In this document: piece after piece, positions 1-45,495 of the stretch
Position numbering within the stretch: the stretch's first letter is position 1
Layout of the letters: the number at the start of each line of letters is the position of its first letter
Assembly (NCBI GenBank): GCA_026196615.1
Contig: JAPHSW010000242.1
Span: 1-45,495 of the forward strand
DNA: 45,495 bases
Origin: Gammaproteobacteria bacterium
GTDB lineage: Bacteria; Pseudomonadota; Gammaproteobacteria; GRL18
Reading direction: 5' to 3'
Notes under the pieces: generated by a model
What the model was told of the DNA's origin: nothing
Databases searched by the model: none
What the model saw: only the letters and a program-made list of their open reading frames with translations
Translations under genes and position numbers: made by a program

Positions 1-317
1 AAAAAAATCAGGAGTTGCAACAATTTCTGGAAACAAGTCGGAAAATGTTAGAGTCAGCCAAGAATAGTGATTGGGAACCATTGCCCACATTAGAAAGTGA
101 ACGTAAAAAACTAATGGTGTCTTTTTTTGAGTCTGATGTTTCAGCTGAGAACTCAAAAGATGATCAGCTGAAAATTGAAAAGGCCATAAATGAGGTCTTG
201 TCAATTAATGAAGAAATTGAGCAGCTTGCTCAAAAAGAAAAAGTGACAATTGGCCAACAATTACATGGCTTCAAAAAGAAGCAGAATGTTCATTCTGCTT
301 ATCTTCAAAACAAATAA
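1..317 (+). CDS. fliT: FliT-like flagellar chaperone, 3' part only
   Basis: The reading frame is open from the window edge to TAA at 315-317, so the N-terminus lies outside. About 104 residues are visible. They are charged, Glu/Lys-rich and predicted helical, with no signal peptide or membrane segment. Small helical proteins of this kind usually follow fliD-fliS and act as export chaperones or regulators for the filament cap. The assignment rests on size, helical composition and its place beside fliW and fleQ, because FliT sequences are poorly conserved. A TTG at 15 could be read as a start, but no ribosome site supports it and the frame continues upstream. It converges on fliW with a 51-nt gap. 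Confidence 0.5.
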   Translation, partial: KNQELQQFLETSRKMLESAKNSDWEPLPTLESERKKLMVSFFESDVSAENSKDDQLKIEKAINEVLSINEEIEQLAQKEKVTIGQQLHGFKKKQNVHSAYLQNK

Positions 318-379
318 TCCAAAATAATAACTTTAGAAAATAGTGTTCAATCAACGCTTTGTGTTTTATTATTTGTTTT
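307..379. repeat. 12-bp perfect inverted repeat spanning two convergent stop codons
   Basis: AAAACAAATAAT at 307-318 is the exact reverse complement of ATTATTTGTTTT at 368-379. Each arm contains the stop codon of one of the two convergent genes, which end in Asn-Lys-stop on both sides. The loop is 49 nt. It might act as a weak bidirectional 3'-end structure. The arms are almost pure A/T and no GC-rich stem with a U-run is present, so a chance origin is possible. Confidence 0.35.
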
Positions 380-845
380 CAACAACAGGTACATTCAGAA
401 AAATATCATAATCTAAATCTTTAATTGAACGTTGCAGTCCTTTTAGAGATTGTAAATTAATAAATAAAGGTTCAGTAATGTTTGCATTGACCAATGTTAG
501 GCCTTCTTTTTTCAAACTATTATCAGTATCATTATTTTTAATGATAACCATCATTGCGATATCTTCCGCAGACTGAGACTTCAATAAATCATAATCTTCA
601 TCGGGTAATGATACGTTATAATAGAAATTGGCTAGAGAAGGATCAAAGATTGAATAAGCAATATTGGGCTCTTCTACAGATTGTAACCAGAAAACCACTG
701 GAGCTTTATCGGAACTAGCGTCCTCATCCTTGTGAAATAATTTAAAATTTTTTAAATGTGCTTCATTAGACAGTCCATTTGGGAAATTTAAAATCGTATC
801 TTGTTCAACTTCTTGTGAGCCAAAACGAGTTGTTTCAATTTTCAT
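369..845 (-). CDS. fliW: Flagellar assembly factor FliW
   Basis: The 158-residue product matches the FliW family in length and pattern. The N-terminus has the strand pattern typical of the family (TTRFGSQEVEQDTILNFPNG), followed by a Phe-rich loop and a central VFWLQSVEEP segment. The C-terminal part has VNANITEPLFINLQSLKGLQ. In Bacillus and Campylobacter, FliW binds newly made flagellin and, when free, binds CsrA to relieve repression of flagellin mRNA. It is cytoplasmic. FliW is much less common in gammaproteobacteria than FliS. Here it lies convergent to a fliT-like gene and divergent from fleQ, and a flagellin gene sits at 13598. No csrA is visible. The family call is fairly secure; the CsrA partnership is inferred. 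Confidence 0.8.
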   Translation of the reverse strand: MKIETTRFGSQEVEQDTILNFPNGLSNEAHLKNFKLFHKDEDASSDKAPVVFWLQSVEEPNIAYSIFDPSLANFYYNVSLPDEDYDLLKSQSAEDIAMMVIIKNNDTDNSLKKEGLTLVNANITEPLFINLQSLKGLQRSIKDLDYDIFLNVPVVENK

Positions 846-1209
846 TCTAAACCTTATAAAAAAGATATCATTGCTAGAATTAGACCGCTTAATTTTTTAT
901 CATGTCCATATTAAATAGAAAATTAATAAAAACTGATAGAAAAACAAGTTAAGCCTGATAAGTTATTATTTTATAAAAACTATTATTACTTATAAGTTAG
1001 GGTCTGTCAAAATGTGAGCTAAAAAATACCTTAAAAAAAAATAGTGACATTTTTTTGACTTAATAACAAAAAATTGACTTTACATCTTTAAAAAATACGC
1101 TATATTTCATGTTGTAAATGAATGATTTTCTAATACTGATATCTTTTTTTGTCATTTTTCTGTAAAACGTTAATAAATTGACAATAAATTGACAAATTTG
1201 AGGTTTTAA
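846..1209. promoter_or_regulatory. 364-bp AT-rich divergent region between fliW and fleQ
   Basis: No gene is visible here. It must hold the promoters for fliW (leftward) and fleQ (rightward). Four TTGAC motifs face right, at 1055, 1074, 1178 and 1189, the last two as a short direct repeat (AAATTGACA twice). TTGACT at 1074 and TATATT at 1101 resemble sigma70 boxes, but the spacing (21 nt) is poor. A loose dyad pairs GTCAAAATGT near 1007 with ACATTTTTTTGAC near 1048. No sigma54 GG-N10-GC element was found. The ribosome site for fleQ is GAGG at 1200-1203. Confidence 0.35.
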
Positions 1210-2361
1210 GTGGTTTCAACTCATAGTCCGAAGCAAGAACAAACAAAGCTAGGCTCATTTATTGATGATTCGTTTGTTGGTGAAAGCGTTATTATTAAAC
1301 AGGTTAAAAAATTAATAATACAAGTGGCTAAGAGTAATGCCAATGTTTTAATTTTAGGTGAATCTGGTACTGGAAAAGAAGTGGTTGCCAATTGTTTGCA
1401 CCAGTTGTCAAAACGAAAAGAAATGCCTTATGTACCAGTTAATTGTGGTGCTATTCCCAGAGAATTATTAGAGAGTGAATTATTTGGTCATGAAAAAGGG
1501 GCTTTTACTGGCGCTCTAACCCTTAGAAAAGGACGCTTTGAAATGGCTCAGGGGGGCACTCTGTTTCTGGATGAAATTGGAGATATGCCACTTTCAATGC
1601 AGGTGAAAATCTTGCGGGTTTTACAAGAAAGAATATTTGAACGAGTTGGGGGCAATAAAAGTCTTCAAGCTGATGTACGTGTGGTTGCTGCTACACACCG
1701 TGATTTAGAAGAACAGGTAAAAGAGGGTAACTTCAGAGAAGACTTATTTTATCGTCTCAATGTCTTTCCAATAGAAATCCCTGCTCTTAGAGAAAGAGTA
1801 GAAGATATCCCATTATTGTTTCATATGTTGAATGAACGTATGAAAGAAGATACTGAAAGCTCAGTACAGTTAACACCGGAAGCTATGGCTTCAATAATGC
1901 AACACTCCTGGCCTGGTAATGTCAGAGAATTATCTAATTTGGTTGAGCGTCTTGGTATTATGTTCCCGGAAGAACCTGTGAGCTGGGATGATTTACCTGA
2001 AAAGTACCAATATGATATTTCTCACATTGAAGAGCTGCCCCAATTAGATATCCTCTTAGCAACTACTGGTGACAAAAAGAACCTTTCTAATGAACCATCA
2101 GAAGACAAGAGTATAAACGCAGATGGTGAAACTCCTGAAGAAACTAGCTCAGTGATAAATTCTACTGAGAATACATCTCATTTACTACCCAAGGATGGTT
2201 TTGACTTAAAAGATCACATAGCTAACCTTGAGTATTCTTTAATTCAGCAGGCGTTGGAAGAATCTGAAGGTGTTGTTGCCCATGCAGCTAAACGTTTGAA
2301 TATGAGACGAACGACACTGGTTGAAAAAATGAAGAAATATGAAACGATGTTTGGTGTGTAA
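1210..2361 (+). CDS. fleQ: FleQ-type sigma54 flagellar master activator lacking the receiver domain
   Basis: The 383-residue product is an enhancer-binding protein for RNA polymerase-sigma54. It has Walker A GESGTGKE at 50-57, the sigma54 contact loop GAFTGA at 97-102, an AAA+ core to about residue 260, an Asn/Ser/Glu-rich linker (about 285-325) and a Fis-type helix-turn-helix at the C-terminus. The last 50 residues ([22 protein letters not shown]) closely match Pseudomonas FleQ, so this is FleQ rather than a generic NtrC protein. FleQ is normally about 490 residues with a degenerate N-terminal REC domain. Here a TAA lies directly before the GTG start, with GAGG 6 nt upstream, so that domain is truly absent. 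By ungapped alignment the FleQ c-di-GMP motif LFRS (142-145) is IDDS here (18-21), and Arg185/Asn186 are Asn61/Cys62. It should activate fleSR and other sigma54 promoters in the window. Confidence 0.88.
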
Positions 2362-2379
2362 TAGAGTGAACTTTATATT

Positions 2380-2655
2380 TTATTGTGTACGTCTATCAAC
2401 TTTATGTTTATCATTCTTGAAACAAGTATGACAGCTAGATACACGCCTGCCCCCAAGGCGTCGATCAATAACACCTTGATATTCACAAGTACATTGAGTG
2501 GCAGTACACCCTTTTAGTGGCAATGATGGTGCATGCTTAAAAGAAAAATGTTGGGTACAAAGAGCTGATGATGCCTCACAATTACAATTTTTAATAATGA
2601 CAGAGCCATATTTTCCGGATTGTTCTAATTCTATTAAGGATTTTTTGTGTGCCAT
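2380..2655 (-). CDS. Small Cys-rich protein of unknown function
   Basis: I do not recognise this 91-residue protein. It has eight cysteines, arranged as CxC at 24-26, Cys33, Cys50, CxC at 55-57 and CxxC at 75-78, plus His36, His41 and His76. This looks like a metal-binding (zinc or iron-sulfur) small protein. The C-terminus is strongly basic (RRLGGRR, DRRTQ). There is no signal peptide or membrane segment. It converges on fleQ with an 18-nt gap, and its start faces the fleSR promoter region. An opposing frame at 2498-2713 on the plus strand is less convincing, because the minus-strand frame holds the ordered Cys pairs. Whether it is expressed is unproven. Confidence 0.5.
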   Translation of the reverse strand: MAHKKSLIELEQSGKYGSVIIKNCNCEASSALCTQHFSFKHAPSLPLKGCTATQCTCEYQGVIDRRLGGRRVSSCHTCFKNDKHKVDRRTQ

Positions 2656-3008
2656 AAGAACTCGATTTATTTATAATAAACGTAAATTTTTTTATCTTAT
2701 AAAAAGAGTGTAACTTATGAATAAAAGGTGTGACTTCTAAAAAAAGAAAAAAATATCATTTTGTAGATAAATGTAAATAGACTCTTACAAGAAGTTGATT
2801 TCTATTTGGGAAATTTTTTGGAGTCGTCACTATAATATGAAAAATAACTATTATTTATTATCTGTAGTTACAAACATTTCATGCGCTTTTAGACTTTATT
2901 TCTTTACTATTTTTTATCCCGCCAAAAATATGTCACGCTTTGATATATCACTATAAATCAATAAAATTGTTTGTCTAAGTTGTTGTAATTTAAAATAATT
3001 ATTTTTTT

Positions 3009-3023
3009 TGGTTCACTTTTTGC
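3009..3023 (+). promoter_or_regulatory. Sigma54 promoter for fleSR
   Basis: TGGTTCACTTTTTGC fits the sigma54 consensus TGGCAC-N5-TTGC, with GG and GC exactly ten bases apart. Transcription would start near 3035, just before the fleS start. FleQ activation of fleSR through sigma54 is the known arrangement in Pseudomonas. The 350 bases upstream hold no gene and probably contain the activator sites. Confidence 0.8.
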
Positions 3024-3062
3024 TTCGGTCAATGTATAGAATTATATATGCTGGAGTATATT

Positions 3063-4250
3063 ATGAGTTTGGCTGCAATTTTGGAAACTGCCTTAGCAGA
3101 AACAACAACGCTTCTTCCTTTAGACGTGAATGGTTCGGATAGTGAAAATGACAGTCCATTACAATCGCCTCTACAAGAGTCAATTACTGAAAATCGTTTA
3201 AAAGCTTTATTAAAAGCATTACCTGCAGGTGTGATTGTCCTGGACGGTAAAGGACTTGTTCAAGAATGTAATCCTGCGGCAATAGAGCTATTGGATGAAC
3301 CTTTAATCGGTTTAGCCTGGCGTACAGTGATAAACCGTGCTTTTGATCACAGCCGAATTTCAGGGCAGGACTCAGTGACTAAAAAAGGTCAAATTGTTAG
3401 TATTTCAACTTGTCCGCTTGGTGAAGGTGTACCTGGACAGATTATTTTATTACAGGATGTGACTGAAAAACGTCAGCTACAGACCAAATATGACCAGCAA
3501 AATCGATTAGCTTCTATGGGACAAATGGCAGCTCAATTAGCTCATCAAATCAGAACACCCATATCAGCTGCTTTGCTTTATGCTTCTCATTTAAAATCAC
3601 CACAATTGGATGATGAGAAACGTTTGCGTTTTGCCGATAAAATTTTGACACGAATTCAAAGCCTTGAACAATTGATTAATGATATGTTGCTTTTTTCAAA
3701 AAATGGCATGGAAAATCGTGAAAGCATCTCTGTAAAACAATTATTAAATGAATTACAGCAAAATATTGTATTAGCAGAAGATAAACAGGATGTGAAGATT
3801 GAATTTGACTATCACCTGGAAGAAAAACAAAGTGATGAAAACATCTCTAATGAAATCGTCTATATCTCAGGTAATAGGAATCTTTTAGTCAGTGGTTTAA
3901 TCAATTTGATAAACAATGCAATTGACGTGGTTGATGAAAAGGATGGCCGTATTTTGATTAAAGTCTCACAACCCATCAATGGTGCAATTGATTTTAGTAT
4001 TCATGACAATGGTACAGGGATTGATGCTGAAGATGTGAATAAAATCTTTGAACCCTTTTATACCACTAAACAAAATGGTACTGGTTTGGGACTTGCTGTC
4101 GTAAAAGCGATAGCTAACGCACATGATGGAGAACTTTGGCTTGAATCTTCTGTTCTTTCTTCAGGCACTATTTTTAGAATGCGAATACCAACACAAATTC
4201 AATCCATTGCAAAAAATAAAAGAACAAGCCATATGGAGAAAACAAAATGA
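3063..4250 (+). CDS. fleS: Flagellar sensor histidine kinase FleS
   Basis: The 395-residue cytoplasmic kinase has a PAS domain (about 45-140), a HisKA dimerisation domain with phosphoacceptor His161 (AQLAHQIRTPISA) and a C-terminal HATPase domain with N box (LINLINNAIDVVD), G1 (DNGTGID) and G2 (GTGLGLAVVKA) motifs. There are no membrane segments, as in Pseudomonas FleS. It should phosphorylate FleR, linking an assembly checkpoint to class III genes. An ATG at 3048 is also in frame, but the ATG at 3063 has GGAG at 3053-3056 at good spacing and is preferred. The gene overlaps fleR by 4 nt (ATGA), so the two are translationally coupled. Confidence 0.87.
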   Translation: MSLAAILETALAETTTLLPLDVNGSDSENDSPLQSPLQESITENRLKALLKALPAGVIVLDGKGLVQECNPAAIELLDEPLIGLAWRTVINRAFDHSRISGQDSVTKKGQIVSISTCPLGEGVPGQIILLQDVTEKRQLQTKYDQQNRLASMGQMAAQLAHQIRTPISAALLYASHLKSPQLDDEKRLRFADKILTRIQSLEQLINDMLLFSKNGMENRESISVKQLLNELQQNIVLAEDKQDVKIEFDYHLEEKQSDENISNEIVYISGNRNLLVSGLINLINNAIDVVDEKDGRILIKVSQPINGAIDFSIHDNGTGIDAEDVNKIFEPFYTTKQNGTGLGLAVVKAIANAHDGELWLESSVLSSGTIFRMRIPTQIQSIAKNKRTSHMEKTK

Positions 4251-5704
4251 TAATCAAAAAAAATAATCCACAGGCACCTCTAATTCTAGTTGTTGAAGAT
4301 GATGAAGCACTTCGTGAAGCACTAGTTGATACTCTGGAAATGGGGGGCTATAACGTTATCGAAGCAGATAATGGCCGATCAGCTCTGGAGCATTTAGCTC
4401 AAGATGAGACCTGTGAAATTGATATTGTTATCAGTGATGTACAAATGCCCAAAATGGATGGTCATCAATTGCTTAAACAAATAAAACGCCATTATGACTT
4501 ACCTGTTTTATTAATGACGGCCTATGGCACGATTGGAAAAGCAATTGAAGCAATGAAAGATGGTGCAGTTGATTATCTGGTTAAGCCTTTTGAAGCAGAA
4601 GTATTGGTTTCAGTTGTCAGTCGTTATGCTGGAAAGAGTGTTGAAGATCATCAAATGATTGCTGAATCAACAAGTATGCAAAAGATAGCTCAACTTTCTA
4701 AACGAGTTGCCATTAGTGATGCGACTGTGATGATTGGTGGTTCAAGTGGCACGGGCAAAGAAGTCTTAGCACGTTATATTCATAATAATTCAAGCCGTGC
4801 AGATAAACCTTTTGTTGCCATTAATTGCGCAGCTATTCCAGAAAATATGTTGGAAGCAACACTCTTTGGTTACGAAAAAGGGGCTTTTACAGGAGCTTAT
4901 AAAGCATCAGCAGGTAAATTTGAACAAGCTCAGGGTGGTACTTTATTACTCGATGAAATTTCAGAAATGGATCTGGGTTTACAAGCGAAATTATTAAGAG
5001 TGTTACAAGAAAAAGAAGTGGAACGTTTAGGCGGACAAGAACTTATACCTTTAGATGTTCGAGTGTTAGCAACATCAAATCGTAATATGCATCAACAGGT
5101 CAAAGAAAATAAATTTCGAGAAGACTTATTTTATCGTTTAAATGTTTTTCCTATCGCTATTCCTGATTTGAAAGATCGAAAAGAAGATATTATTCCTTTG
5201 GCAAAACATATTATAAATAAAATAGCCAAACAAAATGGAAGTGAAATACCTCAATTATCGAAAGAAGCAGAGCTTAAATTAACAAATCATATCTGGCCTG
5301 GAAATATTCGTGAAATGGATAATGTGATCCAACGTGCTTTTATTTTACATATTGATCACCTTATTACTCCAGAAGATATTCCCATGGAAATGAACAGCAG
5401 TGACCTATCTATGTCCAATGATAGAGAGACTATTGCATCAAATGAGGCGATACCAGCAGCTGACAATGTTAGTAAAGAAGTGAAAAAAGTTTCTGATACA
5501 ACAAAATCCAGTTCAAACCTTAATGATGAATTACGTGGTCGGGAATTTGACAAAATTCTAGAAATTCTGCATTCCACAATGGGTAATCGTAAGATGGCAG
5601 CAGAGCAATTGGGTATCAGCCAAAGAACTCTAAGATATAAATTAGCTAAAATGCGTGAAGGTGGAATTGTCATTCCAGGTGGTTTTGGCGCGAAAACTGC
5701 TTAA
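4247..5704 (+). CDS. fleR: Flagellar response regulator FleR (sigma54-dependent)
   Basis: The 485-residue regulator starts with a receiver domain with acidic residues Asp18/Asp19, phosphoacceptor Asp64 (VISDVQMPK) and conserved Lys in VKPF. A sigma54 AAA+ domain follows, with Walker A GGSSGTGK at 164-171 and GAFTGA at 212-217. A Ser/Asn-rich linker (about 385-425) precedes a Fis-type helix-turn-helix (NRKMAAEQLGISQRTLRYKL). It is the expected partner of FleS and should drive class III flagellar operons through sigma54. The Walker A carries Ser where most family members have Glu (GESGTGK); this is unlikely to matter. All expected catalytic features are present. Confidence 0.88.
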   Translation: MIIKKNNPQAPLILVVEDDEALREALVDTLEMGGYNVIEADNGRSALEHLAQDETCEIDIVISDVQMPKMDGHQLLKQIKRHYDLPVLLMTAYGTIGKAIEAMKDGAVDYLVKPFEAEVLVSVVSRYAGKSVEDHQMIAESTSMQKIAQLSKRVAISDATVMIGGSSGTGKEVLARYIHNNSSRADKPFVAINCAAIPENMLEATLFGYEKGAFTGAYKASAGKFEQAQGGTLLLDEISEMDLGLQAKLLRVLQEKEVERLGGQELIPLDVRVLATSNRNMHQQVKENKFREDLFYRLNVFPIAIPDLKDRKEDIIPLAKHIINKIAKQNGSEIPQLSKEAELKLTNHIWPGNIREMDNVIQRAFILHIDHLITPEDIPMEMNSSDLSMSNDRETIASNEAIPAADNVSKEVKKVSDTTKSSSNLNDELRGREFDKILEILHSTMGNRKMAAEQLGISQRTLRYKLAKMREGGIVIPGGFGAKTA

Positions 5705-5782
5705 GTAATAATTAGGTGAGATAAATAAGTCAAAAGGTCTATTTTTTGACGCTTTTAGTAATAAAGAAAAGAGGGTTATTCC

Positions 5783-6139
5783 ATGAGCAACGATATTAAT
5801 ACTTCAAGCATGATGATGCAAATGCGCTCAATGTCTGATATGGCTGCATCTAAAGTAACCCCATTACCAATTAATAATGAAGGTTTACCTGGAATTCAAG
5901 GTTCAAGTGACCAAAATGTTGAGTTTGGCAGTATTCTTAAATCTGCACTTCAACAAGTGAATGGTATTCAACAAGCTTCAGCTGATTTAAGAGATGACTT
6001 TATTTCAGGCAAAGAAGGCGTTAATTTGGCGGAAGTAATGATTGCTTCTGAAAAATCCAGTGTGGCTTTTGGTGTCACGCTTGAAATTCGTAATAAATTA
6101 TTAAAAGCATATGAAACAGTTAAAAATATTCGTGTGTAA
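5783..6139 (+). CDS. fliE: Flagellar MS-ring/rod junction protein FliE
   Basis: The product has 118 residues, close to the family's 100-115. The C-terminal half is typical: FGSILKSALQQVNGIQQ, then SADLRDDFISGKEGVNLAEVMIASEKSSVAF and a final RNKLLKAYETVKNI. FliE is the first exported rod component and joins the MS ring to the rod and to the export gate. GAGGG lies upstream at suitable spacing. No sigma54 GG-N10-GC element was found in the 78 bp after fleR, so readthrough from fleSR or an unrecognised promoter must serve fliE-fliJ. Confidence 0.9.
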   Translation: MSNDINTSSMMMQMRSMSDMAASKVTPLPINNEGLPGIQGSSDQNVEFGSILKSALQQVNGIQQASADLRDDFISGKEGVNLAEVMIASEKSSVAFGVTLEIRNKLLKAYETVKNIRV

Positions 6140-6194
6140 AGATTTCTAGGTAGGTTTGTTGGTTTATAAATAGTGTTAAGTGGAGTGATTGGAA

Positions 6195-7826
6195 ATGGCT
6201 GAAGAAGCTGGAAATAAAAATTCAATGATGGCATTACAAAACATCAGTGAATATCCACTATTAAGGCAAGCGGGCTTGATGGTTGGTTTAGCGGCAAGTG
6301 TTGCTCTGGGGGTTGCAATTGTATTTTGGTCACAGTCTCCAGACTATACGACTTTATATGCTGAGCTGCCTGATACAGAACTCTCTCAGATTGCCGATGC
6401 CTTAAAACAAGGTAAAATAAAATATAAAATTAGTGCGGGTAATATCATGGTGCCTGCAAATGATATTGAAAAAGCACGCATGCAGTTGGCAGCTCAAGGT
6501 TTGCCTAATATTAAGCCAGAAGGCTTTGATATTTTAAATGAAGAACAAAGTTTTGGTACCAGTCAATTTATTCAATCTGCACGTTATCAACATGCTCTTG
6601 AAGAAGAGCTTTCTCGTTCCATATCAGCATTGAGAAATGTGAAATCAGCACGAGTCCATCTGGCTTTACCTAAAGAATCTGTTTTTGTTAGAAATCGTAA
6701 AAAAGCCAGTGCATCAGTGATTGCTAATTTGTATTCAGGTCATCGTATGACGGATGATCAAGTTTCTGCCGTTGCCTATATGGTTGCTTCAAGTGTGCCT
6801 AATCTTCAGGTTGAAGAAGTGACTGTTGTCGATCAAATGGGACGTTTATTAACATCATCTGGAAATGAAGAAGAAGTTTTAAATTCTGAGCAACTTGAAT
6901 ATACCACCAGAGTAGAACACAACTATATAAATAGAGTGAATACTATTTTAACGCCATTTTTAGGTACCGATGGGTTTAAAGCTCAGGTTAATGCTGATAT
7001 TGATTTTACCCGTATTGAAAAAACTTCAGAAGTATTTAATCCAGATGTTGCAGCAACCCGAAGTAAACAACAATTAATTGAGCGAGTTTCTGCCTCCGGA
7101 ACTTCAGGTGTACCTGGTGCCTTGTCTAATCAGCCTCCTGGTGGTTCAATTGCACCTGAAGCAGCAACTGGAGGTGTTGATGGAGAAGAAGGCTCTTCAG
7201 GAAGTTTTAAGAATAAGGAAACAGTGACTCAGAATTTTGAATTGGATAAAACAATCAGTCATACTCAACTAGCAACGGGTAATGTTAAACGAATATCGAT
7301 TGCTGTTGTGATTGATGATAAAAAAGAGGTTGCTGATGATGGTACTGTAACCACTACACCAAGAGCAGAAGATGAATTAAAACGTATTACGGCACTGGTT
7401 AAAGAGGCTGTTGGCTTTAATGCTCAAAGAGGTGATTCAGTTAATATTATTAATGCAGGTTTTGTTTCTCCTACTACTATTGAAGCTTTGCCTGATATAC
7501 CTGTTTGGGAGCAAGCCTGGTTTGCCCCGATTGTTAAACAGAGCTTGGCAGCACTGATAGTTCTTTATATAATCTTTGGTGTGATTAAACCCGCTTTCAA
7601 AAGCTTATCCAAACCTCATAAAGAATTGGTTGGAATTGAAGGTGAGGCAGGAGCTGGTCAGGCAGCATTGGCTGGTGGAGAAAGTACTAGTATGAGTAGT
7701 GATGAAGCAGATGCTCTGCCTAAGCCACCGGATGATTATGAAATGCAACTGGATATGGCTCGCAAACTAGTTGTTGAAGATCCAAAAATTGCTGCACAGG
7801 TTGTTAAAAACTGGTTGGCGGCTTAA
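6195..7826 (+). CDS. fliF: Flagellar MS-ring protein FliF
   Basis: The protein has 543 residues. It has an N-terminal membrane helix (about 23-44, AGLMVGLAASVALGVAIVFW), the periplasmic YscJ-like ring domains (TTLYAELPDTELSQIADALK onward), a Gly/Ser-rich loop (about 300-340) and a second membrane helix near 450-470. The acidic C-terminal tail DPKIAAQVVKNWL is the classic FliG-binding segment. FliF forms the inner-membrane ring on which switch and export gate assemble. The ATG at 6195 is chosen over a TTG at 6189 because GGAG (6182-6185) is 9 nt from the ATG and only 3 nt from the TTG. Confidence 0.95.
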   Translation: MAEEAGNKNSMMALQNISEYPLLRQAGLMVGLAASVALGVAIVFWSQSPDYTTLYAELPDTELSQIADALKQGKIKYKISAGNIMVPANDIEKARMQLAAQGLPNIKPEGFDILNEEQSFGTSQFIQSARYQHALEEELSRSISALRNVKSARVHLALPKESVFVRNRKKASASVIANLYSGHRMTDDQVSAVAYMVASSVPNLQVEEVTVVDQMGRLLTSSGNEEEVLNSEQLEYTTRVEHNYINRVNTILTPFLGTDGFKAQVNADIDFTRIEKTSEVFNPDVAATRSKQQLIERVSASGTSGVPGALSNQPPGGSIAPEAATGGVDGEEGSSGSFKNKETVTQNFELDKTISHTQLATGNVKRISIAVVIDDKKEVADDGTVTTTPRAEDELKRITALVKEAVGFNAQRGDSVNIINAGFVSPTTIEALPDIPVWEQAWFAPIVKQSLAALIVLYIIFGVIKPAFKSLSKPHKELVGIEGEAGAGQAALAGGESTSMSSDEADALPKPPDDYEMQLDMARKLVVEDPKIAAQVVKNWLAA

Positions 7827-7842
7827 CAAAGGTTGTTAGTAA

Positions 7843-7867
7843 CCCCTTATTATCATTATAATAGGGG
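7843..7867 (+). other. Intercistronic hairpin between fliF and fliG
   Basis: CCCCTTATTAT (7843-7853) pairs with ATAATAGGGG (7858-7867) around a CATT loop, with one bulged T. No U-run follows, so it is unlikely to terminate. It lies in the 85-nt gap and may stabilise the mRNA or be a processing site that sets the fliF:fliG ratio. Confidence 0.45.
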
Positions 7868-7911
7868 GGAAGCAAGATGAGCCTACATAACAAAAGAAAG
7901 CAGAGATTAAT

Positions 7912-8937
7912 ATGGCTGATGACGATAAAAAACAAAGCTTGGCGGACCTGGATGGTATCCAGCAGGCTGCTGTTTTTCTTATGTCAGTTGGAGAAGAAGA
8001 AGCTTCGGGTATTCTTAAGCATTTAGGCCCAAAAGAAGTTCAAAGTCTGGGTGAAGCCATGGCGACAATGGCTAATGTGGACAAGGGTAAAGCAACCGAT
8101 GTTTTGCAAAATTTTAATACCATTGTGGGCGGCCAAACTGCTTTGGGTATGGGCTCAGAAGATTATTTACGTAATGTTTTAAATAAAGCATTAGGTAAAG
8201 ATAAAGCGGGTGGCGTGATTGACCGTATTCTATTAGGGCGTCAATCAAAGGGGCTTGAAGCATTAAAATGGATGGAGCCACGCTCCATTGCAGAAGTCAT
8301 TCGTCTTGAACATCCTCAAATTATTGCCATCGTTTTATCCTATCTTGAAGCCGATCAAGCCGGCCTGGTTCTTTCCAACCTTCCAGAAAATACACGCTCT
8401 GATATTATGATGCGTATTGCTAGCCTTGATGCAATTCAACCCGCAGCACTTTTTGAATTGGATGAAATTCTGGAAAAACAATTTGCAGGTCAAGAAAGCA
8501 GTATTCGCTCTTCCAGTGTGGGAGGCATAAAAACTGCTGCTGATATTCTTAATTTTGTTGATGGTACTTCTGAAGCAGCTATTATGGAAGGCATCAAAAA
8601 TGTAGACGAAGATTTGGGACAAGAAATTGAAGACAGTATGTTTGTCTTTGATAACCTGTCTGGTGTAGATGATCGAGGTATTCAAGCACTCTTAAGAGAA
8701 GTGTCATCCGATATTTTAATTGTAGCTCTTAAAGGTGCAGATGAAGAAGTTAAAGAGAAAATACTTAAAAATATGTCCAAACGTGCAGCTGAAATGTTAC
8801 GTGATGATTTAGAAGCCAGTGGACCGGTTAAATTAAGTGAAGTAGAAGATGCACAACGAGAAATACTCAGTGTTGCACGTCGCATGGCTGAATCCGGTGA
8901 TATTGCTCTGAGTTCAGGAGGCGATGAATATGTCTGA
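7912..8937 (+). CDS. fliG: Flagellar motor switch protein FliG
   Basis: The 341-residue protein has the full three-domain FliG layout. The N-terminal FliF-binding domain begins GIQQAAVFLMSVGEEEA, the middle domain contains the FliM-binding EHPQ region (RLEHPQIIAIVLSYL), and the C-terminal torque domain contains the charged helix DDRGIQALLREVSSDIL and KGADEEVKEKILKNMSKRAAE. It couples stator contact to rotor torque. It overlaps fliH by 8 nt, and an AGGAGG inside its 3' end serves as the fliH ribosome site. Confidence 0.95.
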   Translation: MADDDKKQSLADLDGIQQAAVFLMSVGEEEASGILKHLGPKEVQSLGEAMATMANVDKGKATDVLQNFNTIVGGQTALGMGSEDYLRNVLNKALGKDKAGGVIDRILLGRQSKGLEALKWMEPRSIAEVIRLEHPQIIAIVLSYLEADQAGLVLSNLPENTRSDIMMRIASLDAIQPAALFELDEILEKQFAGQESSIRSSSVGGIKTAADILNFVDGTSEAAIMEGIKNVDEDLGQEIEDSMFVFDNLSGVDDRGIQALLREVSSDILIVALKGADEEVKEKILKNMSKRAAEMLRDDLEASGPVKLSEVEDAQREILSVARRMAESGDIALSSGGDEYV

Positions 8938-9775
8938 TTCATCGAATTCAAGGGAGTCACCTGCTGATAAACTTAAGGTGAGTAAAGTTATCTCAGGTAA
9001 AAATCAAACTGAATACGAACGTTGGGAAGTTCCAAATGTCAAAACCTTAAAACAACAACAATTAAAAAAAGCAGGCTTAACGGCCAGCCAGTTAGAAAAA
9101 TTACACAATCAGGCTTATGATGATGGCTTTAAACTAGGTAAAAAAGAAGGATATGAAGAAGGCCTTAAACAGGGACAGGAAGAGGGACATCAAAAAGGGC
9201 TAGAAAGTGGCCAAAAAGAAGTTTCTCAAACTTTAAAATATTTTGAACAAGTAATGACGTTTTTGGCCGAACCTATAGAGCAGGTTAATGAAGACGTTGA
9301 AGAAGAATTGATTCAATTATCAATGGCAACGGCTAAACAAATTATTCGTCGTGAAATTACAATTGATCCTGGGCAAATTATGGCCGTTATCAGAGAAGCT
9401 CTCTCTGCACTTCCATCAAATTCAAAACAAATAAAAGTTTATTTACACCCTCTGGATGCCCAAATTGTCCGTGATAATTTGGGTTCTTCTACCAATTTGT
9501 CTCAAGATGATACGGAAACTCAAGACGTTATAAGCAATAATAGACATGAACCAGATGATGAAATTTGGTCTGTCGTTGATGAACCAAATATCACTCGGGG
9601 AGGATGTCAGATTAAATCAGAGTTCTCACAGATTGATGCCAGCATTGACACACGTATTGCTGAAATTTCTGCTCGTCTTCTTGGTAGTGAAAGAGCTAGT
9701 AGTGAAACTGATGATCGTGAAAACGATGAATTAGAACCCGTTACTGCTTCTGAAGACACCCAAGAAAATGACTGA
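8930..9775 (+). CDS. fliH: Flagellar export ATPase regulator FliH
   Basis: The protein has 281 residues. An N-terminal disordered part is followed by a helical stretch rich in GxxxG/GxxxE repeats (about 64-95: [20 protein letters not shown] and on), which is a hallmark of FliH. A V-ATPase subunit E-like C-terminal domain follows. FliH dimerises, binds FliI and ties the ATPase to the C ring. The start at 8930 is preferred to 8924 because AGGAGG (8916-8921) is 8 nt from it. It overlaps fliI by 8 nt. The acidic Glu/Asp-rich tail (last about 30 residues) is longer than in E. coli. Confidence 0.88.
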
Positions 9776-11210
9776 ACAATCAAATGACCCATTTGGTTTT
9801 TCTGCAAAATGGGCGCAATCCCTTAAAGAGGGTCGAAATAGCATAGAAAAAACCCCCGTTGCATTGAAAGTTGATGGTCGATTGACTCGAATGGTGGGTA
9901 TGACCCTGGAAGCAGTTGGCTGTCAGGCTGCAATTGGTGGCCGATGTCTTGTTGAAACCATTGAAAATAAGTTTATCGAAACTGAAGTCGTTGGCTTTTC
10001 AGGTGATAAACTCTATTTGATGCCAACAGAAGGGCTTCATGGAATCTTACCCAATGCCAGAGTCATTCCAACATCCAGTTGTCATCAGGTACCTGTGGGT
10101 ACGGAGTTATTAGGCCGCGTAATTGATGGCTCAGGTAAGCCTTTGGACGGTAAGGGACCATTACAGAATTCTCGAAGTGCGCCGTTGACGGGTAAAATAA
10201 TGAACCCATTATCCAGAGAACCTATTAGCACTCATATGGATGTTGGTGTAAGAGCAATTAATGCGATGTTGACTGTTGGACGAGGCCAAAGAATGGGCTT
10301 GTTTGCTGGTAGTGGTGTGGGAAAAAGTGTTCTCTTGGGGATGATGACTAAGTTTTCGACAGCAGATGTGATTGTTGTTGGTTTAATTGGTGAAAGGGGA
10401 CGTGAGGTTAAAGAATTTATTGAAAATATTCTCGGTCCTGAAGGTATGGCGCGATCTATTATTGTTGCAGTGCCTGCGGATCAATCGCCAGTGATGCGAT
10501 TACATGGTGCCCAAGTTGCAACGAGTATTGCTGAAGATTTTCGTGATCAAGGGAAACATGTACTACTTTTAATGGACTCTTTGACTCGATTTGCCCAAGC
10601 TCAACGTGAAATTGCTCTGGCGATTGGTGAACCTCCTGCAACAAAAGGTTATCCTCCTTCCGTATTTGCAAAACTCCCAAGTTTAGTTGAACGGGCTGGA
10701 AATGGGGAGGCTGGAGGTGGTTCTATTACCGCATTTTATACTGTATTAACCGAAGGTGATGATCAACAAGATCCCATTGCCGATGCGGCCAGAGCAATTT
10801 TGGACGGACATGTTGTTTTATCACGAGATCTTGCGGAAAGCGGTCATTATCCTGCCATTGATATTGAGGCCTCTATCAGTCGTGTAATGACTGAAATTTC
10901 AGGTGAGGAGCATCTTGAGCTTGCAAGGCGATTTAAACAAGTGTATTCAACTTATCAACAAAACCGTGATTTAATCAATGTTGGTGCCTATACTTATGGT
11001 ACAGAACGATCAATTGATGAAGCGATAGAATTACAACCTTCACTGATGGCTTTTTTACATCAGGGAATGAATGAAGCGATGGAGTTTGACAGTTGTCTTC
11101 ATGATCTTGAAGCTGTAATGTCTCAACCCGTTCCGACACAGCAAATAATGAATGCAACTCAATCGACTCTTAAGCCAGGTGTTGCTTCTGCAAATACTTA
11201 TAAGCAGTAA
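9768..11210 (+). CDS. fliI: Flagellum-specific export ATPase FliI
   Basis: The 480-residue ATPase is related to F1-ATPase beta. It has Walker A AGSGVGKS at 180-187, Walker [15 protein letters not shown], and the family segment [16 protein letters not shown]. The N-terminal beta-barrel contains [20 protein letters not shown]. It energises unfolding and export of flagellar substrates in complex with FliH and FliJ. The start overlaps the end of fliH, so the two are coupled. Confidence 0.95.
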
Positions 11211-11267
11211 CTGATCTTATAAGCTTAAGATGCAACATTAAATTATATAAAATCATATCAGAAAAAA

Positions 11268-11735
11268 ATGTCTAAACTAAAATCTCAGCGAATGAAGCCT
11301 GTCAATCGATTGGCAGAAAAAAAAGAACAAGAGTCTGCAATTGTTTATTCGCAATGTATGGCACAAGTTCATGATTTAGAAAATCAACTGCAAAAACTGT
11401 ATAGCTATAGAGCTGGATATCATCAACAGATGACTGAAATGTCTAATTTGGGAGTTGGTAGCCATCGCTTGCAAGATACTTTAATGTTTATGAATAATTT
11501 GAATCAAAGTATTGAAGGTGTGCTTAAACAAATACAACAACAAAAAGAAATTTGTGAGGGAAAAAAAGAGCAATGGATGGCGTTACACAATAAAACAAGA
11601 ATTTATACTAAAGTCACTAAAAAATATATTGTTGAAGAACAACTGGTTCAAAATAAAAATGAACAAAAGTTACTTGATGAATTTAATCAATCCTTATTCC
11701 ACCGTAAGCATAACTCCAATCCTGATTCTAAATAA
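11268..11735 (+). CDS. fliJ: Flagellar export stalk protein FliJ
   Basis: The 155-residue, highly charged, coiled-coil protein lies directly after fliI with no membrane segment. FliJ (about 147 residues in E. coli) is the gamma-like stalk of the FliI ring and an escort for minor chaperones. The identity is based on position, size and helical heptad pattern (ENQLQKLYSYRAGYHQQM, RLQDTLMFMNNLNQSIEGVL). It closes the fliE-fliJ run. Confidence 0.82.
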   Translation: MSKLKSQRMKPVNRLAEKKEQESAIVYSQCMAQVHDLENQLQKLYSYRAGYHQQMTEMSNLGVGSHRLQDTLMFMNNLNQSIEGVLKQIQQQKEICEGKKEQWMALHNKTRIYTKVTKKYIVEEQLVQNKNEQKLLDEFNQSLFHRKHNSNPDSK

Positions 11736-11738
11736 AGA

Positions 11739-11761
11739 AGCCAATTTCTTCTGCATTGGCT
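11739..11761 (+). terminator. Possible terminator after fliJ
   Basis: AGCCAAT (11739-11745) pairs with ATTGGCT (11755-11761) around a 9-nt loop, directly after the fliJ stop. Only a weak T-run (CTTTTT) follows about 12 nt later. It is at best a modest Rho-independent terminator. A new sigma54 promoter 150 bp on supports a transcript boundary here. Confidence 0.4.
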
Positions 11762-11911
11762 CTGACTAATACTTTTTACCTCTCTTAGAACTTCATTTCA
11801 TCTTTCATTTTAAGCAAAAAAAATATTTTTCTTAATGTGATTTCTATAAAGCTATTTCTATTTAAGTTATCTAATTAACTAATTGCTAAAGTTTTTTTAA
11901 ATTTAAAAAGT

Positions 11912-11926
11912 TGGTACGGGAGTTGC
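11912..11926 (+). promoter_or_regulatory. Sigma54 promoter for fliK-flagellin
   Basis: TGGTACGGGAGTTGC matches TGGCAC-N5-TTGC at all key positions, with GG-N10-GC spacing exact, followed by AT. It lies 50 bp before the fliK start and should be activated by FleQ or FleR. Confidence 0.85.
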
Positions 11927-11975
11927 ATTCTCATAAGTTAAGAATAAATAAGTTAATTTTTTGACGAATGAGAAA

Positions 11976-13586
11976 ATGGAAAATACAACTTTATTAAATA
12001 TTAAATCAACAGCAAGTCACAGCACTGATATTGTTACAGGGCAAGCACTGGCTATGGTTTCATCGGACAAAGCTAAGACGGATGGTTTTAAATCAGCGTT
12101 TAGAAATCAGGTGGAAAATAATAAAAAAGATATTCATCAAAATAAAGATTTGCCACATAACGGCAAAGAATTGCCAAAGAAAAAAGTGGCTGCTGAAAAG
12201 CAAGATAATACCGAGAAATCCGAACAGAGTAGTGCACAGGATAAGTCATCTGAAGCTGAAACATCTAAAGGTGAGAATAATATTCGAAATATGGATGACA
12301 ACTCAGCTAATGAAAATAAATCACTCGATCATTCTGAAAATGTAGATAAAACAAAGCAAGCAAATACAGCGGAGCAAGAAAATAATACCGAACAAAAAAG
12401 TAGTTCCGAATCTGATCAATTACCAGGGCAGGATGAGTACTCTGAAAAAACATTAAATGGAACAGCTGATTCACAAAAACTAGAACAAGCTATTAGCCAG
12501 ACTGAAATTCAACAAGATGAAATTGAACAAACTACTGTTGAGCAAACAAAAGTAGATCAGGAAAGTGCTTCAGAACTTAATGACAAGCTAAATAATTCTG
12601 AACAGACAGTTCAAGAATTATTAAATACAGAACATGCAAATTCCAAAATGTCACATACGGTCATAAGTCCAGATAACCTTCAAAGTGATAAAAAATTGTC
12701 TACTGAGTCTACAAAAGCTCAGCTTAACTTATCGGCATCTGCCTCCAGTGGAAATTCAATATCTCAAGCTGCAAGTGTTTCAATGAGTAATGCTGGTTCG
12801 GGTCCTGATTCTGGATTTAATTCAAAGAATGAAACTGCGTTAACCAAAAGCATTGCAGAGTTTCAGCAGTTTATAGAAATGTCTAAAAAGCACTCATCAG
12901 CTGGTGACTCAATTGCTAGTGTTAAATCATTTGAGCAAAGCATGAAAGTGCAACAAATGAATAATCAATTACTTCCAAATGACATTAAATTGCCCGTAAC
13001 CCAAACTTCCGGTCAAAATGCTTTGCCTACTCAAGCTGCAATGCAGGCAATTCCTCTGGATAAATTTAATTCGTCTTTGGCGAATAATCCTTTGTCGTTT
13101 TTGAAAACAACAACACCTGCTTTGGAAGTTAAAACTGCAGTTGGTAAGCCTGGTTGGAATCAAAATTTTTCAAATCAGGTCATTATGATGGCCAATAACG
13201 GTGTGCAACAGGCAAAAATAAGATTGAATCCAATGAATCTTGGCCCCGTTGAAGCGATGGTGAAATTGTCAGGTGAAACGGCTGTTGTCAGTTTAACCTC
13301 GTTACATTTAACCACTAAAGATGCCTTAGAAAGTGCGATCCCAAGATTAAAAGAAATGCTGAATGAGAATGGATTTTCACAAGTTGATGTGAATGTATCT
13401 CATCAGGATAAAAAACAGCAGCAGGAAGCTGCGTTAGATTCGAAAACAGGTTCAAACGATGAGCATGGTAAATCCACTATGCCAGGTGACGAACAATTAT
13501 CAGAAGAAACACTTGAATCTGAGGATGGTATGCAAGTATCTGAATTAGATGACCAGGGTTTAAAGATTGTTGATTACTATGCTTAA
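11976..13586 (+). CDS. fliK: Flagellar hook-length control protein FliK
   Basis: The 536-residue protein has a long low-complexity N-terminal part rich in Ser, Glu, Gln, Lys and Asn, and a conserved C-terminal FliK_C domain (about residues 390-475) with KIRLNPMNLGPVEAMVKLSG and ALESAIPRLKEMLNENGF. FliK is exported during hook growth, measures hook length and switches FlhB specificity to filament substrates. An upstream in-frame TTG (11961) exists; the ATG at 11976 is preferred although its ribosome site is weak. Its position away from fliJ, together with a flagellin gene on the same transcript, is less usual. Confidence 0.88.
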   Translation: MENTTLLNIKSTASHSTDIVTGQALAMVSSDKAKTDGFKSAFRNQVENNKKDIHQNKDLPHNGKELPKKKVAAEKQDNTEKSEQSSAQDKSSEAETSKGENNIRNMDDNSANENKSLDHSENVDKTKQANTAEQENNTEQKSSSESDQLPGQDEYSEKTLNGTADSQKLEQAISQTEIQQDEIEQTTVEQTKVDQESASELNDKLNNSEQTVQELLNTEHANSKMSHTVISPDNLQSDKKLSTESTKAQLNLSASASSGNSISQAASVSMSNAGSGPDSGFNSKNETALTKSIAEFQQFIEMSKKHSSAGDSIASVKSFEQSMKVQQMNNQLLPNDIKLPVTQTSGQNALPTQAAMQAIPLDKFNSSLANNPLSFLKTTTPALEVKTAVGKPGWNQNFSNQVIMMANNGVQQAKIRLNPMNLGPVEAMVKLSGETAVVSLTSLHLTTKDALESAIPRLKEMLNENGFSQVDVNVSHQDKKQQQEAALDSKTGSNDEHGKSTMPGDEQLSEETLESEDGMQVSELDDQGLKIVDYYA

Positions 13587-13597
13587 GGAGAATAACA

Positions 13598-14461
13598 ATG
13601 GCACAAGTAATAAATACTAATGTATATTCATTAAATGCACAGAGAAATTTAAACCAAACCTCTGGGCAGTTAGCAACTGCATTACAGAGATTATCCTCTG
13701 GTTTGCGTATCAATAGCGCAAAAGATGATGCTGCAGGTCTTGCAATTGCATCACGTTTTTCTGCCCAAATTCGAGGTTATAATCAGGGTGTCCGTAATGC
13801 GGCTGATGCAATTTCACTTGCTCAAACTGCTGAAGGTGCCTACGATGAAATGGGTAATAATCTACAACGTATTCGTGAATTAGCTGTTCAGGCTGCTAAT
13901 GCGACTAATAGTTCAACTGATAGAAAAGCGATTCAAACAGAAATTTCAGATTTAAAAGCTGAGATTGATCGTGTGACCCATACTCAGTTTAATGGCGTTG
14001 AAGTGATTGGTGCTGATGCCGGTTCTTTCTATTTCCAGGTGGGACCAAATGGTGTTGCGTCTATTGATGGTATTACTGTCAATACTGTGAATGTCAGAGC
14101 TTCTGCTGTGTTTACAATGATGCAAGGTGCTTCAGCTACTGTTTATACGGCTAATGCAGGTGCAACTGCTAATGTTAATGCTGCTTTGAGTTTAATTGGT
14201 CGAGTTGATAACTTATTGCAAGTGATTAATACACAACGTGCAATTTTAGGTGCGACTCAAAATCGATTTGAATCTGTTATCAGAAACGGTGAGAATATTG
14301 CGGAACAATTGTCTGCTTCTCGCTCACGTATTGAAGATGCTGATTTTGCAAAAGAAACAGCTGCATTGACAAAAGCACAAATTTTGCAACAGGCAGGAAC
14401 AACCGTTCTGTCACAAGCTAATGCTGTGCCACAAAGTGTTTTATCTCTTTTACAGGGCTAG
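13598..14461 (+). CDS. Short flagellin
   Basis: The 287-residue flagellin has complete N-terminal D0-D1 (INTNVYSLNAQRNLNQTSGQ, then LSSGLRINSAKDDAAGLAIA) and C-terminal D1-D0 (RSRIEDADFAKETAALTKAQ, then VLSLLQG). The middle variable region is short (about 150-200), so the filament surface would carry almost no D2/D3. The ribosome site AAGGAG is strong. It follows fliK by 11 nt and probably shares the sigma54 promoter at 11912, while main flagellins in Pseudomonas-type systems are usually FliA-dependent. Other flagellin genes may lie left of the window near fliD-fliS-fliT, so this may be a minor or a main filament protein. The nearby FliW is its expected binding partner. Confidence 0.93.
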   Translation: MAQVINTNVYSLNAQRNLNQTSGQLATALQRLSSGLRINSAKDDAAGLAIASRFSAQIRGYNQGVRNAADAISLAQTAEGAYDEMGNNLQRIRELAVQAANATNSSTDRKAIQTEISDLKAEIDRVTHTQFNGVEVIGADAGSFYFQVGPNGVASIDGITVNTVNVRASAVFTMMQGASATVYTANAGATANVNAALSLIGRVDNLLQVINTQRAILGATQNRFESVIRNGENIAEQLSASRSRIEDADFAKETAALTKAQILQQAGTTVLSQANAVPQSVLSLLQG

Positions 14462-14504
14462 TAACTATTCTGAATAGCTTAATGTTTAATGTGTGGGGAA
14501 AATT

Positions 14505-15158
14505 ATGACAGAAATACATCAAAATTCTCTCGCCAATAGTCATTCGCTTGAAGAAACACCTAGGAATCCTGGAGACAGGAGTGTTGGGAATGATGCTCAG
14601 GGCAGACAATTACTGGATGATAGATCCCGTGATACAACCGCGGGTTCTGTTAATATTTCATTCAATGCTCATATGCGTTTGCGTGCTTATCAGGATCAAA
14701 AAGTTCAGTTGACTGATCAAAGTACAATAATGCCGTTAAACTCATCACAGGATACTGTATCTGATGATGTTAGTAATAAAAGTTTTAACAAAATGAGATC
14801 TGATGACACTAATGTTCTTGAAGGTGAAAGAAAAGAAAAACATTCTCAAAATAATGAGATGCCTGAGTCATTAAATCATCCTGAAACAAATCACTTTTCA
14901 GAAAGTATTACAGGTATGTTAAGTGAGGTTCAGAATAATATTGTTCAAGCTTCTGAACCCGGTTATCGCTATTTAGTGAATATGTTGAGTAATTATCAGA
15001 CGACGGTTGATAACCCACAACAATTACAGGAAATTATGAGGAAAGAAGAATTTTATCTTACTCGTAGAAAACCTTTTATGGATAGCTCTGATTTTCAAAG
15101 TTATAGCCAGGTATTGAATCAATTTTCTAATATTATTGCTCGTCAGCAATTTATTTGA
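14505..15158 (+). CDS. Unknown protein in the fliK-flagellin transcript
   Basis: I do not recognise this 217-residue protein. The first about 130 residues are polar and low-complexity (Ser, Asn, Asp, Glu, Gln rich) and probably disordered. The last about 75 residues look folded and helical: ITGMLSEVQNNIVQA, then YRYLVNMLSNYQTTVDNPQQ, and a Phe/Arg-rich end. No signal peptide, membrane segment or cysteine is present. GGGGA 5 nt before the ATG at 14505 sets the start. A disordered N-terminus plus helical C-terminus directly after flagellin would fit a flagellin-associated secreted factor or chaperone, but this is only inference. Confidence 0.6.
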   Translation: MTEIHQNSLANSHSLEETPRNPGDRSVGNDAQGRQLLDDRSRDTTAGSVNISFNAHMRLRAYQDQKVQLTDQSTIMPLNSSQDTVSDDVSNKSFNKMRSDDTNVLEGERKEKHSQNNEMPESLNHPETNHFSESITGMLSEVQNNIVQASEPGYRYLVNMLSNYQTTVDNPQQLQEIMRKEEFYLTRRKPFMDSSDFQSYSQVLNQFSNIIARQQFI

Positions 15159-15464
15159 ATTTAACCCCAATTAAGTCAATATTCTAAGACAAAATGACAG
15201 TCATAATGTGTCAATATCCTATCTCTTTTACTTTTCCATTATTATAAATTTAAAAATAACAGGCAAAATCCACAGTTTTGTTCTATAACTTTAACTGTAT
15301 TGATAATTGGTGTCATTAAAAAATCTTGATATGAAATTAAGAAAATTCCTTAATTTTTATTAAAGCTTTTTATCTGACTGCCGAATCTTAATATTGAAGC
15401 TTCTCTTTGATTATAAATTGACTAGAACGCTTTTATTAATGGAAAGTAAACCGGGAAGTGTTAT
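15159..15464. other. 306-bp intergenic region before the ODP module
   Basis: No gene is visible. The left two thirds is featureless AT-rich sequence and may end the fliK transcript, although no clear hairpin with a U-run was found. The right part contains the sigma28-like promoter at 15361-15387. Confidence 0.5.
15361..15387 (+). promoter_or_regulatory. Sigma28 (FliA) type promoter
   Basis: TAAA at 15361-15364, a 15-nt spacer and GCCGAATC at 15380-15387 compare with the consensus TAAA-N15-GCCGATAA. The spacing is exact and the GCCGA core is complete, with the last three bases deviating. It lies 78 bp before the gene at 15465. Confidence 0.55.
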
Positions 15465-16091
15465 ATGTCGTTTAATAATAAGTCTATGGATTCTAGTGCC
15501 AGACAGTTTTTGGCAGTTGCATCTGTACAGGCTGAGCTATTTGCAGTAAAGCAGATATCGAAAAGAATTTCACTGAGTGCAAAAAATGCTAAAGCAATTG
15601 CGGCGAGAGCAGGCAGTCAGGCGATGGGCTTCCATCCCATTACTGATTTTATTGATGATGTTGCTATTAATATTACTCAATTAGTTGAAAAAATTAATGC
15701 CGAAGCTTTGAAGCTTTCCAGTTTTGCTATCTCTAATCGAAATCGAAGCAGGACTATAGAACAAATGACAGCTGCTACTGAAGATATGGTCAAATATGCC
15801 GATCATCAGGGGATAAAAAAACGTCTGGCTGAGTTAGAAAAAATGAAAAAACAATTCATGATTGATTACTGTCGTAAAAATAGTGATTTATTAGAATTGT
15901 TGGCTGAAATTAGAAATCAATTACAGGCTGCTGAAATGATTTGTACCACGTCTCGAACAGAGGCTACACGGGCCGGTGATTTTCAGTCAAATCTTGAAGT
16001 CGTTGCGGATGAAGTTTCCATTGCTGTTAGCAATATTAAAGACACCTTACAAAGCAGTAAATACCATCTATCTCAACTGTCTTTACGTTGA
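15465..16091 (+). CDS. Soluble helical protein resembling a chemoreceptor hairpin tip
   Basis: The 208-residue, nearly all-helical protein has no membrane segment. Residues 41-56 (NAKAIAARAGSQAMGF) align without gaps to the MCP tip motif NAAIEAARAGEQGRGF at 10 of 16 positions. The motif's key Glu is Ile here. After this the sequence diverges (HPITDFIDDVAINITQLVEK). It is far too short for a full receptor and has no sensor domain. It is followed at 60 nt by an ODP-type di-iron protein and preceded by a FliA-type promoter. In Treponema, ODP acts with a soluble chemoreceptor, so this gene is a candidate signalling partner. That role is inference; the tip resemblance is seen directly. Confidence 0.55.
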   Translation: MSFNNKSMDSSARQFLAVASVQAELFAVKQISKRISLSAKNAKAIAARAGSQAMGFHPITDFIDDVAINITQLVEKINAEALKLSSFAISNRNRSRTIEQMTAATEDMVKYADHQGIKKRLAELEKMKKQFMIDYCRKNSDLLELLAEIRNQLQAAEMICTTSRTEATRAGDFQSNLEVVADEVSIAVSNIKDTLQSSKYHLSQLSLR

Positions 16092-16124
16092 TCAAAGTTA
16101 TTTTTTCGAAAAAATGATCTTTGA
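16092..16124 (+). other. Intercistronic hairpin between the tip-like gene and the ODP gene
   Basis: TCAAAG (16092-16097) pairs with CTTTGA (16119-16124), enclosing the 16-bp perfect palindrome ATTTTTTCGAAAAAAT (16100-16115) with small internal mismatches. It begins right after the stop codon. It may attenuate, protect or process the mRNA. No clear U-run follows. Confidence 0.4.
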
Positions 16125-16151
16125 AAAAAAAATTAATTAAAGAGTAGAATA

Positions 16152-16889
16152 ATGATTACACAAACAATATATGATGGCGCTTATCAATGGATTATTATGG
16201 GTCGTGATCCAGATAAACCAGGGAAAATTATAGACACCAATCAATATATTGTGAAAGATGGTGAGCGAACCCTATTAATTGATCCTGGTGGCATGGAAAT
16301 TTTTTCATCTGTATTAGCCGCCACCCTTAGTGTGACAAAGTTAGAACATATTACTGATATATTTGCATCTCATCAGGACCCAGATATTATTTCATCTTTA
16401 GGACTATGGAATGAAATGCTGCCAGATATACGTCTTCATGCTTCGGGGTTATGGGAAGGGTTTATCCGGCACTTCAGTAGTGGTGAGGTAAAGTATGTCT
16501 CAATCGATGATAAAGGGGGAAGTGTGCGTTTAGAGTCGATTGAATTGCAGTTTATTCCAGCTCATTATCTTCATTCATCCGCCAACTTTAATGTTTATGA
16601 TCCTAATGCAAAAATTCTTATGAGTGGTGATATTGGTGCAGCTTTGGAAGAGCCTGGAGCACCTATGTTTGTTGATGATTTTGATAGCCACAAAGAAAAA
16701 ATGCATTTTTTCCATAAACGATGGATGCCATCTAATGAAGCTAAGAGAGATTGGGTTCGCCGTGTTAGGGAGTTAGACATTGACATTATGGCACCTCAGC
16801 ATGGTCGCATGTTTAAAGGTGATGATGTCAAACGTTTTCTTGATTGGTTTGAGGCACTTGATGTTGGTGTGGCAATACATGGTGGTTAA
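16152..16889 (+). CDS. ODP-type di-iron metallo-beta-lactamase-fold sensor protein
   Basis: The 245-residue protein has the flavo-di-iron/ODP beta-lactamase fold without the flavodoxin domain. Predicted metal ligands are His74, Asp76 and Asp78 (ASHQDPDI), His138 (PAHYLHS), Asp160 (SGD) and His217 (PQHG). The motif HxDxD replaces HxExDH of flavo-di-iron proteins, and HQDPD is characteristic of the ODP group. In Treponema denticola, ODP binds oxygen at a di-iron site and signals in chemotaxis. The protein is cytoplasmic, ends before a strong terminator and lies behind a FliA-type promoter with the tip-like protein. An oxygen/iron aerotaxis sensor is the best reading; an enzyme role is not excluded. 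Confidence 0.75.
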   Translation: MITQTIYDGAYQWIIMGRDPDKPGKIIDTNQYIVKDGERTLLIDPGGMEIFSSVLAATLSVTKLEHITDIFASHQDPDIISSLGLWNEMLPDIRLHASGLWEGFIRHFSSGEVKYVSIDDKGGSVRLESIELQFIPAHYLHSSANFNVYDPNAKILMSGDIGAALEEPGAPMFVDDFDSHKEKMHFFHKRWMPSNEAKRDWVRRVRELDIDIMAPQHGRMFKGDDVKRFLDWFEALDVGVAIHGG

Positions 16890-16931
16890 TAGCATGTTTT
16901 GACCATGATTACTTTGATTCTGACCCTCTAT

Positions 16932-16960
16932 AAAAAAGCCTGCATTGCAGGCTTTTTTTT
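16932..16960 (+). terminator. Rho-independent terminator after the ODP gene
   Basis: AAAAAAGCCTGC and GCAGGCTTTTTT form a near-perfect stem around ATT, followed by a run of T. It separates the ODP module from bolA. Confidence 0.9.
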
Positions 16961-17036
16961 GTTTGGCTTGAAAAACAGGATTTTAAGCCATATATAGAAA
17001 GTATTAATTGAATATAAGTAATAGGTGATATACCAT

Positions 17037-17348
17037 ATGAGCCTTCAGAATATAATTGAAGAAAAATTAAGCCAGGCTTTTACTCCAGACTATTTACTGG
17101 TTGAAAACGAAAGTCATATGCATAATGTACTTGCAGGTTCTGAAATGCACTTCAAAATTCAGATTGTATCGGCTGATTTTGATGGTCAAATGTTGTTAAA
17201 ACGACATAGGGCAGTCAACAAAGTGCTTGAAGAAGAGTTGGCTGGTCCCATTCATGCGTTATCGATGCATACGTTTACCAAAGAAGAATGGGAACAACGA
17301 AATGGTCAGGTACCAACATCTCCCCCTTGCCAGGGAGGCGGTAAATAA
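17037..17348 (+). CDS. bolA: BolA family protein
   Basis: The 103-residue product has the BolA fold pattern: a short helix, VENESHMHN with conserved His, then GSEMHFKIQIVSADFDG, RHRAVNKVLEEEL and HALSMHTFTKEEW. The C-terminus SPPCQGG matches true BolA (E. coli SPPCRG) rather than the short IbaG type. BolA proteins work with monothiol glutaredoxins in iron-sulfur/iron handling and affect morphology genes. The start is the ATG at 17037, with AGGTG 9 nt upstream; a GTG at 17025 is less likely. Only minor non-coding sequence separates it from thioredoxin. Confidence 0.85.
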   Translation: MSLQNIIEEKLSQAFTPDYLLVENESHMHNVLAGSEMHFKIQIVSADFDGQMLLKRHRAVNKVLEEELAGPIHALSMHTFTKEEWEQRNGQVPTSPPCQGGGK

Positions 17349-17417
17349 ACTGTCTTAAATACCATATTTTTAACTTAAGTAATTAACTAAAGCTATTAAC
17401 TATAAAAAGGAACGATC

Positions 17418-17798
17418 ATGGCGACTATTGAGGTCACAGCAGAAAATTTTAATGAAGTGATTAGCAATAATGAATTTGTTATTGTTGATTTCTGGGCTCC
17501 ATGGTGTGGTCCTTGTAAAGGTTTTGCTCCAGTTTATGAAGAGCTGTCTGAGAAATACCCAGACATTGTTTTTGCCAAGATCAATACTGAAGAAGAGCAA
17601 CAACTTGCGGGTGAATTCCAAATTCGTTCGATTCCAACTCTGATGATTTTCCGTGAGCAAATCATTTTATTTTCACAGCCAGGTGCTTTACAAGGTTCTC
17701 AATTAGAACAGGTCATAGAACAAGCAAAAGGTCTGGACATGGATGAAGTGAAAAAAGATATTGAACAACAGCAAGCAGAACAAGAAACCAAGCAATAA
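17418..17798 (+). CDS. Thioredoxin
   Basis: The 126-residue thioredoxin has the active site WCGPC (Cys30, Cys33), conserved Asp24 in DFWAPW and cis-Pro in RSIPTLM. It lacks a signal peptide and should be a cytoplasmic disulfide reductase. The last about 20 residues (KKDIEQQQAEQETKQ) are a charged tail beyond the usual 105-110 residue length. The second Cys-flanking residues (KGFAP) differ slightly from TrxA (KMIAP), so it may be an accessory thioredoxin, and no trxA symbol is given. AAGGA precedes the ATG. Confidence 0.88.
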   Translation: MATIEVTAENFNEVISNNEFVIVDFWAPWCGPCKGFAPVYEELSEKYPDIVFAKINTEEEQQLAGEFQIRSIPTLMIFREQIILFSQPGALQGSQLEQVIEQAKGLDMDEVKKDIEQQQAEQETKQ

Positions 17799-17828
17799 TA
17801 CTGAGCTTGTGTCTTTCAATCTCGGTTT

Positions 17829-17858
17829 CTTTATTCAAACTATTGTATTTGAATAAAG
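17829..17858 (+). terminator. Stem-loop after the thioredoxin gene
   Basis: CTTTATTCAAA (17829-17839) and TTTGAATAAAG (17848-17858) form an 11-bp perfect stem with an 8-nt loop. It has low GC and no U-run afterwards, so termination would be weak; an mRNA 3'-end protecting role is possible. Confidence 0.45.
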
Positions 17859-17872
17859 TCGAACCTACATTT

Positions 17873-17910
17873 CTAGTGTATATAGCTTGTTAAATGTATA
17901 TATGCACTAG
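17873..17910 (+). promoter_or_regulatory. Dyad upstream of hemH
   Basis: CTAGTG with TATATA (17873-17884) is mirrored by TATATAT and CACTAG (17897-17910) around a 12-nt AT-rich centre, ending 17 nt before the hemH ATG. It could be an operator or a 5'-UTR hairpin controlling ferrochelatase, or part of an AT-rich promoter. AAGGA at about 17916 is the ribosome site. Confidence 0.35.
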
Positions 17911-17927
17911 TCGCTAAGGATTCGTAA

Positions 17928-19034
17928 ATGAAATTTCATGCAGAAGAGTTTAAGCATGACCAACCTGAAAAAATTGGTGTACTATTAGTAAATCTGGGTT
18001 CACCTGATGCACCCGATTCTGCTTCTATACGTCGATTTCTTAAAGAATTTTTATCTGATCAACGTGTCATAGAAATACCACAGATATTTTGGCAGTTGAT
18101 TCTAAACTTAGTGATTTTGCCTTTTCGGCCCCGTAAACTTGTACCATTGTATCAGTCCATCTGGACGCCTGAAGGCTCTCCTTTAGTCTCTATTGCTGAA
18201 AAACAAAAAAATAAGTTGGCTGAGTTTTTTTTAAATAAAAAAAGTTTAAATATAGAAAATTCTGAAAAAAAAGATACTGAATTTAGTTTTGCCCTGGCAA
18301 TGCGTTATGGTAAACCTGATATCCGTTCGGCTCTACGTCAACTGACGCGTGATAATGCCCATAAAATTTTAGTTTTTCCAACCTATGCCCAATATTCAGG
18401 GACAACGACAGCTTCTATTTTTGATGCGGTGAGTTCAGAACTACAACAATGGCGCTGGATACCTGAGTTGCGTTTTATCAATAATTTTCATGATGATGAT
18501 CCGTATATTCAAGCTCTGGCTAATTCAGTGCTGGCTTACTGGCAATCCCATAAAAAAGGTCAAAAGTTAATCATGTCTTTTCATGGTTTACCCAAGCGTA
18601 ACCTTTTAAATGGTGATCCCTATTATTGCCAATGTCATACAACAGCCCGTTTGGTGGCCGAAAAATTAAACCTGGATGAATCACAGTGGTTAGTTACTTT
18701 CCAATCTCGTTTTGGTAAAGCAGAATGGTTAAAACCGTACACCAGTCAAACCTTAGAGGAATTGGCAGAGCAGGGTGTTCATTCAGTTGATGTGATATGC
18801 CCAGGGTTCTCTATTGATTGTCTTGAAACTCTTGAAGAAATAGCTGTTGAAAACAGAGATGTTTTTCTTAATGCGGGAGGTCAGGAGTACCAATATATTC
18901 CTGCGTTAAATGACTCTGAAGAAAATATTACAGCAATGGCATCTTTAATTGAACAACACACTCAGGGGTGGGAAGTTATAACAGAAGCTGAACAATTGCA
19001 GAGTAGAGAAAAAAGGAAAGAAGAAAAAAAGTAG
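17928..19034 (+). CDS. hemH: Ferrochelatase
   Basis: The 368-residue enzyme inserts Fe2+ into protoporphyrin IX in the last step of heme synthesis. Family marks are GVLLVNLGSPDAP at the N-terminus, FLSDQRVIEIP, the active-site His in SFHGLPKRNL, GDPYYCQCHTTARL, the segment FQSRFGKAEWLKPYT and CPGFSIDCLETLEEI. The length fits bacterial HemH plus a short charged C-terminal tail. It is soluble or membrane-associated. Heme output is relevant to the globin chemoreceptor at the right end of the window. Confidence 0.95.
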   Translation: MKFHAEEFKHDQPEKIGVLLVNLGSPDAPDSASIRRFLKEFLSDQRVIEIPQIFWQLILNLVILPFRPRKLVPLYQSIWTPEGSPLVSIAEKQKNKLAEFFLNKKSLNIENSEKKDTEFSFALAMRYGKPDIRSALRQLTRDNAHKILVFPTYAQYSGTTTASIFDAVSSELQQWRWIPELRFINNFHDDDPYIQALANSVLAYWQSHKKGQKLIMSFHGLPKRNLLNGDPYYCQCHTTARLVAEKLNLDESQWLVTFQSRFGKAEWLKPYTSQTLEELAEQGVHSVDVICPGFSIDCLETLEEIAVENRDVFLNAGGQEYQYIPALNDSEENITAMASLIEQHTQGWEVITEAEQLQSREKRKEEKK

Positions 19035-19062
19035 AGACATTTTCTGCTGTCTCTACTCTTTA
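19031..19062. terminator. Bidirectional terminator between hemH and moeA
   Basis: GTAGAGACA (19031-19039) and TGTCTCTAC (19048-19056) form a 9-bp perfect stem that includes the hemH stop codon. A T-rich tract follows on the plus side and A-rich sequence precedes it, which serves the converging moeA transcript. Confidence 0.75.
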
Positions 19063-19080
19063 TTTCTTACTTTAAAAGGT

Positions 19081-20343
19081 TTAGCTGAGTAAACCTTCAA
19101 ATGGTTGCACATCAACCATTTCTCCAACCTCAATACTGCTGCTTTCTGCAGGAATAACAATAAAACAATTTGCTCGGCTCATTGCTGTGAGTACATGTGA
19201 TGCTTGAGTACCAGCGTTTTTAACTGTCAATTCTCCACTGTCTGATTGTTCCATGATACCTCTTTGAAAATCAGTTCTCCCTGGACGTTTTTTCAATAAT
19301 TCAGTGGTCTTAGCTTTAACGGTTAAAGGTAAGACGATGTCCTGACCTTTCATTCGTTTTAATGCTGGCTGGACAAATTGATAAAATGTTGCAATAACTG
19401 CAACAGGATTTCCAGGTAAACCAAAAAATAAGCTATTACCTATTGTTCCAAATGCCAGGGGTTTTCCTGGCTTCATAGAAATTTTCCAGAAATTGATTTT
19501 CCCTAGTTTTTCCAGTGTTTCTTTCACAAAGTCCGCTTCACCAACAGAAACTCCACCAGAGGTAATGACTGTGTCAGCCAATTCTGAGGCGGTGATGAAC
19601 GCTTCTTCTATCGCTTCGCGATCATCTGGGATTACCCCCATATCTATCATCTCAACATCCAGATTTTTTAATAATCCATAGAGTGAATAGCGGTTTGAGT
19701 CATAAATATCACCTTCATTCAAAGTTTCACCGATTGAGCGAAGCTCATCACCAGTGGAAAAGAAAGCGACTCTTATTTTTCTTGAAACACTGACTTCAGC
19801 AATTCCTTGAGTGGCAAGAAAAGCCAGGTCGGTTGGTGATAGTTTTTTGCCTTTGGATAAAAAAGTTTGTCCTGTCTTTAAGTCATCTCCAGCTTTACGA
19901 ACATTGGCATATGGTTTTGGAATGGTCGTAATGGTAACGTTTTGCTCATCATTCTTTTCGGTATGTTCTTGCATGACAATGGTATCAACGCCATTGGGTA
20001 CTTGAGCCCCGGTCATGATCCGAATCGCTTCACCAGGTGCTACTTCCCCTTTATAAGGATGACCTGCAAAAGATTGTCCGGCAACTTTTAATGTCAGAGT
20101 CGACTGATCATTAATATCGGTACTTTTGAAGGCATAGCCATCCATACCTGAATTATCACAAGGAGGGGTATTAAACGTTGCAATAATATCCTTTGCTAAA
20201 ACACGGCCAAGTGCCTGACGTAGATCGATTTTCTCTGTGCCTTTAACGGCTTTTATGTCACTAATGATTCGTTTTTGAACATCACTAACACTAAGAAAAT
20301 GATTGGTGCTAGATGAAACGGTGTCTTTTGTGGTCATTACCAT
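19081..20343 (-). CDS. moeA: Molybdopterin molybdenumtransferase MoeA
   Basis: The 420-residue enzyme inserts molybdate into adenylylated molybdopterin to form Mo cofactor. Seen motifs: LGRVLAKDI, PPCDNSGMDGYAF, IMTGAQVPNGVDTIVMQE, the MoaB/Mog-like core FFSTGDEL and TSGGVSVGEADFVKE, and KPGKPLAFG with LPGNPVAV. The C-terminal MoeA_C domain is present. Two ATGs (20343 and 20337) are possible starts, and the AGGA site does not decide clearly between them. It is 34 nt downstream of mobB in the same direction, forming a cofactor operon and implying molybdoenzymes elsewhere. Confidence 0.93.
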   Translation of the reverse strand: MVMTTKDTVSSSTNHFLSVSDVQKRIISDIKAVKGTEKIDLRQALGRVLAKDIIATFNTPPCDNSGMDGYAFKSTDINDQSTLTLKVAGQSFAGHPYKGEVAPGEAIRIMTGAQVPNGVDTIVMQEHTEKNDEQNVTITTIPKPYANVRKAGDDLKTGQTFLSKGKKLSPTDLAFLATQGIAEVSVSRKIRVAFFSTGDELRSIGETLNEGDIYDSNRYSLYGLLKNLDVEMIDMGVIPDDREAIEEAFITASELADTVITSGGVSVGEADFVKETLEKLGKINFWKISMKPGKPLAFGTIGNSLFFGLPGNPVAVIATFYQFVQPALKRMKGQDIVLPLTVKAKTTELLKKRPGRTDFQRGIMEQSDSGELTVKNAGTQASHVLTAMSRANCFIVIPAESSSIEVGEMVDVQPFEGLLS

Positions 20344-20377
20344 CTTTTCCTGTAATAAAATTCTGTATAAAGTTTGT

Positions 20378-20926
20378 CTATAATAGTTCTGTAATAAAGT
20401 TACTGATCTCAGTAATATTATTCAGATCAAGTGATGAACAGCTTGGTTTCTCATGTAGTGATTGATCGCTTGCTATTGCAATGATATTGGGATCGCCTGG
20501 ATATAGTAATGGTTTGCCTAGCCTGGGTCTATGCAATTCAATTTTACTGATAGGCTCATGTTTAAATCCCTCAACTAAAATGAGATCGGTTTTTTCTAGA
20601 TCCAGGTGAGGTAGTAATTCAAATAAGTCAGGGTCAGGCAAATTTTCAGGAAGAGGCTGTTTAAGTGGTTGCTCAACCATCAATGCCCAGCGCTTGGCAG
20701 AAGCTACCAACATTTGTTCTGCTCCAGCCTTTCGTAAACGATAACTGTCTTTGCCTGGCGTATCAATATCAAACTTTTCATGGTGGGTATGTTTTACCAT
20801 AGCAATACGAATATTGGCTTGATTTAGCTCAGGGATTAATTGTTCTAATAAAGTGGTTTTACCTGTTCCACTAAAGGCAGCAAAACCAAGCAAGGGAATA
20901 TCATTGTAAGTCGTGAGTGAAATCAT
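20378..20926 (-). CDS. mobB: Molybdopterin-guanine dinucleotide biosynthesis adapter MobB
   Basis: The 182-residue P-loop GTPase-like protein has Walker A FSGTGKTTLLEQL near residues 18-30 and the family segments MVKHTHHEKFDIDTPGKDSY, RLRKAGAEQ and LILVEGFKHEPISKIELHR. MobB assists MobA in forming the guanine dinucleotide form of Mo cofactor. It is transcribed ahead of moeA and divergent from nudF, with 89 bp between them. Confidence 0.92.
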   Translation of the reverse strand: MISLTTYNDIPLLGFAAFSGTGKTTLLEQLIPELNQANIRIAMVKHTHHEKFDIDTPGKDSYRLRKAGAEQMLVASAKRWALMVEQPLKQPLPENLPDPDLFELLPHLDLEKTDLILVEGFKHEPISKIELHRPRLGKPLLYPGDPNIIAIASDQSLHEKPSCSSLDLNNITEISNFITELL

Positions 20927-21015
20927 TAGAAAATTATATCATAATAATAGTGTTTAATAGCCTGAGCTTTATATTTAGGTGTATGGGCTTCTCAATTACG
21001 GACTCTTAGTAAAAA

Positions 21016-21717
21016 ATGAAAAAACTCACTTATTCAGATGTTGATATTCTGCAAAAAAAAGCCGGTTATCAAGGTTTTTTTAAGATCAATCAATACATTT
21101 TACAGCATCGTAAATTTGATGGGGGAAAAACCCAGAAGTTAACACGAGAATGTTTTGAAAGAGGTCATGCTGTTGGTGTGTTGGCATATGATCCCTGGCA
21201 GGACAGTGTTGTTTTTCTGGAGCAGTTTCGTATTGGTGCTTATGCTCATGAAAGAGATGTAGAATCCAATAGGGAATCAGTTGTTTCAAGTGAAAACCCA
21301 AGTCCCTGGTTGTTGGAGGTGATTGCGGGTATTGTTGAGCCAGAAGAATCTCAAATAGATGTTGCCCATCGTGAAGCTCATGAAGAAGCTGGACTAAAAC
21401 TGCTTGAATTGGAATCAATAGGAGAGTTTTACTCAAGTCCTGGTGGTTCTTCTGAAAATACTCAGCTGTATTGTGCTTGTGTAGACAGCACTGGTGTGGG
21501 AGGTATTCATGGTTTGGAAGAAGAAGGGGAAGATATTCGTGTATTTGTTGTTCCCTTTAATGAGGCTGTTCAACTACTTCGTGATGGGCGATTGAACAAT
21601 GCCTGTGCTATGATTTCAATGCAGTGGTTAATGTTGAATCATACTGATTTACAGTCAAGATGGAAAAATTTGTATATTGACCCTAAAATTCAGCAATCTG
21701 CTAAAGAAAAAGCTTAA
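21016..21717 (+). CDS. nudF: ADP-ribose pyrophosphatase (Nudix)
   Basis: The 233-residue hydrolase has a perfect Nudix box GX5EX7REUXEEXGU at residues 105-127 (GIVEPEE, then REAHEEAGL). The downstream Pro-Gly-Gly segment SSPGGSSENTQLY is typical of the NudF/ADP-ribose group, which cleaves ADP-ribose to AMP and ribose 5-phosphate. In E. coli nudF is followed by yqiB. Here a small flagellar-like gene, an HDOD gene and fliA lie between nudF and the yqiB homologue at 23718. The 3' end carries the sigma28-like promoter of the next gene. Confidence 0.9.
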   Translation: MKKLTYSDVDILQKKAGYQGFFKINQYILQHRKFDGGKTQKLTRECFERGHAVGVLAYDPWQDSVVFLEQFRIGAYAHERDVESNRESVVSSENPSPWLLEVIAGIVEPEESQIDVAHREAHEEAGLKLLELESIGEFYSSPGGSSENTQLYCACVDSTGVGGIHGLEEEGEDIRVFVVPFNEAVQLLRDGRLNNACAMISMQWLMLNHTDLQSRWKNLYIDPKIQQSAKEKA

Positions 21718-21728
21718 TGGGACGCTAA
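21702..21728 (+). promoter_or_regulatory. Sigma28 (FliA) type promoter inside the nudF 3' end
   Basis: TAAA at 21702-21705, a 15-nt spacer and GACGCTAA at 21721-21728 match GCCGATAA at 6 of 8 positions. Transcription would start near 21735, 26 nt before the small axial-like gene. Confidence 0.5.
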
Positions 21729-21760
21729 TAGCATAGAATCATATTTAGGAGTTTTGTTTG

Positions 21761-21991
21761 ATGTCAGACGTTTCAATATTGGGTATTGCCAGGACAGGTA
21801 TGCAGACAGGTCTTGATGGTATGAAAAAAAATGCCATTAGTATTGCCAGTAAGGACGCTATGCAAACACAAAATTCTCCTGTGAATGATATTGTTGATAT
21901 GAAAGTGAATAAATATCAAGTGCTTGCATCAGGTAAAGTAGTAGAAACCGTTGATGAAATGCTGGGTTCTCTCTTAGACGTAAAGGCCTGA
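21761..21991 (+). CDS. Miniature D0-only flagellar axial-like protein
   Basis: The 76-residue protein joins two parts seen at opposite ends of rod/hook proteins. The N-terminus (SILGIARTGMQTGLDGMKKN) follows the amphipathic pattern of the flagellar rod N-terminal helix. The C-terminus (KVVETVDEMLGSLLDVKA) strongly resembles the C-terminal helix of FlgE/FlgC-type proteins, which end T-x-DEML-xx-LL-x-hK. Everything between is missing, so only the D0 coiled-coil pair would remain. TAGGAG lies 9 nt before the ATG at 21761, which is preferred over a TTG at 21758. A FliA-type promoter precedes it. It may be an export substrate, a minor axial or cap element, or an export regulator. The function is unknown. 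Confidence 0.65.
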   Translation: MSDVSILGIARTGMQTGLDGMKKNAISIASKDAMQTQNSPVNDIVDMKVNKYQVLASGKVVETVDEMLGSLLDVKA

Positions 21992-22146
21992 AATTATTCT
22001 TTGCCGCTTTTTTAACTTTTAAAAACTCTTTTTTCTCTCCTGCTTTTCCAAAAAATCTATTCTATCTGGTACTATCTGCTATACTGAAACTTGAGCAAAT
22101 CAGTTGTTGTTTCAATTGTTTTGACTTATCTGAATACAGTTTTCAA

Positions 22147-22995
22147 ATGAAACAAAAAGGTTCAGTTATAAATATGACTGTTTGTTTAAATGAGCTTAAT
22201 GAACTACCACCACTATCAAGCTCAGCTCGAGAAATTCTTAAAATAATTCATGATGATGATGCTGATATTGCCCATTTTAGCCAAATAGTTGAACGTGATC
22301 CGGCTTTATTATCAAGAACAATTGGTCTGGCTAATTCTGCTTATTTTGGTAATCGAGCAGTGACTGATGTACAAAGAGCCATCATTGATGTGTTGGGGTT
22401 GCGTACGGCTAAAAATATTGTTTTGGGTGTTGTATTGGGAGGAATTTTTAATCCAAAATCATGTAAAGCATTTGATTTGCCGAGGTATTGGTTTGTTAGC
22501 CTGATGACTGCAACATTAGCACGAGATATTGCAATTGGGTTAAAAATGACTTCACTGGATGCAAATGAAGCTTACCTTAGCGGTATGTTGAATGAAATTG
22601 GCTTGATGGCCCTGGCTTATTTATACCCAGCTGAAATGGGGAGTGTGCTGAGTGATAGCGATACTTCAATCTATGAGAGTGAAAATGAGTTATTTGGTCA
22701 AAATCACTACGATATCAGTGCCCGTTTTTTAAATGACTGGCAACTCCCAGAATTTGTTACCGATGTTATGTTGGAGTCAAGTTTAAACTCAAAAAAGGAG
22801 TGTAGTAACTTATGTCATATTATTTATTTTGCAAACACTCTGTCTAATATGATTTATGACGATAGCACTATTAATATTTCAGAAATGAATATTCCTGATA
22901 TTGTGTTAGATGAAGCTCACCTTATTGATTCAATCATTAAAAATGCCAGTGGACAGGTAGATGCATACCGAGACATGGCAAATTTGTTGAGTTGA
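22147..22995 (+). CDS. HDOD domain signalling protein
   Basis: The 282-residue protein consists of a single HDOD domain, related to HD phosphohydrolases but without the catalytic His-Asp pairs. Typical segments are LPPLSSSAREILKIIHDDDA, RDPALLSRTIGLANSAYFG, AIIDVLGLRTAKNIVLG and AYLSGMLNEIGLMALAYLYP. HDOD proteins act as output or scaffold modules in chemotaxis, c-di-GMP and stress signalling. Its stop codon abuts the fliA start, so it is co-transcribed with fliA and may modulate it. An ATG at 22174 could also be the start, and neither has a strong ribosome site. Confidence 0.85.
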   Translation: MKQKGSVINMTVCLNELNELPPLSSSAREILKIIHDDDADIAHFSQIVERDPALLSRTIGLANSAYFGNRAVTDVQRAIIDVLGLRTAKNIVLGVVLGGIFNPKSCKAFDLPRYWFVSLMTATLARDIAIGLKMTSLDANEAYLSGMLNEIGLMALAYLYPAEMGSVLSDSDTSIYESENELFGQNHYDISARFLNDWQLPEFVTDVMLESSLNSKKECSNLCHIIYFANTLSNMIYDDSTINISEMNIPDIVLDEAHLIDSIIKNASGQVDAYRDMANLLS

Positions 22996-23703
22996 ATGTT
23001 TATGTATTCATCTGAAAGTAAAGAAATTGCTGAGCAATTGATAGAAAAATATGCTCCTCTGGTCAAAAAAATCGCTTATCATATGTCAGCACGGCTGCCT
23101 GCTGACATACATATTGATGATATTATTCAATCAGGTTTAATAGGGCTTCTGGATGCGGGCAAGCATTATGATCCCAAACAAGGTGCGCAATTTGAAACTT
23201 ATGCAACTATTAGAATTCGAGGGGCAATTTTAGATGAGGTCAGGCGAAGCGATTGGGCTCCAAAGTCAGTGCATAAAAAGGCAAGAGATTTATCTGCAAC
23301 GATACAAGAAATTGAGCGCAAAACAGGACGAGATGCCCGTGATATTGAAGTGGCACAGGAAATGGGGATTAGTATCACTGAATACTACCAAATTTTAAAA
23401 GATAGTAGTTCATGTCGAATGCTGAGTTTTGATGATTTGGGAACTGATGATACTCAAAGTTTGGGTATTTTTGAAGATAGGCAACAAAATGTGATGGATG
23501 AAATTTTAGGAGATGAATTTCAACAACGTTTGTCACAAGCAATTGCAGGTTTACCTGAACGTGAGAGAATGGTTATGTCGCTTTATTATGATACTGAAAT
23601 GAATTTAAAAGAAGTGGGTACATTAATTGGTATCAGTGAATCCAGAGTTAGTCAGTTGCTAAGCCAGGCACAGTTACGTTTACGTGCTCGAATAATGGGT
23701 TAG
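22996..23703 (+). CDS. fliA: Flagellar sigma factor sigma28
   Basis: The 235-residue sigma factor has region 2 (LVKKIAYHMSARLPADIHID, DDIIQSGLIGLLDAGKHYDP, FETYATIRIRGAILDEVR), region 3 (DWAPKSVHKKARDL) and region 4 (GLPERERMVMSLYYDTEMNL then GTLIGISESRVSQLLSQA). It recognises TAAA-N15-GCCGATAA promoters and runs late motility and chemotaxis genes. Its ATG directly follows the HDOD stop. In Pseudomonas-type genomes fliA follows flhF-fleN and precedes cheY-cheZ. None of these is here, so this fliA lies in a rearranged context between nudF and DUF1249. Confidence 0.95.
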   Translation: MFMYSSESKEIAEQLIEKYAPLVKKIAYHMSARLPADIHIDDIIQSGLIGLLDAGKHYDPKQGAQFETYATIRIRGAILDEVRRSDWAPKSVHKKARDLSATIQEIERKTGRDARDIEVAQEMGISITEYYQILKDSSSCRMLSFDDLGTDDTQSLGIFEDRQQNVMDEILGDEFQQRLSQAIAGLPERERMVMSLYYDTEMNLKEVGTLIGISESRVSQLLSQAQLRLRARIMG

Positions 23704-23717
23704 GCTTATTATTTTTT

Positions 23718-24221
23718 ATGACTCATACTATTAATCGCTCACAACATAAAACAACCACTCCTACGGGCTTATATGAGGCTAATTATCGCCGATTGATTCG
23801 TTTAGTACCTGAATTACGTCAATTAAGTGTAAATGAACGTCACAGTCTTTTTTCGTCAGAAATTACTATCCTTGTGTTAGAACAATATAAATACACAACA
23901 GTTGTTTCTATTAAACAGTCTTTGCAGCTCTCTATCTCTAAAGATGAAATTAATCAAAATAATAGACCATCAACTGATGTAAAAAAGTTCCACCCTATGA
24001 CGCATTTGAATTCAATTGATATGGAATTGCGAATTTGTCATGATGCTTGCCTGGTTGAAGTTATTGGTTATCAGGGAAAGTCTCCAGTCCAATCAGCTCT
24101 TGTTTATCCAAATAAACATATGTTGCAGATTGATGAAAAAAGACAACTTAATTTGTTTTTAAAAGATGTTCTGGAAAACTCATTAAAAACTGAATATTAT
24201 CTTAAACAGTCATTATCATAA
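23718..24221 (+). CDS. DUF1249 protein (YqiB-like)
   Basis: The 167-residue protein aligns with E. coli YqiB: YEANYRRLIRLVPE at the start, YKYTTVVSIKQ, MELRICHDACLVEVIGYQG and the C-terminal YPNKHMLQIDEKRQLNLFL. The function is unknown. A Lys/Asn-rich insert (about 78-95) makes it longer than YqiB (140). E. coli has nudF-yqiB-cpdA, so this gene marks the far end of an ancestral nudF-yqiB pair now split by motility genes. No cpdA is seen. Confidence 0.82.
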   Translation: MTHTINRSQHKTTTPTGLYEANYRRLIRLVPELRQLSVNERHSLFSSEITILVLEQYKYTTVVSIKQSLQLSISKDEINQNNRPSTDVKKFHPMTHLNSIDMELRICHDACLVEVIGYQGKSPVQSALVYPNKHMLQIDEKRQLNLFLKDVLENSLKTEYYLKQSLS

Positions 24222-24331
24222 GCGTATTCACTCTTGTTGTGAGAGCTGGTAAGCAAAGAGTAAATAAACGTTATATGCTCTTTTGAGAATAAAAAATTAA
24301 TAGTAATGAAAGGAAACCTAAAATAAATATT

Positions 24332-25078
24332 ATGGACAAGCTTATTTTTTTCGTACTTAGTTGTTTTATCTGGCAGGTATCGATTGCCAGCGCAGACGAT
24401 CTTGAACTTGGTATTCGTTTTTTTGAACAACAGGACTATGCGAAGGCTAAAAAACTTTGGCAACCTCTGGCTCACCAAGGTGATGCTAGAGCTCAATATA
24501 ATATGGCTCTTCTCTTAAATAAGGAGCTATTGAATAAAGACTCACTCAATAGTAAAAACGATGATAAAACTCAGAATATTTTACAAAGAGAAGAAGTTAA
24601 CCAATATCTGGCAATGAGCCGCTCAAAAGGGCTTGTGGATGGTTATTATGTTGGTATACCGACTATGGATACCTCTTTTATCCCACCTTCAAATGCCCAA
24701 CCTGTATCAGTAGAGGTAGAAAATAACAGTATTAATGAACCTTTGGACTGGCTCAATCAGCAGCAAAAAAGCACCTACACACTACAATTGGCAACAGGTA
24801 AAAGCTGGAAAAGTATGGAAGTCATGCAAAAAAAATTGATTTCCAGCCAATCATTATTGCAGCCTCAGAATGTCTTCATTCATGAAATTGATAAAAAGGT
24901 ACAAGAGAAGTTTGTGACTCGATATGTTCTTGTTTATGGCGTATTCGAAACCTACCAGGAAGCTAAAAGTGAAGTAGAAAAACTACCTGAATCAATACAA
25001 AAAGCCAGTCCCTGGATTAGACAATTCGGTGTGATACAGTCTATAGTTAATACTAAACAGAAGAATAAAAAAACTTAA
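24332..25078 (+). CDS. Secreted SPOR-domain protein with Sel1-like repeat
   Basis: The 248-residue protein has an N-terminal signal peptide (LIFFVLSCFIWQVSIASA, cleavage about residue 21). A Sel1/TPR-like helix pair follows (LGIRFFEQQDYAKAKKLWQP, HQGDARAQYNMALLL, about 27-63), then a polar linker and a C-terminal SPOR-like domain (about 147-240: TYTLQLATGKSW, RYVLVYGVFETYQEAKSEVE). SPOR domains bind denuded peptidoglycan at septa. It should be periplasmic. Its place before a sensor kinase and fliL suggests cell-wall or polar work, but no specific flagellar role is shown. It lacks a lipobox Cys at the signal junction. Confidence 0.75.
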   Translation: MDKLIFFVLSCFIWQVSIASADDLELGIRFFEQQDYAKAKKLWQPLAHQGDARAQYNMALLLNKELLNKDSLNSKNDDKTQNILQREEVNQYLAMSRSKGLVDGYYVGIPTMDTSFIPPSNAQPVSVEVENNSINEPLDWLNQQQKSTYTLQLATGKSWKSMEVMQKKLISSQSLLQPQNVFIHEIDKKVQEKFVTRYVLVYGVFETYQEAKSEVEKLPESIQKASPWIRQFGVIQSIVNTKQKNKKT

Positions 25079-25165
25079 ACTATTAATGGTTATTACATTG
25101 AGTATGAGTCATTTGACTTAGAAATAAGGACTGAGCTCTTTGGCCTTGTGTGTTATTAAATACTT

Positions 25166-26416
25166 ATGAATAAATTGCAGTTTTATAATAATAAAAATAA
25201 TCAGATTTTGGATTCTGAGCCTGTTTCAGGATGGAAAATATTAATTGTTGATGATGATCCTGAAGTGCATCAAGTCACTCAACTGGTACTTAATCGATTT
25301 CAATTTGAAAATAAAACCATTCAGATTTTGCAAGCTCATTCAGCTGAAGAAGCGAAACGTTTTTTTGAAACTGAAAACAATATTGCCGTTGCTTTTGTTG
25401 ATGTCATTATGGAAACCGACAGGGCGGGACTGGATTTAGTTGATTTTGTGCGAAATGAGCTACAAAATCAGGATGTCAGGATTATTATCCGAACCGGGCA
25501 GCCCGGAATTATTCAAGAACAAACAACCATTAATAATTATGATATTGATGATTTTAAAGAAAAAACAGAACTGACAAATAAAAAGCTAATATCAACATTG
25601 ACTTTAGCAATCAAACATTATGAAACCCATCAAAGATTAACCAATGCTAAAGAATTAGCTGAAAAAGCCAATGAGTCTAAAAGTTTGTTTTTAGCAAATA
25701 TGTCACATGAACTGCGTACCCCTATGCATGCGATTCTAAGTTATTCAGTTCTAGGTATGAAAAAAGCAAAAAACTTTGTATTAGATTCTCCATCCATTGA
25801 TACTTTTGACTCTGACAAAGAAAAAATTTCATCTTATTTTGAGAGAATCAATAGTAGTGGTGAACGTTTACTGACGTTACTCAACGATTTACTTGACCTG
25901 TCAAAACTTGAAGCCAAAGCAAGCAAAGTTAATTTAGAAATGTTTTGCTTTAATCAGGTGATTGAGGAGATAGTGAAAGAACAAGATGTTATTATTAAAG
26001 AAAAAGAGCTGCTTGTAAAATGTCATATTGCTATAGAAAACACTCAAATTTGTAGTGATAAAGCAAAAATACATCAGCTTGTTTATAATTTTTTATCTAA
26101 TGCCATTAAGTTTTCACCTAATGCTGGAATAATTAATATCTTTTTAAAAGAAGGTATTATTGATGCGCAGCCTGAAGAAAGACCTGCAATACATTTTAGC
26201 ATTACAGATGAAGGCCCTGGTATTCCTGAGAAAGAATTGGAATTAATATTTAATAAATTTGTGCAAAGCAGTGAAACTTTTACGGGAGCTGGAGGTACGG
26301 GTCTTGGTTTGTCAATCAGCAATGAAATTGCTAAGTTACTTGAAGGAAAAGTTTGGGCAGAGAATAAAGTGGGAGATGGAGCAGTATTCAACTTCTTACT
26401 GCCAGTGAATGATTAA
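25166..26416 (+). CDS. REC-histidine kinase hybrid (receiver at the N-terminus)
   Basis: The 416-residue cytoplasmic protein has a receiver domain first (ILIVDDDPEVHQ, phosphoacceptor Asp79 in FVDVIME), then HisKA with His181 (ANMSHELRTPMHAI) and HATPase with N box (NFLSNAIKFSPN), G1 (DEGPGIP) and G2 (GTGLGLSISNEIAKLL). The receiver lies before the kinase, the reverse of ordinary hybrid kinases. The receiver's FVDVIMETDRAGLDLVDFVR and IRTGQPG segments resemble the receivers of DUF3369-type regulators. Input is presumably a phosphoryl group from another kinase. It sits 95 bp before the fliL promoter. The partner and signal are unknown. Confidence 0.85.
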   Translation: MNKLQFYNNKNNQILDSEPVSGWKILIVDDDPEVHQVTQLVLNRFQFENKTIQILQAHSAEEAKRFFETENNIAVAFVDVIMETDRAGLDLVDFVRNELQNQDVRIIIRTGQPGIIQEQTTINNYDIDDFKEKTELTNKKLISTLTLAIKHYETHQRLTNAKELAEKANESKSLFLANMSHELRTPMHAILSYSVLGMKKAKNFVLDSPSIDTFDSDKEKISSYFERINSSGERLLTLLNDLLDLSKLEAKASKVNLEMFCFNQVIEEIVKEQDVIIKEKELLVKCHIAIENTQICSDKAKIHQLVYNFLSNAIKFSPNAGIINIFLKEGIIDAQPEERPAIHFSITDEGPGIPEKELELIFNKFVQSSETFTGAGGTGLGLSISNEIAKLLEGKVWAENKVGDGAVFNFLLPVND

Positions 26417-26511
26417 TATCTCTTATTATAAATGTCATTTTATTGGCACTTTGTTTATTTTGGTTCGAAAACAGAGATATAAATGTATATTTTGACTTAA
26501 AAGACTTATAT

Positions 26512-26526
26512 TGGAATGAAATTTGC
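26512..26526 (+). promoter_or_regulatory. Sigma54 promoter for the fliL-flhB operon
   Basis: TGGAATGAAATTTGC has GG and GC exactly ten bases apart and TTGC at -12; the -24 box TGGAAT deviates from TGGCAC in two bases. It lies 140 bp before fliL in a 250-bp gap without genes. Confidence 0.7.
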
Positions 26527-26666
26527 TTGTTTGTTGTAAGGCAATGGTGAAAAAACTATACTATTCATATATACAATTTAAAAAGCAAATTTTAGCTTAA
26601 TTTCTTTGGATAAAGACCAGAGATAGAAATAAAATGATATTACAAATATAAAACAGGGTTTTGACT

Positions 26667-27233
26667 ATGGCAGATGAAGATCTGGATTTGGATAGTGGTG
26701 AAGAAGAGGAAGCGCCAAAATCATCTAAGAAAATGATGATCATTATTATAATAGGTGTGGTTTTACTATTGATTGTAGGTGTTGTGGGCGGTATGTTTTT
26801 TGGTGGTTTTTTTGATGATCCTGCACCGACAGAAACTTCACAAGCTATGGAAGGCGATGGTGATGAAGTGGATTCAGATTCAAATGATGAACCAGAATCA
26901 ACAGAAGAAGTTGCCGACATTTCCTATTGGCCTTTGGAGCCAGCTTTTGTTCTCAATTTTGAGGGGAAAAGTAAAGCGCGTTTTATGCAAATTGGATTGG
27001 AAGTTTCAACAACAAATGAAAAATCATTTGCAGCGGTTAAGAAACACTTACCTGTGATTCGAAATGAAATTGTTCTTTTGCTCAGTGGGCAAAAGTATGA
27101 AGAGATGGTGACTCCTGATGGTAAAGAACAACTCAGGGCCGAATTAATTGAAACAATTAACAATATACTCAAAAAGCATAAGGCTAAGAAAGGAATTGAT
27201 AATATTTACTTTACCAGTTTTGTTATGCAATAA
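26667..27233 (+). CDS. fliL: Flagellar basal body-associated protein FliL
   Basis: The 188-residue protein has a short acidic cytoplasmic N-terminus, one membrane helix (about 22-48, KKMMIIIIIGVVLLLIVGVV), an acidic periplasmic linker (about 55-85) and the FliL domain (YWPLEPAFVLNFEGKSKARF onward, ending GIDNIYFTSFVMQ). FliL rings surround stators and support torque. The ATG at 26667 is chosen because CAGGG lies 8 nt upstream; a TTG at 26661 is less likely. It is the first gene of the operon. Confidence 0.92.
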   Translation: MADEDLDLDSGEEEEAPKSSKKMMIIIIIGVVLLLIVGVVGGMFFGGFFDDPAPTETSQAMEGDGDEVDSDSNDEPESTEEVADISYWPLEPAFVLNFEGKSKARFMQIGLEVSTTNEKSFAAVKKHLPVIRNEIVLLLSGQKYEEMVTPDGKEQLRAELIETINNILKKHKAKKGIDNIYFTSFVMQ

Positions 27234-27286
27234 CTCAAATTTTTACTGAAGTCTGGAAAGATACTTAAGCAGAGCAGGATAAAACC

Positions 27287-28351
27287 GTGACGGATTTACT
27301 TTCACAAGAAGAAATTGATGCATTGTTGCATGGTGTTGATGATGGTGATGTCGACACTGATGATGATGATGACGAGGATGGCTCTGCCAGACAATATGAC
27401 TTCAATAGTGAAGATCGTATTGTTCGTGGCAGGATGCCAACGCTTGAAATGATCAATGAGCGATTTGCTCGATATCTTCGAATCAGTATGTTTAACCTAT
27501 TACGTCGTTCAACTGAAATATCAGTAGGTGGAATCCAGACTTTGAAGTTTGGGGAATATATTCACACTTTATTTGTTCCTACCAGTCTGAATTTGATTAA
27601 AATGAAACCCTTAAGAGGAACAGCATTGTTGGTGATAGAACCGACATTGGTCTTCATTCTAGTTGATAATTTTTTTGGTGGGGAAGGGAAATTTCATGCC
27701 AAAATTGAAGGGCGGGAATTCACTCCTACTGAACAACGTGTTGTGCATATGTTTATGGAGTTGTGCTTTGAAGACTTAGTTAAAGCATGGTCCCCAGTGA
27801 TGCCTATGCAATTTGAATTTTCATCACGAGAAGTTAATCCGCAGTTTGCTAATATTGTTAGTCCAACAGAGGTTGTTGTTGTAAGTAGTCTGCATGTCGA
27901 GTTAGAGGGTGGCGGTGGTAATATTCATATTACGATGCCTTACTCTATGTTAGAACCTATTCGTGAATTATTAGATGCTGGAATTCAAAGTGATCGAAGT
28001 GATGTTGATGAACGATGGAACCAGTCATTAGGTGATGAAATTAAATCTGCAGAAGTTGGCCTGTCATCAATATTGGGAGGCACCTCATTAACCTTACAGG
28101 AAGTGGTTAATCTTAAGGAAGGTGATATTATTCCTATAGAAATTAAAGATGAAGTGAGTGTTTTTGCAGAAGGAATACCTGTTTTTAAAGCAAGTCATGG
28201 AATCCATAATGGACATCATTCAATTAAAATTGTTGATAAAATGGAACGTCCTACTCATATTGAAACAGGTATTCCTTTCCTGGATGAAGCTTTTGTACAA
28301 ACTGATGCAGAAAAGGCTGCTTCTGGAGAGGTAAAAGCTTTACCAAAATAA
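27287..28351 (+). CDS. fliM: Flagellar motor switch protein FliM
   Basis: The 354-residue protein starts at GTG with the CheY-P-binding peptide LLSQEEIDALLHG. An unusually Asp-rich linker (about 18-32, DDGDVDTDDDDDED) follows, then the CheC-like middle domain (RIVRGRMPTLEMINERFARY, then GGEGKFHAKIEGREFTPTEQ) and a C-terminal SpoA domain (LKEGDIIPIEI). It joins FliG and FliN in the C ring and receives CheY-P to change rotation. It is slightly longer than E. coli FliM (334). Confidence 0.94.
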   Translation: MTDLLSQEEIDALLHGVDDGDVDTDDDDDEDGSARQYDFNSEDRIVRGRMPTLEMINERFARYLRISMFNLLRRSTEISVGGIQTLKFGEYIHTLFVPTSLNLIKMKPLRGTALLVIEPTLVFILVDNFFGGEGKFHAKIEGREFTPTEQRVVHMFMELCFEDLVKAWSPVMPMQFEFSSREVNPQFANIVSPTEVVVVSSLHVELEGGGGNIHITMPYSMLEPIRELLDAGIQSDRSDVDERWNQSLGDEIKSAEVGLSSILGGTSLTLQEVVNLKEGDIIPIEIKDEVSVFAEGIPVFKASHGIHNGHHSIKIVDKMERPTHIETGIPFLDEAFVQTDAEKAASGEVKALPK

Positions 28352-28458
28352 TTGGCACTCGGTTAGAAAATGTAATATTAATGTACACTAAACTTTAAAT
28401 AAAACATTTCAAATTGAAAATGAAAAACTGAATATTATCGGTACTGGGATAAGTAATA

Positions 28459-28830
28459 ATGAATGATGAAACTGAAGAAGATCCATGGGCAGAAGCCATG
28501 GATGAGCAAGCTGAATCTGAAGCGGCTGGATTTGAAAATCTAGAAGATGATGGTGTTCAATCAGATGATGAAATTAACCTGGATGTGATATTAGATGTCC
28601 CTGTTGATATTTCAATGGAAATTGGTCGAACAAAGCTGAGTATTCGTAACCTGTTAAAACTGAATCAGGGTTCGGTTATTGAATTGGATCGATTGGCAGG
28701 TGAACCAATGGATGTCCTTGTGAATGGTACATTAATTGCTCATGGTGAAGTGGTTGTGGTTAATGATAAGTTTGGTATACGCTTAACAGATGTTATCAGT
28801 CCTGTTGAACGCATTAAGAAACTTAAATAG
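28459..28830 (+). CDS. fliN: Flagellar motor switch protein FliN
   Basis: The 123-residue protein has an acidic N-terminal extension (about 1-40) and the SpoA domain (DVPVDISMEIGRTKLSIRNL, then GEPMDVLVNGTLIAHGEVVV and DKFGIRLTDV). FliN forms the lower C ring and docks FliH. The 107-bp gap after fliM is unusually long for this operon. It contains a palindrome near the fliM end and an isolated TGGCAC (28353-28358), but no matching -12 element. Confidence 0.93.
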   Translation: MNDETEEDPWAEAMDEQAESEAAGFENLEDDGVQSDDEINLDVILDVPVDISMEIGRTKLSIRNLLKLNQGSVIELDRLAGEPMDVLVNGTLIAHGEVVVVNDKFGIRLTDVISPVERIKKLK

Positions 28831-28834
28831 AACC

Positions 28835-29467
28835 ATGATTCTTCTTTTTGTAAAAGACATATTGACAGAAAAAAGAAAACTGATAAATCATGATGCCAAA
28901 AAATGTTCATTTTTTTTTCATCTTTTTGTTATTTTGATATTCTTTTTACCTTTTAATGTCAGTGCAATTCAAAATGCAGAAACATCGGCGCTTGATCAAA
29001 AACAAGAAATACAAGCTCCTACAGAAAAAAAGAAATATTCATTTTTAACGAATCAACAAACCTCTAATTCGATCATCAATTCGGGGGCAGGCAGTCAAAA
29101 ACAATCAACATCTCCAAATGCTGATGCTTTAAGTGTTTCTCTGGGGCTCATTTTTATTTTAATTATTATTTTTTCCCTGGCCTGGTTTATGAAAAAAATG
29201 GGCTATAGCCATGTGTCTGGAAAAGGTCAATTAAAAATTATTGCATCACTCAATCTCGGGCCTAAAGAAAAAATTTCAGTGATTCAAGTTGGCAATCAGC
29301 AATTACTCGTGGGTATGACTTCTACACAAATTAATACTCTGCATGTGTTGGAAGAGCCACTTATTGAAAGCAAAAGTGAAATTAAAGGTGAAGTTGAGAC
29401 AGACAATCACTTTGCCAACAAATTATCTGAATTTCTAAATAATAAACAAACAAAAAGAAATACCTGA
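28835..29467 (+). CDS. fliO: Flagellar export gate protein FliO
   Basis: The product is about 210 residues. A first hydrophobic segment (FFFHLFVILIFFLPFNVSA, about 28-48) is followed by a polar stretch and a second membrane helix (SLGLIFILIIIFSLAWFM, about 105-122). The FliO_C domain follows (GQLKIIASLNLGPKEKISVI, then VGNQQLLVGMT). FliO helps assemble the FliP ring. The exact start is uncertain: ATG 28835 has a poor ribosome site, an ATG at 28790 would overlap fliN by 41 nt, and a TTG at 28862 is also in frame. Position between fliN and fliP supports the call. Confidence 0.85.
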   Translation: MILLFVKDILTEKRKLINHDAKKCSFFFHLFVILIFFLPFNVSAIQNAETSALDQKQEIQAPTEKKKYSFLTNQQTSNSIINSGAGSQKQSTSPNADALSVSLGLIFILIIIFSLAWFMKKMGYSHVSGKGQLKIIASLNLGPKEKISVIQVGNQQLLVGMTSTQINTLHVLEEPLIESKSEIKGEVETDNHFANKLSEFLNNKQTKRNT

Positions 29468-29545
29468 TTTTTAATATTGACTAAGATTTAAAAGTCACCA
29501 TAGTTAATTTAATGCTCATTTATTATAGATAGGCCAAATCTTCTA

Positions 29546-30319
29546 ATGGAAAAAATTCATCTGATTCGATCTTTCTCCAAATACTCTATACCATTATTTG
29601 CTTTTATATTGGTTGTATTACCAGGTCTCACGTATAGTGCGCCAGGGCTTGATGCATTGACAGTTACTACAGGGCCAGATGGGGAACAAAACTGGACTGT
29701 AACTATTCAAGCCATGGTTTTGATGACCGTTATTACCATGTTACCGTCTATGTTGCTTATGATGACCTCCTTTACGCGTATTATTATTGTTTTGGCTATT
29801 GTGCGTCAGGCTACAGGTTTAATGCAAGCACCTCCAGCTCAAGTTCTTGTTGGTCTGGGGATATTTATGACAATGTTTATTATGGCTCCGGTCTTTGATC
29901 GTATGTATGTCGATGGTTTCAAGCCCTATCTGGATGAACAAATTGGAATAAAAACCGCAGTTGAGCGAGCATCGATTCCATTGCATGAATTTATGTTAGC
30001 TCAAACTCGTGAAAAAGATCTAACTATGTTTTCAGAAATTGCCAAAAAAGGACCTTATAATTCACCTGAGGATGTTCCCTTTACGGTATTAATTCCATCA
30101 TTTGTAACGAGTGAATTGAAAACCGCATTTACTATTGGTTTTTTGATATTTATTCCATTTTTGATTATTGATTTAGTGGTTGCCAGTGTTTTAATGTCAA
30201 TGGGCATGATGATGCTATCACCATTAATTGTATCTATGCCATTTAAACTAATGCTTTTTGTTCTGGTTGATGGCTGGTCAATGATCATGGGAACATTAGC
30301 TTCAAGTTATTATATTTAG
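29546..30319 (+). CDS. fliP: Flagellar export gate protein FliP
   Basis: The 257-residue protein has a cleavable signal peptide (PLFAFILVVLPGLTYSA) and the family blocks MTSFTRIIIVLAIVRQATG, QAPPAQVLVGLGIFMTMFIM, IPSFVTSELKTAFTIGFLIF and SMGMMMLSPLIVSMPFKLML. FliP is the pentameric core of the export gate with FliQ and FliR. The gene is the fifth of the operon and 14 nt before fliQ. Confidence 0.95.
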   Translation: MEKIHLIRSFSKYSIPLFAFILVVLPGLTYSAPGLDALTVTTGPDGEQNWTVTIQAMVLMTVITMLPSMLLMMTSFTRIIIVLAIVRQATGLMQAPPAQVLVGLGIFMTMFIMAPVFDRMYVDGFKPYLDEQIGIKTAVERASIPLHEFMLAQTREKDLTMFSEIAKKGPYNSPEDVPFTVLIPSFVTSELKTAFTIGFLIFIPFLIIDLVVASVLMSMGMMMLSPLIVSMPFKLMLFVLVDGWSMIMGTLASSYYI

Positions 30320-30332
30320 CGAGGATTATAAT

Positions 30333-30608
30333 ATGACACCAGAATCCGTTTTAGATATTCTTCAAGGGGCTGTTTTTCTTATTATCACTTTGCTGCTGAT
30401 TATTTTGATACCTGCTTTGATTGTTGGTTTGGCCGTTAGTATGTTTCAGGCAGTGACCTCATTAAATGAACAAACATTAACCTTTATTCCTAAATTATTA
30501 GTTACGTTTGCAGTATTAATGTATGCCGGTCCTTACATGTTAGGACGGTTGATGGAATATATGAATCAAATGTTTATAAATATTCCACTGTATCTCAGTG
30601 GGGGGTAG
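30333..30608 (+). CDS. fliQ: Flagellar export gate protein FliQ
   Basis: The 91-residue protein has two membrane helices (GAVFLIITLLLIILIPALIV and LVTFAVLMYAGPYMLGRLM) and the conserved AVTSLNEQTLTFIPK loop. FliQ packs around the FliP-FliR core. Size is as expected (about 89). Confidence 0.94.
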   Translation: MTPESVLDILQGAVFLIITLLLIILIPALIVGLAVSMFQAVTSLNEQTLTFIPKLLVTFAVLMYAGPYMLGRLMEYMNQMFINIPLYLSGG

Positions 30609-30609
30609 C

Positions 30610-31443
30610 ATGTTTACCACTGCTGAAATAACGGCATTTGTTGGTGCTTTTATTTGGCCTTTCATTCGTATTAGTGCCATGATGATGACGGCTCCGATTT
30701 TTTCAGCAAAGTCTGTTCCTATAAAAGTTCGGGTGACCACTGCCGTCGTTATTACTATGGTTGTTGTACCAATTTTACCTCCTTTACCTCTCGTGGATTT
30801 TATTAGTGGCGAGGCACTTCTTATTGCCATTCATCAAGTGATCATTGGTGCAATTATGGGCTTTGCTTTACAGCTAGCGTTTAACTTGTTTGTTATGTCA
30901 GGACACATTTTGGCAATGCAGGCCGGTCTTGGTTTTTCTATGATGAACAGTCCTCAAGATGGCATTCAAGTTACTGTTGTTGGACAGCTTTATTTGTTTT
31001 TAGCCACATTTTTATACCTGGCTCTTGATGGTCATCTCATATTGATTCGAGAAGTAGCTAATAGTTTTAGTTTGCTTCCTATTAATACCATTGGTATTTC
31101 TACGACAGGCTATTGGATGCTGGTCAGTTGGGGGAGCCAAATGTTTCAAAGTGCCGTGATGATGGTTTTGCCTGCCATGACAGCCTTGCTCATGGTCAAT
31201 ATCAGTTTTGGTGTGATGTCTAAAGCTTCTCCTCAATTGAATCCTTTTTCTGTGGGCTTCCTTATTACCATTATGCTTGCCTTTGTCATTATTTATATCA
31301 CTATGCCTACTTTGGTGCCTTATTTTGAGAGGATAATGACGGATATATTTCAGCTTATCCAGGATATTTTGGAACATAGTGCTACACAACAAACGGTTCT
31401 ATATAACGATCCTTTTATTATAACGTTTAGAGGGAGCAGCTGA
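30610..31443 (+). CDS. fliR: Flagellar export gate protein FliR
   Basis: The 277-residue protein has about six membrane helices and family segments RISAMMMTAPIFSAKSVPIK, VIIGAIMGFALQLAFNLFVM and ISFGVMSKASPQLNPFSVGF. FliR completes the FliPQR export channel. The ATG at 30610 lies just after the fliQ stop, with a G-rich ribosome site (30600-30605); a GTG at 30598 would overlap fliQ. Its TGA overlaps the flhB start (TGATG). Confidence 0.94.
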   Translation: MFTTAEITAFVGAFIWPFIRISAMMMTAPIFSAKSVPIKVRVTTAVVITMVVVPILPPLPLVDFISGEALLIAIHQVIIGAIMGFALQLAFNLFVMSGHILAMQAGLGFSMMNSPQDGIQVTVVGQLYLFLATFLYLALDGHLILIREVANSFSLLPINTIGISTTGYWMLVSWGSQMFQSAVMMVLPAMTALLMVNISFGVMSKASPQLNPFSVGFLITIMLAFVIIYITMPTLVPYFERIMTDIFQLIQDILEHSATQQTVLYNDPFIITFRGSS

Positions 31444-32570
31444 TGGCTGAGAATGCAGACGGCCAGGAAAAGTCGGAAGACCCCACGAGTAAAAAGAAGT
31501 CAGAAGCTCGAAAAAAAGGTCAGGTTGTACGTTCTCAGGAATTAACGACTTTTTTTATGCTACTGGCTTCTATTCTTGGTATTATGTTTTTTGGTAGCGG
31601 CATGATTGAAGCAATTACTGATATTATGAAAAATAATTTCTCAGTAGAACGCAATACACTTTTTGATACTGAACAACTCTTTATACACTTCAAGTCTGAA
31701 TTATCTTCCATGTTATTTGCGGTTTTACCTCTATTTATTTTGATGATTATTACGGCTATTTTAGCCAGTTCTCTTTTAGGTGGTTTTAATTTTTCAAGTG
31801 AGGCAATACGACCTAAATTAACCAAACTAAACCCCAAAAAAGGACTGAAAAAAATCTTTGGTACCAAAGGGGTTATAGAATTAGTAAAAAGTATATTAAA
31901 AATTGGTTTGATGGGAAGTATTGCTGTATTTTTTCTCTGGAAAGCGAATAATGAAATTTATGGCTTATCAGAGGAGCCTTTTCCTGGAGCTTTTATTCAT
32001 GCAATGGAATTAATCACCTGGCAGTTTTTATTGGTTGCATTAGCTATGATTATTGTTGCTATGATCGATGTGCCTTATCAACTTTGGAGTAATCAGCGTC
32101 AATTAAAAATGACCAAGCAAGAAGTTAAGGATGAATCAAAAAATACAGATGGTAATCCTGAAGTAAAAGGGCGAATTCGTCAGAAACAACAAGAAATTGC
32201 AATGCAACGGATGATGGGGGATGTACCTAAGGCCGATGTCATTATCACCAATCCAACTCATTATGCTGTGGCCTTACAATATGATCCAGAAGGAGCAGGT
32301 GCTCCTATTATGTTAGCTAAAGGTGTTGATTTGGTTGCTTTACAAATTCGTAATGTTGCCCAGGCTAATGAGGTGCCAATTATGGAAATTCCACCTTTAT
32401 CTCGCGCTATTTACCATTCAGTAGAAATTGGTCAGGAAATTCCTGCAGGTCTTTATGTTGCTGTGGCTCAAGTTCTTGCCTATATCTTCCAATTAAAAAA
32501 TGGTGATATTGATAAATCAACAAAACCTGATATGTCAGACTTACCAATACCACCAGAATATCAAAGATAA
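31443..32570 (+). CDS. flhB: Flagellar export switch protein FlhB
   Basis: The 375-residue protein has a charged N-terminus, four membrane helices (about 35-205) and the cytoplasmic domain with the autocleavage motif NPTH at 270-273 (E. coli 269-272). FlhB changes from rod/hook to filament substrates after FliK signals. It ends the operon. The usual next gene flhA is absent and gltX follows, so flhA-flhF-fleN must be elsewhere. Confidence 0.95.
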   Translation: MAENADGQEKSEDPTSKKKSEARKKGQVVRSQELTTFFMLLASILGIMFFGSGMIEAITDIMKNNFSVERNTLFDTEQLFIHFKSELSSMLFAVLPLFILMIITAILASSLLGGFNFSSEAIRPKLTKLNPKKGLKKIFGTKGVIELVKSILKIGLMGSIAVFFLWKANNEIYGLSEEPFPGAFIHAMELITWQFLLVALAMIIVAMIDVPYQLWSNQRQLKMTKQEVKDESKNTDGNPEVKGRIRQKQQEIAMQRMMGDVPKADVIITNPTHYAVALQYDPEGAGAPIMLAKGVDLVALQIRNVAQANEVPIMEIPPLSRAIYHSVEIGQEIPAGLYVAVAQVLAYIFQLKNGDIDKSTKPDMSDLPIPPEYQR

Positions 32571-32717
32571 TAAAAGTATTCATACAGTGATGTATTGAAA
32601 CCATGCGCCTCCCAATTAGATGCACTTATTTACCAGGCTGTTGTTTTAATACAAACATCTATCCGAACGCTTCTCCATCATGTAAAATACTTCTTTTTTT
32701 CCTTCCAGAGAGATGAA

Positions 32718-34139
32718 ATGACTGTAAGAACTCGCTTTGCTCCAAGTCCAACTGGCTATTTACATATTGGTGGTGCCCGTACTGCTTTGTTTTCCTGGCT
32801 GTATGCCAAACGTCATCAAGGCAAATTTGTGCTGCGTATTGAAGATACCGATAGAGAACGCTCTACTCAAGAAGCTGTTGATGTCATTCTTGAAGGTATG
32901 CAATGGTTGGGGTTGAATCATGATGAAGGACCGTTTTATCAAACGGAACGAATGGATCGTTATAAAGAGGTGATTCAGCAATTATTGGATAGTGGTTATG
33001 CTTACAAATGCTATTGCAGTAAAGATGAGCTGGATGCTATGCGTGAAGCACAAATGGCAAAAAAAGAGAAAGCTCGTTATGACCGCCGTTGCCGAGATTT
33101 GAATGTACCGCCAGCAGGTAAAGAAGCTGTGGCGCCTGTTATCCGATTTAAAACTAATATTGATGGTGAAGTGGTGATTAATGATCATGTAAAAGGTCAG
33201 ATCGTTATCAATAATAAAGAACTGGATGACTTAATTATTGCTCGTGGTGATGGTACTCCAACCTATAATCTGGTTGTTGTGATTGATGATCTGGATATGG
33301 AAATGACTCATATCATTCGAGGTGATGATCATTTAAACAATACGCCTCGTCAAATTAATATCTTAAAAGCAATGGATGCTCCAATACCAGAATATGCTCA
33401 TTTACCAATGATTCTGGATGAAAAAGGAGCCAAGTTATCAAAGCGTCATGGCGCTGCTAATTTACTGAATTATCGTGAAGAAGGCTATCTGCCCGAAGCA
33501 TTATTAAACTATCTTGTTCGTTTGGGCTGGTCTCATGGTGATCAGGAAATTTTTACAATTGATGAAATGATACAACTATTTGATTTGGATGATATCAACA
33601 AATCTGCTTCATCTATTAATCCTGATAAATTACTTTGGTTAAATCAACACTATATTAAAGAAAGTGATCCAGAGCATGTTGCAGAACATCTTGCATGGCA
33701 TATGGATAAGCAGGGTATTAATACTGAAAATGGTCCGACACTAACTGCCATTGTGACAGCCTTATCAGAACGGAGTAAAACTCTGGTTGAGATGGCACAA
33801 AGTAGTCGATATTTCTTTGAAGATTTTGATGAATTTGATGAAAAGGCTGCGAAAAAGAATCTTAAAGCTGGAGCTCTTGAGCCATTACAAAAAATGTTGG
33901 AACGTTTCACTGATATTTCAGAATGGGATGGTCAAGCTTTGCATCAAATCGTTTTAGATTTGACTGAAGAACTGGAATTAAAACTGGGTAAAGTAGCACA
34001 ACCTCTACGTGTTGCAGTAACAGGGGCAGGGATGTCACCTTCTATTGATGTGACTCTTGAGCTGATAGGTCGTGATCGCTGTTTGAGTCGTATGGCTAAA
34101 GCGATTGCTTATATTGAAGCAAGAGTTGCTGCACAATAA
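32718..34139 (+). CDS. gltX: Glutamate-tRNA ligase
   Basis: The 473-residue class I synthetase charges tRNA-Glu. It has the HIGH-type motif [15 protein letters not shown] at the N-terminus, the Cys-containing insertion [16 protein letters not shown] with [18 protein letters not shown] and the KMSKS-type motif KLSKRHGA. The anticodon-binding domain is complete, ending ARVAAQ. An upstream in-frame extension to 32595 is not similar to GltX and is rejected as start; ATG 32718 begins directly with the conserved [11 protein letters not shown]. It stands alone between flhB and convergent genes. Confidence 0.95.
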
Positions 34140-34183
34140 ATATTATTTGTCTTCTTTAAGTGGTGGTTTTAAATAATTGTTTT

Positions 34184-34303
34184 CTAGTGTCCGGTCAGTA
34201 ATTCGACTTTGATATACTCAAGGTCTTCTGGCCGGGCATGCATGACAATAATATCATTTTCTTTTAATTGTAAGTCGGGTGTGGGCTGTTTTCCTCGAAT
34301 GCC
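34184..34303 (-). pseudogene. C-terminal remainder of the Kef-type antiporter after an in-frame TGA
   Basis: In the same frame as the antiporter, after TGA at 34306-34304, 39 more codons read GIRGKQPTPDLQLKENDIIV and onward to a TAG at 34184-34186. They match the last strands of a RCK_C (TrkA-C) domain, where relatives continue past ALRR directly into GIRG. A single base change (for example TGA from GGA or CGA) would explain the break. Confidence 0.75.
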
Positions 34304-36160
34304 TCATCGGCGTAGAGCTGTGAAAACAATATCACGTCCATCCAGATTAATATCACCAATTCTCATACCAATTGCACGAGAACCTGGATGTAAGACCATT
34401 GTATACATATGCTCGTTGATTTTACTTGATTCCTCGTGTGAGGCTTCATCTCCAGGGTAATAACCACGTAAAAATTTATATCTATCTCTACGGGCTCTGG
34501 CAATATCCTTGGTTATTTCATTGAGAGGCACATCTAAATGTATTAGAAGATGTGATGCCATAATGATTGAAGATTCCAGTGTTTCCGGAATCACATCGGT
34601 TGCACCTTCTGAATAGAGTTCATCCAGTTGAGTTTCATCAATACTACGAACCAGAATTGGGATGTCGTTTCTAAAAGTACGTACTTGACGGATAATTTTT
34701 TTTGCTGCCGAGTTGTTTTTTATAGTCACAACGATGGCTCGAGCTTTATTAATTCCTGCAGCTTGTAATACTTCTTTATGGATTGGATCACCATAAACCA
34801 CGGTTTCTCCAGCCTCTATAGCTTCCTGTATTCGTATAGAATCCAGATCCAAAGCAATGTAATTTTGACTTTTTTCTTCAATAAAACGTGAAATATTTTG
34901 CCCGATATGACCATAACCACAAATGATGACATGATCTGAAAGGGGGATACTATTTTGTTCAATTTTATTGATAATTTTTTGTCTGTTTGAGAGGTAGCTT
35001 TGTTTAAAAATAATTTTTACCCAGCGGCCATTATTTGTAATGATCCAGGGCGTGAGCATCATACTTAGGATAATTGCAGATAATACAATTTGAATTGTTT
35101 CAGGTTCGATAACATTATTAGCGAATGCCAGTGTGAGTAATGCAAAACCAAATTCTCCTCCTTGGTTTAATACCAAACCAGTACGTAAAGAGACCCCTGG
35201 TGTAGCACCAAATAAATAACAGAGCATGGTGACAATAAATGTTTTAGCGACGATTAATAATAGAGCGACTAAAATAACCCAATGTAATTGTGGAATTAAG
35301 GCGTTTAAATCTAATAACATTCCAACAGTGATAAAAAAAAGACCAAGTAAAATATTTTGAAAAGGGCGTATATCCACTTCAATTTGATGACGATATTCTG
35401 TTTCACTTAACATCATTCCAGCAATAAACGAGCCTAGAGCTAAAGAAAGTCCAGCAGCATGAGTGGCCCAGGCTGCAGACAATGCAATTAATAAAACGGA
35501 TAGAGAAAATAACTCAGCTGATCGAATATTAGCGATTGTTCTCATTAAAGGGCGTAAAATCCAGTGACCTATTGCTAACATGATAATTAATATGATGCCA
35601 CTGGTCATAAATGTCTTAATTTCAAGAGAAAGAAGTAAAGTTTCATCACTGTTTAGGGTTGGGATTAAAACCAGAAGCGGGATTACAGCTAAGTCTTGAA
35701 AAATGAGTATGCTGACAGCAAGGTGTCCATGTCGTGAATTAAGCTCAAGTTGTTCTGATAGTTGCTTAGTCACAATGGCTGTAGATGATAAAGCAATAAT
35801 TCCTCCAACAATAATCGCTTCTTTCACATTTTGACTAAAATACCAGTCAATGGAACCTGCAATCAAAGAGGTCAGAAGCATTTGAGTTCCTCCCAAACCA
35901 AAAACTTCTTTTCTTAAGGTAATCATTTTTGATAATGAGAATTCAAGACCAACAGTAAACATAAGGAAAACAACGCCAAATTCAGCAATAAAGCGAACGT
36001 CTTGTGTATCATCAACAAGACCCATAGCGTGAGGACTAACAATAATACCAACCACGAGATAAGCCAAAATTGGTGCAATATTAAAACGTTTCAGACAGAC
36101 GATAGAAAACACCGCCAGTGTCAAAAGAACGACTATTTCCTCAAATGTTATGTGATTCAT
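34304..36160 (-). CDS. Kef-type monovalent cation:proton antiporter (CPA2), truncated by in-frame TGA
   Basis: The 618 residues before the stop include about 12 membrane helices (1-390) of the CPA2 family (GVVFLMFTVGLEFSLSKM, LGSFIAGMMLSETEYRHQIE, LVLNQGGEFGFALLTLA). A RCK_N/TrkA-N domain (Rossmann GYGHIG, DHVIICGYGHIGQNISRFIE) and most of RCK_C follow. KefB/KefC/YbaL relatives expel K+ (or Na+) in exchange for H+, gated by nucleotide binding. With the 39 residues after the TGA the protein would be 658 residues, the usual size for this architecture. It lies downstream of the DUF1538-PII-CBS operon, itself linked to cation transport. Whether the truncated RCK_C still works, or the TGA is read through or a sequence error, is unknown. 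Confidence 0.85.
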   Translation of the reverse strand: MNHITFEEIVVLLTLAVFSIVCLKRFNIAPILAYLVVGIIVSPHAMGLVDDTQDVRFIAEFGVVFLMFTVGLEFSLSKMITLRKEVFGLGGTQMLLTSLIAGSIDWYFSQNVKEAIIVGGIIALSSTAIVTKQLSEQLELNSRHGHLAVSILIFQDLAVIPLLVLIPTLNSDETLLLSLEIKTFMTSGIILIIMLAIGHWILRPLMRTIANIRSAELFSLSVLLIALSAAWATHAAGLSLALGSFIAGMMLSETEYRHQIEVDIRPFQNILLGLFFITVGMLLDLNALIPQLHWVILVALLLIVAKTFIVTMLCYLFGATPGVSLRTGLVLNQGGEFGFALLTLAFANNVIEPETIQIVLSAIILSMMLTPWIITNNGRWVKIIFKQSYLSNRQKIINKIEQNSIPLSDHVIICGYGHIGQNISRFIEEKSQNYIALDLDSIRIQEAIEAGETVVYGDPIHKEVLQAAGINKARAIVVTIKNNSAAKKIIRQVRTFRNDIPILVRSIDETQLDELYSEGATDVIPETLESSIIMASHLLIHLDVPLNEITKDIARARRDRYKFLRGYYPGDEASHEESSKINEHMYTMVLHPGSRAIGMRIGDINLDGRDIVFTALRR

Positions 36161-36251
36161 CTAACAAGTATAGTCTAGATATGAAATTTGGCAGATAAAT
36201 GTCAGCCTGGAGATAAAGGAAAGGTAATACTGAAAGTGTTCTATAGGTGCA

Positions 36252-36299
36252 AAAAAATGTTGTTGACCTGACTCAAAGCAATAGGATTTTAAGTCAGGT
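36252..36299 (-). terminator. Terminator of the DUF1538-PII-CBS operon
   Basis: On the minus strand ACCTGACT (36299-36292) pairs with AGTCAGGT (36273-36266) with an 18-nt loop, and a further AAA/TTT pairing extends it. TTTTTTT lies 8 nt downstream. It separates the CBS gene from the antiporter. Confidence 0.5.
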
Positions 36300-36374
36300 A
36301 AAAGATAGTAAGGTGGAATGAATATTTGAATTTTTATTGAATTTATTAAGATTCAACTGTGTTACGATTATTGC

Positions 36375-36776
36375 TTAAAGAACTTTACATAACCCCTTCA
36401 AAACCATATCGGTATAACTGATGATTCCAATGATTTTCCCATGTTCAACAACAGGAACTCGTGATAAACCCAGTTGTTCAAACATACGGGCACAATAACG
36501 TATATCCATATCCGGATTTATGGTGACGGCAGGTTTAGTCATTACTTCATAGACATTGGTTCGCTCAATGGACTTATCAACGGCCAGTACTTTTCGGGCA
36601 ATATCAGAAATAACCACAATACCCCATTCATCATGTTCATGACGTTTATTGACAATCAATGTTTTGGTTTCAATGTGTTGCATTTCAGCCAATGCTTCTT
36701 TGACAGTTTTCATACCATCAACAAAATCGACATGAGTTTTCATGACATCTTTAACCATAATGCGTTCAGAATTCAT
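36375..36776 (-). CDS. Tandem CBS-domain protein
   Basis: The 133-residue protein consists of two CBS motifs (VKDVMKTHVDFVDGMKTVKE first, YEVMTKPAVTINPDMDIRYC second, ending GIISYTDMVLKGL). Such stand-alone pairs bind adenosine nucleotides (AMP/ATP, c-di-AMP or NAD) and gate partner transporters or enzymes. It overlaps the PII-like gene by 4 nt (ATGA), so the two are translationally coupled and likely act together on the upstream DUF1538 membrane pair. Confidence 0.85.
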   Translation of the reverse strand: MNSERIMVKDVMKTHVDFVDGMKTVKEALAEMQHIETKTLIVNKRHEHDEWGIVVISDIARKVLAVDKSIERTNVYEVMTKPAVTINPDMDIRYCARMFEQLGLSRVPVVEHGKIIGIISYTDMVLKGLCKVL

Positions 36777-37123
36777 AATCTTTCCTCGACAGTTTCGCTC
36801 AATTGCTGGATTTGATGGGAGACACCAACGGCATCTTCAACATTGATTTGAAAGGCAATTCCAGTACCCGGTGAATTATCAAATTTACCGACCTCACTGA
36901 TTACTTCCAGAACATCACGACTTAAATGCTCTTCAACCAATAATAATAAGACATCTCGCTGAGTTTCCAGAGTCAGTCCAAAAAAGGTTTTCGTTTGTTT
37001 GACGCCTTCACCTCGGGCATTATTGATGACTGTAGCACCAGTTGCACCTGCCGTTCGACTGGCAGCTAAAACTTCATCAGTCATATCATCATTTACTAGA
37101 GCAATAATTAATTTAAAATGCAT
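36773..37123 (-). CDS. PII-like signal protein
   Basis: The 116-residue protein has the ferredoxin-like PII pattern: KLIIALVNDDMTDEVLAASR, GATGATVINNARGEG, a short T-loop region (VKQTKTFFGLTLETQRDV), LLLLVEEHLSRDVLEVI and GTGIAFQINVEDAVGV near the C-terminus. The T-loop Tyr of GlnB/GlnK is absent, so control by uridylylation is not expected. Such PII-like proteins bind nucleotides or bicarbonate and regulate membrane transporters. Here it lies directly after the two DUF1538 genes. Confidence 0.82.
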   Translation of the reverse strand: MHFKLIIALVNDDMTDEVLAASRTAGATGATVINNARGEGVKQTKTFFGLTLETQRDVLLLLVEEHLSRDVLEVISEVGKFDNSPGTGIAFQINVEDAVGVSHQIQQLSETVEERL

Positions 37124-37144
37124 TGCCGTTCTCTCTTTTTGTTT

Positions 37145-37969
37145 TCATTTCTCAACGTGTTGAGTGGATTTTTTCATTCTATTTCCATACCATTCAGATA
37201 ATTGGGCATAGGCCAAAACAGAAATAATAGGGAATAAACTGGCAAAAGCGATTAGACCAAAACCATCTAATAGTTCACTGCGTCCAGGGACTTTTGCTGC
37301 TAAACCAATGCCAAGTGCTGCGACAATTGGGACTGTGACTGTTGATGTAGTAACACCACCTGAATCGTAAGCCAAAGGGATAATCAACTTGGGAGAATAA
37401 AAAGTTTGAATTACCACAATAATATATCCACTAATAATAAACCAATGCAGTGGCAGCCCGGTTACTATTCGCCATGAGCCCAGTGAAATACCAAATGCTA
37501 CACCAATAGCTACTGCAATACGAAGTCCCCAAATACCAATTGTTCCACCCGATACATCATTGGCTTTAATTGCTACGGCTAAAAGAGAAGGCTCAGCAAT
37601 AGTGGTACTAAAACCTATAGTAAAAGCAAAGACGTAAACCCAGAAATATTGACTCCAGTGGAATTCAATGACTTGAGCACCTTGAGCCACACTTTGGCTA
37701 ACAGGTGATATAAATGTTTGGCGGATAAATTCAGGATCAGTTAATTGTGCTGCCATCAATTTGCCAATAGGGAATAAAGCCTCTTCCAAACCTTGAAGGA
37801 ATAGAGCCAGACCAAAAATAACATAGAAAAAACCAATTAAAACCCTTTTTAAATTAGGGATTTTTTTTCGGATAACAAAGAATTGGAAGCCAAAGATAAT
37901 GCCTGCAATTGGGAGTACATCAGTGATCGTATGTATAAATGTCCAGAAAAATTCAATGATTGCATTCAT
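37145..37969 (-). CDS. DUF1538 membrane protein, second subunit
   Basis: The 274-residue multi-pass protein shares with the preceding gene the DUF1538 signature: [52 protein letters not shown] and a GLEEALFPIG loop. About seven hydrophobic segments are seen. DUF1538 pairs (named UmpA/UmpB from Halomonas) have been described as two-component Na+(Li+,K+)/H+ antiporters, recalled and not checked. The 1-nt overlap (TAATG) with the first subunit gene indicates coupled synthesis and a heteromer. Confidence 0.8.
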   Translation of the reverse strand: MNAIIEFFWTFIHTITDVLPIAGIIFGFQFFVIRKKIPNLKRVLIGFFYVIFGLALFLQGLEEALFPIGKLMAAQLTDPEFIRQTFISPVSQSVAQGAQVIEFHWSQYFWVYVFAFTIGFSTTIAEPSLLAVAIKANDVSGGTIGIWGLRIAVAIGVAFGISLGSWRIVTGLPLHWFIISGYIIVVIQTFYSPKLIIPLAYDSGGVTTSTVTVPIVAALGIGLAAKVPGRSELLDGFGLIAFASLFPIISVLAYAQLSEWYGNRMKKSTQHVEK

Positions 37970-38703
37970 TAGTACAACATCCCATAGGCCATAACAAAAA
38001 TCATAGGAGTCAAGGAGGCTAAAGCGATTAAACCAAATCCATCTAACATGGGATTACGGCCTTTAATACTGGAGGCCAGTCCAATACCAAGAGCTGTCAT
38101 TAATGGTACTGTAATTGTGGATGTTGTAACCCCGCCAGAATCATAGGCAATACCGATAATTTCTTTGGGTGCTATCATTGTCATGCAAACCACCAGTACA
38201 TAACCGCCCATAATGACCCATTGAATAGGCCAGCCTTTAATAATTCTCAAAACACCCACTAAAGCAGCAAGACCGACAGAGAAAGCCACAGTAAACTTGA
38301 GTCCCTGGGCATATTGTGCAATGGCAGCATCAGTGGTTTCTATGACCCCGCCTTGAGCTGCAATACGTGCAGCCTTTTTAGATACTGCAATCAGTGCAGG
38401 TTCAGCAACTGTGGTACCAAAGCCAAGACAAAATGCAAAAGTGAGCAGCCAAAAGACACTGCCTTTGCGTGCAAAAGCAAAAGCCATTGATTCACCTATG
38501 GGAAAAAGTCCCATTTCAAGACCATAGACAAAAAAGGTGAGTCCTACGACAACAAGAATAGAGCCGATGACAATGTCATCCATGTTGGGTATGGGTTGTT
38601 GAAGAATAAATATCTGAAAAAAAGCAATGACAATAGCAATCGGTGCCAGATCTCTTGCACTGGAAGCAATTGTTTTTAAAAAATGTAATATAGGGCTCTT
38701 CAT
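37969..38703 (-). CDS. DUF1538 membrane protein, first subunit
   Basis: The 244-residue protein is a homologue of its downstream neighbour: [52 protein letters not shown] and [19 protein letters not shown]. It has about seven hydrophobic segments and begins the operon DUF1538-DUF1538-PII-CBS. The duplicated glycine/serine-rich [10 protein letters not shown] segments are probably parts of a membrane-embedded ion path. Transport is inferred from family reports; the substrate here is unknown. Confidence 0.8.
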
Positions 38704-38832
38704 ATAATAAAAAAATCAGGGTGGCGTAACCACAAAACCTCAACTATATTTAATCACGAATAACTTTTATCAAAGGATAGTCTCTATCATAGTGGTATTA
38801 GTTGATCATTCAAGCAAAATTGTAAAAAAAAC

Positions 38833-38859
38833 TAAAGCTTTAATTTTAATTACCGATAC
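38833..38859 (+). promoter_or_regulatory. Sigma28 (FliA) type promoter of the chemosensory operon
   Basis: TAAA at 38833-38836, a 15-nt spacer and ACCGATAC at 38852-38859 match GCCGATAA at 6 of 8 positions with exact spacing. Transcription would start about 38866, with a 95-nt leader before the STAS gene. The 256-bp gap also holds the leftward DUF1538 promoter. Confidence 0.65.
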
Positions 38860-38959
38860 TGCTAATGAAGAACATTTTTGGGTGTTCCTAATTAATAACA
38901 ATAATTAATACTTAAAAGTAATAAATTGATTTAGTGGTAAAACATATTAGGATTTTATT

Positions 38960-39253
38960 ATGAGTGAACCTGCAGAAAATACTGAAGGCTTAGTCACCTT
39001 TGATGATACTTTGGATATTACAATGGCAGCGACTTATTTTGAAAAATTGACTGAAATGTTAAATCAACATAAATCAATTGTCTTAGATGGTGAAGGTATA
39101 GAACGAATTGATGGTGCAGGTTTACAATTACTGGTTGGTTTTTTTAAAGCGGCAGAATCATTACATGTCACAATTAAATGGCAAGCGTGTTCTGATGTTT
39201 TGAAAAAGAGTGCCAAATTATCAGGCTTGACTGTTTGTTTGGAAATTAAATGA
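38960..39253 (+). CDS. STAS-domain protein of the chemosensory operon
   Basis: The 97-residue protein is a single STAS domain (LVTFDDTLDITMAATYFEKL, VLDGEGIERIDGAGLQLLVG). The Ser/Thr phosphorylated in SpoIIAA-type anti-anti-sigma factors is Gly52 here (IDGAG), so control by a serine kinase is not expected. Such small STAS proteins head many chemosensory operons before cheY-cheA; their role is unclear. It is the first gene after the FliA-type promoter. Confidence 0.85.
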   Translation: MSEPAENTEGLVTFDDTLDITMAATYFEKLTEMLNQHKSIVLDGEGIERIDGAGLQLLVGFFKAAESLHVTIKWQACSDVLKKSAKLSGLTVCLEIK

Positions 39254-39350
39254 TTGTCTTGTTATAGCTATTTTTCATTTTTGAAATGAAGCGCTATTTC
39301 ATGAGAAGTAAAACAATGTGCTTTCTATACTAAATACTGGAGAAAAATAA

Positions 39351-39716
39351 ATGCCCAAATCAATTTTGGCAGTCGATGATTCAACCTCTATGAGACAAAT
39401 GGTTGCTTTTACACTTAAAGGTGCAGGTTACCAGGTGACCGAAGCTGCTGATGGACAACAGGCACTGGACATTGCTAAGACAAGAACTTTTGATATGGTT
39501 TTATCTGATGTCAATATGCCAATTATGGACGGTATTGAATTAATTAAAAATTTACGTGCTTTGCCAAGTTTCAAGTTTACCCCTATTTTGATGTTAACTA
39601 CTGAAGCAGGCACTGAGAAGAAAATGGAAGGTAAAGCTGCTGGTGCAACAGGCTGGATTGTTAAGCCATTTAATCCGGATCAGTTATTGAATACAGTAAA
39701 TCGTGTCCTTTCTTAG
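39351..39716 (+). CDS. CheY-like response regulator
   Basis: The 121-residue single receiver domain has Asp9/Asp10 (AVDDS), phosphoacceptor Asp53 (MVLSDVNMP), the conserved Thr in LMLTTEAG and Lys in VKPFNP. It is expected to be phosphorylated by the CheA encoded 100 bp downstream and either bind FliM or act as a phosphate sink. The symbol cheY is withheld because a second CheY may exist at the main che locus. Confidence 0.9.
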   Translation: MPKSILAVDDSTSMRQMVAFTLKGAGYQVTEAADGQQALDIAKTRTFDMVLSDVNMPIMDGIELIKNLRALPSFKFTPILMLTTEAGTEKKMEGKAAGATGWIVKPFNPDQLLNTVNRVLS

Positions 39717-39816
39717 AGTATTTTATTTATCATTTGCCAGTGAAAAGAAGAATGGCTAATGTTTTTTTGTTTTCTTATATAGAACTTGACAGAGACATGC
39801 TGTCAGGGAGTGCATA

Positions 39817-41928
39817 ATGTCTATTGATTTATCACAATTTAAACAAACCTTTATTGAAGAAAGTGATGAAGGTCTTGATGTTCTTGAATCAGGTTTACTG
39901 GCACTGGATTCAGGTACAGCAGATGATGAAGTCATACATGCAGTATTCCGTGCAGCACATTCTATAAAAGGTGGTGCTGGTACCTTCGGTTTAAATGAAA
40001 TTGCCAGTTTCACTCATGTCATGGAAACACTTTTAGATGAAATGCGCGATGGACGGCGTGCAATAAGTAAAGAAGGTGTCAATCTTCTTCTAAATTCTGT
40101 TGATGTCTTAAGAGAATTAATGGATGCGGCACGAGATGATGTGGCACCTGAAATGTCACGAGCAAATGAAGTACAAGCACAACTTGATGTCTTACTGGCG
40201 AATAATGATGGCCAGGTTCAAAGTGCTGATGTATCGGATGAAGAGCAAACTGGGAGTGGTGTTTCTAATTCGGGATCAGAACAAAAAGGATGGATAGTTA
40301 AATTCCGTCCACATGAACATATGCTCCGCACTGGAAATGATACAGTGAGAATGTTCAAAGAGCTTTCATCACTTGGTGATATGGAAAACTCTGCAGATTT
40401 GACGACACTACCAGAATTTACACTGATGGATCCTGAGCTTAGTTACTTGAGTTGGACAATAACTCTGAAAAACAATGAAGAGCAGGGTGATATTGACAAA
40501 GCTACAATAGAAGAAATTTTTGAATGGGTTGAAGACGATTGTGATTTAACAATTGAACCTTTATTTGAAGGTGGTTTGGTTGAGACAGAAATAGAACCTT
40601 CAGAACCTGTCGAAAATGTCATTCCCGTTGCCGAAGCTGCAACAATTTCTGATAACGTAAAGCCCATCGAAGAACCTCCGGTTGAAAATACCTCTACTGA
40701 AAGAGTATCACCCAAAAAGAAGAAATCATCTGAAGGTGGTTCAATCCGTGTTGGTACTAATAAAGTTGATACTCTGATTAATATGGTGGGTGAATTAGTG
40801 ATTACCCAATCCATGCTAAGTCAGATGGGTGATGAATTTTCCATGGATAAATTGGAAGGTTTACGTGAAGGTCTGGCACAACTAGAACGCAATACTCGTG
40901 AATTACAAGAAAGTGTTATGCGTATTCGTATGTTACCTATCAGCTTTTCTTTTCAACGTTTTCCTCGGCTGGTACATGATCTGAGTCAGAAAATGGATAA
41001 GAAAATTGAATTAAAAATGACCGGTGAACAAACAGAGCTGGATAAAACAGTGATGGAAAAAATAGGTGACCCTCTGGTTCATCTGGTTAGAAATTCTTTA
41101 GATCATGGTATTGAATCCCCTGAAATTCGCCTTGCTGCCGGTAAAAGTGAAATGGGGACAATTAATCTTAATGCTTATCATCAGGGTGGTTTTATCATTA
41201 TTGAAATTGTTGATGATGGTGCAGGCTTGCCTAAAGATAAATTGCTTAAAAAAGCAATAGAAAAAGGGCTGGTGTCTCCTAATGAAAATTTACCCGATGA
41301 AAAAATTTATGATTTAATTTTCCATCCAGGATTTTCAACTGCCGATCAGGTGAGTGATATCTCTGGTCGTGGTGTCGGCATGGACGTCGTCAGGAAAAAT
41401 ATAAAAGAACTGGGCGGTAATGTTGATGTAACGACCAATCCAGGCAAAGGAACTAAATTTACTATTCGTTTGCCTTTAACCCTTGCTATCCTTGATGGCC
41501 AGTTGATTCGTGTTGGCAGTGAAACTTATATTATCCCTCTCGTTTCTATTATTGAATCATTAGAAATACAGACTGAAAATATTAATTCAATCGCAGGAAC
41601 AACAGAAGTTTATAAAATGCGTGATGAATATATACCCTTAGTTAGGTTGTATGAGGTCTTTGATGTGAAACCTGAAACGACTCGTTTACAAGATTGTTTA
41701 CTTGTCGTAGTTGAAGGCGATGGTGGTAAAGCGGGTATTGTTGTGGATGACTTATTGAGTCAGCAACAAGTTGTGATAAAAAGTCTTGAAACAAATTATA
41801 GACGACTTGACGGTATTTCCGGTGCAACTATCTTAGGTGATGGTACTGTGGCACTGATTTTAGATATGTCTGGTTTATTGGCTATGGCAAAAGAAATTGA
41901 ACCCGTACGATCTTATGCCAATGCTTAA
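39817..41928 (+). CDS. cheA: Chemotaxis histidine kinase CheA
   Basis: The 703-residue kinase has an Hpt domain (phosphoacceptor His48 in FRAAHSIKGGAG), an acidic linker region of about 160-320 with a P2-like part, the P3 dimerisation helices (GTNKVDTLINMVGELVITQS), the ATPase domain (N box DPLVHLVRNSLDHGIE, G1 DDGAGL, G2 SGRGVGMDVV) and the CheW-like P5 domain. It is cytoplasmic and works with the adjacent cheW and the receptor at 43397. All catalytic motifs are intact. Confidence 0.94.
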   Translation: MSIDLSQFKQTFIEESDEGLDVLESGLLALDSGTADDEVIHAVFRAAHSIKGGAGTFGLNEIASFTHVMETLLDEMRDGRRAISKEGVNLLLNSVDVLRELMDAARDDVAPEMSRANEVQAQLDVLLANNDGQVQSADVSDEEQTGSGVSNSGSEQKGWIVKFRPHEHMLRTGNDTVRMFKELSSLGDMENSADLTTLPEFTLMDPELSYLSWTITLKNNEEQGDIDKATIEEIFEWVEDDCDLTIEPLFEGGLVETEIEPSEPVENVIPVAEAATISDNVKPIEEPPVENTSTERVSPKKKKSSEGGSIRVGTNKVDTLINMVGELVITQSMLSQMGDEFSMDKLEGLREGLAQLERNTRELQESVMRIRMLPISFSFQRFPRLVHDLSQKMDKKIELKMTGEQTELDKTVMEKIGDPLVHLVRNSLDHGIESPEIRLAAGKSEMGTINLNAYHQGGFIIIEIVDDGAGLPKDKLLKKAIEKGLVSPNENLPDEKIYDLIFHPGFSTADQVSDISGRGVGMDVVRKNIKELGGNVDVTTNPGKGTKFTIRLPLTLAILDGQLIRVGSETYIIPLVSIIESLEIQTENINSIAGTTEVYKMRDEYIPLVRLYEVFDVKPETTRLQDCLLVVVEGDGGKAGIVVDDLLSQQQVVIKSLETNYRRLDGISGATILGDGTVALILDMSGLLAMAKEIEPVRSYANA

Positions 41929-41993
41929 TATAAAAATGAATACTATTTTGAAATACATGACTCAGAGTGAAAAATATTGTTCAGGAGAAATAA

Positions 41994-42506
41994 ATGAGTA
42001 ACATTCAGGACATTGTAGGGGATTTAGATGCATTGACTGATGAAAATGCTGATCAGTATTTAACCTTTATTATTGCAGGTGAAGAATATGCAATAGATAT
42101 TCTTCGAGTACAGGAAATAAAGGGGTGGGATAAAGTCACTACATTGCCGAGAACTCCAGAATACTTACAGGGCGTGATTAATTTACGAGGCACAATTGTC
42201 CCTATTGTTGATCTAAGAAAACGTTTTAATATGCCAACGATTGTTTATGGTCCAACAACAGTTGTTATTGTTTTAAGAGTTGTAGGTGAAGAACATGATC
42301 GAATTATGGGAATAATTGTTGATGGTGTTTCTGATGTTCATAATCTAAAACATAATTCAATTAAAGCCGCACCTGAAATGAATGGCTCAATAGATGCTCG
42401 CTTTGTTTCTGGGCTCACTACGATCAACGATAAAATGGTTGTGATCATGGATATTGATACTTTGCTTAATTCATCTGATTTAGATTTGGAAGATAATGTT
42501 GCCTAG
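41994..42506 (+). CDS. cheW: Chemotaxis coupling protein CheW
   Basis: The 170-residue CheW has the two SH3-like subdomains: YLTFIIAGEEYAIDILRVQE, TTLPRTPEYLQGVINLRGTI with PIVDLRKRF, and IMGIIVDGVSDV. It bridges CheA P5 and receptor tips. GGAG precedes the ATG at good spacing. It lies between cheA and parA. Confidence 0.94.
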   Translation: MSNIQDIVGDLDALTDENADQYLTFIIAGEEYAIDILRVQEIKGWDKVTTLPRTPEYLQGVINLRGTIVPIVDLRKRFNMPTIVYGPTTVVIVLRVVGEEHDRIMGIIVDGVSDVHNLKHNSIKAAPEMNGSIDARFVSGLTTINDKMVVIMDIDTLLNSSDLDLEDNVA

Positions 42507-42536
42507 AATTAATGTTCAATTGCTTGTTGAGATTAT

Positions 42537-43373
42537 ATGAACGTGATAGCAATAATGAATCAGAAAGGGGGGGTTGGTAAAACCACCACGACATTAAACC
42601 TTGCTCATGCACTGGCTCTGCAAGGAAAAAATGTTCTGATGCTCGATATGGATCCACAAGGACATCTAAGCAGTTGTTTTGCCGTTGATACCTATAATAG
42701 TAGTGGCATGGATGAAGTGTTAATAGATAATAAATTATTGCAAGAAGCCTTTATAAACGTAAGGGAAAATCTTTTTCTTGTCCCTGCAGGAGCAAGATTG
42801 GGTGAGTTAGAAAGCAAAGCGCAAGAAGGTAGTAATAAGGGATATCGTTTACATGAGGCCCTGTCAGTGATGAAGTCGGAAGGGTGTTTATTAACTGACT
42901 CATCTTCAGCTAAAGGCTCTTCATTAGCTGAAGGCTCTCCACCAGCTGAAGGCTCTCATCTGGATTATATTCTAGTGGATTGTCCACCAGCCTCTGGTTT
43001 ATTAGCAATGAATGTTATTTTAGCTTGTGATGAACTGATTGTTCCTGTTACTGGAGATTATCTGGCTTTACAAGGACTATCAAGACTTATAAAGGTGGTT
43101 AGTCATATTGAGCAGACACTACAAAGAAATACAAAAAAATGGTTTGTAATAACTCGTTTTCAAAAGCAAAGAAAGCTGGCTAATCAAATCAGAGAAAAAA
43201 TGGTTGGATATTTTCCTAATCAGGTTTTTGAAACTGCCATTAGAGAAAATGTGTCTTTAGCAGAATCACCTGGCTTTTCAAAAACTATCTTTGAATATAA
43301 ACCTAAAAGTAATGGTGCTGAAGATTATAAAAACTTAGCAATTGACCTATTAAAACAACGAACATTTCACTGA
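42537..43373 (+). CDS. ParA-family ATPase of the chemosensory operon
   Basis: The 278-residue ParA/MinD-type ATPase has the deviant Walker A KGGVGKTT (10-17), Walker A' MLDMDPQGHLSS and Walker B YILVDCPP (144-151). A basic C-terminal segment (FQKQRKLANQIREK) could bind DNA non-specifically. It differs from FleN and chromosomal ParA by place: directly between cheW and a soluble chemoreceptor. ParA relatives PpfA (Rhodobacter) and ParC (Vibrio) position chemosensory arrays. Residues 123-140 form three hexapeptide repeats (SSAKGS, SLAEGS, PPAEGS) just before Walker B, an unusual insertion for this family. A partner ParB-like function may be supplied by the basic N-terminus of the next protein. 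Confidence 0.9.
   Translation: MNVIAIMNQKGGVGKTTTTLNLAHALALQGKNVLMLDMDPQGHLSSCFAVDTYNSSGMDEVLIDNKLLQEAFINVRENLFLVPAGARLGELESKAQEGSNKGYRLHEALSVMKSEGCLLTDSSSAKGSSLAEGSPPAEGSHLDYILVDCPPASGLLAMNVILACDELIVPVTGDYLALQGLSRLIKVVSHIEQTLQRNTKKWFVITRFQKQRKLANQIREKMVGYFPNQVFETAIRENVSLAESPGFSKTIFEYKPKSNGAEDYKNLAIDLLKQRTFH
42903..42956 (+). repeat. Three 18-bp tandem repeats inside the parA gene
   Basis: Units at 42903-42920, 42921-42938 and 42939-42956 each end in a common core (AGCTGAAGGCTCT, with AAA in the first unit). Being 18 bp, changes in number keep the frame, so the loop length could vary between strains. The repeats encode the hexapeptides given under the parA gene. Confidence 0.85.
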
Positions 43374-43396
43374 AGTAGTATAGGCAGAAGAAAGTA

Positions 43397-45495
43397 ATGG
43401 CAAAAAATGATGAACGTCTTGGATTTGACCCACTTGCCTGGATGGGAGATGGTGAACATTCTGACGATGAACAAAAGACCTCAGATGAAATAAATTCAAA
43501 TAAATCTAATGTTATAGCAAAAGATGCCGATACGATTTCTAGTGGTGACGTAAAATCAACAGCTAAGAAAAAAGCAGTAGTTAGAAAAAAAGCGGTGACT
43601 AAAAAAGCTGTGGTGAATGCAGGAAAAACCACTAGTACAAAAAAAGTGGTGAAAAAAAAGGTAGCACCTAAGAAAAAAGTGGTTAGAAAAAAAGCTGCCC
43701 CCAAAAGTAAACAAACATCGGAAACAAATATGTTGGATCTAGTTAAAAGCAGTTTTTCCGCTCTGGAACCTCAGGCAGAGGAATTGACGGGCACATTTTA
43801 TGAACGTTTATTTAATAAATTTCCACAAGTCGTCCCCTTGTTTGAAAACACAGACATTAGTCAACAATCTAAGAAACTTTTGGCAGCATTAACCCTGGTG
43901 GTTAATAATATTGAAAAACCTGATGTTTTAGAACGTGCTCTAATGAGTATGGGTGAAAAACATCAGGGATATGGTGCATTACCTGAACATTATCCCGCGG
44001 TTGCAGAAACATTATTAGAAGTAATGTCCGAATATGCCGGAGAGCTTTGGACAACAGAAGTAGCTCAAGCCTGGGCTGATGCATTAAATCTAGTTGCTGA
44101 AAAAATGATAGCAGCTTATAAAGAGACACCTAATTCAACTAATTTGAAGACAGAGGCAAAGACAATGGCAACAAAACAATCCGGTGCCAATCAACTACAA
44201 ACTGCAATGCTTAATGCCATGACTTCAGCAGTAATGACGATTGATTTGGACTTAATTATCACATATGTCAATCCTGCCGCTCATGCATTAATGAAAAAGG
44301 CTGAAGAACGCTTAAGACAGAATTTTCCAAACTTTGATGCGGATAATCTTGTTGGTGTTTGTATTGATGATTTTCATAAAAATCCTGCTCATCAACGTCG
44401 ACTATTAAGTGATCCTAATAATCTCCCTTATCGAGGTATGGTAGATTTGGGTGATACACAATTTGATTTAAACGTGACACCTTTGTTTGATGAAAAGGGG
44501 ACTTTTATTGGCGCTTGTCAAGAGTGGAAAGACATCACTCAAATATTATTAAATGAAACAGAAGTAGCGCGATTGAGTGCTGCTATTGGTGGTTCTCAAA
44601 CTGCCACTATGATTGCAGATCAAGATCTCAAAATCGTCTATATGAATGATGCAGTTACTGAATTGTTAAGAAATAGAGAGGACGAATTAAAACAAATTAT
44701 GACAGGCTTTAGTGTCGATAACTTGATTGGTACCTGCATTGATGACTTTCATAAAAATCCAGCACATCAACGAACTCTTTTATCTGATATGTCACAATTA
44801 CCTTATCAAACAGAAATTCAGGTATTAGATCTCTATTTTGAATTAAATGTTATTGGTATTCAGGATAAAGATGGTAATTATATGGGTAACTCAGTTGAGT
44901 GGCGTGATATTACCGAAGTGAAAAAAGGACAAATGCAAATTGAGGAGTTAATTCAAGCAGCTGCTAAAGGAGAACTTGGTCAGAGGTTGAATGTTGATGA
45001 GTATGATGGTTTCATGAAAGATCTGGGTGCGGGAATGAATCGTATGCTGGATGAAATTGTCCGTCCTGTTCATGGTATTTCACAAGTTATTAAAGCTTTA
45101 GAAGAAGGTGATTTAGTCACACGTATGGAAGGAGAGTATGACGGTGAATTTGCTGTTTTACAGGAAGCCATGAATAAATCTATGGAAAATCTGTTAAAAA
45201 TGGTGTCAGAGATTCGAGGTTCATCCAGTCATATTTCTTCTGCGGCCAATGAAATTTCTCAAGGTAATACAGACTTGAGTCAACGGACAGAAGAACAAGC
45301 TTCTTCATTGGAAGAAACTGCTTCGAGTATGGAAGAGTTAACTTCAACTGTGAAGCAGAATGCTGATAATTCTCGTCAAGCTAATCAATTAGCAGCCGGT
45401 GCACGAGATCAGGCACAAGAAGGTGGACAGGTTATTGAATCGACTATATCAGCAATGGAAGAAATTAATTCTTCAAGTAAAAAGATTGAAGATAT
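43397..45495 (+). CDS. Soluble globin-coupled chemoreceptor with histone-like Lys-rich tract (3' end outside window)
   Basis: The first 699 residues are visible; the rest lies past the window. Order: a conserved-looking N-terminal peptide (RLGFDPLAWM, 8-17); an acidic Asp/Glu/Ser linker; a histone H1-like Lys/Ala/Val tract (about 53-106) with more than 20 Lys; a VHb-like globin (about 112-243) with CD1 Phe149 and proximal His189 (EKHQGYG); two PAS domains (about 265-385 and 392-508), both with FHKNPAHQ (326-333 and 451-458); HAMP-like helices (about 512-605); and the start of the MCP signalling domain (NEISQGNTDLSQRTEEQASS). There is no membrane segment. The globin should bind heme and sense oxygen, signalling to the CheA above. 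It starts 24 nt after parA. Confidence 0.9.
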   Translation, partial: MAKNDERLGFDPLAWMGDGEHSDDEQKTSDEINSNKSNVIAKDADTISSGDVKSTAKKKAVVRKKAVTKKAVVNAGKTTSTKKVVKKKVAPKKKVVRKKAAPKSKQTSETNMLDLVKSSFSALEPQAEELTGTFYERLFNKFPQVVPLFENTDISQQSKKLLAALTLVVNNIEKPDVLERALMSMGEKHQGYGALPEHYPAVAETLLEVMSEYAGELWTTEVAQAWADALNLVAEKMIAAYKETPNSTNLKTEAKTMATKQSGANQLQTAMLNAMTSAVMTIDLDLIITYVNPAAHALMKKAEERLRQNFPNFDADNLVGVCIDDFHKNPAHQRRLLSDPNNLPYRGMVDLGDTQFDLNVTPLFDEKGTFIGACQEWKDITQILLNETEVARLSAAIGGSQTATMIADQDLKIVYMNDAVTELLRNREDELKQIMTGFSVDNLIGTCIDDFHKNPAHQRTLLSDMSQLPYQTEIQVLDLYFELNVIGIQDKDGNYMGNSVEWRDITEVKKGQMQIEELIQAAAKGELGQRLNVDEYDGFMKDLGAGMNRMLDEIVRPVHGISQVIKALEEGDLVTRMEGEYDGEFAVLQEAMNKSMENLLKMVSEIRGSSSHISSAANEISQGNTDLSQRTEEQASSLEETASSMEELTSTVKQNADNSRQANQLAAGARDQAQEGGQVIESTISAMEEINSSSKKIED

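Follow-up and report, generated by a model that had tools for sequence, protein, structure and literature searches.

A conserved N-terminal peptide encoded next to chemotaxis-type ParA genes, carried by a soluble chemoreceptor or a STAS-domain protein, is a putative ParA-docking tag

In CheOp3 of Rhodobacter sphaeroides, the ParA homologue PpfA is encoded beside a soluble receptor, TlpT, whose N-terminus is reported to contact PpfA and to position the cytoplasmic array (PMC3964821, PMC10924463). A ParA-like ATPase also positions chemosensory arrays in Vibrio, there via ParP, which tethers the arrays to the cell-pole anchor ParC (PMC5706961). The soluble chemoreceptor FrzCD of Myxococcus xanthus carries a basic, histone-like N-terminal tail (residues 7-27), which binds DNA whatever its sequence and so locates the array at the nucleoid (PMC5716589); the tail has no docking motif before it, the receptor has neither globin nor PAS, and no ParA partner is described for it there. 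The H1-like repeats of AlgP and PhaF tether granules (PMC9239181). For chromosomal ParA, residues 1-20 of ParB engage a pocket of the ATPase, and ParB R13 is needed for ATPase stimulation but not for binding (PMC12462528). What published work describes of ParA partners is mainly a common charged, disordered N-terminus (PMC10241942), and it is a standing question how ParA systems that share a cell are each kept to the cargo they move.

The window, the whole stretch of 45,495 nucleotides analyzed here, is contig C215 of a 4.96 Mb gammaproteobacterial assembly, whose nearest named relatives are gammaproteobacterial metagenome-assembled genomes. At its right end, on the forward strand, lie in reading order a stand-alone STAS protein (38960-39253; Pfam STAS_2 and operon table), a CheY-type response regulator (39351-39716), a CheA histidine kinase (39817-41928) and a CheW coupling protein (41994-42506), the last three assigned by Pfam and ORF reading, followed by a chemotaxis-type ParA of 278 aa (42537-43373; Pfam, profile, alignments and AlphaFold model) and by a soluble Aer2-like chemoreceptor (43397-45495, the window end; ORF and Pfam), which is cut by the contig end inside its MCP domain. 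The frames of ParA and of the receptor are open and intact, and together with the Pfam matches they bear out what an earlier note on this DNA had read from the letters, a receptor encoded beside ParA, CheA and CheW. The start of contig C20 of the same assembly overlaps C215 by exactly 59 bases and completes the receptor gene; we infer the join from this overlap, and it yields a protein of 904 aa ending in ...SDDSEWEEF. The relative G004 has the identical gene order, contiguous on one 4.2 Mb contig. Downstream of the receptor, C20 encodes CheR, CheD, CheB, a second STAS protein, a response-regulator hybrid and an Hpt protein. No ParB gene was found among the operon genes examined in the window and on C20, the one TIGR00180 ParB of the genome lying on another contig, and no ParP-like protein was identified in the che operon of the window. 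Contig C118 also has an MCP fragment at its edge, not needed given the exact overlap of C20.

The receptor lacks a membrane helix, as the earlier note had stated (its Kyte-Doolittle hydropathy in a 19-residue window peaks at 1.45). Behind the N-terminal extension comes a globin of the flavohaemoglobin/single-domain type (43727-44125; Pfam and best matches, with residues 133-237 covered by Pfam), then two Aer2-type PAS domains (44180-44545, Pfam and sequence comparison, and 44564-44926, Pfam), each with the sequence FHKNPAHQR (at residues 326 and 451), a HAMP domain (residues 540-596; 45014-45196, Pfam) and the start of the MCP signalling domain (45386-45493, domain match). The globin keeps a Tyr (FYERLF) and a proximal-type His (EKH), and together with the two PAS domains it suggests that the receptor may sense oxygen or NO. 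As in HemAT-type receptors, a globin, here a putative haem globin, stands N-terminal to the MCP domain; it does not, however, fall into the sensor (GCS) family, its best matches being flavohaemoglobin and Hell's Gate globin, and two PAS domains lie between. The best NCBIfam match of the receptor is Vibrio Aer2 (NF041847), at 512.7 bits for the contig-cut gene and 787.1 for a complete relative, below the curated cut-off of 1200 bits. It shares with the Vibrio and Pseudomonas Aer2 (F7) receptors the PAS-HAMP-MCP part, the lack of a membrane helix and a C-terminal x-[HFYW]-x(2)-[HFYW] (EWEEF), but has a globin, a Lys-rich tract and a candidate docking peptide in addition. This terminal EWEEF fits the CheR-tether pentapeptide, a general feature of Aer2-like F7 receptors (PMC7184735). 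The earlier note had likened the pair to PpfA and TlpT, and the likeness holds insofar as a ParA adjoins a soluble receptor in a che operon and the N-terminal extension of that receptor is tied to ParA; the locus differs from PpfA-TlpT in a near-invariant N-terminal motif, carried alternatively by a STAS protein, and in a receptor that is Aer2-like with globin and PAS domains.

The constant element of the extension is its beginning. Residues 1-16, MAKNDERLGFDPLAWM (43397-43444), delimited by motif scans and alignments, contain the motif (K/R)LGFDPLAWM at residues 8-16, with the core GFDPLAWM at 43421-43444; in receptors adjoining ParA within the family the core reads (K/R)LGFDPL(A/S)WM. In three relatives (G004, G006 and G013) residues 1-16 are 100% identical, whereas identity drops to 41-46% in the Lys-rich tract and to 33-47% in the spacer, so that the peptide is the most conserved part of the extension. 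The spacer, as seen by sequence comparison, is variable and acidic (residues 17-52, net charge -7; 43445-43552). The peptide also starts receptors without a globin (G003, G019-G022) and one without the tract (G017), while in a homologous che operon that has no parA (G005, G007, G010) the receptors have neither peptide nor tract. Single-chain prediction shows a disordered N-terminus, save for a three-residue helical turn at residues 14-16, and model confidence is low nearly throughout residues 1-103. Our literature search returned no relevant paper containing DPLAW.

The peptide is strictly linked to one type of ParA. A DNA pattern for GFDPLxWM matched 11 of 369 Gammaproteobacteria genomes, and the reversed-pattern control none; all 11 matches (10 genomes and the window) begin the gene directly 3' of a chemotaxis-type parA (Fisher p = 4.5e-12, kinship of the genomes being ignored). 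A profile of this ParA recovered 39 genomes at 249-436 bits, with the next at 224, and a sharp gap separates them from chromosomal Soj/ParA. In 34 of the 39, the motif or a variant (such as GYDPLAWM, GHDPLAWM, GADPLAWM, GIDPLAWL, GDDPLAALF or KDDPFDWI) opens the gene after parA, which encodes a receptor in 20 cases and a small STAS-domain protein in 14, two of the latter also with a globin. Of the five without the motif, G254 stops at a contig end, G249 and G370 have no receptor gene nearby, and G123 and G338 have CheR directly after ParA; these last two che operons retain ParA without a tagged neighbour, which speaks against a docking tag. A scan of 84,980 species returned 57 pattern matches, 43 of them N-terminal with ParA just upstream and all from Gammaproteobacteria or unclassified Proteobacteria records (Methylomonas, Methylobacter, Cycloclasticus, Chromatiales, Ectothiorhodospiraceae and others); the other 14, inside unrelated proteins or outside ORFs, look like chance. 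Among 398 genomes sampled across the phylum, the sole match was the window's own genome. The genomes surveyed are mostly metagenome-assembled and mutually related, so that counts of sequences are not counts of independent events.

Two operon forms were found, in which the tagged gene, here marked by t, is never the same: STAS-CheY-CheA-CheW-ParA-MCP(t) and CheY-CheA-CheW-MCP-ParA-STAS(t); both genes are never tagged together. In operons with a tagged receptor, a stand-alone STAS gene is always found upstream of cheY; in those whose tag is on the STAS protein following parA, that upstream gene is absent and the receptor, encoded ahead of parA or behind the STAS gene, bears no tag. Such untagged receptors (G220, G323, G089) lack the whole extension and start straight at the globin. 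Pfam STAS_2 was matched by 9 of 10 further STAS carriers scanned and by one globin-STAS carrier, G055 falling below the Pfam cut-off; the tagged protein of G199 has no Pfam match and was assigned to STAS by similarity. On a tree of 73 chemotaxis-type ParAs, many of whose branches are weakly supported, parsimony requires at least four changes of carrier. These changes and the two operon forms indicate that the peptide follows parA and no particular protein. An argument from gene fusion makes the STAS protein a likely member of the array, which amounts to a prediction for the STAS protein of these che operons.

Considering the evidence, all of it from sequence comparison, we regard it as probable that the receptor combines an oxygen/NO-type sensor with a cargo handle, residues 1-16 acting as a portable ParA-docking tag. 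The first 16 residues, with (K/R)LGFDPLAWM, would dock onto the neighbouring chemotaxis-type ParA. Sitting on the nucleoid, the ATP-bound dimer of this ParA would receive the tag in the same cleft where the N-terminus of ParB fits into chromosomal ParA. Many tags would be displayed by one soluble array, so that ParA could tether the array, space it and hand it to both daughter cells, as PpfA does with TlpT; it is this established mechanism that supplies array positioning and inheritance as the putative function.

Next to the peptide, the receptor of the window carries the Lys-rich, H1-like tract that the earlier note had described (residues 53-106; 43553-43714), delimited by composition and predicted to be disordered. 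Its 54 residues include 21 Lys and 2 Arg and no Asp or Glu (net charge +23), and it is the most basic 54-residue stretch of any ORF in the window, the next, in another ORF, reaching +18. We take the tract as more than chance because it is kept as a basic stretch in relatives. In the linker that follows the peptide, 45 receptor carriers have a median net charge of +4, and 28 of them reach +8 or more in 25 residues; in 22 STAS carriers this linker is acidic, with a median of -11, and none passes the same threshold, G132 being mildly basic (+3). The difference in linker charge between the two carriers gave p = 1.5e-9 in a Mann-Whitney test that ignores kinship. Direct binding of DNA by the tract is plausible by likeness to the FrzCD tail and the AlgP/PhaF repeats, and its most likely role is, by this analogy, to give the receptor a non-specific hold on the nucleoid in the manner of FrzCD, PhaF and AlgP, to which we give slightly less than an even chance. 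One could go further and propose that the tract, FrzCD-like, anchors the receptor to the nucleoid directly, the peptide serving another array protein or a polar landmark and ParA acting elsewhere. The placement of the array on the nucleoid by the FrzCD tail, the tethering of granules by AlgP and PhaF and the enrichment of the tract in receptor carriers (28/45 against 0/22) would all agree with this, but the peptide tracks parA and not the array, being found on whichever product is encoded after parA, even on STAS proteins encoded away from the che genes (G055, G199), and we judge this explanation unlikely.

The earlier note had also suggested, as an alternative to DNA binding, that the tract could stimulate the ParA ATPase as a ParB N-terminus does. 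The tract is strongly basic, like the N-terminus of ParB, and could thus itself be the element that contacts ParA and stimulates its ATPase. It lies, however, about 40 residues past the conserved peptide and diverges fast, and at least eight peptide-bearing receptors beside the same family of ParA have no basic tract (G017, G056, G075, L099, L116, L118, L122, L143), while its counterpart in STAS carriers is acidic except in G132. The tract is therefore not needed for the partnership with ParA. We consequently dropped it as the main ParA contact, a role that we consider improbable; this part of the earlier note was not supported, the constant element being RLGFDPLAWM. The tract is an element of its own, which accompanies some receptor-borne tags and not others. 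As for the note's further remark that it knew of no such histone-tailed receptor, FrzCD is one, so that the remark fails in its general form; no receptor joining a docking peptide, an H1-like tract, a flavohaemoglobin-type globin, tandem PAS domains and an MCP domain was found in the literature searched.

ParA could also reach the array through CheW, as has been proposed for Halothiobacillus ParC, the peptide then being a by-product of operon structure. CheW has been treated as a partner of ParC (PMC10241942), and cheW stands upstream of parA in most operons with a chemotaxis-type ParA; a near-invariant peptide that moves between unrelated carriers beside parA is nevertheless unlike an operon by-product, and we give this route slightly less credit still than a ParA contact by the tract. 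That the ligand of the tract is polyphosphate rather than DNA, as might be thought from the gene cluster, which ends with genes for an H1-like, Lys/Ala-rich protein and with ppk1-ppx, and from the localization of the H1-like protein AlgP to polyphosphate granules (PMC9239181), is the least credible of these explanations, the argument being one of neighbourhood only and the H1-like gene occurring also in relatives without ParA or tract (G005, G007).

Returning to a docking tag in residues 1-16, we compared the motif with that of chromosomal ParB (LGRGLxALL). Both are short, N-terminal and hydrophobic with an A-large-large end, and the same cleft of ParA would be expected to receive them; the tag differs by a DP in mid-motif and by the lack of the central Arg/Lys, the corresponding position never being basic in the motif set (mostly F, otherwise Y, H, I, A and others). 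In a profile test of the motif against the ParB N-terminus, 87 of 5000 column shuffles scored as well, with the best offset, 2, out of register; despite the similar residue pattern, homology of the two was dropped. Since no basic residue takes the place of the stimulatory Arg of ParB and positive charge is nearly absent around the motif in some STAS carriers (G141), stimulation of the ATPase by the motif may work differently or not at all.

The ParA of the window keeps the Walker A sequence KGGVGKTT and the catalytic Asp and Gln, and K36, D58, D60 and Q62 are kept in chemotaxis-type ParAs. Its AlphaFold model has a pTM of 0.85, and its closest solved relative is PDB 8ray, a ParA cited in PMC12462528, the numbering of which was carried over. 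The ParB-binding pocket was compared, in Mx ParA numbering, between 50 chemotaxis-type ParAs and 20 Soj proteins. Y81 is replaced by Asp in 45/50 chemotaxis-type ParAs; D110, an Asp in 18/20 Soj, by Arg in 27/50; V116, a Val in 17/20 Soj, mostly by Thr or His; and L150, a Leu in 20/20 Soj, by Ser or Ala in 48/50, while L152, L155 and L192 correspond to hydrophobic residues in nearly all. In the window's ParA, Y81, D110 and L150 correspond to D59, R87 and S153. Ten pocket positions outrank random sets among the Soj-versus-chemotaxis differences (permutation p = 0.003), and by these substitutions the pocket that receives the Arg of ParB is re-specified in the partner ParA. As the motif lacks this Arg and has an invariant Asp close by, a charge-swapped contact between D11 of the motif and R87 of ParA is an attractive idea.

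Taken at its widest, the docking reading would make (K/R)LGFDPLAWM a portable tag for ParA cargo of a kind not described before, shielded from cross-talk with chromosomal ParB by the re-specified pocket (Y81 to D, D110 to R, L150 to S) and switched several times between receptor and STAS protein, so that both would be parts of the same array, the receptor form having two nucleoid contacts, one with ParA via the tag and one with DNA via the H1-like tract. This combined reading is tentative, and we rate its chance somewhat below even. A crisp, searchable partner motif, natural swaps of its carrier and matching changes in the ParA pocket make partner specificity directly testable, and protein complexes of choice might be moved by means of such a small tag and a ParA that is expected not to react with ParB.

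The DNA-binding patch of ParA is altered as well. At the positions of the DNA-binding arginines of Soj, the ParA of the window has E237 and S240, and among the chemotaxis-type ParAs Mx R235 is replaced by Glu in 50/50 and R238 by Ala or Ser in 45/50; in Mx ParA, non-specific binding of DNA is abolished once R238 is changed to Glu (PMC12462528). The replaced arginines thus speak against a ParA held on the nucleoid, as the docking reading has it, and would agree with a loss of DNA binding. The surface of the patch nevertheless stays basic through residues gained at 210, 217, 234 and 253, and chemotaxis-type ParA would therefore still be likely to bind the nucleoid.

In the chemotaxis-type ParA family represented in the window at 42537-43373 (plus strand), the conserved DNA-binding arginines of Soj-type ParA are replaced by Glu and Ala/Ser, and additional basic residues have been gained close to the replaced positions. 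The window's ParA also carries a variable, repeat-like insertion rich in Ser, Ala, Glu and Gly (SSAKGSSLAEGSPPAEGSH, 42900-42960), with disorder predicted at residues 122-138; this insertion is found in the window's genome, is partial in the relative G013 and is missing from most relatives.

The proposed ParA-docking peptide is also present on a globin-STAS fusion protein encoded after parA (L092:7624-8571; L093:5583-6524), which is possibly a soluble haem sensor and not a chemoreceptor. The CheA-like protein of the genome G056 (L066:4389-6884), whose gene lies upstream of the same ParA type, contains a fused globin domain.

Where the che cluster ends, on the second contig of the window's genome (C20), we observed a gene for a Lys/Ala-rich H1-like protein (204 aa, net charge +48), adjoined by ppk1 and ppx (region L046:6309-10729). 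This arrangement is reminiscent of AlgP of P. aeruginosa, which sets the spacing of polyphosphate granules. The H1-like gene likewise lies beside ppx and/or ppk homologues in the relatives G004, G021, G007 and G005, and this pairing is seen both with and without ParA.
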